Assembly (NCBI RefSeq): GCF_029318685.1
Contig: NZ_CP119677.1
Coordinates: forward strand, 1,116,001 to 1,180,000
Length of the DNA: 64,000 bases
From: Ruminiclostridium papyrosolvens DSM 2782
GTDB taxonomy: Bacteria; Bacillota; Clostridia; Acetivibrionales; DSM-1351
Reading direction: 5' to 3'
A program made the translations under genes and the position numbers. Under the pieces are notes generated by a model. It worked only from the letters and a program-made list of their open reading frames with translations. It was not told where the DNA came from and did no database searches. Shown here piece after piece: positions 1-64,000 of the stretch. The stretch's first letter is position 1, and every line of letters begins with the position of its first letter.

Positions 1-176
1 TGAATACGGTTGTTTTCTCTCTGGTGAACTTCCTGTTCCAATACTCCTAACAAGTAACCCTCATAATCAAGATTGTTATCTGCGGCTTCTCTCGCTAAAG
101 ACTCGTAGATCTTGGCAGCCTGAGGCATTTTTAGTTTTTTAAAATATGCTTCTAGAAGCATTTTGTTAACGGCCAT
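1..176 (-). CDS. istB: IstB-type transposition helper ATPase, N-terminal part
   Basis: Partial gene reading leftward off the window edge; the first 58 codons are visible. The N-terminus (MAVNKMLLEAYFKKLKMPQ, then a helical stretch) matches the start of IstB, the AAA+ helper of IS21-family transposition. The Walker motifs would lie outside the window. Its ATG overlaps the istA stop codon in a TAATG arrangement, the translationally coupled order seen in IS21 elements. Identity rests on the N-terminal pattern and on the istA neighbour; the rest of the gene and its intactness cannot be judged. Confidence 0.85.
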   Translation of the reverse strand, partial: MAVNKMLLEAYFKKLKMPQAAKIYESLAREAADNNLDYEGYLLGVLEQEVHQRENNRI

Positions 177-1657
177 TAATGATCACCCCCTGTCATCAGT
201 ATGCTATATTTATCAAGATTAGGAGGTGTTACAATAACTTCCGGAATGCTCTGAAGCTTGTCCTTGTTAATGGGATCTGCTTTATGGCTTAAAACCAATG
301 TCTGCCCCAGTATGTTAAGTACCCCGTCATATCCGTAAACATTGTATTCCATTGCTATTTCAATAGCTTCAGTTACCTGTGAAGGATGGTAATCTCTATG
401 GAGCATAAGTATTTTTACAAATTCCCGGTTACCTCTGGGATTCCTTGCTAACAGGCAGCGGCGATATTGTTCATAGATAGGGGGAAGTGTCTGAGGGTTG
501 TATACTTTTGTATTTCCTAATGCTCGAGATTTGAAAAGCAAAAGTTCCAGATAGTGATCCAGTATGATACTATCCTTATTGCGGCCATGTATTCTGAAAT
601 GTTCTGCGATTGTAGAGCCTTTTGAGATAATTTTAATCTCTTCAGCAGTTGCCCTAACTGTCACCTTTTCTCCAACATATGAAGTAGGGACGGAGTAGCG
701 GTTGGTTTCAAATTGTATCATTGAATATCGGTTAACTTTAGCCTCTTTATACCTTGCTCCATCAAACCTTACTGTGGGCAATGGCCTTAATGCGGATTTT
801 TCAGCTTCCCATTTTGAGTTTTTCTCTAATAGCTTAATACATTCATTATGTAAGTAATGATTTAATTCCTCAAAGGAATTTACATCCGGATAAGGTACAA
901 AGAATCTTCTGACTACTTCTTTACCTGCATTTTCTACTCCGCCTTTTTCATTACCCCTAGCAGGTCTGCAGAATGTAGATTCATAAAGGTAATGAGTGCG
1001 AAGAGATATGAATTGCTCCTGTTCTTCCCGATTACTGCCCTGAAGTACCTTCTTAACTGCTGTTTTTAAATTGTCATAGGCTATCTTGTAGGGTACACCC
1101 TTCATAAACTCAAAACATTTAATATGTCCGTCAAAGAATGCCTCCTGCTTCTCAAAGGGATATGCCCTTACATAGAAGCCTCCAGAGCCTCTCAATTTCA
1201 TAACAAAAATATGAGCCTTTGTTTCCTTACCGTTCAGATAGAAATATGCCTCTGTCCAATCTACTTCCGCATAAGTTCCGAGCTCAAATTCCAACGGAAG
1301 AAATGCTTCTTTTTGTTTTCTGTATTCCTGCCTGAGAAAGTCAGAAACAGTGTTGTAACCACCGCTAAAGCCTTCTTGCCTTAAAATTCCAAATATTTTT
1401 GTTCCGGTATGCCGTTGTTTACGATGCCTTTGCTTATCATCTTCGATAATTTGCCGAATCATTGGTATATATGGTCCTAAAACAGGATGGTTGCGTTCTT
1501 TGGTTAGCTTATATTTAGGAGGTTTTGTCTCCTCCAGAGATAAATACTTTGAAATTGTATCCCTGTGAATTCCGGTTCTGCGGCTTATTTCTCTGATACT
1601 TAGGTCTTCCATAAAGTACATTTTTCTGATATCTTCTAATTGTGCCATCTTAATCAT
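176..1657 (-). CDS. istA: IS21-family transposase IstA
   Basis: A 493-residue DDE/rve-type transposase. The N-terminus has a helix-turn-helix (EISRRTGIHRDTISKYL, about residues 22-38), followed by an integrase catalytic core with the first Asp in AEVDWTEAYF (about residue 134) and later AYDNLKTAV and NEKGGVEN, which fit the second Asp and the Glu region. The C-terminal beta-barrel region (NRYSVPTSYVGEKVTV) is typical of IstA. The start is set by AGGAGG a few bases upstream of the ATG. No frameshift or internal stop is present, so the enzyme could be active. It precedes and overlaps istB by one base. Confidence 0.93.
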   Translation of the reverse strand: MIKMAQLEDIRKMYFMEDLSIREISRRTGIHRDTISKYLSLEETKPPKYKLTKERNHPVLGPYIPMIRQIIEDDKQRHRKQRHTGTKIFGILRQEGFSGGYNTVSDFLRQEYRKQKEAFLPLEFELGTYAEVDWTEAYFYLNGKETKAHIFVMKLRGSGGFYVRAYPFEKQEAFFDGHIKCFEFMKGVPYKIAYDNLKTAVKKVLQGSNREEQEQFISLRTHYLYESTFCRPARGNEKGGVENAGKEVVRRFFVPYPDVNSFEELNHYLHNECIKLLEKNSKWEAEKSALRPLPTVRFDGARYKEAKVNRYSMIQFETNRYSVPTSYVGEKVTVRATAEEIKIISKGSTIAEHFRIHGRNKDSIILDHYLELLLFKSRALGNTKVYNPQTLPPIYEQYRRCLLARNPRGNREFVKILMLHRDYHPSQVTEAIEIAMEYNVYGYDGVLNILGQTLVLSHKADPINKDKLQSIPEVIVTPPNLDKYSILMTGGDH

Positions 1658-1768
1658 ACCTTTCCTCCTGTACGATAGTGTCTGGATAACAAAATCATAC
1701 AGGAAAATTTGATTAAGGTGGCCTATTTTTTTACCGGTAAGTGGTACAATTTTAGAATAGCATTAACA

Positions 1769-1797
1769 TTTACACATAAAAAATATAATGCTATAGT
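1769..1797 (+). promoter_or_regulatory. Probable sigma-A promoter of the LRR-dockerin gene
   Basis: TTTACA at 1769-1774 and TATAGT at 1792-1797 are separated by 17 bp. A transcript would start near 1804, upstream of the ATG at 1830 but downstream of an in-frame ATG at 1800, which supports the later start codon. The promoter lies very close to the end of the IS21 element. Confidence 0.45.
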
Positions 1798-1829
1798 ATA
1801 TGTATCTTGTAAAATATGGGGGATTTACC

Positions 1830-4800
1830 ATGAAAACCTTAAAAAAATGTCTGCTTGTGGTTGCTTTTTTTATCAGTATTATTTTAACTCAATTATTTGT
1901 ACATAATGCTTTCGCAGATTCGGATATAGTGACATTTGCCGATCCTAATCTAGAGGCTGTAGTTAGGGGAGCTATTAATAAACCCACAGGAGATATACTT
2001 AAAACAGATGTTTCAAGTATTACTAGTATTATTGCAGAAAACAAAAATATTAATAATCTTACTGGAATTGAATGTTTAACAAATTTAACTATGTTGAGCT
2101 TAAGTAAAAATAAGATAAGTGATGTGACACCTTTAGCAGGCCTAACATCATTAAAATATTTAGCACTATACCAGAGTAACATTAGTAATATTAATGCTTT
2201 AGCTGGTTTAATCAATTTAGAATACTTGGATTTAGGTATGAATAGTGTCAGCGATATAAGTGCTTTGAAAAATATGACGAAATTAACTTACTTAGAACTA
2301 TCTTGGAATAATATAACTGATATTAGTGCATTATCAAAACTTACTAATCTTCAATATTTACAGTTAGGGTGTAATCGAATTGTAGATATTAGTCCGATAT
2401 CAAACCTTACCAAACTTAAAACATTGCATCTCTTTTATAACCGAATAAGTGATATTAGTGGGTTGAGTGGTCTTAAGACATTGACTTACTTGCACCTGAA
2501 TTCAAACAATGTATCAAATATTAATCCGTTAAATGGTCTCACTATGCTAAGTTATTTAGATTTAGGTTTCAATAAAATTACAGATATTAGTGCATTAAAC
2601 AAGCTTACAAAGATAACAGATTTGGATTTAAGCTACAACAAGATAACTAATATTAATGTTTTGAGCAATCTTACATCATTGAATGATTTAAAGCTGGAGA
2701 ATAATCCTATAAACAATTATAGTCCAATTACCGGAATTATTAGTAAATTAACTAAAAAAGATTTTAATTTGGAGCCGATATCTTTTCCAGATGCAGATTT
2801 GGCGAAAGCTGTCTGTCATCAACTTGGCAAAAATTCTGAAGATATGATATATAAAATTGAGGCCCCACAAATAACTGTGCTAGATGCCGGCAATATGGAA
2901 ATTAAAAGTTTGTCAGGAATTGAACAACTGTGTAATCTAAAAGACCTTTATTTAGCTGGGAATGAGCTTGATAATATTAATCCTATAAGTGCACTTACAT
3001 CACTTGAAGCTTTAAATTTAGAAAAGAATCAAATAAGTGACTTAAATGTATTAAGAAATTTACATAATTTAAAATATCTCATATTAAGGGATAACAAAAT
3101 ATCTGATATAACACCATTATCTGATTTATCAAGTTTGAAAACCTTAGATTTGTCATATAATAGCTTGACGAATACTAAAAATCTTAGCAAACTAGTAAAT
3201 TTATATGAATTACATTTAGATGATAATGAAATAAATGATATAAATGGATTGCAAAATATTACTAAACTTAAAATTTTAACTCTGGATAAAAATCAGATAC
3301 AAGACGTCTGTTTACTGAAAAATAAACTTGATTTAATTTCATTATGTTTGAGAAATAATCTAATAAGTGATATTAGTTGTATTAAGAACTTACCCAAATT
3401 AGTAGATTTGTTTTTATTGCCCAATCCAATCCAGGATTTTAGCCCTGCAAAAGGGATATATAGTAATTTGATGAATAAAGATTTTGAATTAAATGCCGTC
3501 GCAAGTATTACTATATCAGGTTCAGATATAGTAACAGTTAAAAACGGTAGTGGGACAAGCCAGTATACAGCTGTTGTAAAAGATAACAACAATATAGTAT
3601 TGTCATGCGAGTCGGTTACTTGGAGTTTAGATAATCCAGTAAGTGGTGTTGTAATTGACAGCCAAACTGGTATAGTATCAGTAGATAGTACTGCAAAAGC
3701 GGGTTGTTTTACGATAAAGGCCACAAATGGTTCTATAGAAGGTACATTTGTAGCAACATTAAGTGTAATTCTGCCCGATAAACGTATAATTTCTGGACGA
3801 ATAAGTTTGAATGATAAAGCTCCAATTGGTGGAGTTAATATAAGTATTAATGCTGGTGGAAACGGACATAGCTATGGCGTGGGCATCACAATTGATGAAG
3901 GTGAGAGTTCAAAGGATTTTGCATTACCTGTATCAGCTAGTTCAGGGGGCCTAACTTATACAGTCTTTTGTACTGCCAGAGCAGGAGATGCGATAGGTTT
4001 TATAGCAGGCAGTCAAGTAGATGTAAGTGATGGAAATGTTTCAAATGTTAATATGCAGATTAGTTCTTTCCTTCAGCCTGTGTATCGAAATGTTTCAGGA
4101 ACTGTATTGTTTAGTAAGGGTGTTGCTCCTAAAGGAGGACTTACCTTAATAGTTGAAAGTTCTACAACAATTAATGAACGAATAACAAAGGAATGTTATT
4201 CATCTGTAACTATACCAGAAGGAATGAATTCTGCAAAGTATGCTATTCCAATAATTACATACGCAGGTTATCCATGTAGTTTAATAATTAAAGAAACAAG
4301 CAGAGATTACTGGGGTAGTCAGTTAGACCTTTCATCAGGTGATATTACGGGATTAGATGCGCAGATAGTGTACCCACTCAATACAACTGAAACACGGAAT
4401 GTTTCAGGAACTATTTATTTATCAACAGGGGTTGCGCCAAAAGGTGGTATTATTATAACTTGGTATAGTTCTAGTGGGTCCTATACTAATTCTTCATTTG
4501 TAACAATACCTGAAGGCTTAAATGCAATAAAATATGATGCAACATTTGTTACTGACACAAGTAAGCAAACGGTACTCAGATTTGTACCAGATAAAGCGTA
4601 TAAACAATATAGTTTTTTCGTTGAAAATTCGCATTTAGTAAAGGATATTACTCTAGAGGAAATAGCACCGCAATTGACTGGTTTTACATGGGAGAAGGGA
4701 AAAACTGAAGGATCAACTAAAGCGACAGTTGTCCCAGCAGGAACATTAAAATACATAGTTGGGGTTGAAGGTTCTCAGGTGCAGCCTAATGTAGGCGATG

Positions 4801-5126
4801 CGGCCACAGCATATACAGATATTCTTTCAGCTAATACAGATATAGCAGTGTCAGCAGGACAGCATATATTTATAATTAGAGTAGGTAATGATGGAAATAT
4901 AGCAAGCTGGGCAGATGTAGCTGTAAGTGAATCAAATATCAATCTAGGACGGATACAAGGTGATGTTAATAATGATAGTGTTGTTGACGCACTGGATTTT
5001 GCATTAATGAAGATATACTTGCTTGGAGGAACAGCAAATATTAATGAGATAAACTCAGACATAAATTTAGATGGTGAAATTAATGCAATTGATTTTGCAT
5101 TGCTCAAAATGCAACTTCTAAATTAG
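1830..5126 (+). CDS. Secreted leucine-rich-repeat protein with C-terminal dockerin
   Basis: About 1098 residues from the ATG at 1830, which has GGGGGA upstream. Order of parts: signal peptide (hydrophobic segment ending near NAFADSD); two blocks of internalin-like 22-residue leucine-rich repeats (roughly residues 75-297 and 355-537; pattern LxxLxxLxLxxNxIxDI); an Ig-like/BIG-type domain (about 553-647); three related beta-rich repeats (about 652-944), two of them containing RNVSGT...GVAPKGG; a further beta domain; and a type I dockerin (about 1044-1098) with duplicated Ca-binding loops, IDALD-like (VVDALD) and INAID. The dockerin indicates docking to a scaffoldin cohesin on the cell surface. 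No catalytic domain is visible, so a binding or adhesion role is inferred. The gene stands alone and ends before a shared terminator. Confidence 0.9.
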   Translation: MKTLKKCLLVVAFFISIILTQLFVHNAFADSDIVTFADPNLEAVVRGAINKPTGDILKTDVSSITSIIAENKNINNLTGIECLTNLTMLSLSKNKISDVTPLAGLTSLKYLALYQSNISNINALAGLINLEYLDLGMNSVSDISALKNMTKLTYLELSWNNITDISALSKLTNLQYLQLGCNRIVDISPISNLTKLKTLHLFYNRISDISGLSGLKTLTYLHLNSNNVSNINPLNGLTMLSYLDLGFNKITDISALNKLTKITDLDLSYNKITNINVLSNLTSLNDLKLENNPINNYSPITGIISKLTKKDFNLEPISFPDADLAKAVCHQLGKNSEDMIYKIEAPQITVLDAGNMEIKSLSGIEQLCNLKDLYLAGNELDNINPISALTSLEALNLEKNQISDLNVLRNLHNLKYLILRDNKISDITPLSDLSSLKTLDLSYNSLTNTKNLSKLVNLYELHLDDNEINDINGLQNITKLKILTLDKNQIQDVCLLKNKLDLISLCLRNNLISDISCIKNLPKLVDLFLLPNPIQDFSPAKGIYSNLMNKDFELNAVASITISGSDIVTVKNGSGTSQYTAVVKDNNNIVLSCESVTWSLDNPVSGVVIDSQTGIVSVDSTAKAGCFTIKATNGSIEGTFVATLSVILPDKRIISGRISLNDKAPIGGVNISINAGGNGHSYGVGITIDEGESSKDFALPVSASSGGLTYTVFCTARAGDAIGFIAGSQVDVSDGNVSNVNMQISSFLQPVYRNVSGTVLFSKGVAPKGGLTLIVESSTTINERITKECYSSVTIPEGMNSAKYAIPIITYAGYPCSLIIKETSRDYWGSQLDLSSGDITGLDAQIVYPLNTTETRNVSGTIYLSTGVAPKGGIIITWYSSSGSYTNSSFVTIPEGLNAIKYDATFVTDTSKQTVLRFVPDKAYKQYSFFVENSHLVKDITLEEIAPQLTGFTWEKGKTEGSTKATVVPAGTLKYIVGVEGSQVQPNVGDAATAYTDILSANTDIAVSAGQHIFIIRVGNDGNIASWADVAVSESNINLGRIQGDVNNDSVVDALDFALMKIYLLGGTANINEINSDINLDGEINAIDFALLKMQLLN

Positions 5127-5178
5127 TGTTAACATATGTGATAAAGACATGAATGAAGGAAGTTAGTTTACATTCCCA

Positions 5179-5230
5179 ATTCCATTTCCAATATCTGAAA
5201 TTTTAAGGGTAATATGGTCGTTTCCCAGTA
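5179..5230 (+). repeat. 52-bp dispersed repeat, copy 1
   Basis: This segment matches 10095-10146 at 48 of 52 positions by hand alignment, in the same orientation. Read on the minus strand both copies encode YWETTILPLK.QILEME.GM; here a stop precedes it. They look like relics of the same 3' coding end or element end, flanking the 5.2-10.1 kb block. Confidence 0.7.
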
Positions 5231-5300
5231 TTACCCTATCAACTTGTCAGTTTAGTCTTAAAGTTAAAAAAGTACACATGAGTTGCAGAGTATAAAAAGT

Positions 5301-5339
5301 AAATCCAGAAACGCTTGGTTTATAAGCGTTTCTGGATTT
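5301..5339. terminator. Bidirectional intrinsic terminator
   Basis: A perfect 16-bp stem (AAATCCAGAAACGCTT paired with its complement) with a 7-nt loop lies between the convergent LRR gene and the arginine-deiminase-like gene. On the minus strand it is followed by ACTTTTTATA, so termination is best supported for the leftward gene. Confidence 0.8.
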
Positions 5340-5376
5340 TAATGTAATGGGCTAACATGAATCAATAACAAAATAC

Positions 5377-6306
5377 TTATTCGCGTAAAAGTCTTAGTGT
5401 GAGGCACCTAAGGCTGCCACCACCAGCCAGCAAAGCATCTGGATGGAATTGTGTAAATCTGACTCCCATTGATTCCAGCAGCTTCTGGGTTGTAGGCTTT
5501 AAAGAAATATCATAATTGATGATATGGTTGGGTTCCAGAGTAACAAACGATGTGCCCCATTTTTGTTGTTCTTCATCGGATAAAGGAATTAGTTCCATCT
5601 TCCTCTGTTTCGACCAAGTCATAAAATCAATTTTTTGCCGACTATTTTTTTGGATAAGCCAGCAATTGAGAAAGGCAGGTGGAAAAATTAACCCCAATTT
5701 ATCGGATATCCTGTTGAATATCATGTCCGGATGCATGAAACGCCTGGCTTGCGGTACTTCTACATAAACTATATTCTGAAAGTGCTGCAGGGCAAAAATG
5801 AAAAAGCGCTCAACCGATTCTTTGCTATGTCGTTCTGTATCTGCTACGAAGAGAGTATTTGGGGACAAGGTAATCAAGCCCTCAAACTGTTCACCTGGGC
5901 CGCAGTCATGCAGGATAGGAATACCAAGAGCTGTCAGTGCCTCCCTAACAACTATTTCTTCGTATTGCCGTCCACCAGGGCACATTGTTGATATAATTGC
6001 CCCTTTGCTTGTTATGACTGAGGAATCGTTCAAGTATGGAAGGTTGGGAAGGTAGGACATTAACTCGCGGTTATTTACTATTAGGTTTGATAGTTCATAA
6101 ACTTCCACTCCGTTATCTGTCAAAAGCTTTCGATAGGCATAGTGTTCGTCAATAAAACGATCGTAGTCTGGTACCTTATCAAAAAGGTAAAAATCCAGAT
6201 TTGTCTCCTTTACCCTTCTGATTGAATACTCAGGACTATGAAGCATCACTTTCTTTAATTGGCTAAGTTTCTCAGCTCCATATTTTTCCAGACTATTTAT
6301 AATCAT
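5377..6306 (-). CDS. Arginine deiminase / amidinotransferase-like enzyme
   Basis: A 309-residue protein of the guanidino-group-modifying fold. Recognisable elements are an N-terminal LNDSSVITSKGAIIS strand resembling the RD-containing segment of arginine deiminase, FEGL around E142 where deiminases have EGGD, MHPDMIF with H192 at the catalytic-His position, and GGGSLRCLTL with C301 at the nucleophile position. The Cys-His-Glu set is therefore present, but the EGGD Asp is not, so free arginine may not be the substrate. It is shorter than typical arginine deiminases (about 400 residues). The start has AGGAG upstream. It is divergent from the small ORF and MFS/ABC-F genes, with no arginine-catabolic neighbours. 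Alternatives are an agmatine or peptide-arginine deiminase, or an amidinotransferase. Confidence 0.7.
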   Translation of the reverse strand: MIINSLEKYGAEKLSQLKKVMLHSPEYSIRRVKETNLDFYLFDKVPDYDRFIDEHYAYRKLLTDNGVEVYELSNLIVNNRELMSYLPNLPYLNDSSVITSKGAIISTMCPGGRQYEEIVVREALTALGIPILHDCGPGEQFEGLITLSPNTLFVADTERHSKESVERFFIFALQHFQNIVYVEVPQARRFMHPDMIFNRISDKLGLIFPPAFLNCWLIQKNSRQKIDFMTWSKQRKMELIPLSDEEQQKWGTSFVTLEPNHIINYDISLKPTTQKLLESMGVRFTQFHPDALLAGGGSLRCLTLRLLRE

Positions 6307-6450
6307 ATTAATTAACTCCTGTTTTAAGATTTTTATGTATCATTCCCATAATCTACGATTTTAAATCGTACTAAAAATGTAGCCTTTTTGTGTTAAATTA
6401 ATAAATAATTATTTAAAATAGATGGTTTGCAATATACTAAATAAAAACCA

Positions 6451-6479
6451 TTGTAATTTATTAAAATTCAATGTAGAAT
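6451..6479 (+). promoter_or_regulatory. Probable promoter of the small ORF / MFS / ABC-F unit
   Basis: TTGTAA at 6451-6456 and TAGAAT at 6474-6479, separated by 17 bp, lie about 31 bp before the ATG of the 54-codon ORF. The divergent arginine-deiminase-like gene starts at 6306. Confidence 0.45.
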
Positions 6480-6509
6480 ATAATAAATATGTAAAAGGGA
6501 GGGTAGATA

Positions 6510-6674
6510 ATGGTTTATGCAGTTAATACTGTCACAGTTTCCTTAGATATTAAGTGGAAATTCAGTAGTGCCGTTTCAAAAAGTGCAATGTCAGTTATTA
6601 AAGGGAGAAGTGCGTCCTTTTTTAGAATAATTACTGACGATTGTATAATCCATGACTCTATATCTTTCGGTTAG
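6510..6674 (+). CDS. 54-residue peptide, leader ORF or precursor
   Basis: A short ORF with a strong Shine-Dalgarno (AAGGGAGGG, 6495-6503) directly after a plausible promoter. The peptide begins MVYAVNTVTVSLDI and ends DDCIIHDSISFG; it has no signal peptide, no membrane segment and one Cys. It is followed by two hairpins and then the MFS and ABC-F genes. It could be a translated leader controlling attenuation, a ribosomally made peptide precursor, or a fossil. I do not recognise a family. The strong RBS and position are seen directly; the function is inference. Confidence 0.5.
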   Translation: MVYAVNTVTVSLDIKWKFSSAVSKSAMSVIKGRSASFFRIITDDCIIHDSISFG

Positions 6675-6722
6675 CATATTTTATTTATTTAGAAATGTAT
6701 TGCTAATAAATCAAGATTTTTT

Positions 6723-6757
6723 AGACTCAAGGTTTTATGCTTTGAGTCTTTTATTTT
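6723..6757 (+). terminator. Intrinsic terminator after the small ORF
   Basis: An 8-bp stem AGACTCAA/TTGAGTCT with an 11-nt loop is followed by TTTATTTTG. It lies 48 bp after the 54-codon ORF and upstream of the MFS start, so it would reduce read-through to the downstream genes. Confidence 0.65.
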
Positions 6758-6780
6758 GTATATAAAGATGCACACACTCC

Positions 6781-6855
6781 ATAAGCCTTTTATTGTTTAG
6801 CTTCTTTAATAGTTAACTATTAAAATAGCGGTAAACAGTGGGCTTATTTTTGTTT
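6781..6855 (+). promoter_or_regulatory. Attenuator-like hairpin upstream of the MFS gene
   Basis: A nested structure: outer stem ATAAGCC (6781-6787) with GGCTTAT (6841-6847); middle stem ATTGTTTA (6792-6799) with TAAACAGT (6832-6839, one G-U); apical perfect palindrome TAATAGTTAACTATTA (6807-6822). A U-rich run follows (TTTTTGTTT). This is the form of a terminator that can be opened, as in leaders of ribosome-protection ABC-F and macrolide-efflux genes. Alternative pairing partners were not worked out. Confidence 0.55.
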
Positions 6856-6899
6856 AAAAATTTATCAAATATTAAAGTTAATTTGGAGGATGAATCGGT

Positions 6900-8131
6900 A
6901 TGAATATTAATAATAAATTAAAAAGAAATATATCCATAAGTTATGTTTATAGCTTTTTACTACAATTAAATATTACTTCAGCTATATGGGTTTTGTATCT
7001 GGCATTTAAGGGCATGTCTTTGGCGGAAATAGGATTTTTGGAAGCTATTTATCATATAACGGGTTTACTTTTTGAATTACCGACCGGTGCAATAGCAGAT
7101 ATATATGGAAAGAAGTTTAGTGTCATTGCCGGAAGAATTGTAAGTGTAATAGCTTGCATTTTGATGATAACGTCATCTGGCTTTTGGATCTTTGCTATTG
7201 CATTTACTTTAAGCTCGGCAGCTATGAATCTAAACTCCGGTTCAGCAGAAGCATTGGTTTATGATAGCTTAAAAGAAGTAGGTGAAGAGAATAATTATAA
7301 AAGAATTTGGGGCAATCTTGCTTTTGTTATGTCAATTGCACAAGGTATTGCGGTTCTTCTGGGAGGAATATTAGCAGATGAAAAGTTTTTGTATGCCTAT
7401 GTATTTGGAACAATTATAAAATATTAGCTTTAATAGTAGCTTTTAGCTTTAGTGAGCCACCTATTGAAAAAGATAAAGAAAAACAACAAGGGAATGTACT
7501 AATACACCAACTAATAACAAGCCTGAAAGTTCTTAAGGTTCGGAAAATAGTGTTTTACTTAATATTGTTTTCTTCATTGATTGGAAGTCTTCAAGCTACA
7601 GTATATTTTTACAGCCAGAAGTATTTTTCAGATATGGGATATTCAAAAACCACAATTGCCATAATATGCGCTCTGGGAAGCCTTATTGAAGCAATAAGCT
7701 CTAAGAATGCCTATAAATTTGAAAAACTTTTTAAGTTGAAAGGAACTTTAATAAGCATATCTGTATTAAATATACTGGCATTAACAGGAATGGCCTTTAT
7801 GCAGCACTTATCGATAGTATTCTTTGTTTTAACATCTATGACTGGAGGGCTGGCCTTTTCCATATTTAGTGATTATATAAATGCCAGGATACCCTCAGAG
7901 TACCGGTCAACAATATTATCATTTGATAGTTTATGCTTTAGTGCATTTATGATAGGGGTATTTCCTTTATTCGGATTAATAGCGCAAAAGAGGGGCTTTA
8001 CAGTAACATTTGGAATTATTGCCTTGCTGTATATTCCGGTAATTATTTACCTGTTGCTAAAGCTTAGAAAACATAAAGAAGATAATTCGGGGGCAATTGT
8101 AAAAGAGCGAGTTTTAGAGGTGTCAGACTAG
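6900..8131 (+). pseudogene. MFS drug-efflux-type transporter, frameshifted
   Basis: Two consecutive reading frames together give a normal-length (about 410 residues) major-facilitator transporter. The first part (to 7427) covers the first transmembrane helices, including the typical loop PTGAIADIYGKK after helix 2. Coding continues without loss in the -1 frame from about 7421 (ILALIVAFSFSEPP...) to 8131. The break lies in an A run at 7418-7421: one extra A would restore the frame, so it is a one-base deletion, a sequencing error or a slippage site. The start has GGAGGA upstream. It is the first gene before the ABC-F gene and probably exported a drug-like compound. Confidence 0.8.
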
Positions 8132-8149
8132 AAAAATAAAAATAAAAAT

Positions 8150-8175
8150 GGAGGGGTAAATAATTTCACCTCTCC
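8150..8175 (+). promoter_or_regulatory. Hairpin carrying an SD-like sequence before the ABC-F gene
   Basis: GGAGGGGT (8150-8157) pairs with ACCTCTCC (8168-8175), leaving a 10-nt loop. The 5' arm is an SD-like sequence that follows a tiny frame ATG GAG GGG TAA at 8148. This may modulate ABC-F translation; the evidence is only the local complementarity. Confidence 0.3.
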
Positions 8176-8191
8176 CGAAATGGAGATAAAA

Positions 8192-10069
8192 ATGATTGAA
8201 TTAGCAATAAATAGATTACAAAAGTATTATGGAGCAAACATGGTTTTAAAGGATATAACTTTTGAGATACATACCTCTGAAAAAGTAGGAATTGTAGGCA
8301 GTAACGGCTGCGGTAAAAGTACCCTGTTAAAAATAATTATGGGCTTAGAAGGTTATGATGCGGGCATGTTATCTATAAAAAAAGGTGCAACATTAGGATA
8401 TCTTGAGCAAATGCCTATTTATCCGAATAGCATTAGGGTTATAGACGTATTAAATATAGCCTTTGAAAAGACAGATGGTCTTCACAAAGAACTGGTATTA
8501 ATTGAGAAACAGCTTGCATCAGCTGATAAAGCTAATATTGAAAGACTTCTAAATAGTTATTCCAGTCTTCAGGCTAATTATGAAAGCCTTGGCGGATACG
8601 AAAAAGAAGAAAAGCTGAGCAAAGTTTGTACAGGACTCAAGATTAATGATGAGTTTAAAGAAAAATTGTTTTCACAATTAAGCGGAGGAGAAAAAACTAC
8701 AGTTATTCTTGGGAAAATGTTACTACAAAATCCTGAAATATTACTGCTGGATGAGCCCTCCAATCATTTGGATTTAGATACGATGGAATGGCTTGAGGCA
8801 TATCTGAAAGCTTACAGAGGGATAGTAATAATAGTTTCGCATGACAGATACTTTTTGGATAATGTGGTTACAAAGATTATTGAGATAGAGAACATGACCT
8901 CTAAAAGTTATAATGGTAACTATTCGGCTTTTGTAGAAGAGAAGGAAAAGCAATTACAACTACAGATGGATTTATTTTTAGAACAGCAAAAAAAGATTAA
9001 AACTACGGAAAAGGCTATTGCTCAATTAAGAGATTGGGGAATGAGGGGGGGAAATAACAAGTTTTTCAGAAGGGCAGCCAGTATGCAAAAGCATTTAAAT
9101 AAGGTTGAAAGAGTAGATAAGCCTGTTCTAGAAAAAGATAGCATTAAAATTAGTTTAAATACTGCAAACAGGTCAGGAAACGATGTTGTTACAATTAAGA
9201 AGCTATGTAAAAGCTATGGTGAAAAAGCTCTTCTTAGAGACTCCGAGCTATTTATAAAATATGGTGAGGCTGTGGCATTAATAGGTGCAAACGGGTGCGG
9301 AAAGTCAACCCTGATGAAAATTCTACTGGGAATTGAAGTGGCGGATAAGGGGACAGCCTCCTTGGGAGCATCGGTAAAGCTTGGCTATCTGCCTCAGACA
9401 ATAAACTTTGAGGATGAGAATAAGACAATATTAGAATGCTTTAGAGAAGATATAGCTATAAATGAAGAAAAGGCAAGAGAATTCCTTGCTAAATATCTAT
9501 TCTACGGTGAAATGGTATTTAAAAAGGTTGGAGCGTTATCTGGGGGAGAAAGAAGCAGGCTCAAGATAGCCATACTTATGTATAGCGAAGTGAACTTACT
9601 GATTTTAGACGAACCCACAAATCACTTGGACATTGATTCTAGAGAGGAATTAGAGGACTATTTGAAAGAATTTAAAGGTACTCTTGTGGTTGTATCTCAC
9701 GATAGATATTTTATAAATAATATAGCAAGTAGAGTGGTTGAATTATGCAACGGAGCTCTTGTTTCTTATGGTGGCAATTATGAATACTATAAAGGAAAAT
9801 CGTTACAGATAAAAAATGAATTAACAATTAATAAGGCTGCCGAGGGTAAAAATAAAGTTAAAAAAGAAAAAGCACCTAAAATCATTAATAATCCATGCAG
9901 CAAACAAAATTTAGAAATGAGAATAGAGGCACTAGAAGAAAAGTTGAAATTTGTTGAAGCAGAAATTGTTGAATATAGCCATAACTATGAAAAGTTAGCC
10001 GAGTTATTTAATGAAAAACTTGAGCTGCAAACAGGTATTGAAAAATTGATAGAAGAGTATTTTAAGTAA
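8192..10069 (+). CDS. ABC-F ATPase (ribosome-protection / translation factor type)
   Basis: A soluble protein with two ABC domains and no membrane helices. Domain 1 has GSNGCGKST, LSGGEKTTV and LLLDEPSNHLD; domain 2 has GANGCGKST, LSGGERSRL and LILDEPTNHLD. Between them is a charged helical linker containing RDWGMRGGNNKFFRR, equivalent to the P-site tRNA interaction motif, and the C-terminus is a predicted coiled coil. The ATG at 8192 is preferred because GGAG lies 5-8 bases upstream; an in-frame ATG at 8180 has no close SD. Members either protect ribosomes from PTC-binding antibiotics or act as Uup/YdiF-like housekeeping factors. The leader hairpins and the MFS neighbour favour resistance; the sequence alone does not decide. 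Confidence 0.9.
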   Translation: MIELAINRLQKYYGANMVLKDITFEIHTSEKVGIVGSNGCGKSTLLKIIMGLEGYDAGMLSIKKGATLGYLEQMPIYPNSIRVIDVLNIAFEKTDGLHKELVLIEKQLASADKANIERLLNSYSSLQANYESLGGYEKEEKLSKVCTGLKINDEFKEKLFSQLSGGEKTTVILGKMLLQNPEILLLDEPSNHLDLDTMEWLEAYLKAYRGIVIIVSHDRYFLDNVVTKIIEIENMTSKSYNGNYSAFVEEKEKQLQLQMDLFLEQQKKIKTTEKAIAQLRDWGMRGGNNKFFRRAASMQKHLNKVERVDKPVLEKDSIKISLNTANRSGNDVVTIKKLCKSYGEKALLRDSELFIKYGEAVALIGANGCGKSTLMKILLGIEVADKGTASLGASVKLGYLPQTINFEDENKTILECFREDIAINEEKAREFLAKYLFYGEMVFKKVGALSGGERSRLKIAILMYSEVNLLILDEPTNHLDIDSREELEDYLKEFKGTLVVVSHDRYFINNIASRVVELCNGALVSYGGNYEYYKGKSLQIKNELTINKAAEGKNKVKKEKAPKIINNPCSKQNLEMRIEALEEKLKFVEAEIVEYSHNYEKLAELFNEKLELQTGIEKLIEEYFK

Positions 10070-10094
10070 CAGCTTAATTAAAAAGACATACCCC

Positions 10095-10146
10095 ATTCCA
10101 TTTCCAATATTTGATTTTTCAAGGGTAATATGGTCGTTTCCCAGTA
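10095..10146 (+). repeat. 52-bp dispersed repeat, copy 2
   Basis: Counterpart of 5179-5230 (48 of 52 identical). The minus strand reads YWETTILPLKNQILEMEWGM, again like the C-terminal end of a lost gene. The surrounding gene-free stretch 10070-10642 otherwise holds the terminator hairpin at 10173, an inverted repeat at 10529 and no convincing gene. Confidence 0.7.
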
Positions 10147-10172
10147 AACCTTCGAATATTGTAATTCAATGA

Positions 10173-10224
10173 AAAGCAAGGTGTAAAAGGCTTCCCAATT
10201 ATGGAGTTCTTTGCACCTTGCTTT
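10173..10224 (+). terminator. Hairpin terminator downstream of the ABC-F gene
   Basis: AAAGCAAGGTGTAAA (10173-10187) pairs with TTTGCACCTTGCTTT (10210-10224) with one G-U pair and a 22-nt loop, about 100 bp after the ABC-F stop. The following tract is only weakly T-rich, so its efficiency is uncertain. Confidence 0.5.
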
Positions 10225-10528
10225 ATGTCTGTTTCTAACCGTAATCACAAGTTTTAAAGTAAAATCAGCCTTCAATTGCAAAAAAACAGACAATATTGAA
10301 TATTTTTCAAATTTATTATAAAATATACAAGTAGCATGGTAGTATGGTAGCACGGTAGAAAAAGTCATTTAAGTTAAACTCCAAGTTTTTAGTAAATTAT
10401 GTTCATATGAATTGACTACTAATTATACTTCGTTGTTATTTTATATAACACATAGCGAAAGTATCTATTTTTAGGCTTTTCGTTCGTACATGATTATAAA
10501 TGAAAATAAAGAGAACTTTTCTTTCGAA

Positions 10529-10548
10529 ATATCCTATGTATAGGGTAT
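10529..10548 (+). promoter_or_regulatory. Inverted repeat upstream of the tryptophanase-like gene
   Basis: ATATCCTAT and ATAGGGTAT flank a GT centre, about 95 bp before the start codon. It could be an operator dyad or a small leader hairpin; no tnaC-like leader peptide with an SD was found nearby. Confidence 0.3.
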
Positions 10549-10642
10549 TTTGCTCTCAAATGATTTATTTTTTACTTCTGCGTTATAAATCATAATATCA
10601 GCTAAAAAGGTTTATAAAATAATAAACAGGAGTGATTAGTGA

Positions 10643-12091
10643 ATGTCTAATGTAAAGTTTTATTACGGTGGAAATGTACCTTTAGAAATGCATAAGGTAC
10701 GAATTGTCCAGAAACTGAATTTAGTATCTATTGAACGTCGCTTGGAAGCTATTAAAGAAGCAGGAAATAACACGTTCTTATTAAAAAACCGTGATGTTTT
10801 TATGGACATGCTTACTGACAGCGGAGTAAATGCAATGAGTGATAAGCAGTTGGCGGCCATGATGGAGGCCGATGATAGTTATGCCGGTTCTGAGACTTTT
10901 ACAAAACTGGAAAACAAAATAACAGAAATCTTTGGTAAAAAATATTTTCTTCCTGCACATCAGGGAAGAGCATGTGAAAATATTCTTTCTCAGGCATTTG
11001 TGAAGCAAGGTTCCGTAATTCCTATGAATTATCACTTTACGACATCAAAAGCTCATGTTTATTTAAATGGTGGTACAGTAGAAGAAATAATTATTGATGA
11101 AGGTTTAAATATTACCAGCGAATATCCTTTTAAAGGCAATATGAATGTTGAAAAGCTGAAAGCATTAATTACCAAACACGGCGCTGAAAAAATTGCCTTT
11201 GTTCGTTTGGAAGCAGGTACAAATCTGATAGGAGGACAGCCTTTCTCACTTCAAAATATGAAGGAAGTACATACTGTCTGTAAAGATTTTGACATTATGT
11301 TAATATTGGATGCAAGCCTATTAGCAGACAATCTGCATTTTATTAAAACCCGTGAAGAAGTCTGCAAAAATATGAGTATAAGAGAAATCACCCGTGCAAT
11401 GGCAGATTTGTCCGACGTAATTTATTTTTCTGCACGTAAGCTTGGATGTGCACGTGGGGGTGGGATTTGCACTAATGATAAAGCTGTATATTTAAAACTC
11501 CGTGAGCTGGTAACGCTTTATGAGGGTTTTTTAACCTATGGAGGTATGTCTGTTCGTGAAATGGAAGCGATAGTAGTAGGTCTTGATGAAACAATGGATG
11601 AGAATATGATTAATCAAGGACCTCAGTTTATTGAATACATGGTTAATGAACTTAAAAAGCATGGTGTACCCGTGGTAACTCCGGCAGGTGGTTTGGGATG
11701 TCATATAAATGCCATGGAATTTCTTTCACATGTTCCTCAAAGCCAATATCCTGCAGGCGCGCTTGCTTCGGCACTTTATTTAGTGAGTGGTGTGCGTGGA
11801 ATGGAGAGAGGAACAGTTTCGGAGCAGAGAGATGAAAATGGAAATGAAACATTCTCTAACATGGAACTTTTACGACTGGCAATGCCCAGACGCGTATTTA
11901 CTCTTTCACAAGTCAATTATGCTATTGATCGTATTCGCTGGCTATATGAAAACCGTAAATTGGTTGGTGGCCTAACCTTTGTGGAAGAACCCCCAATATT
12001 ACGTTTCTTCTTTGGTAAACTGGCAACAGCTTCAGATTGGCAGACTGAACTGGTTGCAAAGTTTAAAGCGGATTTTGGAGATAACTTATAG
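10643..12091 (+). CDS. Tryptophanase / tyrosine phenol-lyase-like PLP enzyme
   Basis: A 482-residue fold-type I PLP lyase of the beta-eliminating lyase family. Conserved landmarks are LLTDSG-type MLTDSGVNAMSD, SYAGSETF, PAHQGRACEN (family: THQGRGAE), and SARKLGCARGGG holding the PLP lysine. It differs from TnaA/TPL at key sites: DSAR of the family is DASL here, so the Arg is lost, and the residue after the PLP-Lys is Leu-Gly instead of Asp. It therefore probably cleaves another beta-substituted amino acid or has altered specificity. The start has CAGGAG upstream. It is monocistronic, ending in a strong terminator; no adjacent amino-acid permease. Confidence 0.8.
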   Translation: MSNVKFYYGGNVPLEMHKVRIVQKLNLVSIERRLEAIKEAGNNTFLLKNRDVFMDMLTDSGVNAMSDKQLAAMMEADDSYAGSETFTKLENKITEIFGKKYFLPAHQGRACENILSQAFVKQGSVIPMNYHFTTSKAHVYLNGGTVEEIIIDEGLNITSEYPFKGNMNVEKLKALITKHGAEKIAFVRLEAGTNLIGGQPFSLQNMKEVHTVCKDFDIMLILDASLLADNLHFIKTREEVCKNMSIREITRAMADLSDVIYFSARKLGCARGGGICTNDKAVYLKLRELVTLYEGFLTYGGMSVREMEAIVVGLDETMDENMINQGPQFIEYMVNELKKHGVPVVTPAGGLGCHINAMEFLSHVPQSQYPAGALASALYLVSGVRGMERGTVSEQRDENGNETFSNMELLRLAMPRRVFTLSQVNYAIDRIRWLYENRKLVGGLTFVEEPPILRFFFGKLATASDWQTELVAKFKADFGDNL

Positions 12092-12122
12092 GATAAAATA
12101 ATTATATATTTGAACAGAAGTA

Positions 12123-12180
12123 CAGGGCTATCCTGCCGGAGATATAAGCTATATGGTTTATGTCCGGCAGGATAGCCCTG
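12123..12180. terminator. Strong terminator between convergent genes
   Basis: A perfect 18-bp stem, CAGGGCTATCCTGCCGGA with its complement, and a 22-nt loop lie between the tryptophanase-like gene and the convergent short-chain dehydrogenase, so it probably serves both. Confidence 0.85.
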
Positions 12181-12216
12181 ATTTAGTCAGAATGAAAATA
12201 CTAAGATTTAACCTAT

Positions 12217-12990
12217 TTATTGATACTCCGCTCCAAGCCATTTTTTAAACTTTGAAGAATTACGCAGAGCATAAAAATGATATAAGAATGGAAAAAACCT
12301 GTTCAGTACATTCAAAACTGTAAACAACTTTGAGGGGTAAATAAATCTTTTATCTTTGAGGATTCCCTTAACCATTGCTTTAGCCACTTTGTCGGTAGAT
12401 TGAACAGGCCATGGGACAGGAGCTTTATTGCCGGCGTTTTTGAAAAAGTTGGTATCGGTGGCAATAGGGTAAACAAGTGAAAGATGCCCCTTGTCATTTT
12501 CTTCATATCTATAAACGTCACCAAAGGAATGTACAGCTGCTTTAGTGGAGCAGTACAGTGAATACCCCGGCAAAGCAACTTTGCTGACAGCTGAACAGGT
12601 AATTAAAACCGAATACTTTCTGCCCTCATTCATGACCTTCATTTTTTCCAGTGAATAGATGGGTGAAACCACATTTGTCAGATATATTTTTTCGATATGC
12701 TCCCAATCCGCCTCCTGTATATCTTCACAGTAGGCAAATCCTGCATTGGCAATAAAAATATCCACTTTTCCAAAGGTTTTGGTTGCATACTCAAACAGCA
12801 TATCAATATTTTCTTTGTTTGAAACATCACATGAATAAGTAATGATTCTATTGCTAAATTTAGGTATGTTATTTACATTTCTGGCTACTGCGATTATGTC
12901 TGCGTCATATTTTGAAAGTTCCTTTAATACTTCCTTTCCTATACCGGAGGAAGCACCGGTTAAAATTATTTTTTTACCATTTATATCCAT
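12217..12990 (-). CDS. Short-chain dehydrogenase/reductase
   Basis: A 257-residue classical SDR. TGASSGIG near residue 11 is the NAD(P)-binding glycine motif, NAG (IANAGFAY) follows the central strand, and the catalytic Ser (CSAVSK) and YxxxK (YCSTK) are present. A hydrophobic C-terminal segment (RFFPFLYHFYAL) suggests membrane association or a lipid substrate. It is the last gene of the minus-strand operon with LuxE-like and LuxC-like genes, 29 bp after the latter. In this setting it may reduce a long-chain aldehyde to an alcohol or a 3-keto intermediate; this is inference from context. It has an AGGTGAT SD. Confidence 0.85.
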   Translation of the reverse strand: MDINGKKIILTGASSGIGKEVLKELSKYDADIIAVARNVNNIPKFSNRIITYSCDVSNKENIDMLFEYATKTFGKVDIFIANAGFAYCEDIQEADWEHIEKIYLTNVVSPIYSLEKMKVMNEGRKYSVLITCSAVSKVALPGYSLYCSTKAAVHSFGDVYRYEENDKGHLSLVYPIATDTNFFKNAGNKAPVPWPVQSTDKVAKAMVKGILKDKRFIYPSKLFTVLNVLNRFFPFLYHFYALRNSSKFKKWLGAEYQ

Positions 12991-13019
12991 AGTAAATCAC
13001 CTGTTTCTTAATGATATTT

Positions 13020-14369
13020 TTATAACTGTCGGCTTACTGCATATGTAAGTTCCTGTAAATTGAAAATACCGTCATGTGAAGTTCCGGGACGATGCATTGA
13101 CATTTCACCGGGACTTGTAATAATACTTACACCCAGCCTGGCCATGTCTTCAATAAATTCCTCATTGTTTCCGCTGTATCCCATCGTTTGTAAATAGTCC
13201 TTGATATTGAATTCTACATACTTATAAACCTCGGTTATATCTTCATACGGGCAAACGAACACAAATCTGTAAAAACATTTGTCCATGTCTTCTTTATCAG
13301 GCATTCCGTTATTAAGTATAACTGTGTAGTCGGCGTTGAACGAAGAAAACATTTCAACTTTGTTTTTCAAACCATACTTCAGCGTGCAATACTGCCTGTC
13401 TTGTATGGTTTTTATGGAATTCCAGGAGGTCATATAAGCTTTTGGAAAAACAGATGCCATATTATTCAGTGCCCCTGCAAGGGACTGTGAGAATTCCACA
13501 ACATCCAGATTTTTGTTAACAAAAACAATTCGAGGGGAAAGGCAGGCTTTTTGCTCCCACATTACCATATCTGTTGCAACATTCTGTGCGGTTTTTTGAA
13601 TATCTTCCATCTCATCAATAACCTCGAAGCTAATCTTGGCACCATGTGAAATAAGATCCACACCGTATTTTGCACAGATTTCTGCAATGCTTTTTCTAGA
13701 TTCCTCACCACCCCAATGGATTACGTTATTGCAGTCTTTTATTACCGTTTCATATATGTCCGGCTGACTGCTGTCAAAATAAACCACAGACAGTCTGTCA
13801 GAAATGCTCGCATCTATTTCACATAAGCTTTTGTAAAATGCATATGCAAAATACGGTTCGTCTCCTGATACTTTTACCAGATTGCAGTTTTTTGACAGAA
13901 GCCCCATTGACATACTGACCGGAATTACTACGAAAGCGTTTCCTGAAATATTGTGAAAAACAGTTCCTCTAGGCTGCCTTTTTACATAGCCGTAACCTGT
14001 CTTCACCCAACTGTCGAGAATTTCCGGAAAGCAAAGCTCTTCCTTTATCATTTTTTCAATATTTTCTCTCAGAAGCATTGAAAAGGAGCCCATAAGCTCA
14101 CTTTTGACAAGCTCCGGACTTTGGTTTACTATTTTAGACATAATATCCAGATGTTGTGCCATGTAATTATCGTTTAGCCACAGTTTTGCACATTTGTCCA
14201 ATAAATCAATGGTTTTATCAAGGGATATACCATGAGCTTTCTTTTTATTATTATTCAGCCGGGATATTTCTTCACTCAGTTCAGCTTTGTTCGCACAAAC
14301 CAATTCCAGCTCAAGTCCGTTTACCTTCTTATTAATAATATTGCTTCCGGTTGAGTATTCAATTCTCAT
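13020..14369 (-). CDS. LuxC-like acyl-CoA/acyl-protein reductase
   Basis: A 449-residue member of the LuxC family (aldehyde-dehydrogenase fold), which reduces an acyl thioester to a fatty aldehyde using NADPH. The catalytic Cys lies in WEQKACLSPR; RQPRGTVFHNISGNAF and KVSGDEPYF resemble the nucleotide-binding region. Its ATG overlaps the stop of the LuxE-like gene by 4 bp (ATGA), so the two are translationally coupled and probably act together: LuxE activates a fatty acid, LuxC reduces it. There are no luciferase (luxAB) genes in the window, so light production is not implied. Confidence 0.88.
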   Translation of the reverse strand: MRIEYSTGSNIINKKVNGLELELVCANKAELSEEISRLNNNKKKAHGISLDKTIDLLDKCAKLWLNDNYMAQHLDIMSKIVNQSPELVKSELMGSFSMLLRENIEKMIKEELCFPEILDSWVKTGYGYVKRQPRGTVFHNISGNAFVVIPVSMSMGLLSKNCNLVKVSGDEPYFAYAFYKSLCEIDASISDRLSVVYFDSSQPDIYETVIKDCNNVIHWGGEESRKSIAEICAKYGVDLISHGAKISFEVIDEMEDIQKTAQNVATDMVMWEQKACLSPRIVFVNKNLDVVEFSQSLAGALNNMASVFPKAYMTSWNSIKTIQDRQYCTLKYGLKNKVEMFSSFNADYTVILNNGMPDKEDMDKCFYRFVFVCPYEDITEVYKYVEFNIKDYLQTMGYSGNNEEFIEDMARLGVSIITSPGEMSMHRPGTSHDGIFNLQELTYAVSRQL

Positions 14370-15517
14370 GCTACGTCACTCCTCACACTTAATGTAGCTC
14401 CGCACCCTTTTGCTTCAGAGCCTTTTACCCTTCCTGTGATGCTGAGAGTCATACATTTTTGTCCGCATTCAGGACAGCAATCTGTTGAAATAATTTCAGC
14501 CATATCATCTACAAGTACAGAAGCTCCTGCGTATGCGTTTGTACCGTAAGCATTCAAAACCTGTATAAAACCCTTGGCTCCTTTATGTTCTAAAGGTTCA
14601 AGAGTTTTGGGGTCTCTTATTATTATTTTTATCCATTCGGGCACATGAAAATAGTAGTCTTTGAACTCCTTAGAATAATGTCCGGTTATTGGAGTACTAT
14701 TTTCAGTAAAAGAATATGTATCAATAAAGTTTTCTTCAGGAATCCCAAGAAATTGAGAAATTTCCTCAACAAATCTGAACCGTTCAATTTCTTTTTCGGA
14801 AGAAATATTACCTTTTTTGCCATCCCAGCCTCCTCCACCGGTATGAACGATTGCATTTTTTCCAAGCCTTACGGGGGAGATTTCGTTTTTAATCTGTTCC
14901 ACTGTATTATATAGTAAAAGAGTAGAGCCTCTTATGGACAAATCGTCATTTTGGTCATTATGACGATTAATAAAATCTATAAAGGTGTTAATGTCTAAAA
15001 CAAAGTCATTATCTACTAACTTCAGTAAAAAGTTTGTGTTTTTGCTAAAATTGAAGACACTCATTACATTGCCGATATAAGATTCTGTAGGTTTGCCGAA
15101 TATTAACTGACTGGCATAGCTGTTCATCTCATGAGGATGCGGGTAAAATACGCAATCATAGCCTCCATTTGGACGAAAAATATCATTTTGAAGTTCCACA
15201 AATTTTCTTAATTGAGTAATATCAGACTCAATTCTTCCAACGATACTTGGATCACCTGAAGTACTGCTGGAAATAGTCCATTTATCAACCTCATCAGGCT
15301 TTACCCTTAGCAAATCTTTGAATAGCATATTCGATTTTTTAAAAAGTGTTGTAGCTACAAACGGAACTCTTTTTATATCATCTTCGCATAACAAATCATT
15401 ATATGGATTAAAGGACTGGTTTTGACTCAACAACCTGTATCCCGGACAATCTTCGTACTGGCCCTCTAAGTTTTTTTTGAAATCTGAAAAAAACTGTGAT
15501 GTGTACATTTTTGTCAC
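14366..15517 (-). CDS. LuxE-like acyl-protein synthetase
   Basis: A 383-residue adenylate-forming protein of the LuxE/PaaK type that activates a carboxylic acid as acyl-AMP and transfers it to itself. The Ser/Thr/Gly-rich ATP motif SSSTSGDPSIVG lies near residue 80, VHTGGGGWDGKKG and YSFTENSTPITG in the middle, and a C-terminal CCPECGQ...ITGRVKGSE segment matches the small C-terminal domain. The paired CPEC and later Cys could bind a metal or include the acyl-accepting Cys. GGAG lies upstream of the ATG. First gene of the LuxE-LuxC-SDR operon. Confidence 0.85.
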   Translation of the reverse strand: MTKMYTSQFFSDFKKNLEGQYEDCPGYRLLSQNQSFNPYNDLLCEDDIKRVPFVATTLFKKSNMLFKDLLRVKPDEVDKWTISSSTSGDPSIVGRIESDITQLRKFVELQNDIFRPNGGYDCVFYPHPHEMNSYASQLIFGKPTESYIGNVMSVFNFSKNTNFLLKLVDNDFVLDINTFIDFINRHNDQNDDLSIRGSTLLLYNTVEQIKNEISPVRLGKNAIVHTGGGGWDGKKGNISSEKEIERFRFVEEISQFLGIPEENFIDTYSFTENSTPITGHYSKEFKDYYFHVPEWIKIIIRDPKTLEPLEHKGAKGFIQVLNAYGTNAYAGASVLVDDMAEIISTDCCPECGQKCMTLSITGRVKGSEAKGCGATLSVRSDVA

Positions 15518-15811
15518 TCCTTTTGCAAATTATTAAATATGTAATTATAAATATTTGAATTTAAAATATATTTAAAATACAAATATTTACATATAAAAGT
15601 ATATTACTTAAATGGGTTTTTGTTAACTGCCAATTTTGTTATTAAATTGCTCAAATTACATATTGTGTAAAGAATATCGCCGCTTTTCTCTATTATGATT
15701 TGATTTTTACGTAAAAGAAAAGGTATGCTTAATTCCATATACTGGATTGTTATAGTAGAATTAAAAAATAATAAAGGTACTTCTGTTTACTTGAGATGTT
15801 TTTAATAAATT

Positions 15812-15842
15812 TTGGCATACAGTGAACCTTTCATGGTACAAT
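15812..15842 (+). promoter_or_regulatory. Possible promoter of the sigma/anti-sigma operon
   Basis: TTGGCA (15812-15817) and TACAAT (15837-15842) with a 19-bp spacer, about 50 bp before the GTG start. The spacer is longer than ideal. The divergent intergenic stretch 15518-15893 is very AT-rich and otherwise shows no gene. Confidence 0.35.
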
Positions 15843-15893
15843 TTACACTCTTATTATAAAGGAGCTCCTATTAATGTAGAAAGGGGAATGCTT

Positions 15894-16460
15894 GTGGAAG
15901 ATAAAGAACTTATTGAGCGATGTCAGCGTGGTGATGCAGCCGGTTTTAGCCAGATATACAGTTTGTATGGTAAGAACGCCCTTGGCACGGCTTATCTTAT
16001 TTCAGGCCATAAAGGTATCGCAGAAGATATTGTACAGGAAGCATTTATTCAATGCTTCCTGTGTATAAAAAAATTACAAGCACCGGAAGCCTTTGATGTA
16101 TGGTTTTATAAGATTTTACTAAGGACCGGTCGTAGGATGGTAAAAAAACACAATCAAGTTATTTCTGTTGGTGATAGAAATATTGAGGACTTTAGTGCAG
16201 AATCCGGCTCTGATAGCGGACTACACAAAAGTGAGACTAGAATGGAAGTAAGGAATGCTCTGGACAAACTGAGTTTGCCACTGAAAACAGTTGCTATATT
16301 ATATTACTATAATGATATGACAGTTGAAGAGATAGCCAAGGTGCTGGGGTGCTTTTCAGGAACTGTAAAATCCAGACTCCATAATGCAAGAAAAAAGCTT
16401 TATGGGGAGCTCAATGGTGTATTTTATGATAATCAAGAAGAGGGATTTAATATATTGTAA
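15894..16460 (+). CDS. ECF-type RNA polymerase sigma factor
   Basis: A sigma-70-family ECF factor with region 2 (AEDIVQEAFIQCF) and region 4 (LPLKTVAILYYYNDMTVEEIAKVLGCFSGTVKSRLHNARKKL, about residues 125-170). The GTG at 15894 is chosen because AAGGGG (15881-15886) is 7 bases upstream; the ATG at 15888 is only one base from it, and a longer in-frame start at 15822 would place the likely -10 box inside the gene. The anti-sigma gene follows 18 bp later. Such pairs usually answer envelope or substrate signals. The target promoters are unknown. Confidence 0.88.
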   Translation: MEDKELIERCQRGDAAGFSQIYSLYGKNALGTAYLISGHKGIAEDIVQEAFIQCFLCIKKLQAPEAFDVWFYKILLRTGRRMVKKHNQVISVGDRNIEDFSAESGSDSGLHKSETRMEVRNALDKLSLPLKTVAILYYYNDMTVEEIAKVLGCFSGTVKSRLHNARKKLYGELNGVFYDNQEEGFNIL

Positions 16461-16478
16461 AAGAGAGGAGCGATACAG

Positions 16479-17366
16479 ATGAATAATAATCAATTATTCG
16501 ATAATATAATTAAAAAAAATATAAATGACACAGCTAATGAGATAGAAGTATCTGAGAATAGTATTCAGGAAATTCTTTTAGAAGTTAATAAGCGAAAAAA
16601 GGAAAAAAACCTTTATACCGGTTTTAAAAAATATGCTGCGGCTGCAGTTATAGCTTTTGTTTTAATAGTTGTAACATTTGCCGCGTCTGATAATGTAAGG
16701 GCCATAGCTGTAGGATTTATTAGTAATATTAAAACAGTATTCATTATGGATAAAGACAATAATATTATTGAAAGGCCTGCTAACGAGGTTTTAATTAATC
16801 CCAGTATTAGCAAAGCTACCTCTTTAAATGATAAAGAGCTATCTGAAAAACTGGGAATCAAGATTCGTATTCCTGAAAAATTTTATAAAGATTTAGATTT
16901 ACAGAAAAAAGCTGAGGTAGTTGCTTTTAATAAGACACTAAGTTATGAAACCTTTGACACATTAAAAGATGTTGTTGAAAATGCTATTAATGATGAAAAT
17001 GCTTTTAAAAGTCTTCATGAATATCTGCCATACAGAAGTGTTTCGTGTACTTACAGAAACGGTAAAGGAAACATTTTTAATATTGCTGTCATGGATACCT
17101 CTGTTAAAGTATTTTCAAATAATCATGATATTTCAAAAGTTGTACAAACAAAAGTGGGGAATATAAATGCACAATGGATAGTTGAATCATTTACTGATTA
17201 CAAGGGCAAAGACATGACCAATAAACCTGTGGGAAAGGGAACAGCAAATGCATTATTTTGGACAACTAAAGGTTCTACCTATACGATTGTAACCTTAGAC
17301 GACAAACCAATGTCTATGAATGAAACAGTAAAAATAGCAGAGGCATTTATGAAAACTCAAAAGTAA
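16479..17366 (+). CDS. Membrane-bound anti-sigma factor with extracytoplasmic domain
   Basis: A 295-residue protein: short cytoplasmic N-terminus that would hold the sigma factor, one transmembrane helix (YAAAAVIAFVLIVVTFA, about residues 52-68), and an extracytoplasmic domain of about 220 residues resembling the DUF4367 type found in anti-sigma and sporulation-associated proteins (WTTKGSTYTIVTLD near the end). It is cotranscribed with the ECF sigma gene. It has no carbohydrate-binding module, unlike the RsgI-type regulators of cellulosome genes, so a polysaccharide sensor role is not indicated. Confidence 0.75.
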   Translation: MNNNQLFDNIIKKNINDTANEIEVSENSIQEILLEVNKRKKEKNLYTGFKKYAAAAVIAFVLIVVTFAASDNVRAIAVGFISNIKTVFIMDKDNNIIERPANEVLINPSISKATSLNDKELSEKLGIKIRIPEKFYKDLDLQKKAEVVAFNKTLSYETFDTLKDVVENAINDENAFKSLHEYLPYRSVSCTYRNGKGNIFNIAVMDTSVKVFSNNHDISKVVQTKVGNINAQWIVESFTDYKGKDMTNKPVGKGTANALFWTTKGSTYTIVTLDDKPMSMNETVKIAEAFMKTQK

Positions 17367-17390
17367 TATACCTTAAATAATCCAAATTCG

Positions 17391-17437
17391 AGACACAAGA
17401 GTTTTTCTTAAAAAGAAGGCTTTTTGTGTCTTGTTTT
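17391..17437 (+). terminator. Terminator of the sigma/anti-sigma operon
   Basis: AGACACAA pairs with TTGTGTCT, with an additional internal A/T-rich stem, followed by TGTTTTATGTT. It lies 25 bp after the anti-sigma stop. Confidence 0.65.
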
Positions 17438-17597
17438 ATGTTGCGTTACCAACATACTCAAATTTCTAGCATTACATAAAGTATATTAATATTAACTTAG
17501 TATACGTACATAAGTTAACCATCACTCATATAATGTTTATGAGCTTACGCATTTATCAGTATGCTCTATCCATAATTTTAGGAGGTGAATTTAAAAA

Positions 17598-19100
<1,503 letters not shown>

Positions 19101-19124
19101 CAGATAAAAATGCACATTGAAGTG

Positions 19125-19169
19125 CCATAAAAACTGCCAGTAGAAATAATCTGCTGGCAGTTTTTATGG
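19125..19169 (+). terminator. Terminator of the collagen-like gene
   Basis: CCATAAAAACTGCCAG pairs perfectly with CTGGCAGTTTTTATGG around a 13-nt loop, 24 bp after the stop codon. Confidence 0.8.
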
Positions 19170-19223
19170 TGTTTGTAAAAAATATTACTGTAATAAAACT
19201 CCAAAATTTATATTACTAATGCC

Positions 19224-19266
19224 AAAAAGATTTACATTGAAATGTAAAACATTTACAGACTATAAT
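19224..19266 (+). promoter_or_regulatory. Promoter with paired TTTACA elements upstream of the CE3-dockerin gene
   Basis: TTGAAA (19237-19242), an 18-bp spacer and TATAAT (19261-19266) form a good promoter. It is overlapped by two TTTACA elements whose starts are 21 bp apart (19231 and 19252); the first lies in the palindrome TTTACATTGAAATGTAAA. The same arrangement, including the upstream AAAAAGATTTA, recurs before the xylanase cluster at 36675-36717. This suggests that one activator, perhaps the AraC-type XydR-like protein, controls both. Confidence 0.6.
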
Positions 19267-19343
19267 TAAATTAGTGTTGATAAAAAGTCTTATTAAAAGT
19301 TCTTAATCTATTAAGATAAGAACTGTTCAAAGGAGGAAAAACA

Positions 19344-20288
19344 ATGTATAGTTTAAGAAAAAGACTGTTATCATTAGTAATGGTGGTAAGTATTTGTCTT
19401 TGTGTAAGTTCAGTTTCTAGTGCTAATCAGGATAACCAAACCACTTCACAAGCCGTAACTGCAGCGGCAGCAGCACTTATCGGTGATCTGAACGGAGATG
19501 GTGCGATTGATGCACTTGATTATTCTCTAATGAAGCAATTCTTAATTGGTACCGTTACAGACCTACCTGTTCAGGATGATTTATATGCTGCTGACCTTGA
19601 TGGTGATGCAAAAATAACAGCATTGGATTTATCCTTATTAAAGCAATATATTTTAGGACTCATTACAAAGTTTCCTAAAAATCCGCCTTCAAACATTACT
19701 ACTGTTATAATGCCTTTGGGAGATTCAATAACTGACGGTATAACTGTACCGGGAGCTTACAGAATAAAGCTATGGAGTAATATAACAAATGCCGGACAAA
19801 AAGTTGATTTTGTAGGCTCTATGTCAAACGGTCCCAGCCAACTTGGTGATAAGAACCATGAAGGCCACTCCGGTTGGCGTATTGATCAGATTGATTCTAA
19901 CATCAATGGATGGATGACTACATATAAACCCAAAATTGTTTTATTACACATAGGTACAAATGATATCTCACAAAAATATGATTTGAATAATGCACCTAAC
20001 AGGTTAAGTTCGTTAATTGACAAGATATGTGCTAAATTACCAAGTGATGGCAAGCTCTATGTTGCTAAAGTTATTCCTATAAGCTATGCAGATGTCAGGA
20101 ACTATAACAATCAAGTGGCTCAAGTTGTCCAAAACAAGGCTAGTCAAGGAAAGCCGGTGTTTGTTGTTGATATGTACAGTGCAGTTACTACATCCGATTT
20201 AGCTGATGGAGTTCATTGTAACCAAAATGGCTATAACAAGATGGCGGATGTTTGGTATAATGCTATCAAAAATGATTTAGGTAAATAA
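19344..20288 (+). CDS. Dockerin-CE3 acetylxylan esterase (SGNH family)
   Basis: A 314-residue secreted protein: signal peptide (about 1-27), N-terminal type I dockerin (about 46-110; GDLNGDGAIDALD and ITALDLSLLKQYILG), then an SGNH hydrolase domain. Catalytic blocks are GDSITDG (Ser near 127), GHSGWRID, GTNDIS and DGVHCN with the Asp-His pair near 287-290. This set fits family CE3 acetylxylan esterases that deacetylate xylan. The dockerin at the N-terminus is unusual, as most in this window are C-terminal. It has a GGAGG SD. Its promoter resembles that of the xylan cluster 17 kb downstream, so it is probably a co-regulated outlier of that system. Confidence 0.88.
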   Translation: MYSLRKRLLSLVMVVSICLCVSSVSSANQDNQTTSQAVTAAAAALIGDLNGDGAIDALDYSLMKQFLIGTVTDLPVQDDLYAADLDGDAKITALDLSLLKQYILGLITKFPKNPPSNITTVIMPLGDSITDGITVPGAYRIKLWSNITNAGQKVDFVGSMSNGPSQLGDKNHEGHSGWRIDQIDSNINGWMTTYKPKIVLLHIGTNDISQKYDLNNAPNRLSSLIDKICAKLPSDGKLYVAKVIPISYADVRNYNNQVAQVVQNKASQGKPVFVVDMYSAVTTSDLADGVHCNQNGYNKMADVWYNAIKNDLGK

Positions 20289-20330
20289 GAAAATATTAAG
20301 AAGTTCATAAGATATAATTCAAACTTGGCT

Positions 20331-20380
20331 CCTTATACTGTGGTTAAATTATATTAACACAGTATAAGGGGTTGTTTTAT
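20331..20380 (+). terminator. Terminator of the CE3 gene overlapping the next RBS
   Basis: CCTTATACTGTG (20331-20342) pairs with CACAGTATAAGG (20358-20369), followed by GGTTGTTTTATT. The ATG of the next gene is at 20382 and its likely SD, AAGGGG, is in the 3' arm, so the hairpin could both terminate transcription and mask translation initiation. Confidence 0.7.
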
Positions 20381-20381
20381 T

Positions 20382-21278
20382 ATGGAACGAAAAGGGAAAA
20401 AGAAAAAATCAGGAATGTGTATATTGGTTGTACTTATGATGATGGCGGTTATTGCTGTTTTTGTTTACAAGATAGAACCAAATCCAACTGTCTCTATAGC
20501 TTTGGACAAGCTGAACAGTCCTAACGCTATTCTGATTCGTTTAAAAGATCACACTACACTTCTGGATAAAAATAGCGGAGTAAAAATTTATCCTGCTTCT
20601 TTAACTAAAATAATGACAGCAATTGTTGCTCTGGAAAATATACATGATCTTAAGGAAGAAATTAAACTTACAAATTCTACGTTCCGGGGGCTGTATGAAG
20701 CAGATGCATCAATGGCAGGTTTTCAACCCGGTGAGCAGGTGAGAGCATTAGATTTGCTATATGGAGTATTATTGCCAAGCGGTGCTGAGTGCTGTGTCGG
20801 ACTTGCAAATAAGGTTGCGGGTTCACAGCAGAATTTCGTAAAAATGATGAATGAAAAGGCTGCAAAACTTGGTATGAAAAATACCCATTTTGAAAATGTG
20901 ACCGGACTTCAGAATGAAAACCACTACACAACAGTAGCGGATTTGGCTATTCTTCTGAGTTATTCTTTGAAAAATGATACTTTCCGGGAGATTTTTACTT
21001 CAGCTCGCTATTCCACAAAACCTACTAATAAGCATACTGATGGGATAACCTTTAACAGCACCATGTTTGAAAAACTCAACAACAAAAAAATTACTGGTGG
21101 TGAAATTCTAGGAGGAAAAACGGGATATACCAGTGCAGCTGGGTTGTGTCTTGCAAGTCTCTCCAAAGTGGGTACTCAAGAATATGTTTTTGTTACAGCC
21201 GGTGCAAAGGGAGACAGTCACTCGGAACAGTTTAATATAACGGATGCAATCGCTGTATATAGCAGCATAGGAAAATAA
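20382..21278 (+). CDS. D-alanyl-D-alanine carboxypeptidase (penicillin-binding protein 5/DacF type)
   Basis: A 298-residue serine peptidase of family S11. An N-terminal membrane segment (MCILVVLMMMAVIAVFVY) anchors it outside the cell. Active-site motifs are SLTK (SxxK), SGA in PSGAECC at the SxN position, and GGKTGYT (KTG). It trims the terminal D-Ala of peptidoglycan pentapeptides. The SxN Asn is replaced by Ala, a variation seen in several clostridial S11 homologues as far as I recall. It lacks the usual C-terminal beta domain, being shorter than PBP5. Neighbour genes do not suggest a van-type cluster. Confidence 0.85.
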   Translation: MERKGKKKKSGMCILVVLMMMAVIAVFVYKIEPNPTVSIALDKLNSPNAILIRLKDHTTLLDKNSGVKIYPASLTKIMTAIVALENIHDLKEEIKLTNSTFRGLYEADASMAGFQPGEQVRALDLLYGVLLPSGAECCVGLANKVAGSQQNFVKMMNEKAAKLGMKNTHFENVTGLQNENHYTTVADLAILLSYSLKNDTFREIFTSARYSTKPTNKHTDGITFNSTMFEKLNNKKITGGEILGGKTGYTSAAGLCLASLSKVGTQEYVFVTAGAKGDSHSEQFNITDAIAVYSSIGK

Positions 21279-21449
21279 ATAAAAAGAAACTTCCACTACT
21301 TGTATAGTTTTTGTGATTACTATATAAAAACATAGTGACTTACTGTCATTGCGAGAATGATTAACAAAATCGTATAATCCAATTAGAAGAATATGTAATA
21401 AATTCCTGAAAAACATATTTTCAAAACTATTTGGAAGGAGAATGATGTT

Positions 21450-22775
21450 ATGAAAAAGATGGTGACTGGAAAGGTAGTTTGTTTTATTTTAGTGATTACA
21501 CTACTATTAACATTGCTTGTGCCTGTGGTATATGCAGATTCAGACTATGAAGTGAAGTATACAACCATGTCTGAGTGGGATTCTGCATTTCAAGGGCAAA
21601 TCGAAATTGTGAACAAAAGCAACAAGGAGCTTGATCAATGGAAGATTGAGTTTGACTGGGATAAAATTATCTCACAGATTTGGAATGCAAGACTGGAAAG
21701 AAATGAGGGCGGACACTATATTATCAGGAGTGAAGCATATAATCAAATTATTCCACCGGGAGGAAAATTATCTTTTGGTTTTTTGGGTACAAACGGACAA
21801 AATATTTCAGACCCTACTAATTATTCCGTAACGGATATTTACGATGAATTGGCAAAAAAGGATCTTGAGTGGCAAAATTATCTTGGAATTATGCAAGGTA
21901 CTGCTTTTCAAAAGTCCTGGGCAGATGGAATGGTTACAGCTACTACGAGCTTTGAATCAGATGAACCCTTCAGGATAGGCTACGAGATTATTGAAAAGAA
22001 CCCTGTTGAGAAGTACATTCAAGCCAGATATGAGAATGTGGAAATACCGACAAAGGATGGTATCAAGCTTAAAGGTATTTTCTTCCCTGTTTCCTGTCCA
22101 AAGGGAACAATAATCATGCTTCATGGCCGTGGGAGTACAGCATTGTGGGAGGTACCTAAATTAAAATTCCTTCTTGACAATAGTTATCAGATTCTGGTAT
22201 ATAATTCAAGAAGCTGGAATTATCATACTACTCCTGAAAAATACATAGGGCTAATGAAAAATGATTTGGACGATATTGGTTGTTCTATAGATTATTTAAA
22301 AGGAAGATATGATGTAGATAAAAGCAAAATAGGCATTTATGGATTTTCTTATGGTGCAAATAAAGCTCTGATGGAAACCGCGCTCAGAAGCGATGTAAAA
22401 GTTCTTATATCGGATGGAGCAACACAAAATATACCCACGTATTCAGAATATTTTACATGGGAAAGAATAGGACAGGATTTTTTGAATATTTACGAAGATA
22501 AATTCGGACAGGGCTCTGCGTCATTAGGTATAGACTTTTTTCCATCAATATTTACAAATGCTTTAAGCAGCATAAATATTCCAGTTTTATTTATACAGGG
22601 GCTGAATGATACTTCGGTTCCGGTAGAGGATGTAGAAGTACTGTACAATTCGGCAAATGCGCCTAAAGACAAAATTATTCTGCCTCAATCCGGTCACTGT
22701 AACGGTGATTTAACAGAAGATAAGACTTTATACGAAAGTAAGATACTGGATTTTCTAAATACCTATTTGAATTAA
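21450..22775 (+). CDS. Secreted CBM2-like module fused to an alpha/beta hydrolase
   Basis: A 441-residue secreted protein without dockerin. After the signal peptide (about 1-29, ending VVYADS), residues 32-125 resemble a family 2 carbohydrate-binding module (Trp in SEWDSAFQG, WKIEFDW, then AYNQIIPPGGKLSFGFLGTN). From about residue 195 there is an alpha/beta hydrolase with oxyanion segment MLHGRG, nucleophile elbow GFSYG, acid GLNDTSVP and His in SGHCNGD. A carbohydrate esterase acting on insoluble cellulose-bound hemicellulose is the natural inference, but the substrate is not shown. The fold resembles dienelactone-hydrolase/peptidase S9-like proteins. It has a GGAAGGAG SD and is followed by a terminator. 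Confidence 0.75.
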   Translation: MKKMVTGKVVCFILVITLLLTLLVPVVYADSDYEVKYTTMSEWDSAFQGQIEIVNKSNKELDQWKIEFDWDKIISQIWNARLERNEGGHYIIRSEAYNQIIPPGGKLSFGFLGTNGQNISDPTNYSVTDIYDELAKKDLEWQNYLGIMQGTAFQKSWADGMVTATTSFESDEPFRIGYEIIEKNPVEKYIQARYENVEIPTKDGIKLKGIFFPVSCPKGTIIMLHGRGSTALWEVPKLKFLLDNSYQILVYNSRSWNYHTTPEKYIGLMKNDLDDIGCSIDYLKGRYDVDKSKIGIYGFSYGANKALMETALRSDVKVLISDGATQNIPTYSEYFTWERIGQDFLNIYEDKFGQGSASLGIDFFPSIFTNALSSINIPVLFIQGLNDTSVPVEDVEVLYNSANAPKDKIILPQSGHCNGDLTEDKTLYESKILDFLNTYLN

Positions 22776-22783
22776 AATCAGTT

Positions 22784-22833
22784 AAGAATCCGCTGAAAAG
22801 CCCTTTTAAATAGGCCTACGGCGGATTCTTTAA
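22784..22833 (+). terminator. Terminator of the CBM2-hydrolase gene
   Basis: AAGAATCCGC (22784-22793) pairs with GCGGATTCTT (22821-22830); an internal AGCC/GGCC-rich segment may extend it. It lies 9 bp after the stop codon. Confidence 0.75.
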
Positions 22834-22898
22834 GTGTTATATACATAATAATGTGTTAGGATTAACTTGAGTCTGTGAAATGAAAGGGTTATCATGCC

Positions 22899-24635
22899 AT
22901 GTGGATGAGGTACATTCTTCCGGGTACAAATGCAATAGTTTCATTTATTACAATAATTGCATTATTACTGAGGAAAAATAAAAATGCCATTGAAAAAAGT
23001 TATATTACATTGTCTCTGTTCTGGCTTAATTGGTCTGTAGGAATAATTTTCACAGTGAAATGGGGTCTTGCACCATTCGGTGAGTACTTATATTGGATTA
23101 AAAATATTTCAGCTTTCGCAATGGGGCCTATATGGCTTGTTTTCAGTTTTTATTATACAAATAGCAGAATAATTCGAAACAATAAATGGAGAATGGTAAA
23201 CATCTTTTTTTTAGTAGTTCCTTCTTTGATTATGTATATTATAAGCATTACTAATAAATATCACGGAGCTTTTTTGGCATATGATTATGCCAGACTTAGA
23301 GTAGCAGGCTACAAATGGGGGTTCTGGGTTCATATGATTCTGCAATATGTTTATATATTTGCAGGGTGTTATTTTATTTGGGTACATGGAATGCGCAGCA
23401 GAAGCTATATAAGGAAACGTTCCTTCATTATTGTAGGAGGAACGTTATTTTCCCAAATTATTATAATCGCGTATTATTTATCAGGAATATATTTAATTTA
23501 TAATGATATTGATATTGCTCCCAGTGTTTTTTTGATAGTTATGATTTGCATTTTTATTGCTTCTGTAAAGTATAAGTTTTTAAATCTTCTCCCCATGGCA
23601 TTACCAAAAATTATGAGGAACTTAAGGGAAGGTATCATTATAGTTGATTTGGAAGGTAAAATATCAAGTCAGAATACTGCATTTTATAATATGTTTAATA
23701 ATTTTATCAATATTGAAGAGGTAAATGCAAAAGAATTTTCTAGGGAGCTATTGAATAAGTGCCTATGTGATGAGAATGGCAAAAAGGCAGTGAAAGCTAT
23801 CAGGGAAGGCGGATATGAAGGAATAAAAGGAGAAGTGGCTCTGACTTCTGAAATATATTTTCAGATTAATTATCAACCGCTTTTTGATAAAAATGAGTTT
23901 ATGGGGGCAGTAGTCTCTTTCTATGATATAGGAGAACATAAATTACTGACGAAACAGCTTAATGAAAAGAATAATCGGCTTTTAGAGGCAAACATAAGAC
24001 TTCAGGAACATGCAAAAGTTGTAAAAGAACTTGTGATAGCACAAGAAAGGAACAAATTTGCATCTGAAATCCACGATTCTGTCGGGCATTCGCTGTCAGT
24101 TCTCGGTGCCCTTTTAGAAGTATGCAGGCTGTCGTTTTCGGAAAAACCCGAACAAACCTACAAAAAAATTGAAACAGCATTAAACATTTCCAAGAAGGCA
24201 CTTGGTGAACTACGTTTATCAGTTTCAAATTTCACATCGCCGTCATTTGAGAGAACTCCGTTATTTGAATCAATAGAATCCATGATTCACTGCTTTGAAC
24301 AGACAGGAATAAAAGTTGATTTTACTCTGCATGGGAATACTATTCATCCTCTGGATAAGGAGGTTTCAAATACGGTCTTTAATATCTGCCGAGAAGCATT
24401 AACAAATTCATTAAAACATGGCAATGCAAAAACTATAAATATTATATTTAATATTAATAACAATAATCTCGTACTTTTTATTTTTGATGATGGAAAGGGC
24501 TGCAGTAATCCATTAAAAGGTATAGGGCTCAGTGGTATGGAAAACAGGGTTAAAAATTTAAATGGGAGCATAGCTTTTGGCTCAGGTGGAGAGACTGGAT
24601 TCAGTATACATGTTGAAATACCTTTATCAGATTAA
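22899..24635 (+). CDS. Membrane histidine kinase with N-terminal 7TM region, PAS and HisKA_3
   Basis: A 578-residue sensor kinase. Residues 1-225 contain about seven hydrophobic helices of the 7TM sensor type, followed by a PAS-like domain (about 230-345; EGIIIVDLEGKISSQN), a HisKA_3 dimerisation domain with the phospho-acceptor in SEIHDSVGHSL (His near 392), and an HATPase domain (NxxREALTNSLKHG, DDGKGC, GLSGMENRV). The last feature set is that of LiaS/NarX-type kinases. Its partner is the convergent NarL-type regulator, whose gene overlaps its 3' end by 9 bp. The ligand is unknown; the SD is AAAGGG about 10 bp upstream. Confidence 0.85.
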   Translation: MWMRYILPGTNAIVSFITIIALLLRKNKNAIEKSYITLSLFWLNWSVGIIFTVKWGLAPFGEYLYWIKNISAFAMGPIWLVFSFYYTNSRIIRNNKWRMVNIFFLVVPSLIMYIISITNKYHGAFLAYDYARLRVAGYKWGFWVHMILQYVYIFAGCYFIWVHGMRSRSYIRKRSFIIVGGTLFSQIIIIAYYLSGIYLIYNDIDIAPSVFLIVMICIFIASVKYKFLNLLPMALPKIMRNLREGIIIVDLEGKISSQNTAFYNMFNNFINIEEVNAKEFSRELLNKCLCDENGKKAVKAIREGGYEGIKGEVALTSEIYFQINYQPLFDKNEFMGAVVSFYDIGEHKLLTKQLNEKNNRLLEANIRLQEHAKVVKELVIAQERNKFASEIHDSVGHSLSVLGALLEVCRLSFSEKPEQTYKKIETALNISKKALGELRLSVSNFTSPSFERTPLFESIESMIHCFEQTGIKVDFTLHGNTIHPLDKEVSNTVFNICREALTNSLKHGNAKTINIIFNINNNNLVLFIFDDGKGCSNPLKGIGLSGMENRVKNLNGSIAFGSGGETGFSIHVEIPLSD

Positions 24636-25259
24636 TTTCCTTTTTGCTGCGTATACTGCAAGCTGAATTCTATCTTTTAAATCCAACTGGCTTAAAAGCT
24701 TATAGACAATATTTCTGACTGTACCTTCAGCAAGGTATAGTGTTTCGCCGATTTCTTTATAGCTTTTCCCATCCGCAATTAATTTTATTATAGATATCTC
24801 CCTTGGAGAAATATCTATAGCTTTTTCCGGCTCGGCAGATACAGTATCTATTTTGCTGACAATATTTGACAGAACGGAATCCTCAAAAACCCTTAAACCA
24901 ATATGTATACTTCTTATTGAATGATGAAGCTCCAATAATCCCATATCTTTTGTTATGAAACCGTCTGCCCCATATTTGACTGCTTTTGTTACACTGACTT
25001 CGTCATTGAAAGTTGAGAGAATGACAATTTTTATTTCCGAATACATATGCTTAATAAGTCTTGTAGCTTCAAACCCATCCAGTTCAGGCATTTTAAGATC
25101 CATTATAATCATATCGGGAGTATTACTATTGCAAAAATCCAATGCTTCCTTTCCGCTGGATACAAGACCGATAACTTGCATTTCTTTATCGCTTTCTATC
25201 ATGAATTTGAGACTTTCGCGAAACATTTGCATATCATCAGCTATTACAATTTTAATCAT
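24627..25259 (-). CDS. NarL/LuxR-type response regulator
   Basis: A 210-residue regulator with a receiver domain (IVIADDMQ, phospho-Asp near 54 in MIIMDLKMPEL, Lys in ITKD) and a C-terminal LuxR-type helix-turn-helix (SPREISIIKLIADGKSYKEI, VRNIVYKLL). The ATG at 25259 is chosen because AGAGAGGTG lies just upstream; a longer frame to 25316 adds 19 residues without an SD. It is the likely partner of the kinase at 22899, which carries the matching HisKA_3 type. The two genes are convergent and overlap, so they are not in one transcript. Confidence 0.88.
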   Translation of the reverse strand: MIKIVIADDMQMFRESLKFMIESDKEMQVIGLVSSGKEALDFCNSNTPDMIIMDLKMPELDGFEATRLIKHMYSEIKIVILSTFNDEVSVTKAVKYGADGFITKDMGLLELHHSIRSIHIGLRVFEDSVLSNIVSKIDTVSAEPEKAIDISPREISIIKLIADGKSYKEIGETLYLAEGTVRNIVYKLLSQLDLKDRIQLAVYAAKRKLI

Positions 25260-25534
25260 ACTGGTACACCTCTCTTTTAGATTTAACAACAGTGCAAGCT
25301 GAGGGAGTGACTCCATTTTAGTATATTATAATTTATGGTAAATTTCATTCATGAGTCTTTCTATTAACACGTTTTCTTTTTGCTCAATTACAGAAAGACT
25401 GTCTACTATAGTTTTTATAGGGCCTTCAAGAGTAGAAAATTTTTCTGTAATCAATTATATAATTGTTGAGGAAAAACAGAGAACTAATTTTATAAGCTAT
25501 TTCAATAATATTAAATAAAAGTAGGTGATGTAGT

Positions 25535-25711
25535 TTGAGAAAAGCAGTAATTTTTGATTTTGAATTTGGAGATGAAGCCTTTGACTATAGGAAGATTCTC
25601 ACTTTAAGAGCTTTATTTGATTATATGAAACTTAGCTGTAAAGCAGCATATAAAATTGTATCAATGATTGCTCCAAGATATTTACAAGAGTTTCGGGTAA
25701 AATATCTTTAA
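25535..25711 (+). CDS. Small hypothetical protein, 58 residues
   Basis: An ORF starting at TTG with AGGTGAT about 8 bases upstream. The sequence begins (M)RKAVIFDFEFGDEAF and is followed by a basic amphipathic stretch (KLSCKAAYKIVSMIAPRY). No family is recognised. The remainder of the 25260-25780 interval shows no other gene. It may be genuine or a remnant; the non-ATG start lowers confidence. Confidence 0.35.
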   Translation: MRKAVIFDFEFGDEAFDYRKILTLRALFDYMKLSCKAAYKIVSMIAPRYLQEFRVKYL

Positions 25712-25780
25712 CCAAGCTACCATTGATACAATTTATACTTCTAAGTACAGGTTTAAAACAACCCTCTTAGAGATTTTATT

Positions 25781-27301
<1,521 letters not shown>

Positions 27302-27320
27302 TTAGTATTAAAATTAAATT

Positions 27321-27346
27321 AGTAATTAATAATAAAGTTAATTACT
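27321..27346. promoter_or_regulatory. Palindromic operator candidate between GH51 and the ArsR-type gene
   Basis: AGTAATTAA (27321-27329) and TTAATTACT (27338-27346) form a perfect inverted repeat with an 8-bp centre; a further partial half-site (TAATTACC) follows near 27350. It lies 32 bp upstream of the GH51 start and is a good candidate for binding by the divergent ArsR-type regulator. Confidence 0.5.
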
Positions 27347-27472
27347 TAATAATTACCTTAATAACTATATAGTATATTCCATTTTCCTATATGTCAATAC
27401 AAATTATTGACTTTATATTTACAAATTATAATGTGTAATTTATACTTGTATTAATTTGAAGTGAGGAGCAAA

Positions 27473-28381
27473 ATGCAAATGAAGATAGATATATCAGAAA
27501 AGTGGCTGCCTGTTTATGAAGCTTTAAGCAGCAATGTGAGAATTAAAATAATTAATTTACTTGCAACAGAGGCTTTAAATATAAAACAGCTTGCCCAAGA
27601 ACTTGGGCTTAGCAGTGCAATAGTGACAATGCATGTAAAAAAGCTGGAAAAAGCCGGTATTGTTCACTCTGAAAGAAAAAGTATTAACGGGGCAGTACAG
27701 AAACTCTGTTTTCTTGATGTAGATTCATTAGAAATCCAGTTTCCAAGCAAACAGGCAAAAACAAGAAGTTATCACGAATTCTCAATGCCCATAGGCCATT
27801 ATTCAAATTTTGTGGTTACCGCCACTTGTGGAATAGCAACCCCTGAAAAGGTTATAGGTGAGTTTGATGATCCAAGATATTTTTTGGAGCCGGACAGAGT
27901 TAATGCAGGAATACTCTGGTTTACGGAAGGCTATGTAGAATACAAAATTCCTAATTTCTTACTATCCGTACAACAGCCCGAAGAATTGGAAATATCAATG
28001 GAGCTTGGTTCTGAAGCTCCTGGAATAAACAGCAATTGGCCCTCGGATATAACTTTTTTTCTTAATGAAAAAAAGGTCGGTCAATGGACCAGCCCCGGAG
28101 ATTATGGAAACAGCCGTGGAAGATATACTCCCGATTGGTGGAGCTTGCAGGTTGGCCAGTACGGTTTGTATAAATCCATACGTATAACACAGGATGGTTC
28201 TTATATAGATGGAACAAAGGTTTCCGATACTGCACTTTCGTCTTTGGATATACGCCAGAAATATTGGACTTTTAAAATAGCAGTACTGCCTGATTCACAG
28301 AATGTCGGGGGTGTAACAATATTTGGTAAAGGCTTTGGGAATTACAGTCGTGATATATTATTTAAGTTATATTATATATAA
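27473..28381 (+). CDS. ArsR-type transcription regulator with a large C-terminal sensor domain
   Basis: A roughly 300-residue regulator. Residues 5-85 are a winged helix (LSSNVRIKIINLLATEALNIKQLAQELGLS..., HVKKLEKAGIV). The 200-residue C-terminal part (HYSNFVVTATCGIATPEKVIG ... PDWWSLQVGQYGLYK ... WTFKIAVLPDSQNVGG) has the look of a beta-sandwich, rich in Trp and Gly, and probably binds a sugar or oligosaccharide. The ATG at 27473 follows GAGGAG; a GTG at 27461 precedes that SD. Its position, divergent from GH51 and 200 bp before the sugar ABC transporter, suggests local control by arabinose-containing ligands. Confidence 0.75.
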   Translation: MQMKIDISEKWLPVYEALSSNVRIKIINLLATEALNIKQLAQELGLSSAIVTMHVKKLEKAGIVHSERKSINGAVQKLCFLDVDSLEIQFPSKQAKTRSYHEFSMPIGHYSNFVVTATCGIATPEKVIGEFDDPRYFLEPDRVNAGILWFTEGYVEYKIPNFLLSVQQPEELEISMELGSEAPGINSNWPSDITFFLNEKKVGQWTSPGDYGNSRGRYTPDWWSLQVGQYGLYKSIRITQDGSYIDGTKVSDTALSSLDIRQKYWTFKIAVLPDSQNVGGVTIFGKGFGNYSRDILFKLYYI

Positions 28382-28493
28382 TTTTGGTTTAATAAATTAT
28401 TCAACATAAATAATAAAAAAATCAACTTTTCAATATGGCTATTTGAATTAAAAATTTACTTAATAAATAATTATAAAAAACTCTTAATATATT

Positions 28494-28525
28494 CTGTTTC
28501 GATATGTAAACAGCTTTGATAAAAT
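28494..28525 (+). promoter_or_regulatory. Operator-like palindrome and -10 box before the sugar-binding protein gene
   Basis: CTGTTT (28494-28499) and AAACAG (28508-28513) form an inverted repeat of LacI/CcpA-like shape, just upstream of a possible -10 TAAAAT (28520-28525). The minus strand contains CTGTTTACAT, which also occurs in the xylan-cluster promoter at 36700. Weak evidence, included because it is the only regulatory-looking element in this gap. Confidence 0.35.
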
Positions 28526-28579
28526 AGTGTTGTTGGTGGAAAATACCGACAGTAAAGTTTATTATAGGAGGAATAGTAA

Positions 28580-29608
28580 ATGAAGAAAAGGTTAATTGCG
28601 TTGCTAATGTGTTTCTCATTGGTAATGGCGGCAGGTTGCGGAGCAGGTTCGGATTCAAATGCTTCTGATTCGTCTCAGGCAGCTAAAACATCTACAGCTG
28701 CCAGTGGTTCAGACAGCAATAAGTTGATTACGATAGGTTTTTCACAGGTTGGAGCTGAAAGCGACTGGCGTGTGGCTAACACTGCATCCATGAAATCAGC
28801 ATTATCAGAAAAAAACGGCTTTAAGTTAATTTTTGCAGATGCACAGCAAAAACAGGAAAATCAGATTAAAGCAGTAAGAGATTTTATATCACAAGACGTT
28901 GATGTTATTGCAATAGCACCTGTTACAGAAACCGGATGGGAAACTGTATTGGGAGAAGCAAAGAACGCAGGAATACCTGTAATAATCGTAGATAGAATGA
29001 TAAAGGTTTCCGATGATTCACTCTTTAGCTGTTGGGTTGGCTCAGACTTCCAGAAGGAAGGCGTAAATGCAGCTGAGTGGTTGGCAAACTACATAAAAGA
29101 AAAAGGTAAGACCGAAACACAAAATGTTGTAGTGCTTCAGGGAACTATCGGTTCTTCTGCTGAAATAGGCCGTACAAAAGGTTTTGGCGAAACAATAAAG
29201 AAATACAGCAACTTTAAAGTATTGGCACAACAAACCGGAGAATTTACTCAGGCAAAAGGACAGGAAGTTATGGAATCCTTCCTCAAGCAATATAAAGATA
29301 TAAATGTAGTAGTAGCACAGAATGATAACATGGCATTTGGAGCAATTGATGCTCTTAAAGCTGCAGGAAAGGTTCCCGGAAAAGATGTGACAATTGTATC
29401 TTTTGATGCGGTTAAAGCGGCATTCAAATCCATGATGGCCGGAGATATGAACGTATCAGTAGAATGTAATCCGTTACACGGACCAAGAGTAGCTGAACTT
29501 GCTAAAAAGCTTATGAATAAAGACAAAGTTGAAAAAATTCAGTATGTTGATGAAAAAGTTTACCCTGCTGAAACAGCTGAAAAAGAGCTTCCAAATCGTC
29601 AATATTAA
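28580..29608 (+). CDS. Sugar ABC transporter substrate-binding lipoprotein (YtfQ-like)
   Basis: A 342-residue lipoprotein: lipobox VMAAGC with Cys20, a Ser/Asn-rich linker, then a type I periplasmic-binding fold (ITIGFSQVGAESDWR, DAQQKQENQIKAVRDFI, PVTETGWETVL, GIPVIIVDR). These blocks closely match YtfQ, the galactofuranose-binding protein, so a furanose such as L-arabinofuranose or a short arabinose-containing sugar is likely. It has a strong AGGAGG SD. An intrinsic terminator separates it from the ATPase gene, which would yield excess binding protein over the membrane complex. Confidence 0.92.
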   Translation: MKKRLIALLMCFSLVMAAGCGAGSDSNASDSSQAAKTSTAASGSDSNKLITIGFSQVGAESDWRVANTASMKSALSEKNGFKLIFADAQQKQENQIKAVRDFISQDVDVIAIAPVTETGWETVLGEAKNAGIPVIIVDRMIKVSDDSLFSCWVGSDFQKEGVNAAEWLANYIKEKGKTETQNVVVLQGTIGSSAEIGRTKGFGETIKKYSNFKVLAQQTGEFTQAKGQEVMESFLKQYKDINVVVAQNDNMAFGAIDALKAAGKVPGKDVTIVSFDAVKAAFKSMMAGDMNVSVECNPLHGPRVAELAKKLMNKDKVEKIQYVDEKVYPAETAEKELPNRQY

Positions 29609-29638
29609 TTTGAATCCTTATGTTGTAATTAAATAAAA

Positions 29639-29680
29639 AACAGGTGTGAATGTAATACTGTTTCACACCTGTTTTTTTAA
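29639..29680 (+). terminator. Intercistronic terminator after the binding-protein gene
   Basis: AACAGGTGTGAA pairs with TTCACACCTGTT around an 11-nt loop and is followed by TTTTTT. It is a strong intrinsic terminator inside the ABC operon. Confidence 0.85.
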
Positions 29681-29724
29681 AAGATTAACTGCAGCAATTC
29701 ATTGGGAAAGGATGGAGAAGATGC

Positions 29725-31257
29725 GTGGGGAATGAAAGTTATGAAGTTCTTAAAATGAGAAACATTTGCAAGACTTTTCCCGGAGTAACAGCACTGTCCA
29801 ATGTTGATTTTACATTGAGAACAGGTGAGATTCATGCTCTTATGGGCGAAAATGGTGCGGGAAAGAGTACTTTGATAAAAGTTTTGACAGGTGTTGAAGA
29901 ATTTGAATCAGGTCAAATACTTATAGACGGTATAAATCATCCGGTTATTAATAAATCTCCCCAGGAAGCACAAGCAAACGGAATCAGTACTGTATACCAG
30001 GAGATAAATCTATGTCCCAACCTTTCGGTGGCAGAAAACATTTTTATCGGAAGAGAGCTTAAAAAGGCGGGCCGTATTGATTGGAAAGCAATAAATAAAA
30101 GAGCAAAAGAGATTTTATTAAATTTTGATATTGATATTGATGTTACAAAATCTCTGGACAATTATTCGGTGGCTATGCAGCAGATGGTTGCCATCGCCAG
30201 GGCTGTGGACATTACCTCAAAAGTGCTTATATTGGATGAACCTACATCAAGTTTGGATGAATATGAGGTTGAAAAACTATTTGAGGTAATGAGAAAATTA
30301 AAGTCCCAGGGAACAGGTATAATATTTGTAACACACTTTCTTGAACAGGTATACGCAGTATGTGACAAGATTACGGTGCTACGAAATGGCAGCCTGGTAG
30401 GTGAATATGAGGTCGAAAAACTGCCCAGAGTTCAGTTGGTTGCAAAAATGATGGGTAAGGAATTCGATGATTTGGCTCATATAAAAAAAGCAGTAAAGGA
30501 ACAGGAAATCAAAGCAACGAGGGAGAGCTTCATCTGTGCAAAAGAATTGGGGCATACCGGAACTATCAAACCTTTTGATTTGGAAATCAAAAAAGGTGAA
30601 GTAATTGGTCTTGCAGGCCTTTTAGGGTCAGGCCGTTCAGAATTGGCAAGAGTAATATACGGTGCCGATAAAGCGGATTGCGGAGAACTTGAAGTAAATG
30701 GGCAAAAGTGCAGTTTTAAAGCGCCCATAGATTCAATGAAAGCGGGAATGGCTTTTTGCCCTGAAAACAGAAAAGAAGAAGGAATTATTTCAGATTTATC
30801 TGTAAGAGAAAATATGATACTTGCTCTGCAGGCTAAGAGAGGTATGTTTAAACTTATAAGTAAGAAGGAGCAGGAGGAACTTACTGATAAGTTTATCAAT
30901 ATGCTTCAGATAAAAACTGCAAGCCGAGAAACTCCTATAAAACAGCTTAGCGGAGGTAATCAGCAAAAAGTCATACTGGGTAGATGGCTTATGACGGAGC
31001 CTGACTTTCTAATTCTTGATGAACCCACAAGAGGTATCGACGTTGGTACAAAAACGGAGATTCAGAAGCTGATTGTTGATTTTGCAAGTAAAGGAATGAC
31101 GGTTATGTTTATTTCTTCGGAAATAGAAGAAATGCTTCGTACCGTTAACAGAATGGCAGTTCTGCGAGACGGCAAAAAAGTTGGAGAAATTGACGAAAGT
31201 GAATTGTCTCAGGAGCTGGTTATGAAGGTTATCGCAGGAGGTGATGCTAATGAATAG
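29725..31257 (+). CDS. Sugar ABC transporter ATP-binding protein (two ABC domains)
   Basis: A 510-residue RbsA/MglA/YtfR-type ATPase with two ABC domains. Domain 1 has Walker A GENGAGKST, a degenerate signature (NYSVAMQQM) and Walker B LILDEPTSSLDE. Domain 2 has a degenerate P-loop (LLGSGRSE) and intact LSGGNQQK and LDEPTRGID, the usual asymmetry of this family. The GTG at 29725 is favoured by GGAGA about 7 bases upstream. It ends by overlapping the first permease gene by 8 bp and energises import of the sugar bound by the lipoprotein upstream. Confidence 0.92.
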   Translation: MGNESYEVLKMRNICKTFPGVTALSNVDFTLRTGEIHALMGENGAGKSTLIKVLTGVEEFESGQILIDGINHPVINKSPQEAQANGISTVYQEINLCPNLSVAENIFIGRELKKAGRIDWKAINKRAKEILLNFDIDIDVTKSLDNYSVAMQQMVAIARAVDITSKVLILDEPTSSLDEYEVEKLFEVMRKLKSQGTGIIFVTHFLEQVYAVCDKITVLRNGSLVGEYEVEKLPRVQLVAKMMGKEFDDLAHIKKAVKEQEIKATRESFICAKELGHTGTIKPFDLEIKKGEVIGLAGLLGSGRSELARVIYGADKADCGELEVNGQKCSFKAPIDSMKAGMAFCPENRKEEGIISDLSVRENMILALQAKRGMFKLISKKEQEELTDKFINMLQIKTASRETPIKQLSGGNQQKVILGRWLMTEPDFLILDEPTRGIDVGTKTEIQKLIVDFASKGMTVMFISSEIEEMLRTVNRMAVLRDGKKVGEIDESELSQELVMKVIAGGDANE

Positions 31258-32302
31258 TCAAATAGTTAAAAAGGTAACAAAGTACAGGCTGTTCTGGCCA
31301 TTAGTGTGTCTCTTTGCAGTATTGGTTGTGAACCTAATCAGAACTCCGGACTTTTTTAATATTTCCATTAACAGTAAAGGGGTACTTTACGGGTATCTCA
31401 TAGATATAATAAACCGTTCCAGCGAATTAATCATCCTTGCAGCAGGGATGACAGTGTGTGTGGCATCCTCGGCAGGAACGGATATTTCAGTTGGGTCTGT
31501 AATGGCAGTAACCGGTGCGGTAACGTGTTTCTTATTGGGAACAGGTGATGCATATAATATACCATATGTTCTTGCAGTAGTGGCAGGAATACTGGCTGCC
31601 ACTGCTTGCGGCGCTTGGAACGGCTTTCTTGTTGCAAAAATGAAAATCCAGCCCATGGTAGCAACCTTGATACTTTTTACTGCCGGTCGTGGTATAGCAC
31701 AGCTCATTACTGGGGGAAACATACTTTACATAAAAGTTAAGAGCTTCAAGTATCTTGGTTCCGTATTGCCGGGAGTACCATTGCCAACACCTATTTTTGT
31801 AGCTGCGGCAGTAGTACTACTCACTTCACTTCTTCTGAAAAAATCAGCAATTGGAATGTATGTTCAAAGCGTTGGTATAAATGCAAAAGCCAGCAAACTA
31901 ATCGGCTTGAATTCAACATTAATTATATTTTTAACCTATGCATTTTGCGGCTTGTGCTCAGGAATAGCCGGTACAATAGCCACTTCCAGAATTTATTCCA
32001 TTGACGCAAATAATGTGGGACTGAATTTGGAAATGGATGCAATTCTTGCAGTTGCACTGGGCGGTAACAGTCTGGCAGGAGGAAAATTCTCTTTGGCAGG
32101 CAGCGTTATAGGCGCTGTTACCATACAGGCGTTGTCTACATCGCTTTATTCAATGGGAGTATCGGCAGACCAGCTGCCTGTTTATAAAGCTATAGTTGTA
32201 ATTATAATTGTATCCTTGCAATCAAAGCAATTAAAAAAGTTCTTCAAAAATTTTAGTCAAAAGCAAAAAATCAGTGGTGCTGGAGAGAAGGTGACACAAT
32301 GA
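31250..32302 (+). CDS. Sugar ABC transporter permease (YtfT-like)
   Basis: A 350-residue RbsC/BPD_transp_2-type permease with about eight to ten hydrophobic helices, conserved AAGMTVCVASSAGTDISVGS near the N-terminal third and AVALGGNSLAGGKFSLAGS toward the C-terminus. The ATG at 31250 is 7 bases after AGGAGG; two earlier in-frame starts overlap that SD. It overlaps the next permease by 4 bp, so both are translationally coupled and probably form a heterodimer. Confidence 0.9.
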   Translation: MNSQIVKKVTKYRLFWPLVCLFAVLVVNLIRTPDFFNISINSKGVLYGYLIDIINRSSELIILAAGMTVCVASSAGTDISVGSVMAVTGAVTCFLLGTGDAYNIPYVLAVVAGILAATACGAWNGFLVAKMKIQPMVATLILFTAGRGIAQLITGGNILYIKVKSFKYLGSVLPGVPLPTPIFVAAAVVLLTSLLLKKSAIGMYVQSVGINAKASKLIGLNSTLIIFLTYAFCGLCSGIAGTIATSRIYSIDANNVGLNLEMDAILAVALGGNSLAGGKFSLAGSVIGAVTIQALSTSLYSMGVSADQLPVYKAIVVIIIVSLQSKQLKKFFKNFSQKQKISGAGEKVTQ

Positions 32303-33321
32303 TAAAGAGTTTGCGGAGCAAATTAAGCGGCAATAACTTTTTGCTGTTTGTAACTATAGTATTATTTTTTGTGTTATACATTTCCGGCATGTTAGTATTT
32401 CAGGACAAAGGTTTTGGAAAGCCTCAAGTTTTTTTAAACCTGTTTATAAGTAACGCCGGACTCATAATTGCAGCTGTAGGTATGACAATAGTATTGATTA
32501 CGGCGGGAATAGACATATCAATCGGCTCAGTAATAGCAATGACATGTATGCTCCTTGCATGGATGATGGAGAAAAAAGGCATGGATGCTTGGGTAAGCAT
32601 AGTAATTGTTCTGGTGGTCGGTGTTGTGTTTGGTCTGATACAGGGATTTCTGGTATCGTATCTGAACATCCAGCCCTTTATTGTTACACTTGCGGGTCTG
32701 TTTTTTGCAAGAGGAATGACGGCAATAATAAGTGACGAAATGATAACTATTACAAATAAAGCCTTCCTTGGTATTGCAAATGCTAAGATATATTTACCGT
32801 TTATAACAACAGTAACAAAGAAGGGGAAAGTAATTCATCCTTATATATACCCCAGCGTAATTCTGGCAATTGCTGTGCTAATAATTGCTTTTATTGTTTT
32901 AAAATATACAAAATTCGGCCGCTCTATCTATGCAGTTGGCGGAAATGAGCAATCCGCATTGCTGATGGGCTTAAATGTAAGAAGAATAAAACTGAAAGTA
33001 TATGCTCTGAATGGTTTTCTTGCAGCTTTAGCAGGCTTTGCCTTTGCTCTTAATTCCTGCGGAGGCTTTGTTGAACAGGCAAGAGGCTTTGAAATGGATG
33101 CCATTGCTTCGGCAGTAATCGGAGGAACACTTCTCACAGGTGGTGTCGGTAATGTCTTAGGCAGCTTGTTTGGCGTAATGATTAAAGGTACAATAGAATC
33201 AATCATAACTTTTCAGGGTACGTTGTCTTCATGGTGGACAAAGATTGCAATTGCAGCACTCCTATGTATATTCATCATATTGCAGAGCATCTTTGCATCA
33301 ATAAAAAGAAAGAGTAAATAG
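32299..33321 (+). CDS. Sugar ABC transporter permease (YjfF-like)
   Basis: A 340-residue second permease of the same family (AVGMTIVLITAGIDISIGS; AVGGNEQSALLMGLNVRR; AVIGGTLLTGGVGNVLGS). The two-permease, one double-ATPase, one binding-protein set is the YtfQRT-YjfF arrangement. It starts within the stop of the preceding gene (ATGA) with GGAGAAGG as SD and is followed by a terminator before the two-component genes. Confidence 0.9.
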   Translation: MIKSLRSKLSGNNFLLFVTIVLFFVLYISGMLVFQDKGFGKPQVFLNLFISNAGLIIAAVGMTIVLITAGIDISIGSVIAMTCMLLAWMMEKKGMDAWVSIVIVLVVGVVFGLIQGFLVSYLNIQPFIVTLAGLFFARGMTAIISDEMITITNKAFLGIANAKIYLPFITTVTKKGKVIHPYIYPSVILAIAVLIIAFIVLKYTKFGRSIYAVGGNEQSALLMGLNVRRIKLKVYALNGFLAALAGFAFALNSCGGFVEQARGFEMDAIASAVIGGTLLTGGVGNVLGSLFGVMIKGTIESIITFQGTLSSWWTKIAIAALLCIFIILQSIFASIKRKSK

Positions 33322-33339
33322 TCTTAAAAAAATAAATAG

Positions 33340-33380
33340 AAAGAGACAGTCTTCTATAAAAGTAGACTGTCTCTTTTGGT
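33340..33380 (+). terminator. Terminator of the sugar transporter operon
   Basis: AAAGAGACAGTCT pairs with AGACTGTCTCTTT around an 11-nt loop, 18 bp after the permease stop. The SD of the kinase gene follows about 30 bp later, so partial read-through may feed the regulators. Confidence 0.8.
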
Positions 33381-33419
33381 GCATTCAAGCTTGGGATACA
33401 TATAAGAGGAGAAATGATT

Positions 33420-34886
33420 ATGAGAATTATAAAATATTTAGGCATATCATTAAAAACAAAGATGAGAACTTTGATGTTTATTGCCATTATTCCGCTTCTG
33501 GTATTTGTTTCTTATCTTATTTTCCAAGTGGGTACATATTCGGATTACTATAATACAATATATAAAAGCATATCTGTTGCCAATGACTTTTCTCAGAAAT
33601 TCAAAAATGAATATGATTATAGTATGTATCAGATTGTAATAGGGTCAAGCAATTTTAAAAGAGAGGAAATATCTCAAAAGCTGGAAGATGCATATAACAA
33701 AGTTAATTATTTAAGAAAATCTGCTTTGATGCCTGAAAACAAAAGTACTACCAAATATATGAAGGATTATGTTGACAGTCTTAAACGCAGTACTGAAATT
33801 ATTAAAGTGAATTTAGAAGCAGATGGTCCTAAGTATGATAAGAATTTAATGATACTTGATAATGATATCAGAACTACCACAACCATGATTACGGATTCCA
33901 TTCAAAAATACGTATATATTGAAACCTTTCAGATGAACAAGGTACATAATAAAATTGAAGTGGAAAGAAAAAGAAATGTTACTTTTACATGTATAATTTT
34001 TGCAGTACTGTTTATGGTAACTCTTGTTTTGGTTGAATTTATTTCACACAGTATTACAAAACCCATAAAAAACCTGTGTATATCAACTAAATTAGTTGGA
34101 AATGGAGATTTTACCACACGTGTTCCGGATTCTGAAAGTGATGAGATAGCAATGTTAACAACAAGTTTTAACACAATGATTGAAAAGATAGGCAGTTTGG
34201 TGGAGGACGTGAAGCTGGAACAGATTAATTTAAGAAAGACTGAATTAAAGCTCATGCAAGCTCAAATAAATCCCCATTTTCTTTATAATACCTTGGATAC
34301 TATTATATGGCTGGCTGAAGGAAACAAAACCAAGGATGTTATACAGATGGTAAGTGCATTGTCCAGGTTTTTCAGGATTGCCTTGAGTAAGGGGTATGAC
34401 TATATAAGTATTAAGGAAGAAGAGATGCTTATAAGAAGCTATCTCCAGATTCAACAATACAGATATCAGGATATTCTGGAGTATGAGATAAATATTTCAG
34501 AGAAACTTGAAAACTGTAGTATTCTAAAGCTTACACTTCAGCCCATAGTTGAAAATGCCCTTTATCACGGAATAAAAAATAAAAGGGGAATGGGAAAAAT
34601 AATTATAGAGGGCTACTGCCAAGAGGACACTGTTTATTTAAAGGTAAAGGATAATGGAATCGGAATGAATCAGGAGCAAATTGAAAAGATTAGAAGGCTC
34701 CTTGTAATGCCAAAAGAAGAAGATGCTCTCGGACAAAAAGGATTTGGATTATTTAATGTAAATGAAAGGATTAAGCTGAATTTTGGGACTGAATACGGAC
34801 TGGATGTAAAAAGTGAATATGGTGTAGGAAGTGAGTTTACTATTTGCATCCCAAAAATCACCCAAAACCGTCATTATAATATTTAA
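33420..34886 (+). CDS. xydS: YesM-type sensor histidine kinase (XydS-like)
   Basis: A 488-residue kinase. Transmembrane helices at about 15-35 and 186-208 flank an extracytoplasmic domain of about 150 residues; a HAMP domain (SITKPIKNLCISTK...) follows, then the His_kinase domain with phospho-His near 286 in QINPHFLYNTLD and an HATPase domain (VENALYHGI, DNGIGM, GFGLFNVNERI). The ATG at 33420 is 8 bases from GAGGAG, whereas the ATG at 33414 is only 2 bases away. Together with the AraC-type regulator downstream it occupies the position of XydS/XydR, reported to switch on the R. cellulolyticum xyl-doc genes on straw. The signal is presumably a xylan-derived saccharide. Confidence 0.88.
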   Translation: MRIIKYLGISLKTKMRTLMFIAIIPLLVFVSYLIFQVGTYSDYYNTIYKSISVANDFSQKFKNEYDYSMYQIVIGSSNFKREEISQKLEDAYNKVNYLRKSALMPENKSTTKYMKDYVDSLKRSTEIIKVNLEADGPKYDKNLMILDNDIRTTTTMITDSIQKYVYIETFQMNKVHNKIEVERKRNVTFTCIIFAVLFMVTLVLVEFISHSITKPIKNLCISTKLVGNGDFTTRVPDSESDEIAMLTTSFNTMIEKIGSLVEDVKLEQINLRKTELKLMQAQINPHFLYNTLDTIIWLAEGNKTKDVIQMVSALSRFFRIALSKGYDYISIKEEEMLIRSYLQIQQYRYQDILEYEINISEKLENCSILKLTLQPIVENALYHGIKNKRGMGKIIIEGYCQEDTVYLKVKDNGIGMNQEQIEKIRRLLVMPKEEDALGQKGFGLFNVNERIKLNFGTEYGLDVKSEYGVGSEFTICIPKITQNRHYNI

Positions 34887-34957
34887 TTTGTAAAAAGAAG
34901 GTATTATAAATCTTAAAATGGAATATTTCACTTAGAACGGTTAGAGAGGTGATACAG

Positions 34958-36556
34958 GTGTATAAAGTATTTCTTGTGGATGACGAGGTTATTGTTCGTC
35001 ATGGTATCAGGGATTGCATTAAATGGGAGCAAACTGATTTTGTATTTTCAGGTGAAGCACCTGATGGTGAATTTGCATTGCCGCTGATTATGGAGATAAA
35101 GCCGGACATATTGATTACTGATATTAAAATGCCATTTATGGACGGTTTGGAGTTAAGCCAGGTGGTCAGGAAAAATATGCCTTGGGTTAAGATTATTATA
35201 TTGAGCGGACATGACGAGTTTGGGTATGCCAGGGAGGCAATGCGCATAGGGGTAACAGAATACTTGCTAAAACCTGTGACTGCCCAGGACCTCCTTGAAT
35301 CATTGGAAAAAGTCAAAGATTTAATTATAAACGAAAAACGCGAAAGAGAAAACGCTGAGAAAATCAGAAAACAACTTGCCGAGAATGCTCCTTTATTCAG
35401 GGATAAATTTTTAAGCGAGTTATTATTAGGCATGGTTCCTCCTGTTGAGGTTATAGATAATTGTGAAAGCTTGGATATAAATATAATTTCGAAGTTTTAT
35501 ATTGTAGAGATTTTAGAGTTAGAAACGCCGAAAAAAAATGCTTCAGACGGAGAGTATACCGAAGTACTGCAGGCAGAGGCTTTGATTGATAGCATTGTCA
35601 GCAAAAACAGTGAAATTATCAAGTTCAGAAGGATGCTTGGAGAAATTATAGTAATAATAAAAGGTGACAACTTACAAAATATAGAAGAAGCTGCCTATAG
35701 TTTAGCTCAATCTTTTAAATACGAAGTGGAAAGGAAAACATCATGTATACTGGGAATCAGTATCGGTGGTGCAAGGGAAAGAATACAAGGAATTACGCAA
35801 TCATTTAAGGAAGCTGACGAAATAAAAAACTACCGCTACATATACGGGAAACGCAAGATTCTCGGTATAAACGATATAAAGTCTGATATGGGTAGTAAAA
35901 AGGATTTTATTAAAATTGACATGAATAATACTTACGAATTTTTGAAGTGCGGACTGAAATCTGATGTGGGAAGTTTTGTAGATAAGTTTATTGATAACCT
36001 GAATGAGATTGAGATGAAGTCACCCATGTATATTCATTATTTATTCATGGATGTGGTAATAAGTGCGTCCCGGTTTGTTGAAGAACTTGGAGGAGAAATT
36101 GAAACTCTTTTGCCCTGGGTTTCAAATTTAGAAAGCTTTGTTGCAGGTATAGATTCAATAGAAAAGTTCGGAGAATTAACAGAATATACTTTAAAAATTG
36201 TATTGGAATTCAGAGATACAAGGGTAGAGAGGAAATATGACAGCATTATAAAGAAAGCAAAGGAATATATACATAGCAATTTTGCGAACTCAAATATTTC
36301 TTTAATTTCAGTTGCATCATATGTTAATGTCAGTCCAAGCCATTTTAGTACCATTTTCAGTCAGGAGGCAGGAGAAAATTTTATTGAATACCTGACAAAA
36401 GTAAGGGTAAAAAAGGCGATGGAGCTTTTAAAAACTACATCTCTAAAATCGTCAGAAATTGCTTATAATGTTGGGTATAACGACCCTCATTATTTCTGTT
36501 ATATTTTTAAGAAAGCCACAGGAATTACTCCTAAGGAGTATCGAAGTGAAACATAG
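34958..36556 (+). CDS. xydR: AraC-type response regulator (XydR-like)
   Basis: A 532-residue YesN-type regulator: receiver domain (FLVDDEVIVRHG; phospho-Asp near 55 in ILITDIKMPF; Lys in LLKPVT), a long helical/GGDEF-like middle region, and a C-terminal double helix-turn-helix of the AraC family (ISLISVASYVNVSPSHFSTIF ... SSEIAYNVGYNDPHYF). The GTG at 34958 is preferred, with AGAGGTGAT 5 bases upstream. It lies 71 bp after the kinase. The likely targets are the promoter at 36675 and its look-alike before the CE3 gene. The name is given by genomic position and published precedent. Confidence 0.88.
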   Translation: MYKVFLVDDEVIVRHGIRDCIKWEQTDFVFSGEAPDGEFALPLIMEIKPDILITDIKMPFMDGLELSQVVRKNMPWVKIIILSGHDEFGYAREAMRIGVTEYLLKPVTAQDLLESLEKVKDLIINEKRERENAEKIRKQLAENAPLFRDKFLSELLLGMVPPVEVIDNCESLDINIISKFYIVEILELETPKKNASDGEYTEVLQAEALIDSIVSKNSEIIKFRRMLGEIIVIIKGDNLQNIEEAAYSLAQSFKYEVERKTSCILGISIGGARERIQGITQSFKEADEIKNYRYIYGKRKILGINDIKSDMGSKKDFIKIDMNNTYEFLKCGLKSDVGSFVDKFIDNLNEIEMKSPMYIHYLFMDVVISASRFVEELGGEIETLLPWVSNLESFVAGIDSIEKFGELTEYTLKIVLEFRDTRVERKYDSIIKKAKEYIHSNFANSNISLISVASYVNVSPSHFSTIFSQEAGENFIEYLTKVRVKKAMELLKTTSLKSSEIAYNVGYNDPHYFCYIFKKATGITPKEYRSET

Positions 36557-36674
36557 CAAAAAAAATATATTATAACAAATGTTAAAAAAAATATACATAT
36601 GCATAGAGGAAAATAATCAATTTACTATTTTTTCATCTTATGGTAAAATAATTACAAAATATTATACCAATAAC

Positions 36675-36717
36675 AAAAAGATTTATATTGAGATGGAAAC
36701 TGTTTACATTCTATAAT
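36675..36717 (+). promoter_or_regulatory. Promoter of the xylanase cluster with paired TTTAYA elements
   Basis: TTGAGA (36688-36693), an 18-bp spacer and TATAAT (36712-36717). TTTATA (36682) and TTTACA (36703) begin 21 bp apart, exactly as TTTACA/TTTACA do before the CE3 gene, and both regions begin with AAAAAGATTTA. Elements repeated on one face of the helix at two-turn spacing are typical of AraC-family binding sites. Confidence 0.6.
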
Positions 36718-36778
36718 AAATTAACATAGTTAATATGTACTAATCGTTCTTTTTCATTTTACTCCTATTCTTACATTA

Positions 36779-36857
36779 GCCAAAGAAAGTCAATACCTTA
36801 CATACAATATTGGACGGAGAACTTTATTTAGTTATTGGTATTGGCTTATCTTTTGGC
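36779..36857 (+). promoter_or_regulatory. Large stem-loop in the cluster leader
   Basis: The 19-nt arm GCCAAAGAAAGTCAATACC (36779-36797) pairs along its whole length with 36837-36857, with two bulged bases and one G-U pair, closing a 39-nt loop. There is no U-run after it, so a stability or processing role is more likely than termination. Confidence 0.6.
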
Positions 36858-37238
36858 CAAGTGCTAAAAGATAATAATTAGACAAAATAAGAAGGGGGGC
36901 TCAAAATTCACTAAAAAATAGTCTAATCTTCCTATCAATCGTAATAACTTTAAGTAGTTGATTCCGACCAAACTTGTATGCAGGAGCGTACATCGTTAAT
37001 TCATATTATTATACACTTTTCAAATAGCATTTTAGCAAATTATCTTATGCTGCCAGGAATGACAACCTTGGCTTTTCTTGAAGAATTAATACTTCAGTAA
37101 AAACACTATATATGCATTACTTAACGAGATCATTGCCTAATATTTTGTACATGATGGGATGGTTGCGGCTAACGCTGTTCATTTGAACAGTGCTTTATGC
37201 TGTCGGTTACAAATTAATTTAAACGGAGGGAAATAAGT

Positions 37239-38864
37239 ATGTTTAACAAAAGTAAAAACCGTAAGTTCAGAATTTTTAGCACTTTATTTTCAGCACTTTT
37301 ATGTGCCTGCATTATCAACAGTAGTTTACCGCTTACAGCAAATGCTGCAATGGCAACTGGCAAAGCTAAATGGGTTGGTAATATTTGGTATGGTGGTTCT
37401 GCGCCAAGCCGTTATGGAGACTATTGGAATCAGCTTACACCTGAAAATGCTACCAAGTGGGGTTCATGTGAATCACAGCAAGGCGTATACAATTTTAGTC
37501 AGGCTAAAGCAATGTATAATTACTGTAAAACAAACAAAATTCCTTTTAAGTTCCATACACTTATCTGGGGCTCACAGTATCCAAATTGGTTAGGCGGTTT
37601 ATCCGGTTCAGCAAGAAAAACAGCCATAGAAAACTGGTATAAAGCTGCTGCACAGAATTTCCCGGATGCTGAATACATTGATGTTGTAAATGAAGCTATG
37701 CCCGGACATGCCCCATTCCCATACAAGAATGATATCGGAGGAGACAATGGTCTCTATGGTACAGGCTGGGATTGGATTGTATGGTCTTTTGAAATGGCTC
37801 GTAAATATTTCCCAAATTCAAAACTGCTGATTAATGACTATAATGTTTTGAATGAATGGTCTTGTCTTGACCAATATATACCTGTTGTAAAAATATTGAA
37901 GGCAAGAAACCTGATTGATGGTGTTGGTTGCCAATCACACGGACTTGATAAGACAAGCGCTGCAAATCTGAAGTCAAGACTGGACAGACTTGCTGCAACA
38001 GGTGTACCTATATATATTTCTGAATTTGATTTAGATATCGCAGATGATAATACACAGAAAAACAAGATGCAGGAGCTTTTCCCTGTAATGTATGAACATT
38101 CAGCAGTAAAAGGTGTTACTATCTGGGGATACTTGCAGGGACATACCTGGATTCCGAATTCTCACCTTCTGCGCAGTGACGGATCTGAAAGACCTGCAAT
38201 GACTTGGTTAAAGCAGTATATGGCAAAAGTTCCGGGTGATGATGTACCTGTAGAAACAAGAAGTGCATTTTCAAAATTGGAAGCAGAAAGCTATAACGAC
38301 CAGTCCGGAATACAGAACGTTACATGTGATGAAGGAACAGAGGCTGTGGGATATACAGAAAACGGAGATTATACCGTTTACAAGAATATTGATTTCTCAA
38401 ACGGAGCTACAGGCTTCCTTGCAAGAGTATCAAGTGCTAACAGCGGAGGAAAAATCGAAATCAGACTTGATAGCCCTACAGGTACATTGATAGGAACTTG
38501 TCCGGTTTCAGGAACAGGGGACTGGCAGAAATTTGTGGATGCTAAGTGTACTGTCAGCGGTGTAAGCGGAAAGCATGACTTGTATCTGAAATTCACAGGA
38601 GACAGCGGTTACTTAATTAATCTAAATTGGTTTATGTTCAGCAACACTCCTGTTTCTACAGATAAAATAGGTGACTTGAATTCAGACGGACAAATAGATG
38701 CACTTGATTTGCTGGTATTGAAAAAGTGTATTTTAGGTATGGGAACTGTTGAAAATACAAAGCTTGCAGATGTGGATGCCAGCGGCACAATTGATTCCAT
38801 TGATTTCGTACTTATGAAACAGTACATACTTGGTCAAATATCAGTATTTCCTGCTGAAAAATAA
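37239..38864 (+). CDS. GH10 endo-xylanase - CBM6 - dockerin
   Basis: A 541-residue cellulosomal xylanase. Signal peptide about 1-32; GH10 barrel about 34-335 with acid/base Glu near 152 (VVNEAM) and nucleophile Glu near 262 (ISEFDLDI); family 6 carbohydrate-binding module about 341-467 (FSKLEAESYNDQSG ... GYLINLNWFMF); type I dockerin about 478-541 (QIDALDLLVLKK; TIDSIDFVLMKQ). It cuts the beta-1,4-xylan backbone, while CBM6 binds xylan. First gene after the leader, with GGAGGG 8 bases upstream. It supplies the main endo-activity for the debranching enzymes encoded after it. Confidence 0.96.
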   Translation: MFNKSKNRKFRIFSTLFSALLCACIINSSLPLTANAAMATGKAKWVGNIWYGGSAPSRYGDYWNQLTPENATKWGSCESQQGVYNFSQAKAMYNYCKTNKIPFKFHTLIWGSQYPNWLGGLSGSARKTAIENWYKAAAQNFPDAEYIDVVNEAMPGHAPFPYKNDIGGDNGLYGTGWDWIVWSFEMARKYFPNSKLLINDYNVLNEWSCLDQYIPVVKILKARNLIDGVGCQSHGLDKTSAANLKSRLDRLAATGVPIYISEFDLDIADDNTQKNKMQELFPVMYEHSAVKGVTIWGYLQGHTWIPNSHLLRSDGSERPAMTWLKQYMAKVPGDDVPVETRSAFSKLEAESYNDQSGIQNVTCDEGTEAVGYTENGDYTVYKNIDFSNGATGFLARVSSANSGGKIEIRLDSPTGTLIGTCPVSGTGDWQKFVDAKCTVSGVSGKHDLYLKFTGDSGYLINLNWFMFSNTPVSTDKIGDLNSDGQIDALDLLVLKKCILGMGTVENTKLADVDASGTIDSIDFVLMKQYILGQISVFPAEK

Positions 38865-38912
38865 TTATTAGACATTTACAAGAAATAAAAATGATTTAAA
38901 AGAGGTAAGATG

Positions 38913-40487
38913 ATGAAAAAAGTACGCAAAATTGCAGCTCTCTTATCAGCAATTTCTCTATTTGTTCCAACCGTAAGCTATGCGGACAACCCCATAGTGC
39001 AGACTTTATTTACTGCCGATCCGGCACCTATGGTATATAAAGATACTTGCTACGTGTATACGGGACATGATGAGGATAAATTGGTAAATAATTTCTTTAC
39101 CATGAATGACTGGAGATGTTACTCCTCTACTGATATGGCAAACTGGACGGATAACGGTTCGCCACTGTCATACTCTTCCTTTAGCTGGGCAAAAGGAGAT
39201 GCGTGGGCAGGTCAATGTGTTCAAAGAAACGGAAAGTTTTATTACTATGTCCCCCTGACACCTAAAAACGGAGGAACGGCAATAGGTGTTGCTGTATCGG
39301 ACAGCCCTACAGGCCCGTTTAAAGATCTTATTGGAAAACCATTGGTTAGTACGGGCAGCGGCGACATTGACCCCACGGTATATATTGATGATGACGGACA
39401 GGCTTATCTGTACTGGGGCAATCCAAACCTCTACTATGTAAAGCTGAATCAGGATATGATTTCTTACTCAGGGAGTATTGTAAAGGTACCTTTAACAACT
39501 GCAAGCTTTGGAACAAGAAGTAAAACCGACAGGCCAACTACATATGAGGAAGGCCCATGGTTTTACAAACGCAACAGTTTATATTATATGGTCTTTGCGG
39601 CAGGTCCAATATCAGAGCATATAGGTTATTCCACCAGTACAGGGCCTACAGGACCTTGGACTTACCGTGGAAAAATTATGCCTACTCAGGGCAGCAGTTT
39701 TACGAATCATCCCGGAGTGGCTGATTTTAAGGGCAATTCCTATTTCTTCTATCATAATGGTGCTTTGCCGGATGGAGGAGGGTATCACCGTTCTGTGTGT
39801 GTTGAGCAGTTTAAGTACAATTCAGATGGTACTTTCCCCACGATAAACATGACTACAACCGGCCCTGCTCAAGTAGGCAATCTAAACCCTTATGTAAAAA
39901 CCGAGGCGGAGACAATCTGCTGGGAATCAGGTATTGAAACAGAGCCCTGTAGTGAAGGTGGAATGAATGTAGCCTTTATTGAAAATGGAGACTACATAAA
40001 GGTAAAAGGTGTTGATTTTGGTACAGGAGCAGCTTCTTTTACTGCCAGAGTCTCTTCGGCTAACAGCGGCGGGAATATAGAACTGCGACTTGACAGTCCT
40101 ACAGGAAAATTGGTAGGGACTTGTGCGGTTAAAGAAACAGGCGGCTGGCAGACTTGGGTGGATAAGACCTGTACTGTAAGCGGCGCGGAAGGTATACATG
40201 ACTTGTATCTGAAATTTACGGGTGGAAGCGGTTATCTGTTCAACTTTAACTGGTGGAAGTTCACCAAAGCGGGGAACACAACTGTTATTGGAGACCTGAA
40301 TGGAGATAATAGCGTGGATTCAACGGATTATGCTCTGATGAAGAAATATCTTTTGGGTATAATTACGGATTTCCCGGTTGAAAACGATATTGAAGCCGGA
40401 GACTTTAACAAGGATGGCGTTATTGACTCAATTGATTTTGTATTATTAAAAAAATATCTGCTTGGTACGATTCCAAGTCTAGATTAA
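38913..40487 (+). CDS. GH43 arabinofuranosidase/xylosidase - CBM6 - dockerin
   Basis: About 524 residues. Signal peptide ending near VSYADNP; GH43 five-bladed propeller about 25-325 with base Asp near 36 (ADPAPMVY), modulating Asp near 153 (DIDPTVYIDDDG) and acid Glu near 213 (EEGPWFYKR); CBM6 about 330-450 (its AETICWESG start differs from that of most cluster CBM6s); dockerin about 460-524. Its dockerin pairs are VDSTD and IDSID rather than Ala-Leu/Ala-Ile. Close paralogue of the gene at 46024. It probably removes arabinose from arabinoxylan. Two ATGs are adjacent; the second (38913) has better SD spacing. Confidence 0.93.
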   Translation: MKKVRKIAALLSAISLFVPTVSYADNPIVQTLFTADPAPMVYKDTCYVYTGHDEDKLVNNFFTMNDWRCYSSTDMANWTDNGSPLSYSSFSWAKGDAWAGQCVQRNGKFYYYVPLTPKNGGTAIGVAVSDSPTGPFKDLIGKPLVSTGSGDIDPTVYIDDDGQAYLYWGNPNLYYVKLNQDMISYSGSIVKVPLTTASFGTRSKTDRPTTYEEGPWFYKRNSLYYMVFAAGPISEHIGYSTSTGPTGPWTYRGKIMPTQGSSFTNHPGVADFKGNSYFFYHNGALPDGGGYHRSVCVEQFKYNSDGTFPTINMTTTGPAQVGNLNPYVKTEAETICWESGIETEPCSEGGMNVAFIENGDYIKVKGVDFGTGAASFTARVSSANSGGNIELRLDSPTGKLVGTCAVKETGGWQTWVDKTCTVSGAEGIHDLYLKFTGGSGYLFNFNWWKFTKAGNTTVIGDLNGDNSVDSTDYALMKKYLLGIITDFPVENDIEAGDFNKDGVIDSIDFVLLKKYLLGTIPSLD

Positions 40488-40517
40488 TCTGTGTGTTAAA
40501 AGAAAGGGGTTAAATAA

Positions 40518-41990
<1,473 letters not shown>

Positions 41991-42018
41991 TTTATCCTAT
42001 TTTATTTAGTCTGGGTTA

Positions 42019-42050
42019 AGCAGGTAAATTATTCAATTTACCTGCTCTCT
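42019..42050 (+). terminator. Intercistronic stem-loop after the first CE1 gene
   Basis: AGCAGGTAAATT and AATTTACCTGCT form a perfect 12-bp stem with loop ATTC, followed by CTCTTTAAAA. It could attenuate or mark a 3' end within the operon; the U-run is weak. Confidence 0.55.
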
Positions 42051-42082
42051 TTAAAATAATAACTAAAAGGAGGAACAATGTG

Positions 42083-44305
42083 ATGAGGTTTAAAAAGGCT
42101 CTAAGTATTCTATTACTGTTATGCCTATTGGTTGCGCCAACTACTTATGCAGGTGCATGGCAGTCTGATAATAACAACGGTACCTACACAAACCCGATTC
42201 TGAACGCTGATTACCCTGATATTTCTGCTATTAGGGTAGGAAGTGATTATTATATGGTAAGTTCCACTTTCGTATCGTTTCCATCGATACCTATTCTTCA
42301 TTCAAAGGATTTAATCAACTGGGAAATTATAGGATATGTTACTTCGGACCTTAACGGTACGGGGAAATCCTATAATCTGTCAAATACGTTTAATGATTAC
42401 GGACATGGCTGCTGGGCACCTACCATTGCCTACCGTAACGGAACATATTATGTGGGAATTTATCAGGCACAGGGAAAGTTCATCATGTGCACTGCCACTA
42501 ATCCGGCAGGCCCTTATACAAAAACAGTTTACAACCAGGGCTTTCATGATCCGGGACTTTTTATTGATGACGACGGTACAGGCTACATTGTCTCTGAAGC
42601 AAATGATGTAAAGGTTACTAAACTAAGCTCTGATTATAAGTCGGTAGTGAGTAGTAAGGTGACAACCCGTATCGCAGGTGCAACCGGAAATTATCTGGTT
42701 GAAGGTACACATGTAATGAAAAAGAACGGATATTACTATATATTCCGTAACTCTACTCCACCTGAATCGTATACATATTGCCTCAGATCCAAAGACATAT
42801 ATGGACCTTATGAAATGAGGATACTGTTGAATGGTCCCAGCATTTCCGGTGGAAGTCAAATTCACCAAGGGGGAGTTATAGATACCGTAAAAGGTGAATG
42901 GTGGTTCTATGTATTTCAGGATGGTCAGGGTCTTGGCCGAAGAGACATTTTAGTACCTATGCAGTGGCAGAATGATTGGCCGGTACTTGGAGACCCAGCC
43001 ACAGTAAAAAATGTAACTATAGCAGGAAAAAGCTATCCTATGGGTTCAGTGCCTGTTACATACAAGAAGCCGGATGTAGGTGAAACCTATCCAACTCTTA
43101 CTATTCCCAATACTGATGAGTTCACTTCAACAACAATGGGATTTCAGTGGCAGTGGAATCACTATCCGGACAATACAAAATGGTCTTTAAGCGAGAGACC
43201 GGGCTATCTGAGACTTTATGCAAAGAATGCAAATAATCTTTGGAGAGCTACCAATACACTTACCCAAAGAGTTGAGGGGCCTGATTGCCAAGGAACTATA
43301 GAGCTTGACACCACCAATATGGCAGACGGTGATAATGCAGGACTATGCCTGCTTAACATTCCGTATGGAACTATAGGGGTAAGCAAGTCAGGGGGAGTAA
43401 AAAAAATAGTAGCTAATATTAACGCCAGCAAGGATTCTTCAGGAACCATAACAAATGGCCCTGCACTTTCAGGCAATATTGTCTATTTAAGAGCAAAAGC
43501 GGATTTGAAAAGTAACAAGGCTACTTTTTACTATAGCAATGATAATGTAAACTTTACGCAACTTGGCGGAACCTTAAACATGCCTTTTGATTTGGGATTT
43601 TTCCAAGGTGATAAGTTCGGTATATACAATTATACAACTGCTTCTTCAGGAGGATATGCCGATATTAACTGGTTCCGCTACTATACTTCTGCAGGACCGA
43701 ATCCACCAATTCCTGAGGTTCCGTTATCAGCTTTTGACAAAATAGAGGCTGAAAACTTCACTTCACAGTCAGGAATCCAGAATGTAGATTGTGATGAGGG
43801 CGGACAGGCTGTAGGATACACCGAAAACGGAGATTACGTTGTTTATAAAAGTGTTGACTTCGGAAACGGTGCAAAAAGTTTTAAAGCCAGATCATCAAGT
43901 GCAACCAACGGAGGCACTATTGAAATAAGACTTGACAGCGTAACCGGCACATTAATCGGTTCTTGTCAGGTTGCAGGAACCGGAGGATGGCAAACATTTG
44001 CTGATTCAGTTTGCTCCGTAAGCGGAGTTACCGGAAAGCATGACTTGTATCTGAAATTTACAGGGGAAAGCGGATATCTGATTAATCTTAACTGGATTCA
44101 ATTCACCGAAGGCAGCAGCGCTGTTGTTCCGGGAGACATAAACGGTGACGGACAGATTGATGCGATTGACTTACAGCTCATGAAAAAGTATCTTCTTGGA
44201 CTGGGTGAAATAGAGAACGTAAAGGCTGCTGATTTGGATGGAAATGGTGAGATTAATGCCATTGATTTTTCATTATTGAAAAAGTACTTGCTGGGAATTC
44301 AGTAG
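42083..44305 (+). CDS. GH43 beta-xylosidase-type enzyme with beta-sandwich - CBM6 - dockerin
   Basis: About 740 residues. After the signal peptide (ending TTYAGA) comes a GH43 propeller with NADYPDIS (base Asp), FHDPGLFIDDDG (second Asp) and VEGTHVMKK (acid Glu). It is followed by the concanavalin-like C-terminal sandwich of beta-xylosidase-type GH43s (about 340-545; FQWQWNHYPDNTKWSL), a CBM6 (about 548-675) and a dockerin (about 682-740; [24 protein letters not shown]). Substrate may be xylo-oligosaccharides or arabinosyl branches. The ATG at 42083 is 9 bases after AAGGAGG; an ATG at 42078 runs into TGA. Confidence 0.92.
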   Translation: MRFKKALSILLLLCLLVAPTTYAGAWQSDNNNGTYTNPILNADYPDISAIRVGSDYYMVSSTFVSFPSIPILHSKDLINWEIIGYVTSDLNGTGKSYNLSNTFNDYGHGCWAPTIAYRNGTYYVGIYQAQGKFIMCTATNPAGPYTKTVYNQGFHDPGLFIDDDGTGYIVSEANDVKVTKLSSDYKSVVSSKVTTRIAGATGNYLVEGTHVMKKNGYYYIFRNSTPPESYTYCLRSKDIYGPYEMRILLNGPSISGGSQIHQGGVIDTVKGEWWFYVFQDGQGLGRRDILVPMQWQNDWPVLGDPATVKNVTIAGKSYPMGSVPVTYKKPDVGETYPTLTIPNTDEFTSTTMGFQWQWNHYPDNTKWSLSERPGYLRLYAKNANNLWRATNTLTQRVEGPDCQGTIELDTTNMADGDNAGLCLLNIPYGTIGVSKSGGVKKIVANINASKDSSGTITNGPALSGNIVYLRAKADLKSNKATFYYSNDNVNFTQLGGTLNMPFDLGFFQGDKFGIYNYTTASSGGYADINWFRYYTSAGPNPPIPEVPLSAFDKIEAENFTSQSGIQNVDCDEGGQAVGYTENGDYVVYKSVDFGNGAKSFKARSSSATNGGTIEIRLDSVTGTLIGSCQVAGTGGWQTFADSVCSVSGVTGKHDLYLKFTGESGYLINLNWIQFTEGSSAVVPGDINGDGQIDAIDLQLMKKYLLGLGEIENVKAADLDGNGEINAIDFSLLKKYLLGIQ

Positions 44306-44349
44306 TAAATCGTTTGTTTCAATAAACTTTAAAAAAGGAAGGATAAAGT

Positions 44350-45969
44350 ATGAGCAAATTAGTTAAAAAAGGTTTTGCAATGTTTTTAGGCTTGTTTATG
44401 ATGATATCAACTATGGGTACAGTTGCCAATGCTGCCGCAAACCCAAATCCCTCATGGAATGTTGACGAGAGGGTTATTTTTCACAACCAGTGCAGTCCCT
44501 ACGATTACTATGGGGCTAAAGACCCTACTATTGTTTATTATAACGGTAAATACCTGGTTTATTACACAGGTGCAAATAAAAGCGGGGGATGGCAAATGTG
44601 TTTTACATCTGCAAGCACAATTACAGATTTAAAGACTGCTAAACGTACATATATGAGTAAAATAGGAGAAAGTTATTTCTGTGCGCCGGAAATATTCTAT
44701 TTTGAACCTCAGAAATTATGGTATCTGGTTTATCAGGATGGTACTCACGGAGCAGCTTATGCAACCACAACAACTCCTGACGACCCGAATTCGTGGTCGG
44801 GGCCAAAATCTTTTGGCATATCCGGCAACATGGGTTGGGACTATTATGTAATATGCGATGACCAGTACGCTTACCTGTACAATACACCAAGTGACGGGTC
44901 GGGAAAACTGTATATGAGAAAAACCACTCTGGCAAACTTCCCTAATAAGGGCTGGAGTACACCAACCGTAGCCTGCTCAAATGTTTTTGAAGGAGCAGAG
45001 GTATATAAGAGTCTTGCCGACAATCAGTATTATCTGCTTATTGAAGCAATGATAGACGGAAGAAGCTATGAGCTCTTCACATCATCAAGTGCCGGGGGAC
45101 CATGGACTCTGGTAAACAATAAATGGGCAACAAGAAGCAATCTTACAAAATACAACGCAGACAAGTGGACAACAAATGTATCACATGGAGAACTTATACG
45201 TGCCGGATATAATCAGAAGCTGGAAATCAATGATATAAACAAGGTGGATTTCCTAATTCAGGGTACAACAAACATGTCAGGTGAATACCAACAAATCACC
45301 TGGGATTTGGGCCTTATCAGAAATTACACTAAAGGTTCTGACGAGCCTGTTACTCCAAGATCTGCTTTTGACAAAATAGAAGCTGAAAGCTGGAATGACC
45401 AATCCGGAATCCAGAACGTAACCTGTGATGAAGGAACTGAGGCTGTAGGGTACACTGAAAATGGTGATTACAGCGTATACAAGAGCATAGATTTCGGAAG
45501 CGGTGCTACCAACTTCCAGGCAAGAGTATCAAGTGCTACCAGCGGAGGTAAGATTGAGATAAGACTAGACAGCGCAACAGGAACCTTGGTTGGGACTTGC
45601 CCTGTTTCAGGAACAGGGGACTGGCAGACCTTTGCGGATGTGAACTGTTCCGTCAGCGGTGTAAGCGGTAAACACGACTTATATCTCAAATATGTTGGAG
45701 ACAGCGGATATTTAATGAATATTAATTGGTTTAAATTCAGTAATACACCTGTTATTACAGGTAAATTAGGCGATATAAATTCTGACGGACAGATAGACTC
45801 CATTGATTTACAATTAATAAAAAAGCACATTTTAGGCTTAGGAACAATAGAAAACACAAAGCTTGCGGACTTGGATGCCGACGGAGAAGTTAACGCTATT
45901 GATTTTTCACTGATGAAGCAATACATACTGGGGGCGATTACTGTTTTTCCCGGTGCAGGTGCAGTATGA
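44350..45969 (+). CDS. GH62 alpha-L-arabinofuranosidase - CBM6 - dockerin
   Basis: A 539-residue enzyme. Signal peptide about 1-28; GH62 domain about 30-335 (WNVDERVIFHNQCSPYDYYG, AKDPTIVYY with base Asp, APEIFYF, FEGAEVYK with acid Glu, MSGEYQQITWDLG); CBM6 about 340-465; dockerin about 475-539. GH62 enzymes release arabinose from singly substituted xylose units of arabinoxylan. From residue 28 to the end of CBM6 it differs from the GH62 part of the gene at 53158 at only two residues (both Arg/Lys), indicating recent duplication or gene conversion. Confidence 0.95.
   Translation: MSKLVKKGFAMFLGLFMMISTMGTVANAAANPNPSWNVDERVIFHNQCSPYDYYGAKDPTIVYYNGKYLVYYTGANKSGGWQMCFTSASTITDLKTAKRTYMSKIGESYFCAPEIFYFEPQKLWYLVYQDGTHGAAYATTTTPDDPNSWSGPKSFGISGNMGWDYYVICDDQYAYLYNTPSDGSGKLYMRKTTLANFPNKGWSTPTVACSNVFEGAEVYKSLADNQYYLLIEAMIDGRSYELFTSSSAGGPWTLVNNKWATRSNLTKYNADKWTTNVSHGELIRAGYNQKLEINDINKVDFLIQGTTNMSGEYQQITWDLGLIRNYTKGSDEPVTPRSAFDKIEAESWNDQSGIQNVTCDEGTEAVGYTENGDYSVYKSIDFGSGATNFQARVSSATSGGKIEIRLDSATGTLVGTCPVSGTGDWQTFADVNCSVSGVSGKHDLYLKYVGDSGYLMNINWFKFSNTPVITGKLGDINSDGQIDSIDLQLIKKHILGLGTIENTKLADLDADGEVNAIDFSLMKQYILGAITVFPGAGAV
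44428..45935 (+). repeat. GH62-CBM6-dockerin duplication, copy 1
   Basis: Nearly identical to 53233-54752 in the same orientation. The first ~1310 bp align without gaps (offset 8805), then a 12-bp linker difference occurs, and the dockerin part realigns (offset 8817). Signal-peptide and C-terminal sequences on either side are different. Confidence 0.9.
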
Positions 45970-46023
45970 CAGAAAAATATCTAATAAACATGTGACAAAA
46001 TTAATTAGAAAAGAGGTATTTTT

Positions 46024-47553
46024 ATGAAAAAGGCTTGTAAGATATTGGGACTTTTAATTATTTTTTCTACTCTTTTTTCATTTGTATGTTATGCGGACAA
46101 TCCATTGGTACAAACTCTTTACACTGCCGATCCTGCTCCTATGGTGTATGACGGTACTTGTTATCTATATACAGGACATGATGAAGATACAATAGTTAAT
46201 AATTTTTATACCATGAATGACTGGAGATGTTATTCATCAACTGACATGGTAAACTGGACGGATCATGGATCACCATTGAAGGCTACTACCTTCAGCTGGG
46301 CAAAAGGTGATGCTTGGGCAGGACAGGTAATTAATAGAAATGGTAAGTTTTATTTCTATGTCCCTGTAACCAGAAAAACCGGCGGCTATGCACTGGGTGT
46401 TGCCGTATCTGACAGCCCTGTAGGGCCATTTACAGATGCTATAGGAAAACCACTGGTAACCAACAACGGAGGCTCTGATATAGACCCTACCGTATTTATA
46501 GACGACAACGGACAGGCTTACATGTACTGGGGAAATGGAAATTTATGGTATGTAAAGCTGAATCAAGATATGATTTCTTATTCAGGAAGTGTTGTACAGG
46601 TATCCAAACCTTCAGGCTATATAGAAGGACCATGGTTCTATAAACGCAATAATTTATACTACATGGTTTATGCCGGATGGGCTGGAGGAAGCGAAAACAT
46701 ACAGTATGCCACAAGCAACAGTCCTACCGGACCATGGACATCTAAAGGTGCTATTATGCCTAATCAAAACAGTTTTACTAACCATCCGGGGGTAACGGAC
46801 TATAAAGGAAATTCCTATTTCTTTTATCATACAGGTAATTTACCAGGCGGAGGAAGCTATCACCGTTCTGTAGGTGTAGAACAATTCAAATACAATTCTG
46901 ACGGTACAATCCCCAATATCCCCATAACTCAAACCGGCCCTACTCAAATCGGAAAGCTGAACCCATATGTCAAAAACGAGGCTGAAACAATCTGCTGGGA
47001 GTCCGGCATTGAAACAGAAGTATGCAGTGAAGGCGGAATGGATGTAGGTAGTATTGAAAATGGCGACTATATAAAGGTAAAAGGTGTGGATTTTGGTACC
47101 GGTGCCGTATCCTTTGATGCAAGAGTGGCTTCGGCAAATAGTGGAGGAAATATAGAACTCCGTCTTGACAGCCCTACCGGAAAACTGGTGGGAACCTGTG
47201 CCGTCAGCGGAACAGGCGGTTGGCAGACATGGACGGACAAGTCTTGTACAGTTAGTGGTGCCACAGGAGCTCATGATTTATACCTGAAGTTTACAGGGGG
47301 CAGCGGATATCTATTCAATCTGAACTGGTGGAAGTTTAATCAAGAAATAGTAAACCCTGTTGTTGTAGGGGATCTAAATGGAGATGGCAGTGTAGATGCG
47401 GCAGATTATGTATTGATGAAGAAATATATTCTTGGATTAATTACTGATTTTCCTGTAGATAACGACATTGAAGCAGGAGATTTAAACAAGGACGGAGTTA
47501 TTGATTCACTTGATTTAATTGCGTTCAAAAAACTCTTATTGGGTATTGGTTAA
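46024..47553 (+). CDS. GH43 arabinofuranosidase/xylosidase - CBM6 - dockerin, second copy type
   Basis: A 509-residue paralogue of the protein at 38913 with the same module order. Signal peptide about 1-24; GH43 about 25-305 with ADPAPMVY, DIDPTVFIDDNG and IEGPWFYKR carrying the catalytic acids; CBM6 about 315-440 (AETICWESG); dockerin about 450-509 with VDAAD and IDSLD pairs. A short loop present in the other copy (TASFGTRSKTDRPTTYE region) is replaced by SKPSGY near the acid Glu, which may change specificity. The GH127 remnant follows 19 bp downstream. Confidence 0.93.
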   Translation: MKKACKILGLLIIFSTLFSFVCYADNPLVQTLYTADPAPMVYDGTCYLYTGHDEDTIVNNFYTMNDWRCYSSTDMVNWTDHGSPLKATTFSWAKGDAWAGQVINRNGKFYFYVPVTRKTGGYALGVAVSDSPVGPFTDAIGKPLVTNNGGSDIDPTVFIDDNGQAYMYWGNGNLWYVKLNQDMISYSGSVVQVSKPSGYIEGPWFYKRNNLYYMVYAGWAGGSENIQYATSNSPTGPWTSKGAIMPNQNSFTNHPGVTDYKGNSYFFYHTGNLPGGGSYHRSVGVEQFKYNSDGTIPNIPITQTGPTQIGKLNPYVKNEAETICWESGIETEVCSEGGMDVGSIENGDYIKVKGVDFGTGAVSFDARVASANSGGNIELRLDSPTGKLVGTCAVSGTGGWQTWTDKSCTVSGATGAHDLYLKFTGGSGYLFNLNWWKFNQEIVNPVVVGDLNGDGSVDAADYVLMKKYILGLITDFPVDNDIEAGDLNKDGVIDSLDLIAFKKLLLGIG

Positions 47554-47572
47554 AAATTAAGAGTATGCTTTA

Positions 47573-47857
47573 TTGATAAACGAGATCATGGCTTCTCAAA
47601 ATCCTGAAACAGGAATGGAGAACTTCACAAAGCTGAACGACAGCTTGTATTACAATAATGGCTCGGATTTGTATGTAAACATGTATCTTAGTTCTACCAT
47701 GAACTGGAGCGAAAATGGTCTTTCATTGACACAACAGGCAAATGTACCGTTATCAGATAAAGTAACCTATACTATGGTAAAGTACGGTGATGTCAATACG
47801 GATGGCACTGTAGATACAATTGATTTGGTTCTGTTAAAGCAGTTCTTGCTGGGGTAA
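47573..47857 (+). pseudogene. Remnant of a GH127-type beta-L-arabinofuranosidase - dockerin gene
   Basis: An open stretch without signal peptide or SD. Its product starts ASQNPETGM then MENFTKLNDSLYYNN...LYVNMYLSSTMNWSENGLSLTQ, matching two non-contiguous pieces of GH127 enzymes (family: ASQNPETGM... and ...GTGMENHTKLGDSIYF...LYVNLFI.S.LNW). It then jumps directly to a single dockerin repeat (YGDVNTDGTVDTIDLVLLKQFLLG). The frame ends in TAA where intact dockerins continue Lys-Ile-Thr-Asp-Phe, and the bases after the stop still read ITDF. So at least two internal deletions and a nonsense change are visible. Most of the enzyme, including its active site, is missing. Confidence 0.8.
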
Positions 47858-47901
47858 ATAACAGATTTTTAAAAAAATAAAATTAGGGGGGAGACAAAAG
47901 T

Positions 47902-49716
47902 ATGAAAAAAGTTCGTGCGGTCATTTCATTATTACTTTTAGGGCTTACATTTACGATAGTAATGGCCCTGAATACCGGAGCATGGGACAATAATCTTGCC
48001 AAAACACCACCCATGGGATGGAACAGCTGGAATATCTTCCACGGAGATATTAATGAAACTAAGATTAAACAGATTGCCGACACAATGGTAAGTTCAGGAA
48101 TGAAGGATGCAGGCTATGTGTATCTGAATCTGGATGATAACTGGATGGCAAATCCGGCACGTGATTCCAATGGAAATCTGAAAGCCGACCCTAAGCGTTT
48201 TCCAAATGGGATTAAGGCTTTAGCGGATTATGTACATGATAAGGGTCTCAAACTTGGAATATACGGCTGTCGTGGAACAATGACCTGTATGAATATTCCT
48301 CAAAGCGGAAGCAAGGGTTATGAGGACAAGGATGCAAAGACATTTGCTTCATGGGGAATTGATTACCTTAAATATGATAACTGCAATATACCTAATGGAA
48401 GTGACATGAAAACCGATTACCAGAAAATGCAGACCGCTCTTGCAAATTGCGGACGACCAATCGTATTCAGCATATGTGCATGGGGATATCAGAGCTGGAT
48501 GCCTGCAACAGGTAATTTATGGCGTACTACCGGGGATATCGCAGATAAGTGGGATAACGGAAACGAATGGTTCAAAGGTATCATAAATGCAATTGACGGT
48601 AATGCCCAATACACCAGTTCAGCTGCTCCGGGAGCATGGAATGATCCCGATATGCTTGAAATAGGAAACGGTGGATGTACAGCAGAGGAATATCGTACAC
48701 AGATGAGCATGTGGAGTATGATGGCATCTCCTTTAATTGCAGGAAATGATATAAGGACCATGTCACAGACAACAAAAGATATTCTGATGAATAAGGAAGT
48801 AATAGCAATAGATCAGGACCCTGCAGGAATCCAAGGGAAAAGAGTTAAAAGTTCAAACGGGCAGGAGATTTGGGTAAAATCTCTGGGGACAAATGGGACA
48901 ACTAAGGCAGTTGCTTTATTAAACAGAAATTCATCAACATCCAATATTACAGTTAATTGGTCAGACATAGGTGTTACTGGAAGCGTTACGGTAAGAGATT
49001 TGTGGGCTAAAGCTGACAAAGGCAGTTTTACAGGTTCATACACAGCGTCAGTTCCTGCACATGGGACAGTGCTGCTTAAAATATCAACTGAACCCCCGGC
49101 ACCTGTAGATGCAACTAAACAAATAGAAGCGGAGAGCTACAGTAATCAATCGGGAATCCAAACAGAAAAATGTACCGAAGGCGGAGAGAATATAGGCTTT
49201 ATTGAAAACGGAGACTATGCTGTTTACAACAATGTGGATTTCGGCGATGGTGTGGGGAGTTTTCAGGCCAGAGTAGCAAGTGCAACTAACGGAGGAACCA
49301 TTGAAATACGCCTTGACAGTGCTACGGGTACGTTGGTGGGAACATGTGCTATCTTCGGAAGCGGAGACTGGCAGACTTACACTGATGTAAAATGTGTTGT
49401 CACCGAAGCTACAGGAAAACATGATGTTTACCTTGTATTCAAAGGTGACAGCGGATATTTATTTAATATTAATTGGTTTAAATTCTTTAAAGGCAGTAAT
49501 AATACCGAAAATTTGGGTGATATAAATTCTGACGGCCAAATAGACGCAATAGACTTACAGTTGTTGAAAAAGTATCTTCTGGGATTAGGAGAAATTGAAA
49601 ATCCAAAGCTGGCAGATCTGGATGCCAACGGGGATATCAATTCAATTGATTTCTCATTGCTGAAGCAATTCATACTTGGCATAAGTACAAGTTTTCCAGG
49701 GCAGGGGGCCGTATAA
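47902..49716 (+). CDS. GH27 alpha-galactosidase / beta-L-arabinopyranosidase - CBM6 - dockerin
   Basis: A 604-residue enzyme. Signal peptide about 1-24; GH27 barrel (PPMGWNSWNIF, LNLDDNW, nucleophile Asp near 159 in LKYDNC, acid/base Asp near 250 in WNDPDMLEIG) with its C-terminal beta domain to about 395; CBM6 about 405-530; dockerin about 540-604 (QIDAIDLQLLKK; INSIDFSLLKQ). It removes alpha-linked galactose, or beta-L-arabinopyranose, from xylan or associated polymers. SD GGGGGAG. It follows the GH127 remnant after 44 bp. Confidence 0.93.
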   Translation: MKKVRAVISLLLLGLTFTIVMALNTGAWDNNLAKTPPMGWNSWNIFHGDINETKIKQIADTMVSSGMKDAGYVYLNLDDNWMANPARDSNGNLKADPKRFPNGIKALADYVHDKGLKLGIYGCRGTMTCMNIPQSGSKGYEDKDAKTFASWGIDYLKYDNCNIPNGSDMKTDYQKMQTALANCGRPIVFSICAWGYQSWMPATGNLWRTTGDIADKWDNGNEWFKGIINAIDGNAQYTSSAAPGAWNDPDMLEIGNGGCTAEEYRTQMSMWSMMASPLIAGNDIRTMSQTTKDILMNKEVIAIDQDPAGIQGKRVKSSNGQEIWVKSLGTNGTTKAVALLNRNSSTSNITVNWSDIGVTGSVTVRDLWAKADKGSFTGSYTASVPAHGTVLLKISTEPPAPVDATKQIEAESYSNQSGIQTEKCTEGGENIGFIENGDYAVYNNVDFGDGVGSFQARVASATNGGTIEIRLDSATGTLVGTCAIFGSGDWQTYTDVKCVVTEATGKHDVYLVFKGDSGYLFNINWFKFFKGSNNTENLGDINSDGQIDAIDLQLLKKYLLGLGEIENPKLADLDANGDINSIDFSLLKQFILGISTSFPGQGAV

Positions 49717-49737
49717 TCTGATAATAGGAGTTTAAAA

Positions 49738-52700
49738 ATGAAAAGAAAGATTTTATCTATTCTTCTGCTTGTCACTATGACTACAGCATTGTTTTCAGCT
49801 ACACCGATGAATACCGCTTCAGCCGCTGATACGGACTTTGTATTGGACGGAAACAATATCAAAGCCGGAAACGTCAACGGTCTGACTTTTAAGGGCTTTG
49901 GCGTTCTTAGCGGCAACAGCTCAAGTGCGCTGTTGATGGATTATAAGTCGGAACATCCTGAGAAATATGCAGAATTACTGCAAATCCTGTTCGGTGGAAA
50001 AAATCCAATCATGACACATGTCAAGATTGAAATGGGTAACGACCGTAATAACTCCACCGGGCCGGATCCTTCTACCATGCGTTGGGAAAATGAAACAGCC
50101 AATGTTAAAAGACACCCCGGCTTTCAACTGGCGGCTGACGCAAAGAAGGTTAATCCCAATCTTAAAGTCAGCATTTTACGTTGGAACGCCCCAGGTTGGG
50201 CAAAGAGCAATGATAAGATTTATACATGGTACAAGAACACCATATTGGCAGCATACCGCCAATATGGGTACATGGTTGATTACGTAAATCCGGGGGTCAA
50301 CGAACAATCACCTGATTTAACTTGGACTAAGCAATATGCCCAGCGCATTAAAGCAGACAGTACAGGTTTTAACAATGCTGATGAAAGGGCACTTTACAAC
50401 AACATTAAAGTGGTGATTTCCGATGAAGTTTCCGTAGGCTCCTTCGGGGATGATATGGTAAGTGATGCAACACTTCGTGATGCCGTGTCAGTTGCCGCAT
50501 ATCACTATAATACCGATGACAACAGCAAGGGAAGTTTCAAGAAGCTTGCTGAATCCTATGACAAAGAGGTATGGAACAGCGAAGCACAGGCCACTTTTAG
50601 TAACTCGTCCTTTCGTCCCAACAACAATATGAAAGATCCAACAGCAGCAGGAACAGGCATAGGTGGTATAAACGGCCCGCTGGAAATGGGAAACACTGTT
50701 ATTAAGGGGTTTGTAAATTCCAGAAGGACACATTTTATCTATCAGCCGGCTATTGGTTCTTTCTACGAAGGTGGACAGTTCTCATTTAAGGAATTGATAT
50801 CCGCACGTGATCCTTGGTCAGGTTGGATTCACTACGATGCAGGACTTGTCATACTTCGGCATTTCAGTTGGTTTTCAAAGGCCGGCTGGGAAAATAAAAG
50901 CAATACCGCAGGAGTTTGGAGAGCAGTACCTCAGGCCAGTTTCACAGGTGCTACAGGTACAAATCCGGTTAACGGTCGCAATGGCACTCCCAGTTATATG
51001 ACACTTGCCTCCCCTGACAAACATGATTTTTCAACTGTTTTTATTAACGATAGTGAATACTCCAAAACCTATACTTTTAAGACTATAAATATGGCTTTTT
51101 CCGCAAACCCTTCTCTGGAAGTATGGGAAACCCGTGCAGCAGACAAGGGAGCAGCTTTTAACAGCAATTACATGAAATACACCGGAACGGTTTCAGCAAA
51201 TAGCAGCGGAGTTTATGCAGTGAACTTAAAACCTTATTCGGTGGTTACAGTTACAACGTTAAGCAACAGTGGAAAAGCTGATTACAATACGCCCCTTCCG
51301 GTGGAAGGTGAACGCCCTGTGCTAGACACAGACAAGACCGGTTCTAAACAGGATACCAGCGATAACATATTATATGCCGACAACTTTGATTATTCTGACA
51401 AAACTGTTCCTGCCATAGGTGATAAGGGGGAAATTACCGGAACTCAAAGCTATATTGATTCCCGTGGGGGTCAAAAAAGTGCCATACCACGGTACACCAG
51501 CGATAGAAACGGTGCATTTGAAGCATATATGCCCGACGGTTCAAACAACTATATTCTTCGCCAACAGGTGGATCAATCCGGTATGGGGCTTGGAGGTACT
51601 TGGAATAATGGTAATCCTATAACGGGTATCGGAGATAACCGTTGGATGAACTATAAGGCAAGCGTTGATGTTTCATTTGAACACAACAGTACTGAGGGAG
51701 GTAACAATTACGCTGCTATCGGTGCCAGACAACAAGGAGGTGATAATTCACACTACTTAAATGGTACTCCTTATATACTGAAATTTTGGTTTGATGGAGG
51801 TTGGTCGCTGTTAGTCAATGGCAGTTCTGCGGCAAGCGGCAATGTAGTAAGCGGCTCGGGTGGTGTGAAAATAAGTGGCTTCAATACAGCTTATAATGCA
51901 TGGCACAACATTGCAATAATGGTTGCAGACAACAAGGTGACTGCGTATCTGGATAATACCATCCTTTATACTTACACCGATTCCAGCCCAAGATTGTCCG
52001 GACGTGTTGACTTGGCCAGTGGCTATTATAATACTTGTTTTGACAACTTAAAAGTCGAAACAATTGAGGGTTATACACCTTACTATTCAGAACTGCTGGA
52101 CAATCTGGAAATGTACGATTTGTCTTCTGCTCCTGCTACAAAGCTTATTTATAGCGGTTCTTGGGCTCATGAGAACGGCAAATCCATGTACAATTACCAA
52201 CGCTCCCTTTCCACCAGCCGGGGAGATGGAGCGGCACTTCAGTACTCCTTTAAAGGCACCGGGTTGGATATTCTTGGCCCAAACAACGGTTCTGCTAAGT
52301 TAGAGGTAACGGTTGACGGAAAAGTTGTTGACGCTTCGGTCAGCACGAAGGTGTCAGGCAATTTATACCAAACTTTTACACTTCACGGCCTTGAGTATGG
52401 TAATCACACAGTGCGTTTGAAGGTGGTAAGCGGTACTTTGGTGGTAGATGCTGTTGGGGTTATTGCAAACATAGCCGGTGCTTCGGAGGCTCCCGATGAA
52501 CAATCTGCGTTTTCGAGGATTGAAGCGGAGAGCTACAGCAACCAGTCAGGAATTCAGACTGAAAGTTGTACGGAAGGCGGAAAGAATGTCGGTTTTATAG
52601 AAAATGGGGATTATACAGTTTACAAAAATGTGGACTTTGGAGATGGTGCGCAGAGCTTTCAGGCAAGAGTATCAAGTGCCGCCAGCGGAGGTAATATAGA

Positions 52701-53103
52701 AATCCGTCTTGACAGTATTACAGGACCTGTAATAGGAACTTGTCCGGTGACAGGTACAGGAGATTGGCAGACCTTTGCTGATATGAAGTGCAGTGTCAGT
52801 GAGGCAAGCGGGAAGCATGACTTGTATTTGAAATTCACCGGGGATAGCGGATATTTATTCAACCTTAACTGGTTTACATTTACTGCAAGAAGTTCGGCAA
52901 TATTGGGAGATTTGAACTCTGACGGTCAGATAGATGCAATGGATTTCCTGTTGATGAAAAAATACATTTTAGGACAGGGAACCATTGAAAACACCAAAAT
53001 AGCTGACTTAGATGCAAGCGGAACTATTGATGTTTTAGATTTGCTGTTGCTCAAGCAGTACTTGCTGGGCACTATAACTTCTTTTCCGGGGCAGAGTACC
53101 TAA
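49738..53103 (+). CDS. GH59 galactosidase - lectin-like domains - CBM6 - dockerin
   Basis: A 1121-residue enzyme, the largest in the cluster. Signal peptide about 1-29; GH59 (galactocerebrosidase-type) barrel about 30-420 with acid/base Glu near 189 (PGVNEQSPD) and nucleophile Glu near 282 (VWNSEAQATF); beta domain; a LamG-like C-terminal domain as in GALC (about 544-775); an extra beta-sandwich (about 790-915; LIYSGSWAHENG... HTVRLKVVSGTLVVDAVGV); CBM6 about 922-1050; dockerin about 1056-1121. Bacterial GH59 proteins are thought to act on galactosyl groups of hemicellulose, not sphingolipid. It starts 21 bp after GH27, so the two galactose enzymes are adjacent. Confidence 0.88.
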   Translation: MKRKILSILLLVTMTTALFSATPMNTASAADTDFVLDGNNIKAGNVNGLTFKGFGVLSGNSSSALLMDYKSEHPEKYAELLQILFGGKNPIMTHVKIEMGNDRNNSTGPDPSTMRWENETANVKRHPGFQLAADAKKVNPNLKVSILRWNAPGWAKSNDKIYTWYKNTILAAYRQYGYMVDYVNPGVNEQSPDLTWTKQYAQRIKADSTGFNNADERALYNNIKVVISDEVSVGSFGDDMVSDATLRDAVSVAAYHYNTDDNSKGSFKKLAESYDKEVWNSEAQATFSNSSFRPNNNMKDPTAAGTGIGGINGPLEMGNTVIKGFVNSRRTHFIYQPAIGSFYEGGQFSFKELISARDPWSGWIHYDAGLVILRHFSWFSKAGWENKSNTAGVWRAVPQASFTGATGTNPVNGRNGTPSYMTLASPDKHDFSTVFINDSEYSKTYTFKTINMAFSANPSLEVWETRAADKGAAFNSNYMKYTGTVSANSSGVYAVNLKPYSVVTVTTLSNSGKADYNTPLPVEGERPVLDTDKTGSKQDTSDNILYADNFDYSDKTVPAIGDKGEITGTQSYIDSRGGQKSAIPRYTSDRNGAFEAYMPDGSNNYILRQQVDQSGMGLGGTWNNGNPITGIGDNRWMNYKASVDVSFEHNSTEGGNNYAAIGARQQGGDNSHYLNGTPYILKFWFDGGWSLLVNGSSAASGNVVSGSGGVKISGFNTAYNAWHNIAIMVADNKVTAYLDNTILYTYTDSSPRLSGRVDLASGYYNTCFDNLKVETIEGYTPYYSELLDNLEMYDLSSAPATKLIYSGSWAHENGKSMYNYQRSLSTSRGDGAALQYSFKGTGLDILGPNNGSAKLEVTVDGKVVDASVSTKVSGNLYQTFTLHGLEYGNHTVRLKVVSGTLVVDAVGVIANIAGASEAPDEQSAFSRIEAESYSNQSGIQTESCTEGGKNVGFIENGDYTVYKNVDFGDGAQSFQARVSSAASGGNIEIRLDSITGPVIGTCPVTGTGDWQTFADMKCSVSEASGKHDLYLKFTGDSGYLFNLNWFTFTARSSAILGDLNSDGQIDAMDFLLMKKYILGQGTIENTKIADLDASGTIDVLDLLLLKQYLLGTITSFPGQST

Positions 53104-53157
53104 ACTGCCCACAAGAGCAGGGAATATATAATTTAATTCTGAAAGAGAGGAAAATAT

Positions 53158-55500
53158 ATGAAACACTTAATTAAAAAAGGTTTTTCCATTGTTTTTTGCG
53201 TGTTTATGATATTGGCAAGCGTTTCAGCAGTTAATGCTGCCGCAAATCCAAATCCATCATGGAATGTTGACGAGAGGGTTATTTTTCACAACCAGTGCAG
53301 TCCATACGATTACTATGGGGCTAAAGACCCTACTATTGTTTATTACAACGGTAAATACCTGGTTTATTACACAGGTGCAAATAAAAGCGGCGGATGGCAA
53401 ATGTGTTTTACATCTGCAAGCACAATTACAGATTTAAAGACTGCTAAACGTACATATATGAGTAAAATAGGAGAAAGTTATTTCTGTGCGCCGGAAATAT
53501 TCTATTTTGAACCTCAGAAATTATGGTATCTGGTTTATCAGGATGGTACTCACGGAGCAGCTTATGCAACCACAACAACTCCTGACGACCCGAATTCGTG
53601 GTCGGGGCCAAAATCCTTTGGCATATCCGGCAACATGGGTTGGGACTATTATGTAATATGCGATGACCAGTACGCTTACCTGTACAATACACCAAGTGAC
53701 GGGTCGGGAAAACTGTATATGAGAAAAACCACTCTGGCAAACTTCCCTAATAAGGGCTGGAGTACACCAACCGTAGCCTGCTCAAATGTTTTTGAAGGAG
53801 CAGAGGTATATAAGAGTCTTGCCGACAATCAGTATTATCTGCTTATTGAAGCAATGATAGACGGAAGAAGCTATGAACTCTTCACATCATCAAGTGCCGG
53901 AGGACCATGGACTCTGGTAAACAATAAATGGGCAACAAAAAGCAATCTTACAAAATACAACGCAGACAAGTGGACAACAAATGTATCACACGGAGAACTT
54001 ATACGTGCCGGATATAATCAGAAGCTGGAAATCAATGATATAAACAAGGTGGATTTCCTAATTCAAGGTACGACAAACATGTCAGGTGAATACCAACAAA
54101 TCACCTGGGATTTGGGCCTTATCAGAAATTACACCAAAGGTTCTGACGAGCCTGTTACTCCAAAATCTGCTTTTGACAAAATAGAAGCTGAAAGCTGGAA
54201 TGACCAGTCCGGAATCCAGAACGTAACCTGTGATGAAGGAACCGAGGCTGTAGGGTACACTGAAAATGGTGATTACAGCGTATACAAGAGCATAGATTTC
54301 GGAAGCGGTGCTACCAACTTCCAGGCAAGAGTATCAAGTGCTACCAGCGGAGGTAAGATTGAGATAAGACTTGACAGTGCAACAGGTACCTTGGTTGGGA
54401 CTTGCCCTGTTTCAGGAACAGGGGACTGGCAGACCTTTGCGGATGTGAACTGTTCCGTCAGCGGTGTAAGCGGTAAACATGACTTATATCTCAAATATGT
54501 CGGAGACAGCGGATATTTAATGAATATTAATTGGTTCAAGTTCGGAACTGGTTCCACAGATCCTGTAAACCCTACTTCAAAATTGGGTGATATAAATTCT
54601 GACGGACAGATAGATTCCATTGATTTACAATTAATAAAAAAGCACATTTTAGGTTTAGGAACAATAGAAAACACAAAGCTTGCGGACTTGGATGCAGACG
54701 GAGAAGTTAACGCTATTGATTTTTCACTTATGAAGCAATACATACTGGGGGTTATAGTTAAATTCCCGGGAGAAGGTAACACAGAACCCACAACTCCTAA
54801 ATTCCATTGCTTCTTATTGCTTGGTCAGTCCAATATGGCGGGATATGCTGCATCACAGGCCTCCGATAAGGTAGAAGACCCTCGTGTACTTGTACTGGGT
54901 TTTGACAATAATTCAAAACTGGGAAGGGTAACAGACCAGTGGGATGTGGCATGCCCTCCTCTTCATGCATCTTGGCTGGATGCCATCGGCCCCGGTGACT
55001 GGTTCGGAAAGACTATGATACAAAAAGTTCCTTCAGGTGACACCATTGGCCTTATACCATGTGCTATAAGCGGTGAAAAAATTGAGACTTTCATGAAGTC
55101 TGGGGGAAGCAAATACAATTGGATTGTAAACAGAGCAAAACTTGCTCAGCAAAAGGGCGGAGTAATTGAAGGCATTATATTCCATCAGGGTGAATCAAAC
55201 AGTGGTGACACCAGTTGGCCCGGAAAAGTAAAAACTCTTGTTGAGGACCTTAGAAAAGATTTGAGCTTGGGAGATGTCCCATTCCTTGCAGGTGAATTGC
55301 TTTACAGCGGACCTTGTGCAGGTCACAATAAACTGGTAAATCAACTTCCTTCCTTGATTTCAAACAGCTATGTAGTTTCAGCTGACGGATTAGTAGTAGA
55401 TGCTGCAGATACACAATATCGTCTCCACTTTGGCCATGATTCATCAGTTACTTTGGGTAAGCGTTATGCTGAAAAAATGATTCAGGCATTGAAATGGTAA
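53158..55500 (+). CDS. GH62 arabinofuranosidase - CBM6 - dockerin - CE6 esterase
   Basis: A 780-residue bifunctional enzyme. Signal peptide about 1-26; GH62 about 27-335; CBM6 about 340-465; an internal dockerin about 477-540 (QIDSIDLQLIKK; EVNAIDFSLMKQ); a Pro/Thr linker; then a CE6-type SGNH esterase about 550-780 with nucleophile Ser in LGQSNMAG, HQGESN and a C-terminal His (LHFGHDSS). It would remove arabinose and acetyl groups from the same xylan region. The GH62-CBM6-dockerin part is almost identical to the gene at 44350; only the signal peptide, CBM-dockerin linker and CE6 part differ. The dockerin is internal rather than terminal. Confidence 0.93.
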   Translation: MKHLIKKGFSIVFCVFMILASVSAVNAAANPNPSWNVDERVIFHNQCSPYDYYGAKDPTIVYYNGKYLVYYTGANKSGGWQMCFTSASTITDLKTAKRTYMSKIGESYFCAPEIFYFEPQKLWYLVYQDGTHGAAYATTTTPDDPNSWSGPKSFGISGNMGWDYYVICDDQYAYLYNTPSDGSGKLYMRKTTLANFPNKGWSTPTVACSNVFEGAEVYKSLADNQYYLLIEAMIDGRSYELFTSSSAGGPWTLVNNKWATKSNLTKYNADKWTTNVSHGELIRAGYNQKLEINDINKVDFLIQGTTNMSGEYQQITWDLGLIRNYTKGSDEPVTPKSAFDKIEAESWNDQSGIQNVTCDEGTEAVGYTENGDYSVYKSIDFGSGATNFQARVSSATSGGKIEIRLDSATGTLVGTCPVSGTGDWQTFADVNCSVSGVSGKHDLYLKYVGDSGYLMNINWFKFGTGSTDPVNPTSKLGDINSDGQIDSIDLQLIKKHILGLGTIENTKLADLDADGEVNAIDFSLMKQYILGVIVKFPGEGNTEPTTPKFHCFLLLGQSNMAGYAASQASDKVEDPRVLVLGFDNNSKLGRVTDQWDVACPPLHASWLDAIGPGDWFGKTMIQKVPSGDTIGLIPCAISGEKIETFMKSGGSKYNWIVNRAKLAQQKGGVIEGIIFHQGESNSGDTSWPGKVKTLVEDLRKDLSLGDVPFLAGELLYSGPCAGHNKLVNQLPSLISNSYVVSADGLVVDAADTQYRLHFGHDSSVTLGKRYAEKMIQALKW
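53233..54752 (+). repeat. GH62-CBM6-dockerin duplication, copy 2
   Basis: Counterpart of 44428-45935. Most of the few differences seen by eye are silent, consistent with recent gene conversion or duplication in the cluster. Confidence 0.9.
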
Positions 55501-55586
55501 CGTTAAGAAGAAACTTGGGTATAGGGTGACAATCCAACAGCCGACACCTACTAAAAAAATAACCCGGAATAGATTCTAAAAATAAG

Positions 55587-55623
55587 CATAGGCCGGGCCA
55601 CCTTGAACCGGCCTGTGTTTTTT
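55587..55623 (+). terminator. Strong intrinsic terminator inside the cluster
   Basis: CATAGGCCGG pairs with CCGGCCTGTG (one G-U) around an 11-nt loop, followed directly by TTTTTT. It lies between the GH62-CE6 and GH95 genes, so the last three genes are expected to be transcribed less or independently. The rest of 55501-55639 shows nothing else. Confidence 0.85.
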
Positions 55624-55639
55624 CTTAAGGAGGGATTTC

Positions 55640-58600
55640 GTGAAGATAAATAAGAATTTTATCAGGAGAGTCGGTGCTACTATCTTGGTGGGGGTACTGA
55701 TTACGAGTGGAAATTTACCGTTTAGCGGTTATAAATCAATGGCCGCTTCTCAAGATATGGTTGAAACGGAGGATGCTATTATTCAGGATAATGACTTGAC
55801 ATTATTATACAACAGCATGGCAGGCAGCAACTTTTCAGGGAATCCGTACGATAATAACGAATCATTTTACAAGGCATTACCCCTCGGAAATGGTCGTATC
55901 GGTGCAATGGTTTACGGGAACTATCCTGATGAGAGGATTGATTTGAACGAAGCTACCTTTTGGAGCAGCGGCCCGGGCAACAATAACAGAGCCGGAGCTG
56001 CAAACTCATTGAAAACTGCTCAGGACCAATTGTTTGCCGGTCAGTATACAAACGGCAGCACCACTATTGCAAAGAGTATGATAGGCGGTGGAGAAGCAAA
56101 GTATCAGTCAATCGGTGACTTAAAACTCTCATTTGGACACAGTTCTGTTTCAAATTATTCCAGACAGTTGGATATGAATACCGGAGTTGTTTCAAGTGAT
56201 TATACATATAACGGCAAAAAATATCATCGTGAATCTTTTGTAAGCTATCCAGACCAGATAATGGTAACAAAAATTACATGCAGCTCACCGGGTTCAATAT
56301 CACTTACTGCCGGATATGAATCATCACTCAGCGGTCAGTATACCGTTTCTACCTCAGGCAATGACACCTTGGTAATGAACGGACACGGGGATTCTGACAA
56401 TGGTATTTCATATGCGGTTTGGTTTTCAACACGCTCAAAGCTAATTAATACAAATGGCTCAGTTTCAGCTAACAACAACCAAATATCGGTTTCAAATGCA
56501 GATTCGGTGGTTATCCTGACTTCCATACGTACAAATTATATAAATTATAAAACCTGTAACGGAGATGAAAAAGGAAAAGCCACTACTGATATTACTAATG
56601 CTTCGGCAAAATCCTATGATACCTTATTAAACAACCATGTTGCGGACTATCAGAGCTTATTCAAGAGGGTGGACGTTGATTTGGGTGGCAGCGGAAGCGA
56701 AAACAGCAAACCTATGAGTCAACGTATATCTGAATTTGGCTCTACAAATGACCCCAAACTGGCAAAAGTGCTTTTCCAATACGGAAGATATTTAATGATT
56801 AGTGCTTCCCGAGATTCTCAGCCAATGAACCTTCAGGGAATCTGGAATAAATTCCGCAATCCTGCTTGGGGTTGTAAAATGACTACCAATATCAACTACG
56901 AAATGAATTACTGGCCTGCTTTTACCACAAATCTGGCTGAGTGTTTTGAGCCATTCGTAGAAAAGGCAAAAGCTCTTCAGGCTCCCGGTAATGAAACTGC
57001 CCGTGCTCATTACAACATATCAAACGGATGGGTATTGCACCACAATACCGATTTGTGGAACAGGACGGCTCCTATTGACGGTGAATGGGGCTTCTGGCCA
57101 ACCGGTGCCGGTTGGGTTTCCAACATGCTGTATGATGCATACAATTTTAATCAGGATACAGCATATTTAAATGAAATCTATCCTGTAATAAAGGGAGCGG
57201 CAGATTTTTTACAAACATTGATGCAGTCAAAGAGTATTAACGGACAGAACTATCAGGTTATATGTCCGGGAACTTCACCGGAACTTACACCACCCGGTAA
57301 CAGCGGAGGACAGGGAGCTTACAACAGCTACGGTGTAACAATGGACAACGGAATCAGCAGAGAACTATTTAAAGCTGTAATCCAAGCAGCAGGGATACTA
57401 AATATTGATTCTTCATTTCGTTCAACCCTCCAATCAAAGGTTTCACAGATTAAGCCTAATACAATAGGCAGTTGGGGACAATTGCAGGAATGGGCCTATG
57501 ACTGGGACAGCCAGTCAGAAAAAAATCGTCATATCTCCTTTGCCTATGATTTATTCCCCGGATTGGAAATAAACAAACGAAATACACCTTCTATTGCCAA
57601 CGCAGTAATTAAATCCTTGAATACCCGCGGTGACGTTGGAACAGGTTGGTCTGAAGCATGGAAACTGAATTGCTGGGCGAGATTGGAAGATGGAACCCAT
57701 GCGTATAATCTGGTGAAACTGCTGATTACACCTGTTAACAAAGACGGACGACTCTACGACAATTTATGGGATGCACATCCTCCTTTCCAGATAGACGGTA
57801 ATTTTGGTTTTACCTCAGGAATAGCAGAAATGCTTTTACAAAGCCATAATAATGAAATTCAGCTTTTACCGGCTTTGCCAAGTCAATGGTCAACCGGACA
57901 TGCCGATGGCCTTTGTGCCCGCGGAAATTTCACTGTTACAAAAATGAATTGGGCAAATGGGGTTTTGACGGGAGCCACTATCAAATCAAATTCAGGAAAT
58001 GTTTGTAATGTCCGCTACGGAAATAAAACCATAAGCTTTCCCACAAAGAAAGGATACACCTATCAAGTGAATGGCTCATTACAGTTGGCAGAAGCCGAAA
58101 CAGTTCTTACGAATGTGGCGTTGAATAAGACTGCCACTGCTTCAGGGGCCAATTCAGGTGAAGAGGCCGGAAAAGCTGTTGATGGTTCAACAACTTCCAA
58201 ATGGTGCCATGATAAAGGGATTAGCGGTGAATGGCTGCAAGTCGACCTTGGCGAAAAATATGACATCAGCCGTTGGGTTGTGAAACATGCGGGTGTTGCA
58301 GAAGCAATAAAATTAAATACCAGAGATTTCACACTGCAGAAGAGTGATGACGGAGCTACCTGGACTGATGTTGATATAGTATACGGAAACCAGCAGAATA
58401 TTACCGACAGAAATGTTCCTACCTTTAATTCAAGATATGTGCGTTTATTTATCAATACAGCCACTCAGGACAATTCCGGAGGTGCCAGAATTAATGAACT
58501 TGAGCTCTGGGGGAAGTCCGGTGATGCACCCATTGTAACAGATAAAAAGGGCGACATTAATAAAGACGGACAAATAGATGCAATAGATTTACTGCTGCTA

Positions 58601-58720
58601 AAAAAATATCTTTTGGGCTTAGAGCCAATAGAAAATACTCAATTGGCTGATATGGATGAAAATGGTGAGGTAAATGCAATTGATTTTTCACTGCTCAAGA
58701 AATATTTGTTGGCACAATAA
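55640..58720 (+). CDS. GH95 alpha-L-fucosidase/galactosidase - CBM32 - dockerin
   Basis: A 1026-residue enzyme starting at GTG with AAGGAGGG upstream. Signal peptide about 1-36; GH95 catalytic region about 50-815 (FYKALPLGNGRIGAMVYG, DLNEATFWSSGP, MTTNINYEMNYWP, TDLWNRTAP, WEGE-like DGEWGFWPTG, DGNFGFTSGI); F5/8-type CBM32 about 824-965; dockerin about 970-1026 ([24 protein letters not shown]). GH95 inverts alpha-1,2-fucosides or alpha-L-galactosides; in xylan the latter terminates some side chains. It is the only intact enzyme in the cluster with CBM32 instead of CBM6. Confidence 0.93.
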   Translation: MKINKNFIRRVGATILVGVLITSGNLPFSGYKSMAASQDMVETEDAIIQDNDLTLLYNSMAGSNFSGNPYDNNESFYKALPLGNGRIGAMVYGNYPDERIDLNEATFWSSGPGNNNRAGAANSLKTAQDQLFAGQYTNGSTTIAKSMIGGGEAKYQSIGDLKLSFGHSSVSNYSRQLDMNTGVVSSDYTYNGKKYHRESFVSYPDQIMVTKITCSSPGSISLTAGYESSLSGQYTVSTSGNDTLVMNGHGDSDNGISYAVWFSTRSKLINTNGSVSANNNQISVSNADSVVILTSIRTNYINYKTCNGDEKGKATTDITNASAKSYDTLLNNHVADYQSLFKRVDVDLGGSGSENSKPMSQRISEFGSTNDPKLAKVLFQYGRYLMISASRDSQPMNLQGIWNKFRNPAWGCKMTTNINYEMNYWPAFTTNLAECFEPFVEKAKALQAPGNETARAHYNISNGWVLHHNTDLWNRTAPIDGEWGFWPTGAGWVSNMLYDAYNFNQDTAYLNEIYPVIKGAADFLQTLMQSKSINGQNYQVICPGTSPELTPPGNSGGQGAYNSYGVTMDNGISRELFKAVIQAAGILNIDSSFRSTLQSKVSQIKPNTIGSWGQLQEWAYDWDSQSEKNRHISFAYDLFPGLEINKRNTPSIANAVIKSLNTRGDVGTGWSEAWKLNCWARLEDGTHAYNLVKLLITPVNKDGRLYDNLWDAHPPFQIDGNFGFTSGIAEMLLQSHNNEIQLLPALPSQWSTGHADGLCARGNFTVTKMNWANGVLTGATIKSNSGNVCNVRYGNKTISFPTKKGYTYQVNGSLQLAEAETVLTNVALNKTATASGANSGEEAGKAVDGSTTSKWCHDKGISGEWLQVDLGEKYDISRWVVKHAGVAEAIKLNTRDFTLQKSDDGATWTDVDIVYGNQQNITDRNVPTFNSRYVRLFINTATQDNSGGARINELELWGKSGDAPIVTDKKGDINKDGQIDAIDLLLLKKYLLGLEPIENTQLADMDENGEVNAIDFSLLKKYLLAQ

Positions 58721-58742
58721 CTTAAAACAAAATTATTAATAA

Positions 58743-60209
<1,467 letters not shown>

Positions 60210-60233
60210 GAATTAATTTGGGAGGGTTAAAAT

Positions 60234-62123
60234 ATGAAACTTAATTATAAGAAAATACTAAATGTATTTTTAGTTAGCTTAATAGTTTTTTCAATGGTAT
60301 TCACAGTACAGGTAACTGAAGTTTCGGCAGCAAGTGACGTAACGGTTAATCTGTCAGCAGAGAAGCAGGAAATGCGTGGCTTTGGCGGAATGGTTCACAC
60401 CGGGTGGCAGTCTGATTTAACTGCTGCTCAGAGAGAAACGGCTTTTGGTAATGGAAACGGACAGCTGGGTTTTTCCATATTGAGAATCCATGTTGATGAA
60501 AACAGCAGTAACTGGTCAAAGGAAGTAGCAACTGCTAAAAGTGCTATAGCACACGGCGGTATTGTTTTTGCTTCCCCTTGGAATCCTCCAACATCCATGC
60601 AGGAAAAATTCACAAGAAATGGAACTGCAAATCAAACACGCTTGAAATACGACCAGTATTCAGCGTATGCACAACATCTCAATAATTTTGTTAAATACAT
60701 GAAGGACAACGGAGCTCCTCTTTATGCAATATCTGTCCAGAATGAGCCGGATTACGCACATACCTGGACATGGTGGACGCCTCAGGAAATGCTTAATTTT
60801 ATGAAAAATAATGCAGGCTCAATTACAGGAGCCAAGGTAATAGCTCCTGAATCCTTCCAATACTTAAAGAATATGTCAGACCCCATATTAAATGATTCTA
60901 CAGCACTTGCAAACATGGATATTCTTGGAGCACACTTCTATGGTACCAGTGTAAGTAACATGCCATATTCCCTTTTCCAACAAAAGGGAGCAGGAAAAGA
61001 GCTTTGGATGACAGAAGTATATGTTCCAAACAGTGACGCTGATTCGGCTGACCGTTTTCCTGAAGCCTTGGATGTAGCATATAACATGCATAACGGTATA
61101 GTTGAAGGAAATTTTCAGGCATATGTATGGTGGTACATACGCAGGTCATATGGACCTATGAAAGAGGACGGAACCATGAGTAAACGTGGTGCCATGATGG
61201 CTCAGTACTCCAAATTTGTTCGTCCGGGATACGTAAGAGTTGATGCAACAAAGAATCCGAATACAAATGTATTTGTATCAGCTTACAAGGGCGATGGTAA
61301 GGCAGTAGTTGTTGCCATTAACAAAAGCTCTTCTGCGGTAAGCCAGAAGATTAATTTGCAGGGGGCATCATCAGTATCAAAGATATCTTCATGGGTAACT
61401 GACGGCAGCAAAAATGTAGCAGCAGCAACATCATACACAGGAACATCTTTTACAGCTCAACTTCCTGCTCAGAGTGTTACAACCTTTGTAGCAGATCTTG
61501 GAACTATAACTCCTGTAGAGAAAGATGCTTTTTCCCAGTTGGAAGGAGAAGCATATGACGACCAGTCAGGAACTCAGAACGGAAGCAGCAATGAAGGCGG
61601 AGAATGCCTCGGATACATTGAAAATGGCGATTATGCAGTTTACAAGAATGTTAACTTCGGAGAAGGTGCACAGAGTTTTCAGGCTAGAGTATCAAGTGCC
61701 ACCAGCGGAGGAAACATTGAAATCAGACTTGACAGCATTGACGGTACATTAGTAGGAACTTGTCCCGTTAAGGGAACAGGAGATTGGCAGACTTGGGCTG
61801 ATGTAACCTGCAATGTCAGCGGAGTAACGGGGAAACATGACTTATACCTGAAATTTACCGGAGACAGCGGATATTTGTTTAACATTAACTGGTTCAAATT
61901 CAGTAAAGCATCTGTTGTAACAGAAAAAATAGGTGACATAAATAATGACGGACAAATAGATGCTTTAGATTTAATGGCATTGAAGAAATTTATATTGGGC
62001 TTAGATACAATAGAAAATACCAAGCTGGCTGATTTAGATGCAAATGGTGAGGTGAATGCTATTGATTTCGCATTGCTGAAGCAGTATATAATGGGTTTAA
62101 TAACTGATTTTCCAACGAAATAA
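60234..62123 (+). CDS. GH30 (subfamily 8-like) xylanase - CBM6 - dockerin
   Basis: A 629-residue xylanase. Signal peptide about 1-32; GH30 barrel with side beta domain about 35-425, acid/base Glu near 171 (VQNEPDY) and nucleophile Glu near 261 (MTEVYV); CBM6 about 430-555; dockerin about 565-629 (QIDALDLMALKK; EVNAIDFALLKQ). The YIRRSYGPM motif after the nucleophile matches the Arg/Tyr that binds the glucuronate branch in GH30_8 glucuronoxylanases. Its CBM6 lacks the usual first Cys and has a Cys five residues later (NEGGECLG). Last gene of the cluster; GGAGGG SD. Confidence 0.93.
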   Translation: MKLNYKKILNVFLVSLIVFSMVFTVQVTEVSAASDVTVNLSAEKQEMRGFGGMVHTGWQSDLTAAQRETAFGNGNGQLGFSILRIHVDENSSNWSKEVATAKSAIAHGGIVFASPWNPPTSMQEKFTRNGTANQTRLKYDQYSAYAQHLNNFVKYMKDNGAPLYAISVQNEPDYAHTWTWWTPQEMLNFMKNNAGSITGAKVIAPESFQYLKNMSDPILNDSTALANMDILGAHFYGTSVSNMPYSLFQQKGAGKELWMTEVYVPNSDADSADRFPEALDVAYNMHNGIVEGNFQAYVWWYIRRSYGPMKEDGTMSKRGAMMAQYSKFVRPGYVRVDATKNPNTNVFVSAYKGDGKAVVVAINKSSSAVSQKINLQGASSVSKISSWVTDGSKNVAAATSYTGTSFTAQLPAQSVTTFVADLGTITPVEKDAFSQLEGEAYDDQSGTQNGSSNEGGECLGYIENGDYAVYKNVNFGEGAQSFQARVSSATSGGNIEIRLDSIDGTLVGTCPVKGTGDWQTWADVTCNVSGVTGKHDLYLKFTGDSGYLFNINWFKFSKASVVTEKIGDINNDGQIDALDLMALKKFILGLDTIENTKLADLDANGEVNAIDFALLKQYIMGLITDFPTK

Positions 62124-62161
62124 TCAGCATAACTACAAAATAACAAAATAACTAAAGTCAT

Positions 62162-62215
62162 ATTCCAGTCAGGTAAATTAGCTTAAATGACAGAGTTGCC
62201 TGACTGGAATTTACT
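62162..62215 (+). terminator. Terminator at the end of the xylanase cluster
   Basis: ATTCCAGTCAGG and CCTGACTGGAAT form a perfect 12-bp stem followed by TTTACT, 38 bp after the GH30 stop. Confidence 0.8.
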
Positions 62216-62248
62216 AATAAAGTAAATTAATACAGGTGGTGGTAGAGT

Positions 62249-63139
62249 GTGAAAAAACATGTTATTCCTGCGGTACTTGCTATAGTTGTTCTGATAGTAA
62301 TGTTTGCAGCCTCATGCTCGGACAGCCGTAAAAGTTTGGAACTTTTGTCCGGCGATGTAATTCCTTCAAGTGCTAAATTATTTGGAGTTTCAGGTGAAGC
62401 ATATAAAATAAGTGATATAAAAAGTAAATATAAAGTAATATTCTACCTTGACAGTACAAATGAAGATTCCATGAAAAGGCTGGACTGCATTTCAAAAACA
62501 ATCAGTCTTTTAAACTGTAAAGATATCAGTTGTTTAATAGTTTGGGAAGACAGGATACCTGTAGAGGATATTCAAAAAGCAGGAATAGATAAAGAGTATA
62601 ATTATTCTCTGAAAAACAAGGTAAGTCTCAGTGAATCAAAGCCAAATGCTTTTCTTTTGGATGAAAAAAACAAAATTAAAATAGTAACAGGTTACAGCTA
62701 CGTAGCTTTGTTAAACGAATTAATAAATTTAAACGGGGAAAAAGATTTAAGCGTTAAGGCAGAAAAAATGATAGTAAACAATGTATCAAAGTCAGGTGAT
62801 TACATAGATAACAACAAGGGAAAGACACTTCTTATGTTTATGTCGTCAGGCTGCAAGATATGCAGAGTCAGCGAAGAGGTTGTGAGTAAAAATATTGATT
62901 CTATGGGTAAAAAAATAAATATAATAACAGTTCGTCCGGATTTTGATACAAGACATTCTTATGATAAGAATTTAGAGATTGACCCTCAACAGATATATTT
63001 TAATATATTCTGTCACAAACAGGGTATTCAGGCTTCAAATAGAAAATACCCCATGTTCTTAATAGTCAATAACGACTATTCCGTTGAGAAGTTATTTACA
63101 GATGCAAATGAGGCAGTTAAATACGTACTGGGGTTGTAG
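62249..63139 (+). CDS. Thioredoxin-like lipoprotein
   Basis: A 296-residue protein with a lipobox FAASC (Cys23) placing it on the outer face of the membrane. It appears to contain two thioredoxin-type folds: the first (about 40-165) lacks a CxxC, the second (about 175-290) has SGCKIC (Cys202, Cys205), IITVRPDFD and the cis-Pro-like segment YPMFLIV. It may deliver or remove electrons for thiols of secreted proteins. It starts at GTG with AGGTGG upstream and is followed 22 bp later by a thioredoxin-CcdA-type gene, with which it probably works. Confidence 0.75.
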   Translation: MKKHVIPAVLAIVVLIVMFAASCSDSRKSLELLSGDVIPSSAKLFGVSGEAYKISDIKSKYKVIFYLDSTNEDSMKRLDCISKTISLLNCKDISCLIVWEDRIPVEDIQKAGIDKEYNYSLKNKVSLSESKPNAFLLDEKNKIKIVTGYSYVALLNELINLNGEKDLSVKAEKMIVNNVSKSGDYIDNNKGKTLLMFMSSGCKICRVSEEVVSKNIDSMGKKINIITVRPDFDTRHSYDKNLEIDPQQIYFNIFCHKQGIQASNRKYPMFLIVNNDYSVEKLFTDANEAVKYVLGL

Positions 63140-63161
63140 ACCGACAGAGGGGGAGTATACA

Positions 63162-64000
63162 ATGAGAAAGTTTGCGCTTTTCCTTATAGTATTGTTATTG
63201 CTGGCACATGGAAGTGTTTTCTGGTCTATGGCAGAGAGTGAAAATAAAGTTACATCAGTATACTTTTACAGTCCCACATGTGCCTCCTGCAACAGTATGT
63301 CGGACTTTCTTGAAGATTTTAGTAAAAATCATAAGAACTTTGATTTGAGGAAGTATGATATATCTGATTTGAGAAACAAAAGCCTGTTGGACAAGTATAA
63401 TGAAGCATATAAGGTTTCTGCGGAAGATGAGGGGATTGTTCCTGTTGTATTCATCAGGGACAAGTATTACACAGATGAACAACTAATCAGAGCTAATCTT
63501 GAAAAAGTGCTCAGCACCCCCGGGGCCAAAACACTGGAGATTAGCATTTCAGTCCAAACCCATGAAAAAGATATTAGTCGGTTTAAAGGCTTTACCATGC
63601 CAAGCGTATTCCTTGCAGGTATTATTAATGGGTTAAATCCCTGTTCCCTGTCCATGCTGCTGTTTTTCCTATCCCTGCTGGCTGTAAAGAAAGATAAGAT
63701 ACTGAAAATAGGAATGTCATTTATTACAGGCAAGTTTCTTGCATATGTGCTGTTGGGAACAATTCTGTTTCAGTTTTTGTCTATGTTTGATTTCAGGCTA
63801 TTTAATACGGTTTTTAAGATAATATTTGCAATTGTGCTGTTAGCTCTGATTATTATGAGTATACAGGATTATTTTGCAGCCAAGGCTGAAAGATATGATA
63901 AAATACGCCTGCAACTTCCTCAAGCATTTAGAAGGTTTAACCATGGGGTAATAAAAAAAATATCGGGCTTTGCAAACCTGAAAATAATAGTGCTATTAGG
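63162..64000 (+). CDS. Thioredoxin - CcdA/DsbD-type membrane protein, 3' end missing
   Basis: The gene runs off the window; about 279 residues are visible. Signal/anchor segment (about 4-22), a small thioredoxin-like domain with SPTCASC (about 36-42) and cis-Pro segment (GIVPVVFI), then membrane helices beginning with FLAGIINGLNPCSLSMLLFFLSLL, the Asn-Pro-Cys signature of CcdA/DsbD transmembrane electron carriers. It would move reducing equivalents across the membrane to the outside thioredoxin domains and the lipoprotein encoded upstream. AGAGGGGG lies before the ATG. Confidence 0.8.
   Translation, partial: MRKFALFLIVLLLLAHGSVFWSMAESENKVTSVYFYSPTCASCNSMSDFLEDFSKNHKNFDLRKYDISDLRNKSLLDKYNEAYKVSAEDEGIVPVVFIRDKYYTDEQLIRANLEKVLSTPGAKTLEISISVQTHEKDISRFKGFTMPSVFLAGIINGLNPCSLSMLLFFLSLLAVKKDKILKIGMSFITGKFLAYVLLGTILFQFLSMFDFRLFNTVFKIIFAIVLLALIIMSIQDYFAAKAERYDKIRLQLPQAFRRFNHGVIKKISGFANLKIIVLL

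What the first reader, a model, noticed from the sequence alone, without database searches (positions are those of the whole stretch)
36557..37238. Long structured 5' leader before the xylanase cluster
About 515 nt would separate the proposed start site from the first codon. The region holds a 19-bp imperfect stem with a 39-nt loop, a second stem around an SD-like run, and a perfect CTGTTCA/TGAACAG hairpin. RNA processing and stabilisation are known for the cip-cel operon of R. cellulolyticum, so a comparable role is plausible here. It could also be a sensor RNA.
Basis: partly seen in the sequence, partly recalled or inferred. Interest (0 to 1): 0.6.

Follow-up and report, generated by a model that had tools for sequence, protein, structure and literature searches.

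The report
Known attenuating leader of hemicellulase cluster
This is the long untranslated RNA leader of a plant-fibre-degrading gene cluster, already shown in this very bacterium to hold the cluster's expression down; here we add that it shares a short conserved run, which looks like a very strong ribosome-docking site with no start codon, with leaders of other fibre-degrading genes.

Summary
The leader is real and already in print. I confirm the 19-bp stem with 39-nt loop (z -4.5) and the CTGTTCA hairpin (z -3.0; one pair with compensatory change in four genomes). The stem around the SD-like run is no better than chance (z -0.4). New here: promoter and leader start are shared with other hemicellulase genes, and a run TAAGAAGGGRGG occurs in 11 of 15 such long leaders from six genomes. 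It pairs with the 16S tail at -15.1 to -17.6 kcal/mol (three gene SDs: about -11) but has no start codon within 16 nt in 10 of 11. It resembles the STAB-SD of cry3A; its function is untested. Two relatives have a GH43 gene directly after this leader; four genomes, this one included, do not. This favours gene loss or relocation over the published idea of transfer into R. cellulolyticum. Already known overall; the start-less SD is the new lead.

The parts
33414..34886 (+). xydS sensor histidine kinase (HAMP, His_kinase, HATPase_c)
   Evidence: Pfam; name by position and literature (PMC3572039)
34949..36556 (+). xydR response regulator (receiver + AraC-type HTH)
   Evidence: Pfam
36646..36717 (+). 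promoter block shared with other hemicellulase/dockerin genes; -35 TTGAGA 36688-36693, -10 TATAAT 36712-36717
   Evidence: the R. cellulolyticum equivalents lie in regions bound by XydR in band shifts (PMC3572039)
36724..37238 (+). 5' leader of xyl-doc, 515 nt (start predicted, not mapped here)
   Evidence: PMC5815224
36762..36772 (+). 5' block CTCCTATTCTT (anti-SD-like), within the most conserved 60 nt of the leader; complementary to the SD-like run with one bulged A
36779..36857 (+). 19-bp imperfect stem with 39-nt loop; uses CTTTTGGC, so excludes the next hairpin
   Evidence: arms kept in 5 of 6 xyl-doc leaders, in 0 of 5 others tested
36848..36872 (+). competing 10-bp hairpin ATCTTTTGGC/GCTAAAAGAT
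   Evidence: z -3.26, 2 of 200; kept in 5 of 6 xyl-doc leaders
36888..36899 (+). SD-like run TAAGAAGGGGGG without a start codon, present in 11 leaders, 339 nt before ATG
37132..37173 (+). possible decayed remnant of a GH43 gene's dockerin-linker coding sequence (weak, contested evidence)
   Evidence: not found by a profile
37173..37192 (+). CTGTTCA/TGAACAG hairpin, weakly terminator-like
   Evidence: absent from R. cellulolyticum
37225..37229 (+). gene's own SD, GGAGG
37239..38864 (+). first gene of xyl-doc here: GH10 xylanase + CBM6 + dockerin
   Evidence: Pfam
19182..19273 (+). second copy of the promoter block in the window, before a dockerin-GDSL esterase gene (19344-20288) whose short leader has neither block

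Best explanation
It is the xyl-doc 5'-UTR, a second gate behind a promoter controlled by the response regulator XydR. Transcription starts near 36724. Without plant hemicellulose products most output is lost in the leader; with corn stover part of it passes. The gate is a folding choice in the 5' third of the leader: the 19-bp stem and the competing hairpin share one strand and are nearly equal in energy. I infer that what is gated is access of a 30S ribosomal subunit to a start-less, very strong SD (36888-36899). In one state that run pairs with the 5' block CTCCTATTCTT; in the other it is free, a 30S subunit docks there and protects the downstream RNA from 5'-3' decay or from Rho, as STAB-SD does for cry3A. 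Shown by others: the leader lowers expression, and corn stover partly relieves it. Shown here: shared conserved blocks, strong 16S complementarity, no start codon, near-equal alternative folds. Inferred: 30S docking, its link to the hairpin choice, protection, and the signal.
For: Reporter data in this strain and in E. coli (PMC5815224). Genome length 5,027,861 equals R. papyrosolvens DSM 2782. 19-bp stem z -4.52; stem form -23.3 and two-hairpin form -24.8 kcal/mol, on 80- and 95-nt pieces. TAAGAAGGGRGG: present in 11 of 15 long leaders, all 6 xyl-doc leaders among them, and 11 of its 12 columns are invariant in an 11-row alignment of 61% mean identity. Duplex with the 16S tail -15.1 to -17.6 kcal/mol against -10.6 to -11.1 for three genes' own SDs; no ATG/GTG/TTG within 16 nt in 10 of 11, the other being ATG-TAG; tail read from three rRNA loci. 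Among the SD-like sites printed for this window (best 25 of 33 on +, 20 of 20 on -; ORFs taken from a hand-picked 39 of the 59) it is the only intergenic one not just before an ORF. Against the run, 0, 1, 0, 0, 0 other leader windows pair as well as the 5' block in five xyl-doc leaders, shuffled-block p 0.01-0.08.
Against: Genome-wide the run is not enriched: 19 exact hits in 11 genomes, 23 for the reversed control pattern; the case rests on its place in the leaders. The 5' block/run helix has high ensemble probability only in R. papyrosolvens and R. cellulolyticum xyl-doc (0.90, about 1); it is 0.00-0.17 in the other nine, and shuffled blocks pair as well in the five GH43 leaders (p 0.36-0.60). 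In G001 the 5' block is largely lost while the run stays, and G001 has neither alternative hairpin, so block, hairpins and run do not always go together. Four of five leaders of the beta-helix gene lack the run. Published data show repression, not stabilisation. Beyond the first 60 nt (98-100% identical) the leader is no better conserved than the adjacent intergenic stretch (87-94%). No RNA-end, decay or ribosome data were available.
Confidence: 0.35

Rival explanations
1. Ligand-binding riboswitch ending in an intrinsic terminator, as proposed in 2018: an oligosaccharide shifts the leader fold and lets RNA polymerase pass.
For: Loss of reporter output in two hosts, partial relief by corn stover (and in E. 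coli by xylose, 5.8% to 11.5%), two alternative folds (PMC5815224), kept in five of six xyl-doc leaders. The CTGTTCA hairpin is terminator-like and has one pair with compensatory change.
Against: Its U-run is poor (CTTTATGCTG), and R. cellulolyticum, where the leader-high/gene-low profile was seen, lacks this hairpin. The scan found no terminator in the shared 5' half. A term search of the paper found no RACE, Northern or Rho. The leader hairpins are absent from G001 xyl-doc and from the other six...: kept in 5 of the 11 leaders tested. Within the 58 genomes of the order, matches are confined to this genus plus one short promoter-side match.
Confidence: 0.2
2. Rho-dependent termination: the long untranslated leader with its pyrimidine-rich, G-poor start loads Rho unless it is folded or covered by a ribosome; the effect in E. 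coli would follow from its own Rho.
For: A Rho_RNA_bind protein is encoded. The silencing works in E. coli; the conserved leader start is pyrimidine-rich with few G (by eye).
Against: No Rho-site prediction was run; much of the leader is structured; the term 'Rho' does not occur in the paper.
Confidence: 0.2
3. RNA processing and stabilisation of the cip-cel kind acting on this leader.
For: Such processing is established for cip-cel in R. cellulolyticum and predicted for xyl-doc (passages of PMC4423207).
Against: The prediction concerns intergenic stem-loops of the cluster; I saw no processed end reported in this leader.
Confidence: 0.1
4. Mostly a passive by-product: the leader is long because a GH43 gene that followed it in the ancestor was lost, and only the promoter and the first 60 nt matter.
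For: GH43-first order in G001 and R. cellulolyticum, G001 outermost in a midpoint-rooted XydR tree (the tool warns that its long branch makes its place unsure); weak GH43-like stretches in the 3' half.
Against: In vivo the promoter without the leader is far more active than with it (PMC5815224); the main stems are better than chance; a GH43 profile finds no remnant.
Confidence: 0.1

Closest known systems
xyl-doc 5'-UTR of R. papyrosolvens / R. cellulolyticum (Zou et al. 2018, PMC5815224)
   Same: The same leader, organism and cluster; alternative hairpins of the kind their text describes (figures not seen).
STAB-SD of Bacillus thuringiensis cry3A (passages of the review PMC4113751)
   Same: SD-like run complementary to the 16S tail, no translation start, far upstream of the gene in a long leader (558-nt primary leader there, 515 nt predicted here).
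   Different: No processed end, 30S binding or stabilisation shown here; the leader as a whole represses; there is a complementary upstream block.
XydR target promoters of R. cellulolyticum, Ccel_1229 and Ccel_1656 (PMC3572039)
   Same: The same promoter words GATTTATA-N6-TGGAAA-N3-TTTACA; both genes lie behind long leaders of this family (spacer 572 bp and -10 at -415 and -299 fit G002).
   Different: That work treated the promoters; shared leader blocks were not described in the passages and discussion part I read.
mgtA-type dual control (two-component system plus leader), cited by Zou et al.
   Same: A two-component system starts transcription and the leader decides the rest.
   Different: No ligand or terminator is established here.

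Membership tests
STAB-SD 5' mRNA stabiliser | Strong complementarity to the 16S 3' tail | tested here: met
   -15.1 to -17.6 kcal/mol in 11 leaders; three gene SDs -10.6 to -11.1
STAB-SD 5' mRNA stabiliser | Does not direct translation: no start codon at usable distance | tested here: met
   10 of 11 have no ATG/GTG/TTG within 16 nt; the other is ATG-TAG. By sequence only
STAB-SD 5' mRNA stabiliser | Sits at a processed or protected 5' end and blocks RNase J1 | not testable with these tools
   needs 5'-end mapping and decay assays
Riboswitch | Conserved aptamer with covariation across distant species | tested here: not met
   No Rfam family; in 58 genomes of the order only this genus plus one short promoter-side match; hairpin arms in 5 of 11 leaders tested; 4 of 130 consensus pairs changed on both sides in four close genomes. 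Unproven, not excluded
Riboswitch | Ligand binding changes the fold | not testable with these tools
   needs in-line probing
Intrinsic-terminator attenuator | Stable GC-rich hairpin followed by a U-run within the leader | tested here: inconclusive
   In the leader only 37173-37192 qualifies on the sense strand, with a poor U-run
XydR-regulated promoter | The promoter words shared by Ccel_1229 and Ccel_1656 | tested here: met
   present at 36680-36708
XydR-regulated promoter | XydR binding to this DNA | not testable with these tools
   band shifts published for R. cellulolyticum
cip-cel-type processing (SRPS) | Mapped processing site at a stem-loop | not testable with these tools
   R. cellulolyticum map: xyl-doc not transcribed in the tested conditions

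The most novel reading that the evidence does not exclude
A regulon-wide leader element: hemicellulase genes with XydR-type promoters also share an RNA element in which a start-less, super-strong SD captures 30S subunits and a complementary upstream block controls that capture, coupling RNA survival or elongation of the hemicellulase messages to ribosome availability or to a sugar signal. The abundant free leader could also act in trans through its anti-SD block.
Probability: 0.22. Interest if true: 0.65.

Novelty: already known. Interest (0 to 1): 0.35.

Why it matters
Straw-dependent production of hemicellulases in cellulosome-forming clostridia depends in part on this leader, and the riboswitch idea of 2018 was put forward without a ligand or a mapped terminator. 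A shared 12-nt element with 16S complementarity, present in leaders of xyl-doc, GH43 and one beta-helix gene, gives a concrete mutation to make and a comparison set. The gene order in two relatives suggests that the R. papyrosolvens-type arrangement arose by loss or relocation of a GH43 gene, not that R. cellulolyticum gained one by transfer.

Tried and rejected
Rfam scan of 35000-38500: one sub-threshold hit inside the xylanase gene. CsrA site: dropped, because the xyl-doc run GGGGGG lacks GGA (by eye; the CsrA motif is recalled). Leader peptide directly after the SD-like run: no conserved start. A 13-16 codon ORF near 37047-37100, kept in several relatives without a proper SD, was seen by eye and not pursued. 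Stem around the SD-like run: rejected. Whole-leader conservation as proof of function: identity 85-96% against 56-77% at four-fold sites of xydR, but the adjacent intergenic control is equally conserved, so only the first 60 nt stand out. The run and the 5' block as genome-wide markers: TAAGAAGGGRGG has 19 hits against 23 for the reversed control (totals); CTCCTATTCTTNNA 18 hits, 5 of them xyl-doc leaders, against 35; TNCTCCTATTCTTTAYA 8 hits, 7 of them leaders of this family, against 0 (the eighth, in G008, shows neither promoter nor run by eye). GH43 remnant in the 3' half: nucleotide hits to the end of the R. cellulolyticum gene, E 2e-4 to 0.23; 6 of 36 protein-frame tests at p 0.000-0.037 against GH43 C-termini, none of them in G005; but p 0.004, 0.09, 0.14 and 0.31 in four genomes against the whole protein, the best match in G000 and G005 lying elsewhere, and no hit by a six-gene profile; left as weak. 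Exact two-block pattern over the public genome collection: two loci, both R. papyrosolvens C7; records near the window's genome may be left out there. A literature query on start-less SD elements in clostridia returned nothing (narrow terms). That the shared leader blocks are not in print rests on searches of an open-access library and on the passages named in the report; it is not proof.

Counts dropped or mis-picked: the 11-row alignment leaves out four leaders of the beta-helix gene that lack the run (of 15 long leaders) and five promoter-only loci with short leaders (L004, L010, L018-L020). In one search the gene-SD row for L016 was mis-picked by my pattern and is ignored. In one search one pair probability for L008 reads 1.05 because a sum was divided by a fixed 10. 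One search skipped windows with fewer than five G, stepped by 2 nt and printed the best 25 of 33 plus-strand sites. One search found nothing because my pattern had a wrong base; one search replaced it. Gene families were scanned with Pfam for the window genes and for one GH43 (L003) and one beta-helix gene (L002), both partial; the other loci were assigned by similarity seen and, for GH43 of R. cellulolyticum, by 82-83% identity to three others.

Full report
What the window is. The window is G000:C1:1116001-1180000 of a 5,027,861-bp single-contig genome, the length published for R. papyrosolvens DSM 2782 (abstract of PMC10701907, in the listing). Pfam names the neighbours: a sensor kinase (33414-34886), a receiver/AraC-type regulator (34949-36556) and a GH10-CBM6-dockerin xylanase (37239-38864). 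This is xydS-xydR-xyl-doc.

The finding is in print. Zou et al. 2018 (PMC5815224) studied this leader in this strain. I read the abstract, background, results, discussion and conclusions, not the methods or figures, and searched the text for terms. They align the intergenic region of four species, predict a distal promoter and a leader of more than 400 nt, and report that in R. cellulolyticum the leader RNA is much more abundant than the genes on glucose, cellobiose and cellulose. By reporter, the promoter alone has 157% of a reference promoter on cellobiose and promoter plus leader hardly any activity. With a synthetic promoter in E. coli the leader leaves 5.8%, and 11.5% with xylose. Promoter plus leader stays under 10% of the reference on all carbon sources but corn stover, where it reaches 25%; the promoter alone is less active on polysaccharides than on sugars. 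They describe two hairpins, one of which can open into a larger stem, and propose a riboswitch. The text has no hit for RACE, Northern or Rho; the effect was read by fluorescence, so termination, decay and translation are not separated.

Check of the observation. The 19-bp stem with its 39-nt loop lies at 36779-36857 and is far better than chance (z -4.52, 0 of 200 shuffles). The CTGTTCA/TGAACAG hairpin is at 37173-37192 (z -3.04, 1 of 200); its outermost pair varies U-A/C-G/U-G over four genomes. The stem around the SD-like run is not supported (z -0.41). The consensus fold of four leaders has 130 pairs, 4 with a change on both sides; the covariation term does not favour the fold (+1.44). Four close sequences give little power.

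Conservation. Among four genomes the leader is 85-96% identical where four-fold sites of xydR are 56-77%. But the stretch between xydR and the promoter is 87-94% identical, so the leader as a whole is not exceptional; its first 60 nt, at 98-100%, are.

A leader family. Searching the genus with the leader (7 of 11 genomes with hits) finds promoter and leader start at other loci. After turning all loci to one strand there are 15 long leaders: xyl-doc in G000, G002, G005, G006 and G007; GH43-CBM6 genes in five genomes, of which the one in G001 proves to be the first gene of its xyl-doc cluster; and a beta-helix gene in five, of which the R. cellulolyticum one fits the known XydR target Ccel_1656 (its -10 lies 299 bp before the start, as published). 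Pfam was run on one GH43 and one beta-helix gene. Dockerin-GDSL-esterase genes have the promoter only, one of them in this window (19182-19273). Celik et al. 2013 (PMC3572039; passages and the first part of the discussion) showed that XydR binds upstream of Ccel_1229 and Ccel_1656 and listed common promoter words; leaders were not treated in what I read.

Two blocks. In an alignment of 11 of the 15 leaders (mean identity 61%) the invariant columns gather in the leader start, with CTCCTATTCTT, and in TAAGAAGGGRGG. The run is in 6 of 6 xyl-doc leaders, 4 of 4 leaders of stand-alone GH43 genes and 1 of 5 of the beta-helix gene. As a bare word it is not enriched in the genomes: 19 exact hits in 11 genomes, 11 of them these leaders, against 23 for the reversed control; its interest lies in its place. 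It pairs with the 16S tail GGAUCACCUCCUUUCU (read from three rRNA loci) at -15.1 to -17.6 kcal/mol; the SDs of three genes score -10.6 to -11.1. Ten of 11 have no ATG, GTG or TTG in the next 16 nt; one has ATG-TAG. It lies 164-365 nt before the gene. Among the sites printed for this window (best 25 of 33 on the plus strand, 20 of 20 on the minus strand) it is the only intergenic one not directly before an ORF. That is the sequence anatomy of the STAB-SD of cry3A (passages of PMC4113751): an SD-like run that does not start translation but holds a 30S subunit against RNase J1.

The two blocks are complementary: CUCCU(A)UUCUU with AAGAAGGGRG. In five xyl-doc leaders almost no other window pairs as well with the run (0, 1, 0, 0, 0 others; shuffle p 0.01-0.08). 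But the ensemble favours this helix in only two of 11 full leaders; composition explains it in the GH43 leaders (p 0.36-0.60); and G001 has largely lost the upstream block. The hairpins, too, are kept in only five of the 11 leaders tested: five xyl-doc leaders have the 19-bp stem and the competing hairpin, four of them also the CTGTTCA hairpin, while G001 xyl-doc, the four stand-alone GH43 leaders and the R. cellulolyticum beta-helix leader have none. So the run is the most constant element, and its link to block and hairpins is a guess.

Gene order. In R. cellulolyticum (G002; spacer 572 bp and -10 at -415 as published) and in G001 the order is xydR, leader, GH43, next a gene resembling GH10. 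In an XydR tree rooted at the midpoint G001 is outermost and G002 next; the tool warns that G001's branch is long. So the GH43-first order looks older, and G000, G005, G006 and G007 have GH43 at a separate locus with its own copy of promoter and leader. Zou et al. suggested transfer of GH43 with 190 bp into R. cellulolyticum; loss or relocation in the other lineage fits better. A decayed GH43 tail in the 3' half of the leader is possible (in G007 a frame reads ITKFSVHDGMVAA against ITKFPIEDGIIAA, p 0.004) but the tests disagree.

Mechanism. The CTGTTCA hairpin is missing in R. cellulolyticum, where the leader-high, gene-low profile was seen. So a common gate should lie in the 5' half, where the scan finds no intrinsic terminator but there are the alternative hairpins and the start-less SD. 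I put 30S docking, gated by the fold, first (0.35), ahead of a classical riboswitch (0.2) and Rho (0.2; a Rho_RNA_bind protein is encoded).

Verdict. The leader and its effect are already known. The shared start-less SD and the GH43-first order in G001 are additions that I did not find in print (searches, open-access library only). Range: 8 of 58 genomes of the order match promoter and leader start; 7 are of this genus, one of them (G004) by the promoter alone, and the eighth is a short promoter-side match at E 8e-5.

Noticed in passing
window 19182-19273 and gene 19344-20288: The same promoter block stands before a dockerin-GDSL-esterase gene in the same window; loci L010, L018, L019 and L020 of relatives look alike, so this gene is probably in the same regulon.
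   Followed up: partly
L092 (G001) and L090 (R. cellulolyticum): GH43 is the first gene after the leader in both, against its separate location in R. papyrosolvens-type genomes; this argues against acquisition of GH43 by transfer in R. cellulolyticum.
   Followed up: partly
L002, L011, L012 (leaders of the beta-helix gene): In these short leaders the 5' block CTCCTATTCTTTACATT is complementary to the gene's own SD region (predicted fold in L002 and L012; no other window pairs better, but shuffle p 0.15-0.21), as if the start site were hidden by a long-range helix.
   Followed up: partly
window about 37205-37215 against L005, L006, L007: Relatives carry a further stretch with a hairpin (GTTACCGGGGGTAAC) just before the gene's SD; about 23 nt of it are missing in DSM 2782, perhaps by deletion between direct repeats.
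   Followed up: no
window 37047-37100: A short ORF (M-[TV]-T-L-A-[FY]-L-E-[ED]-L-I-L-Q) is kept in the four R. papyrosolvens-type leaders without a proper SD (by eye).
   Followed up: no
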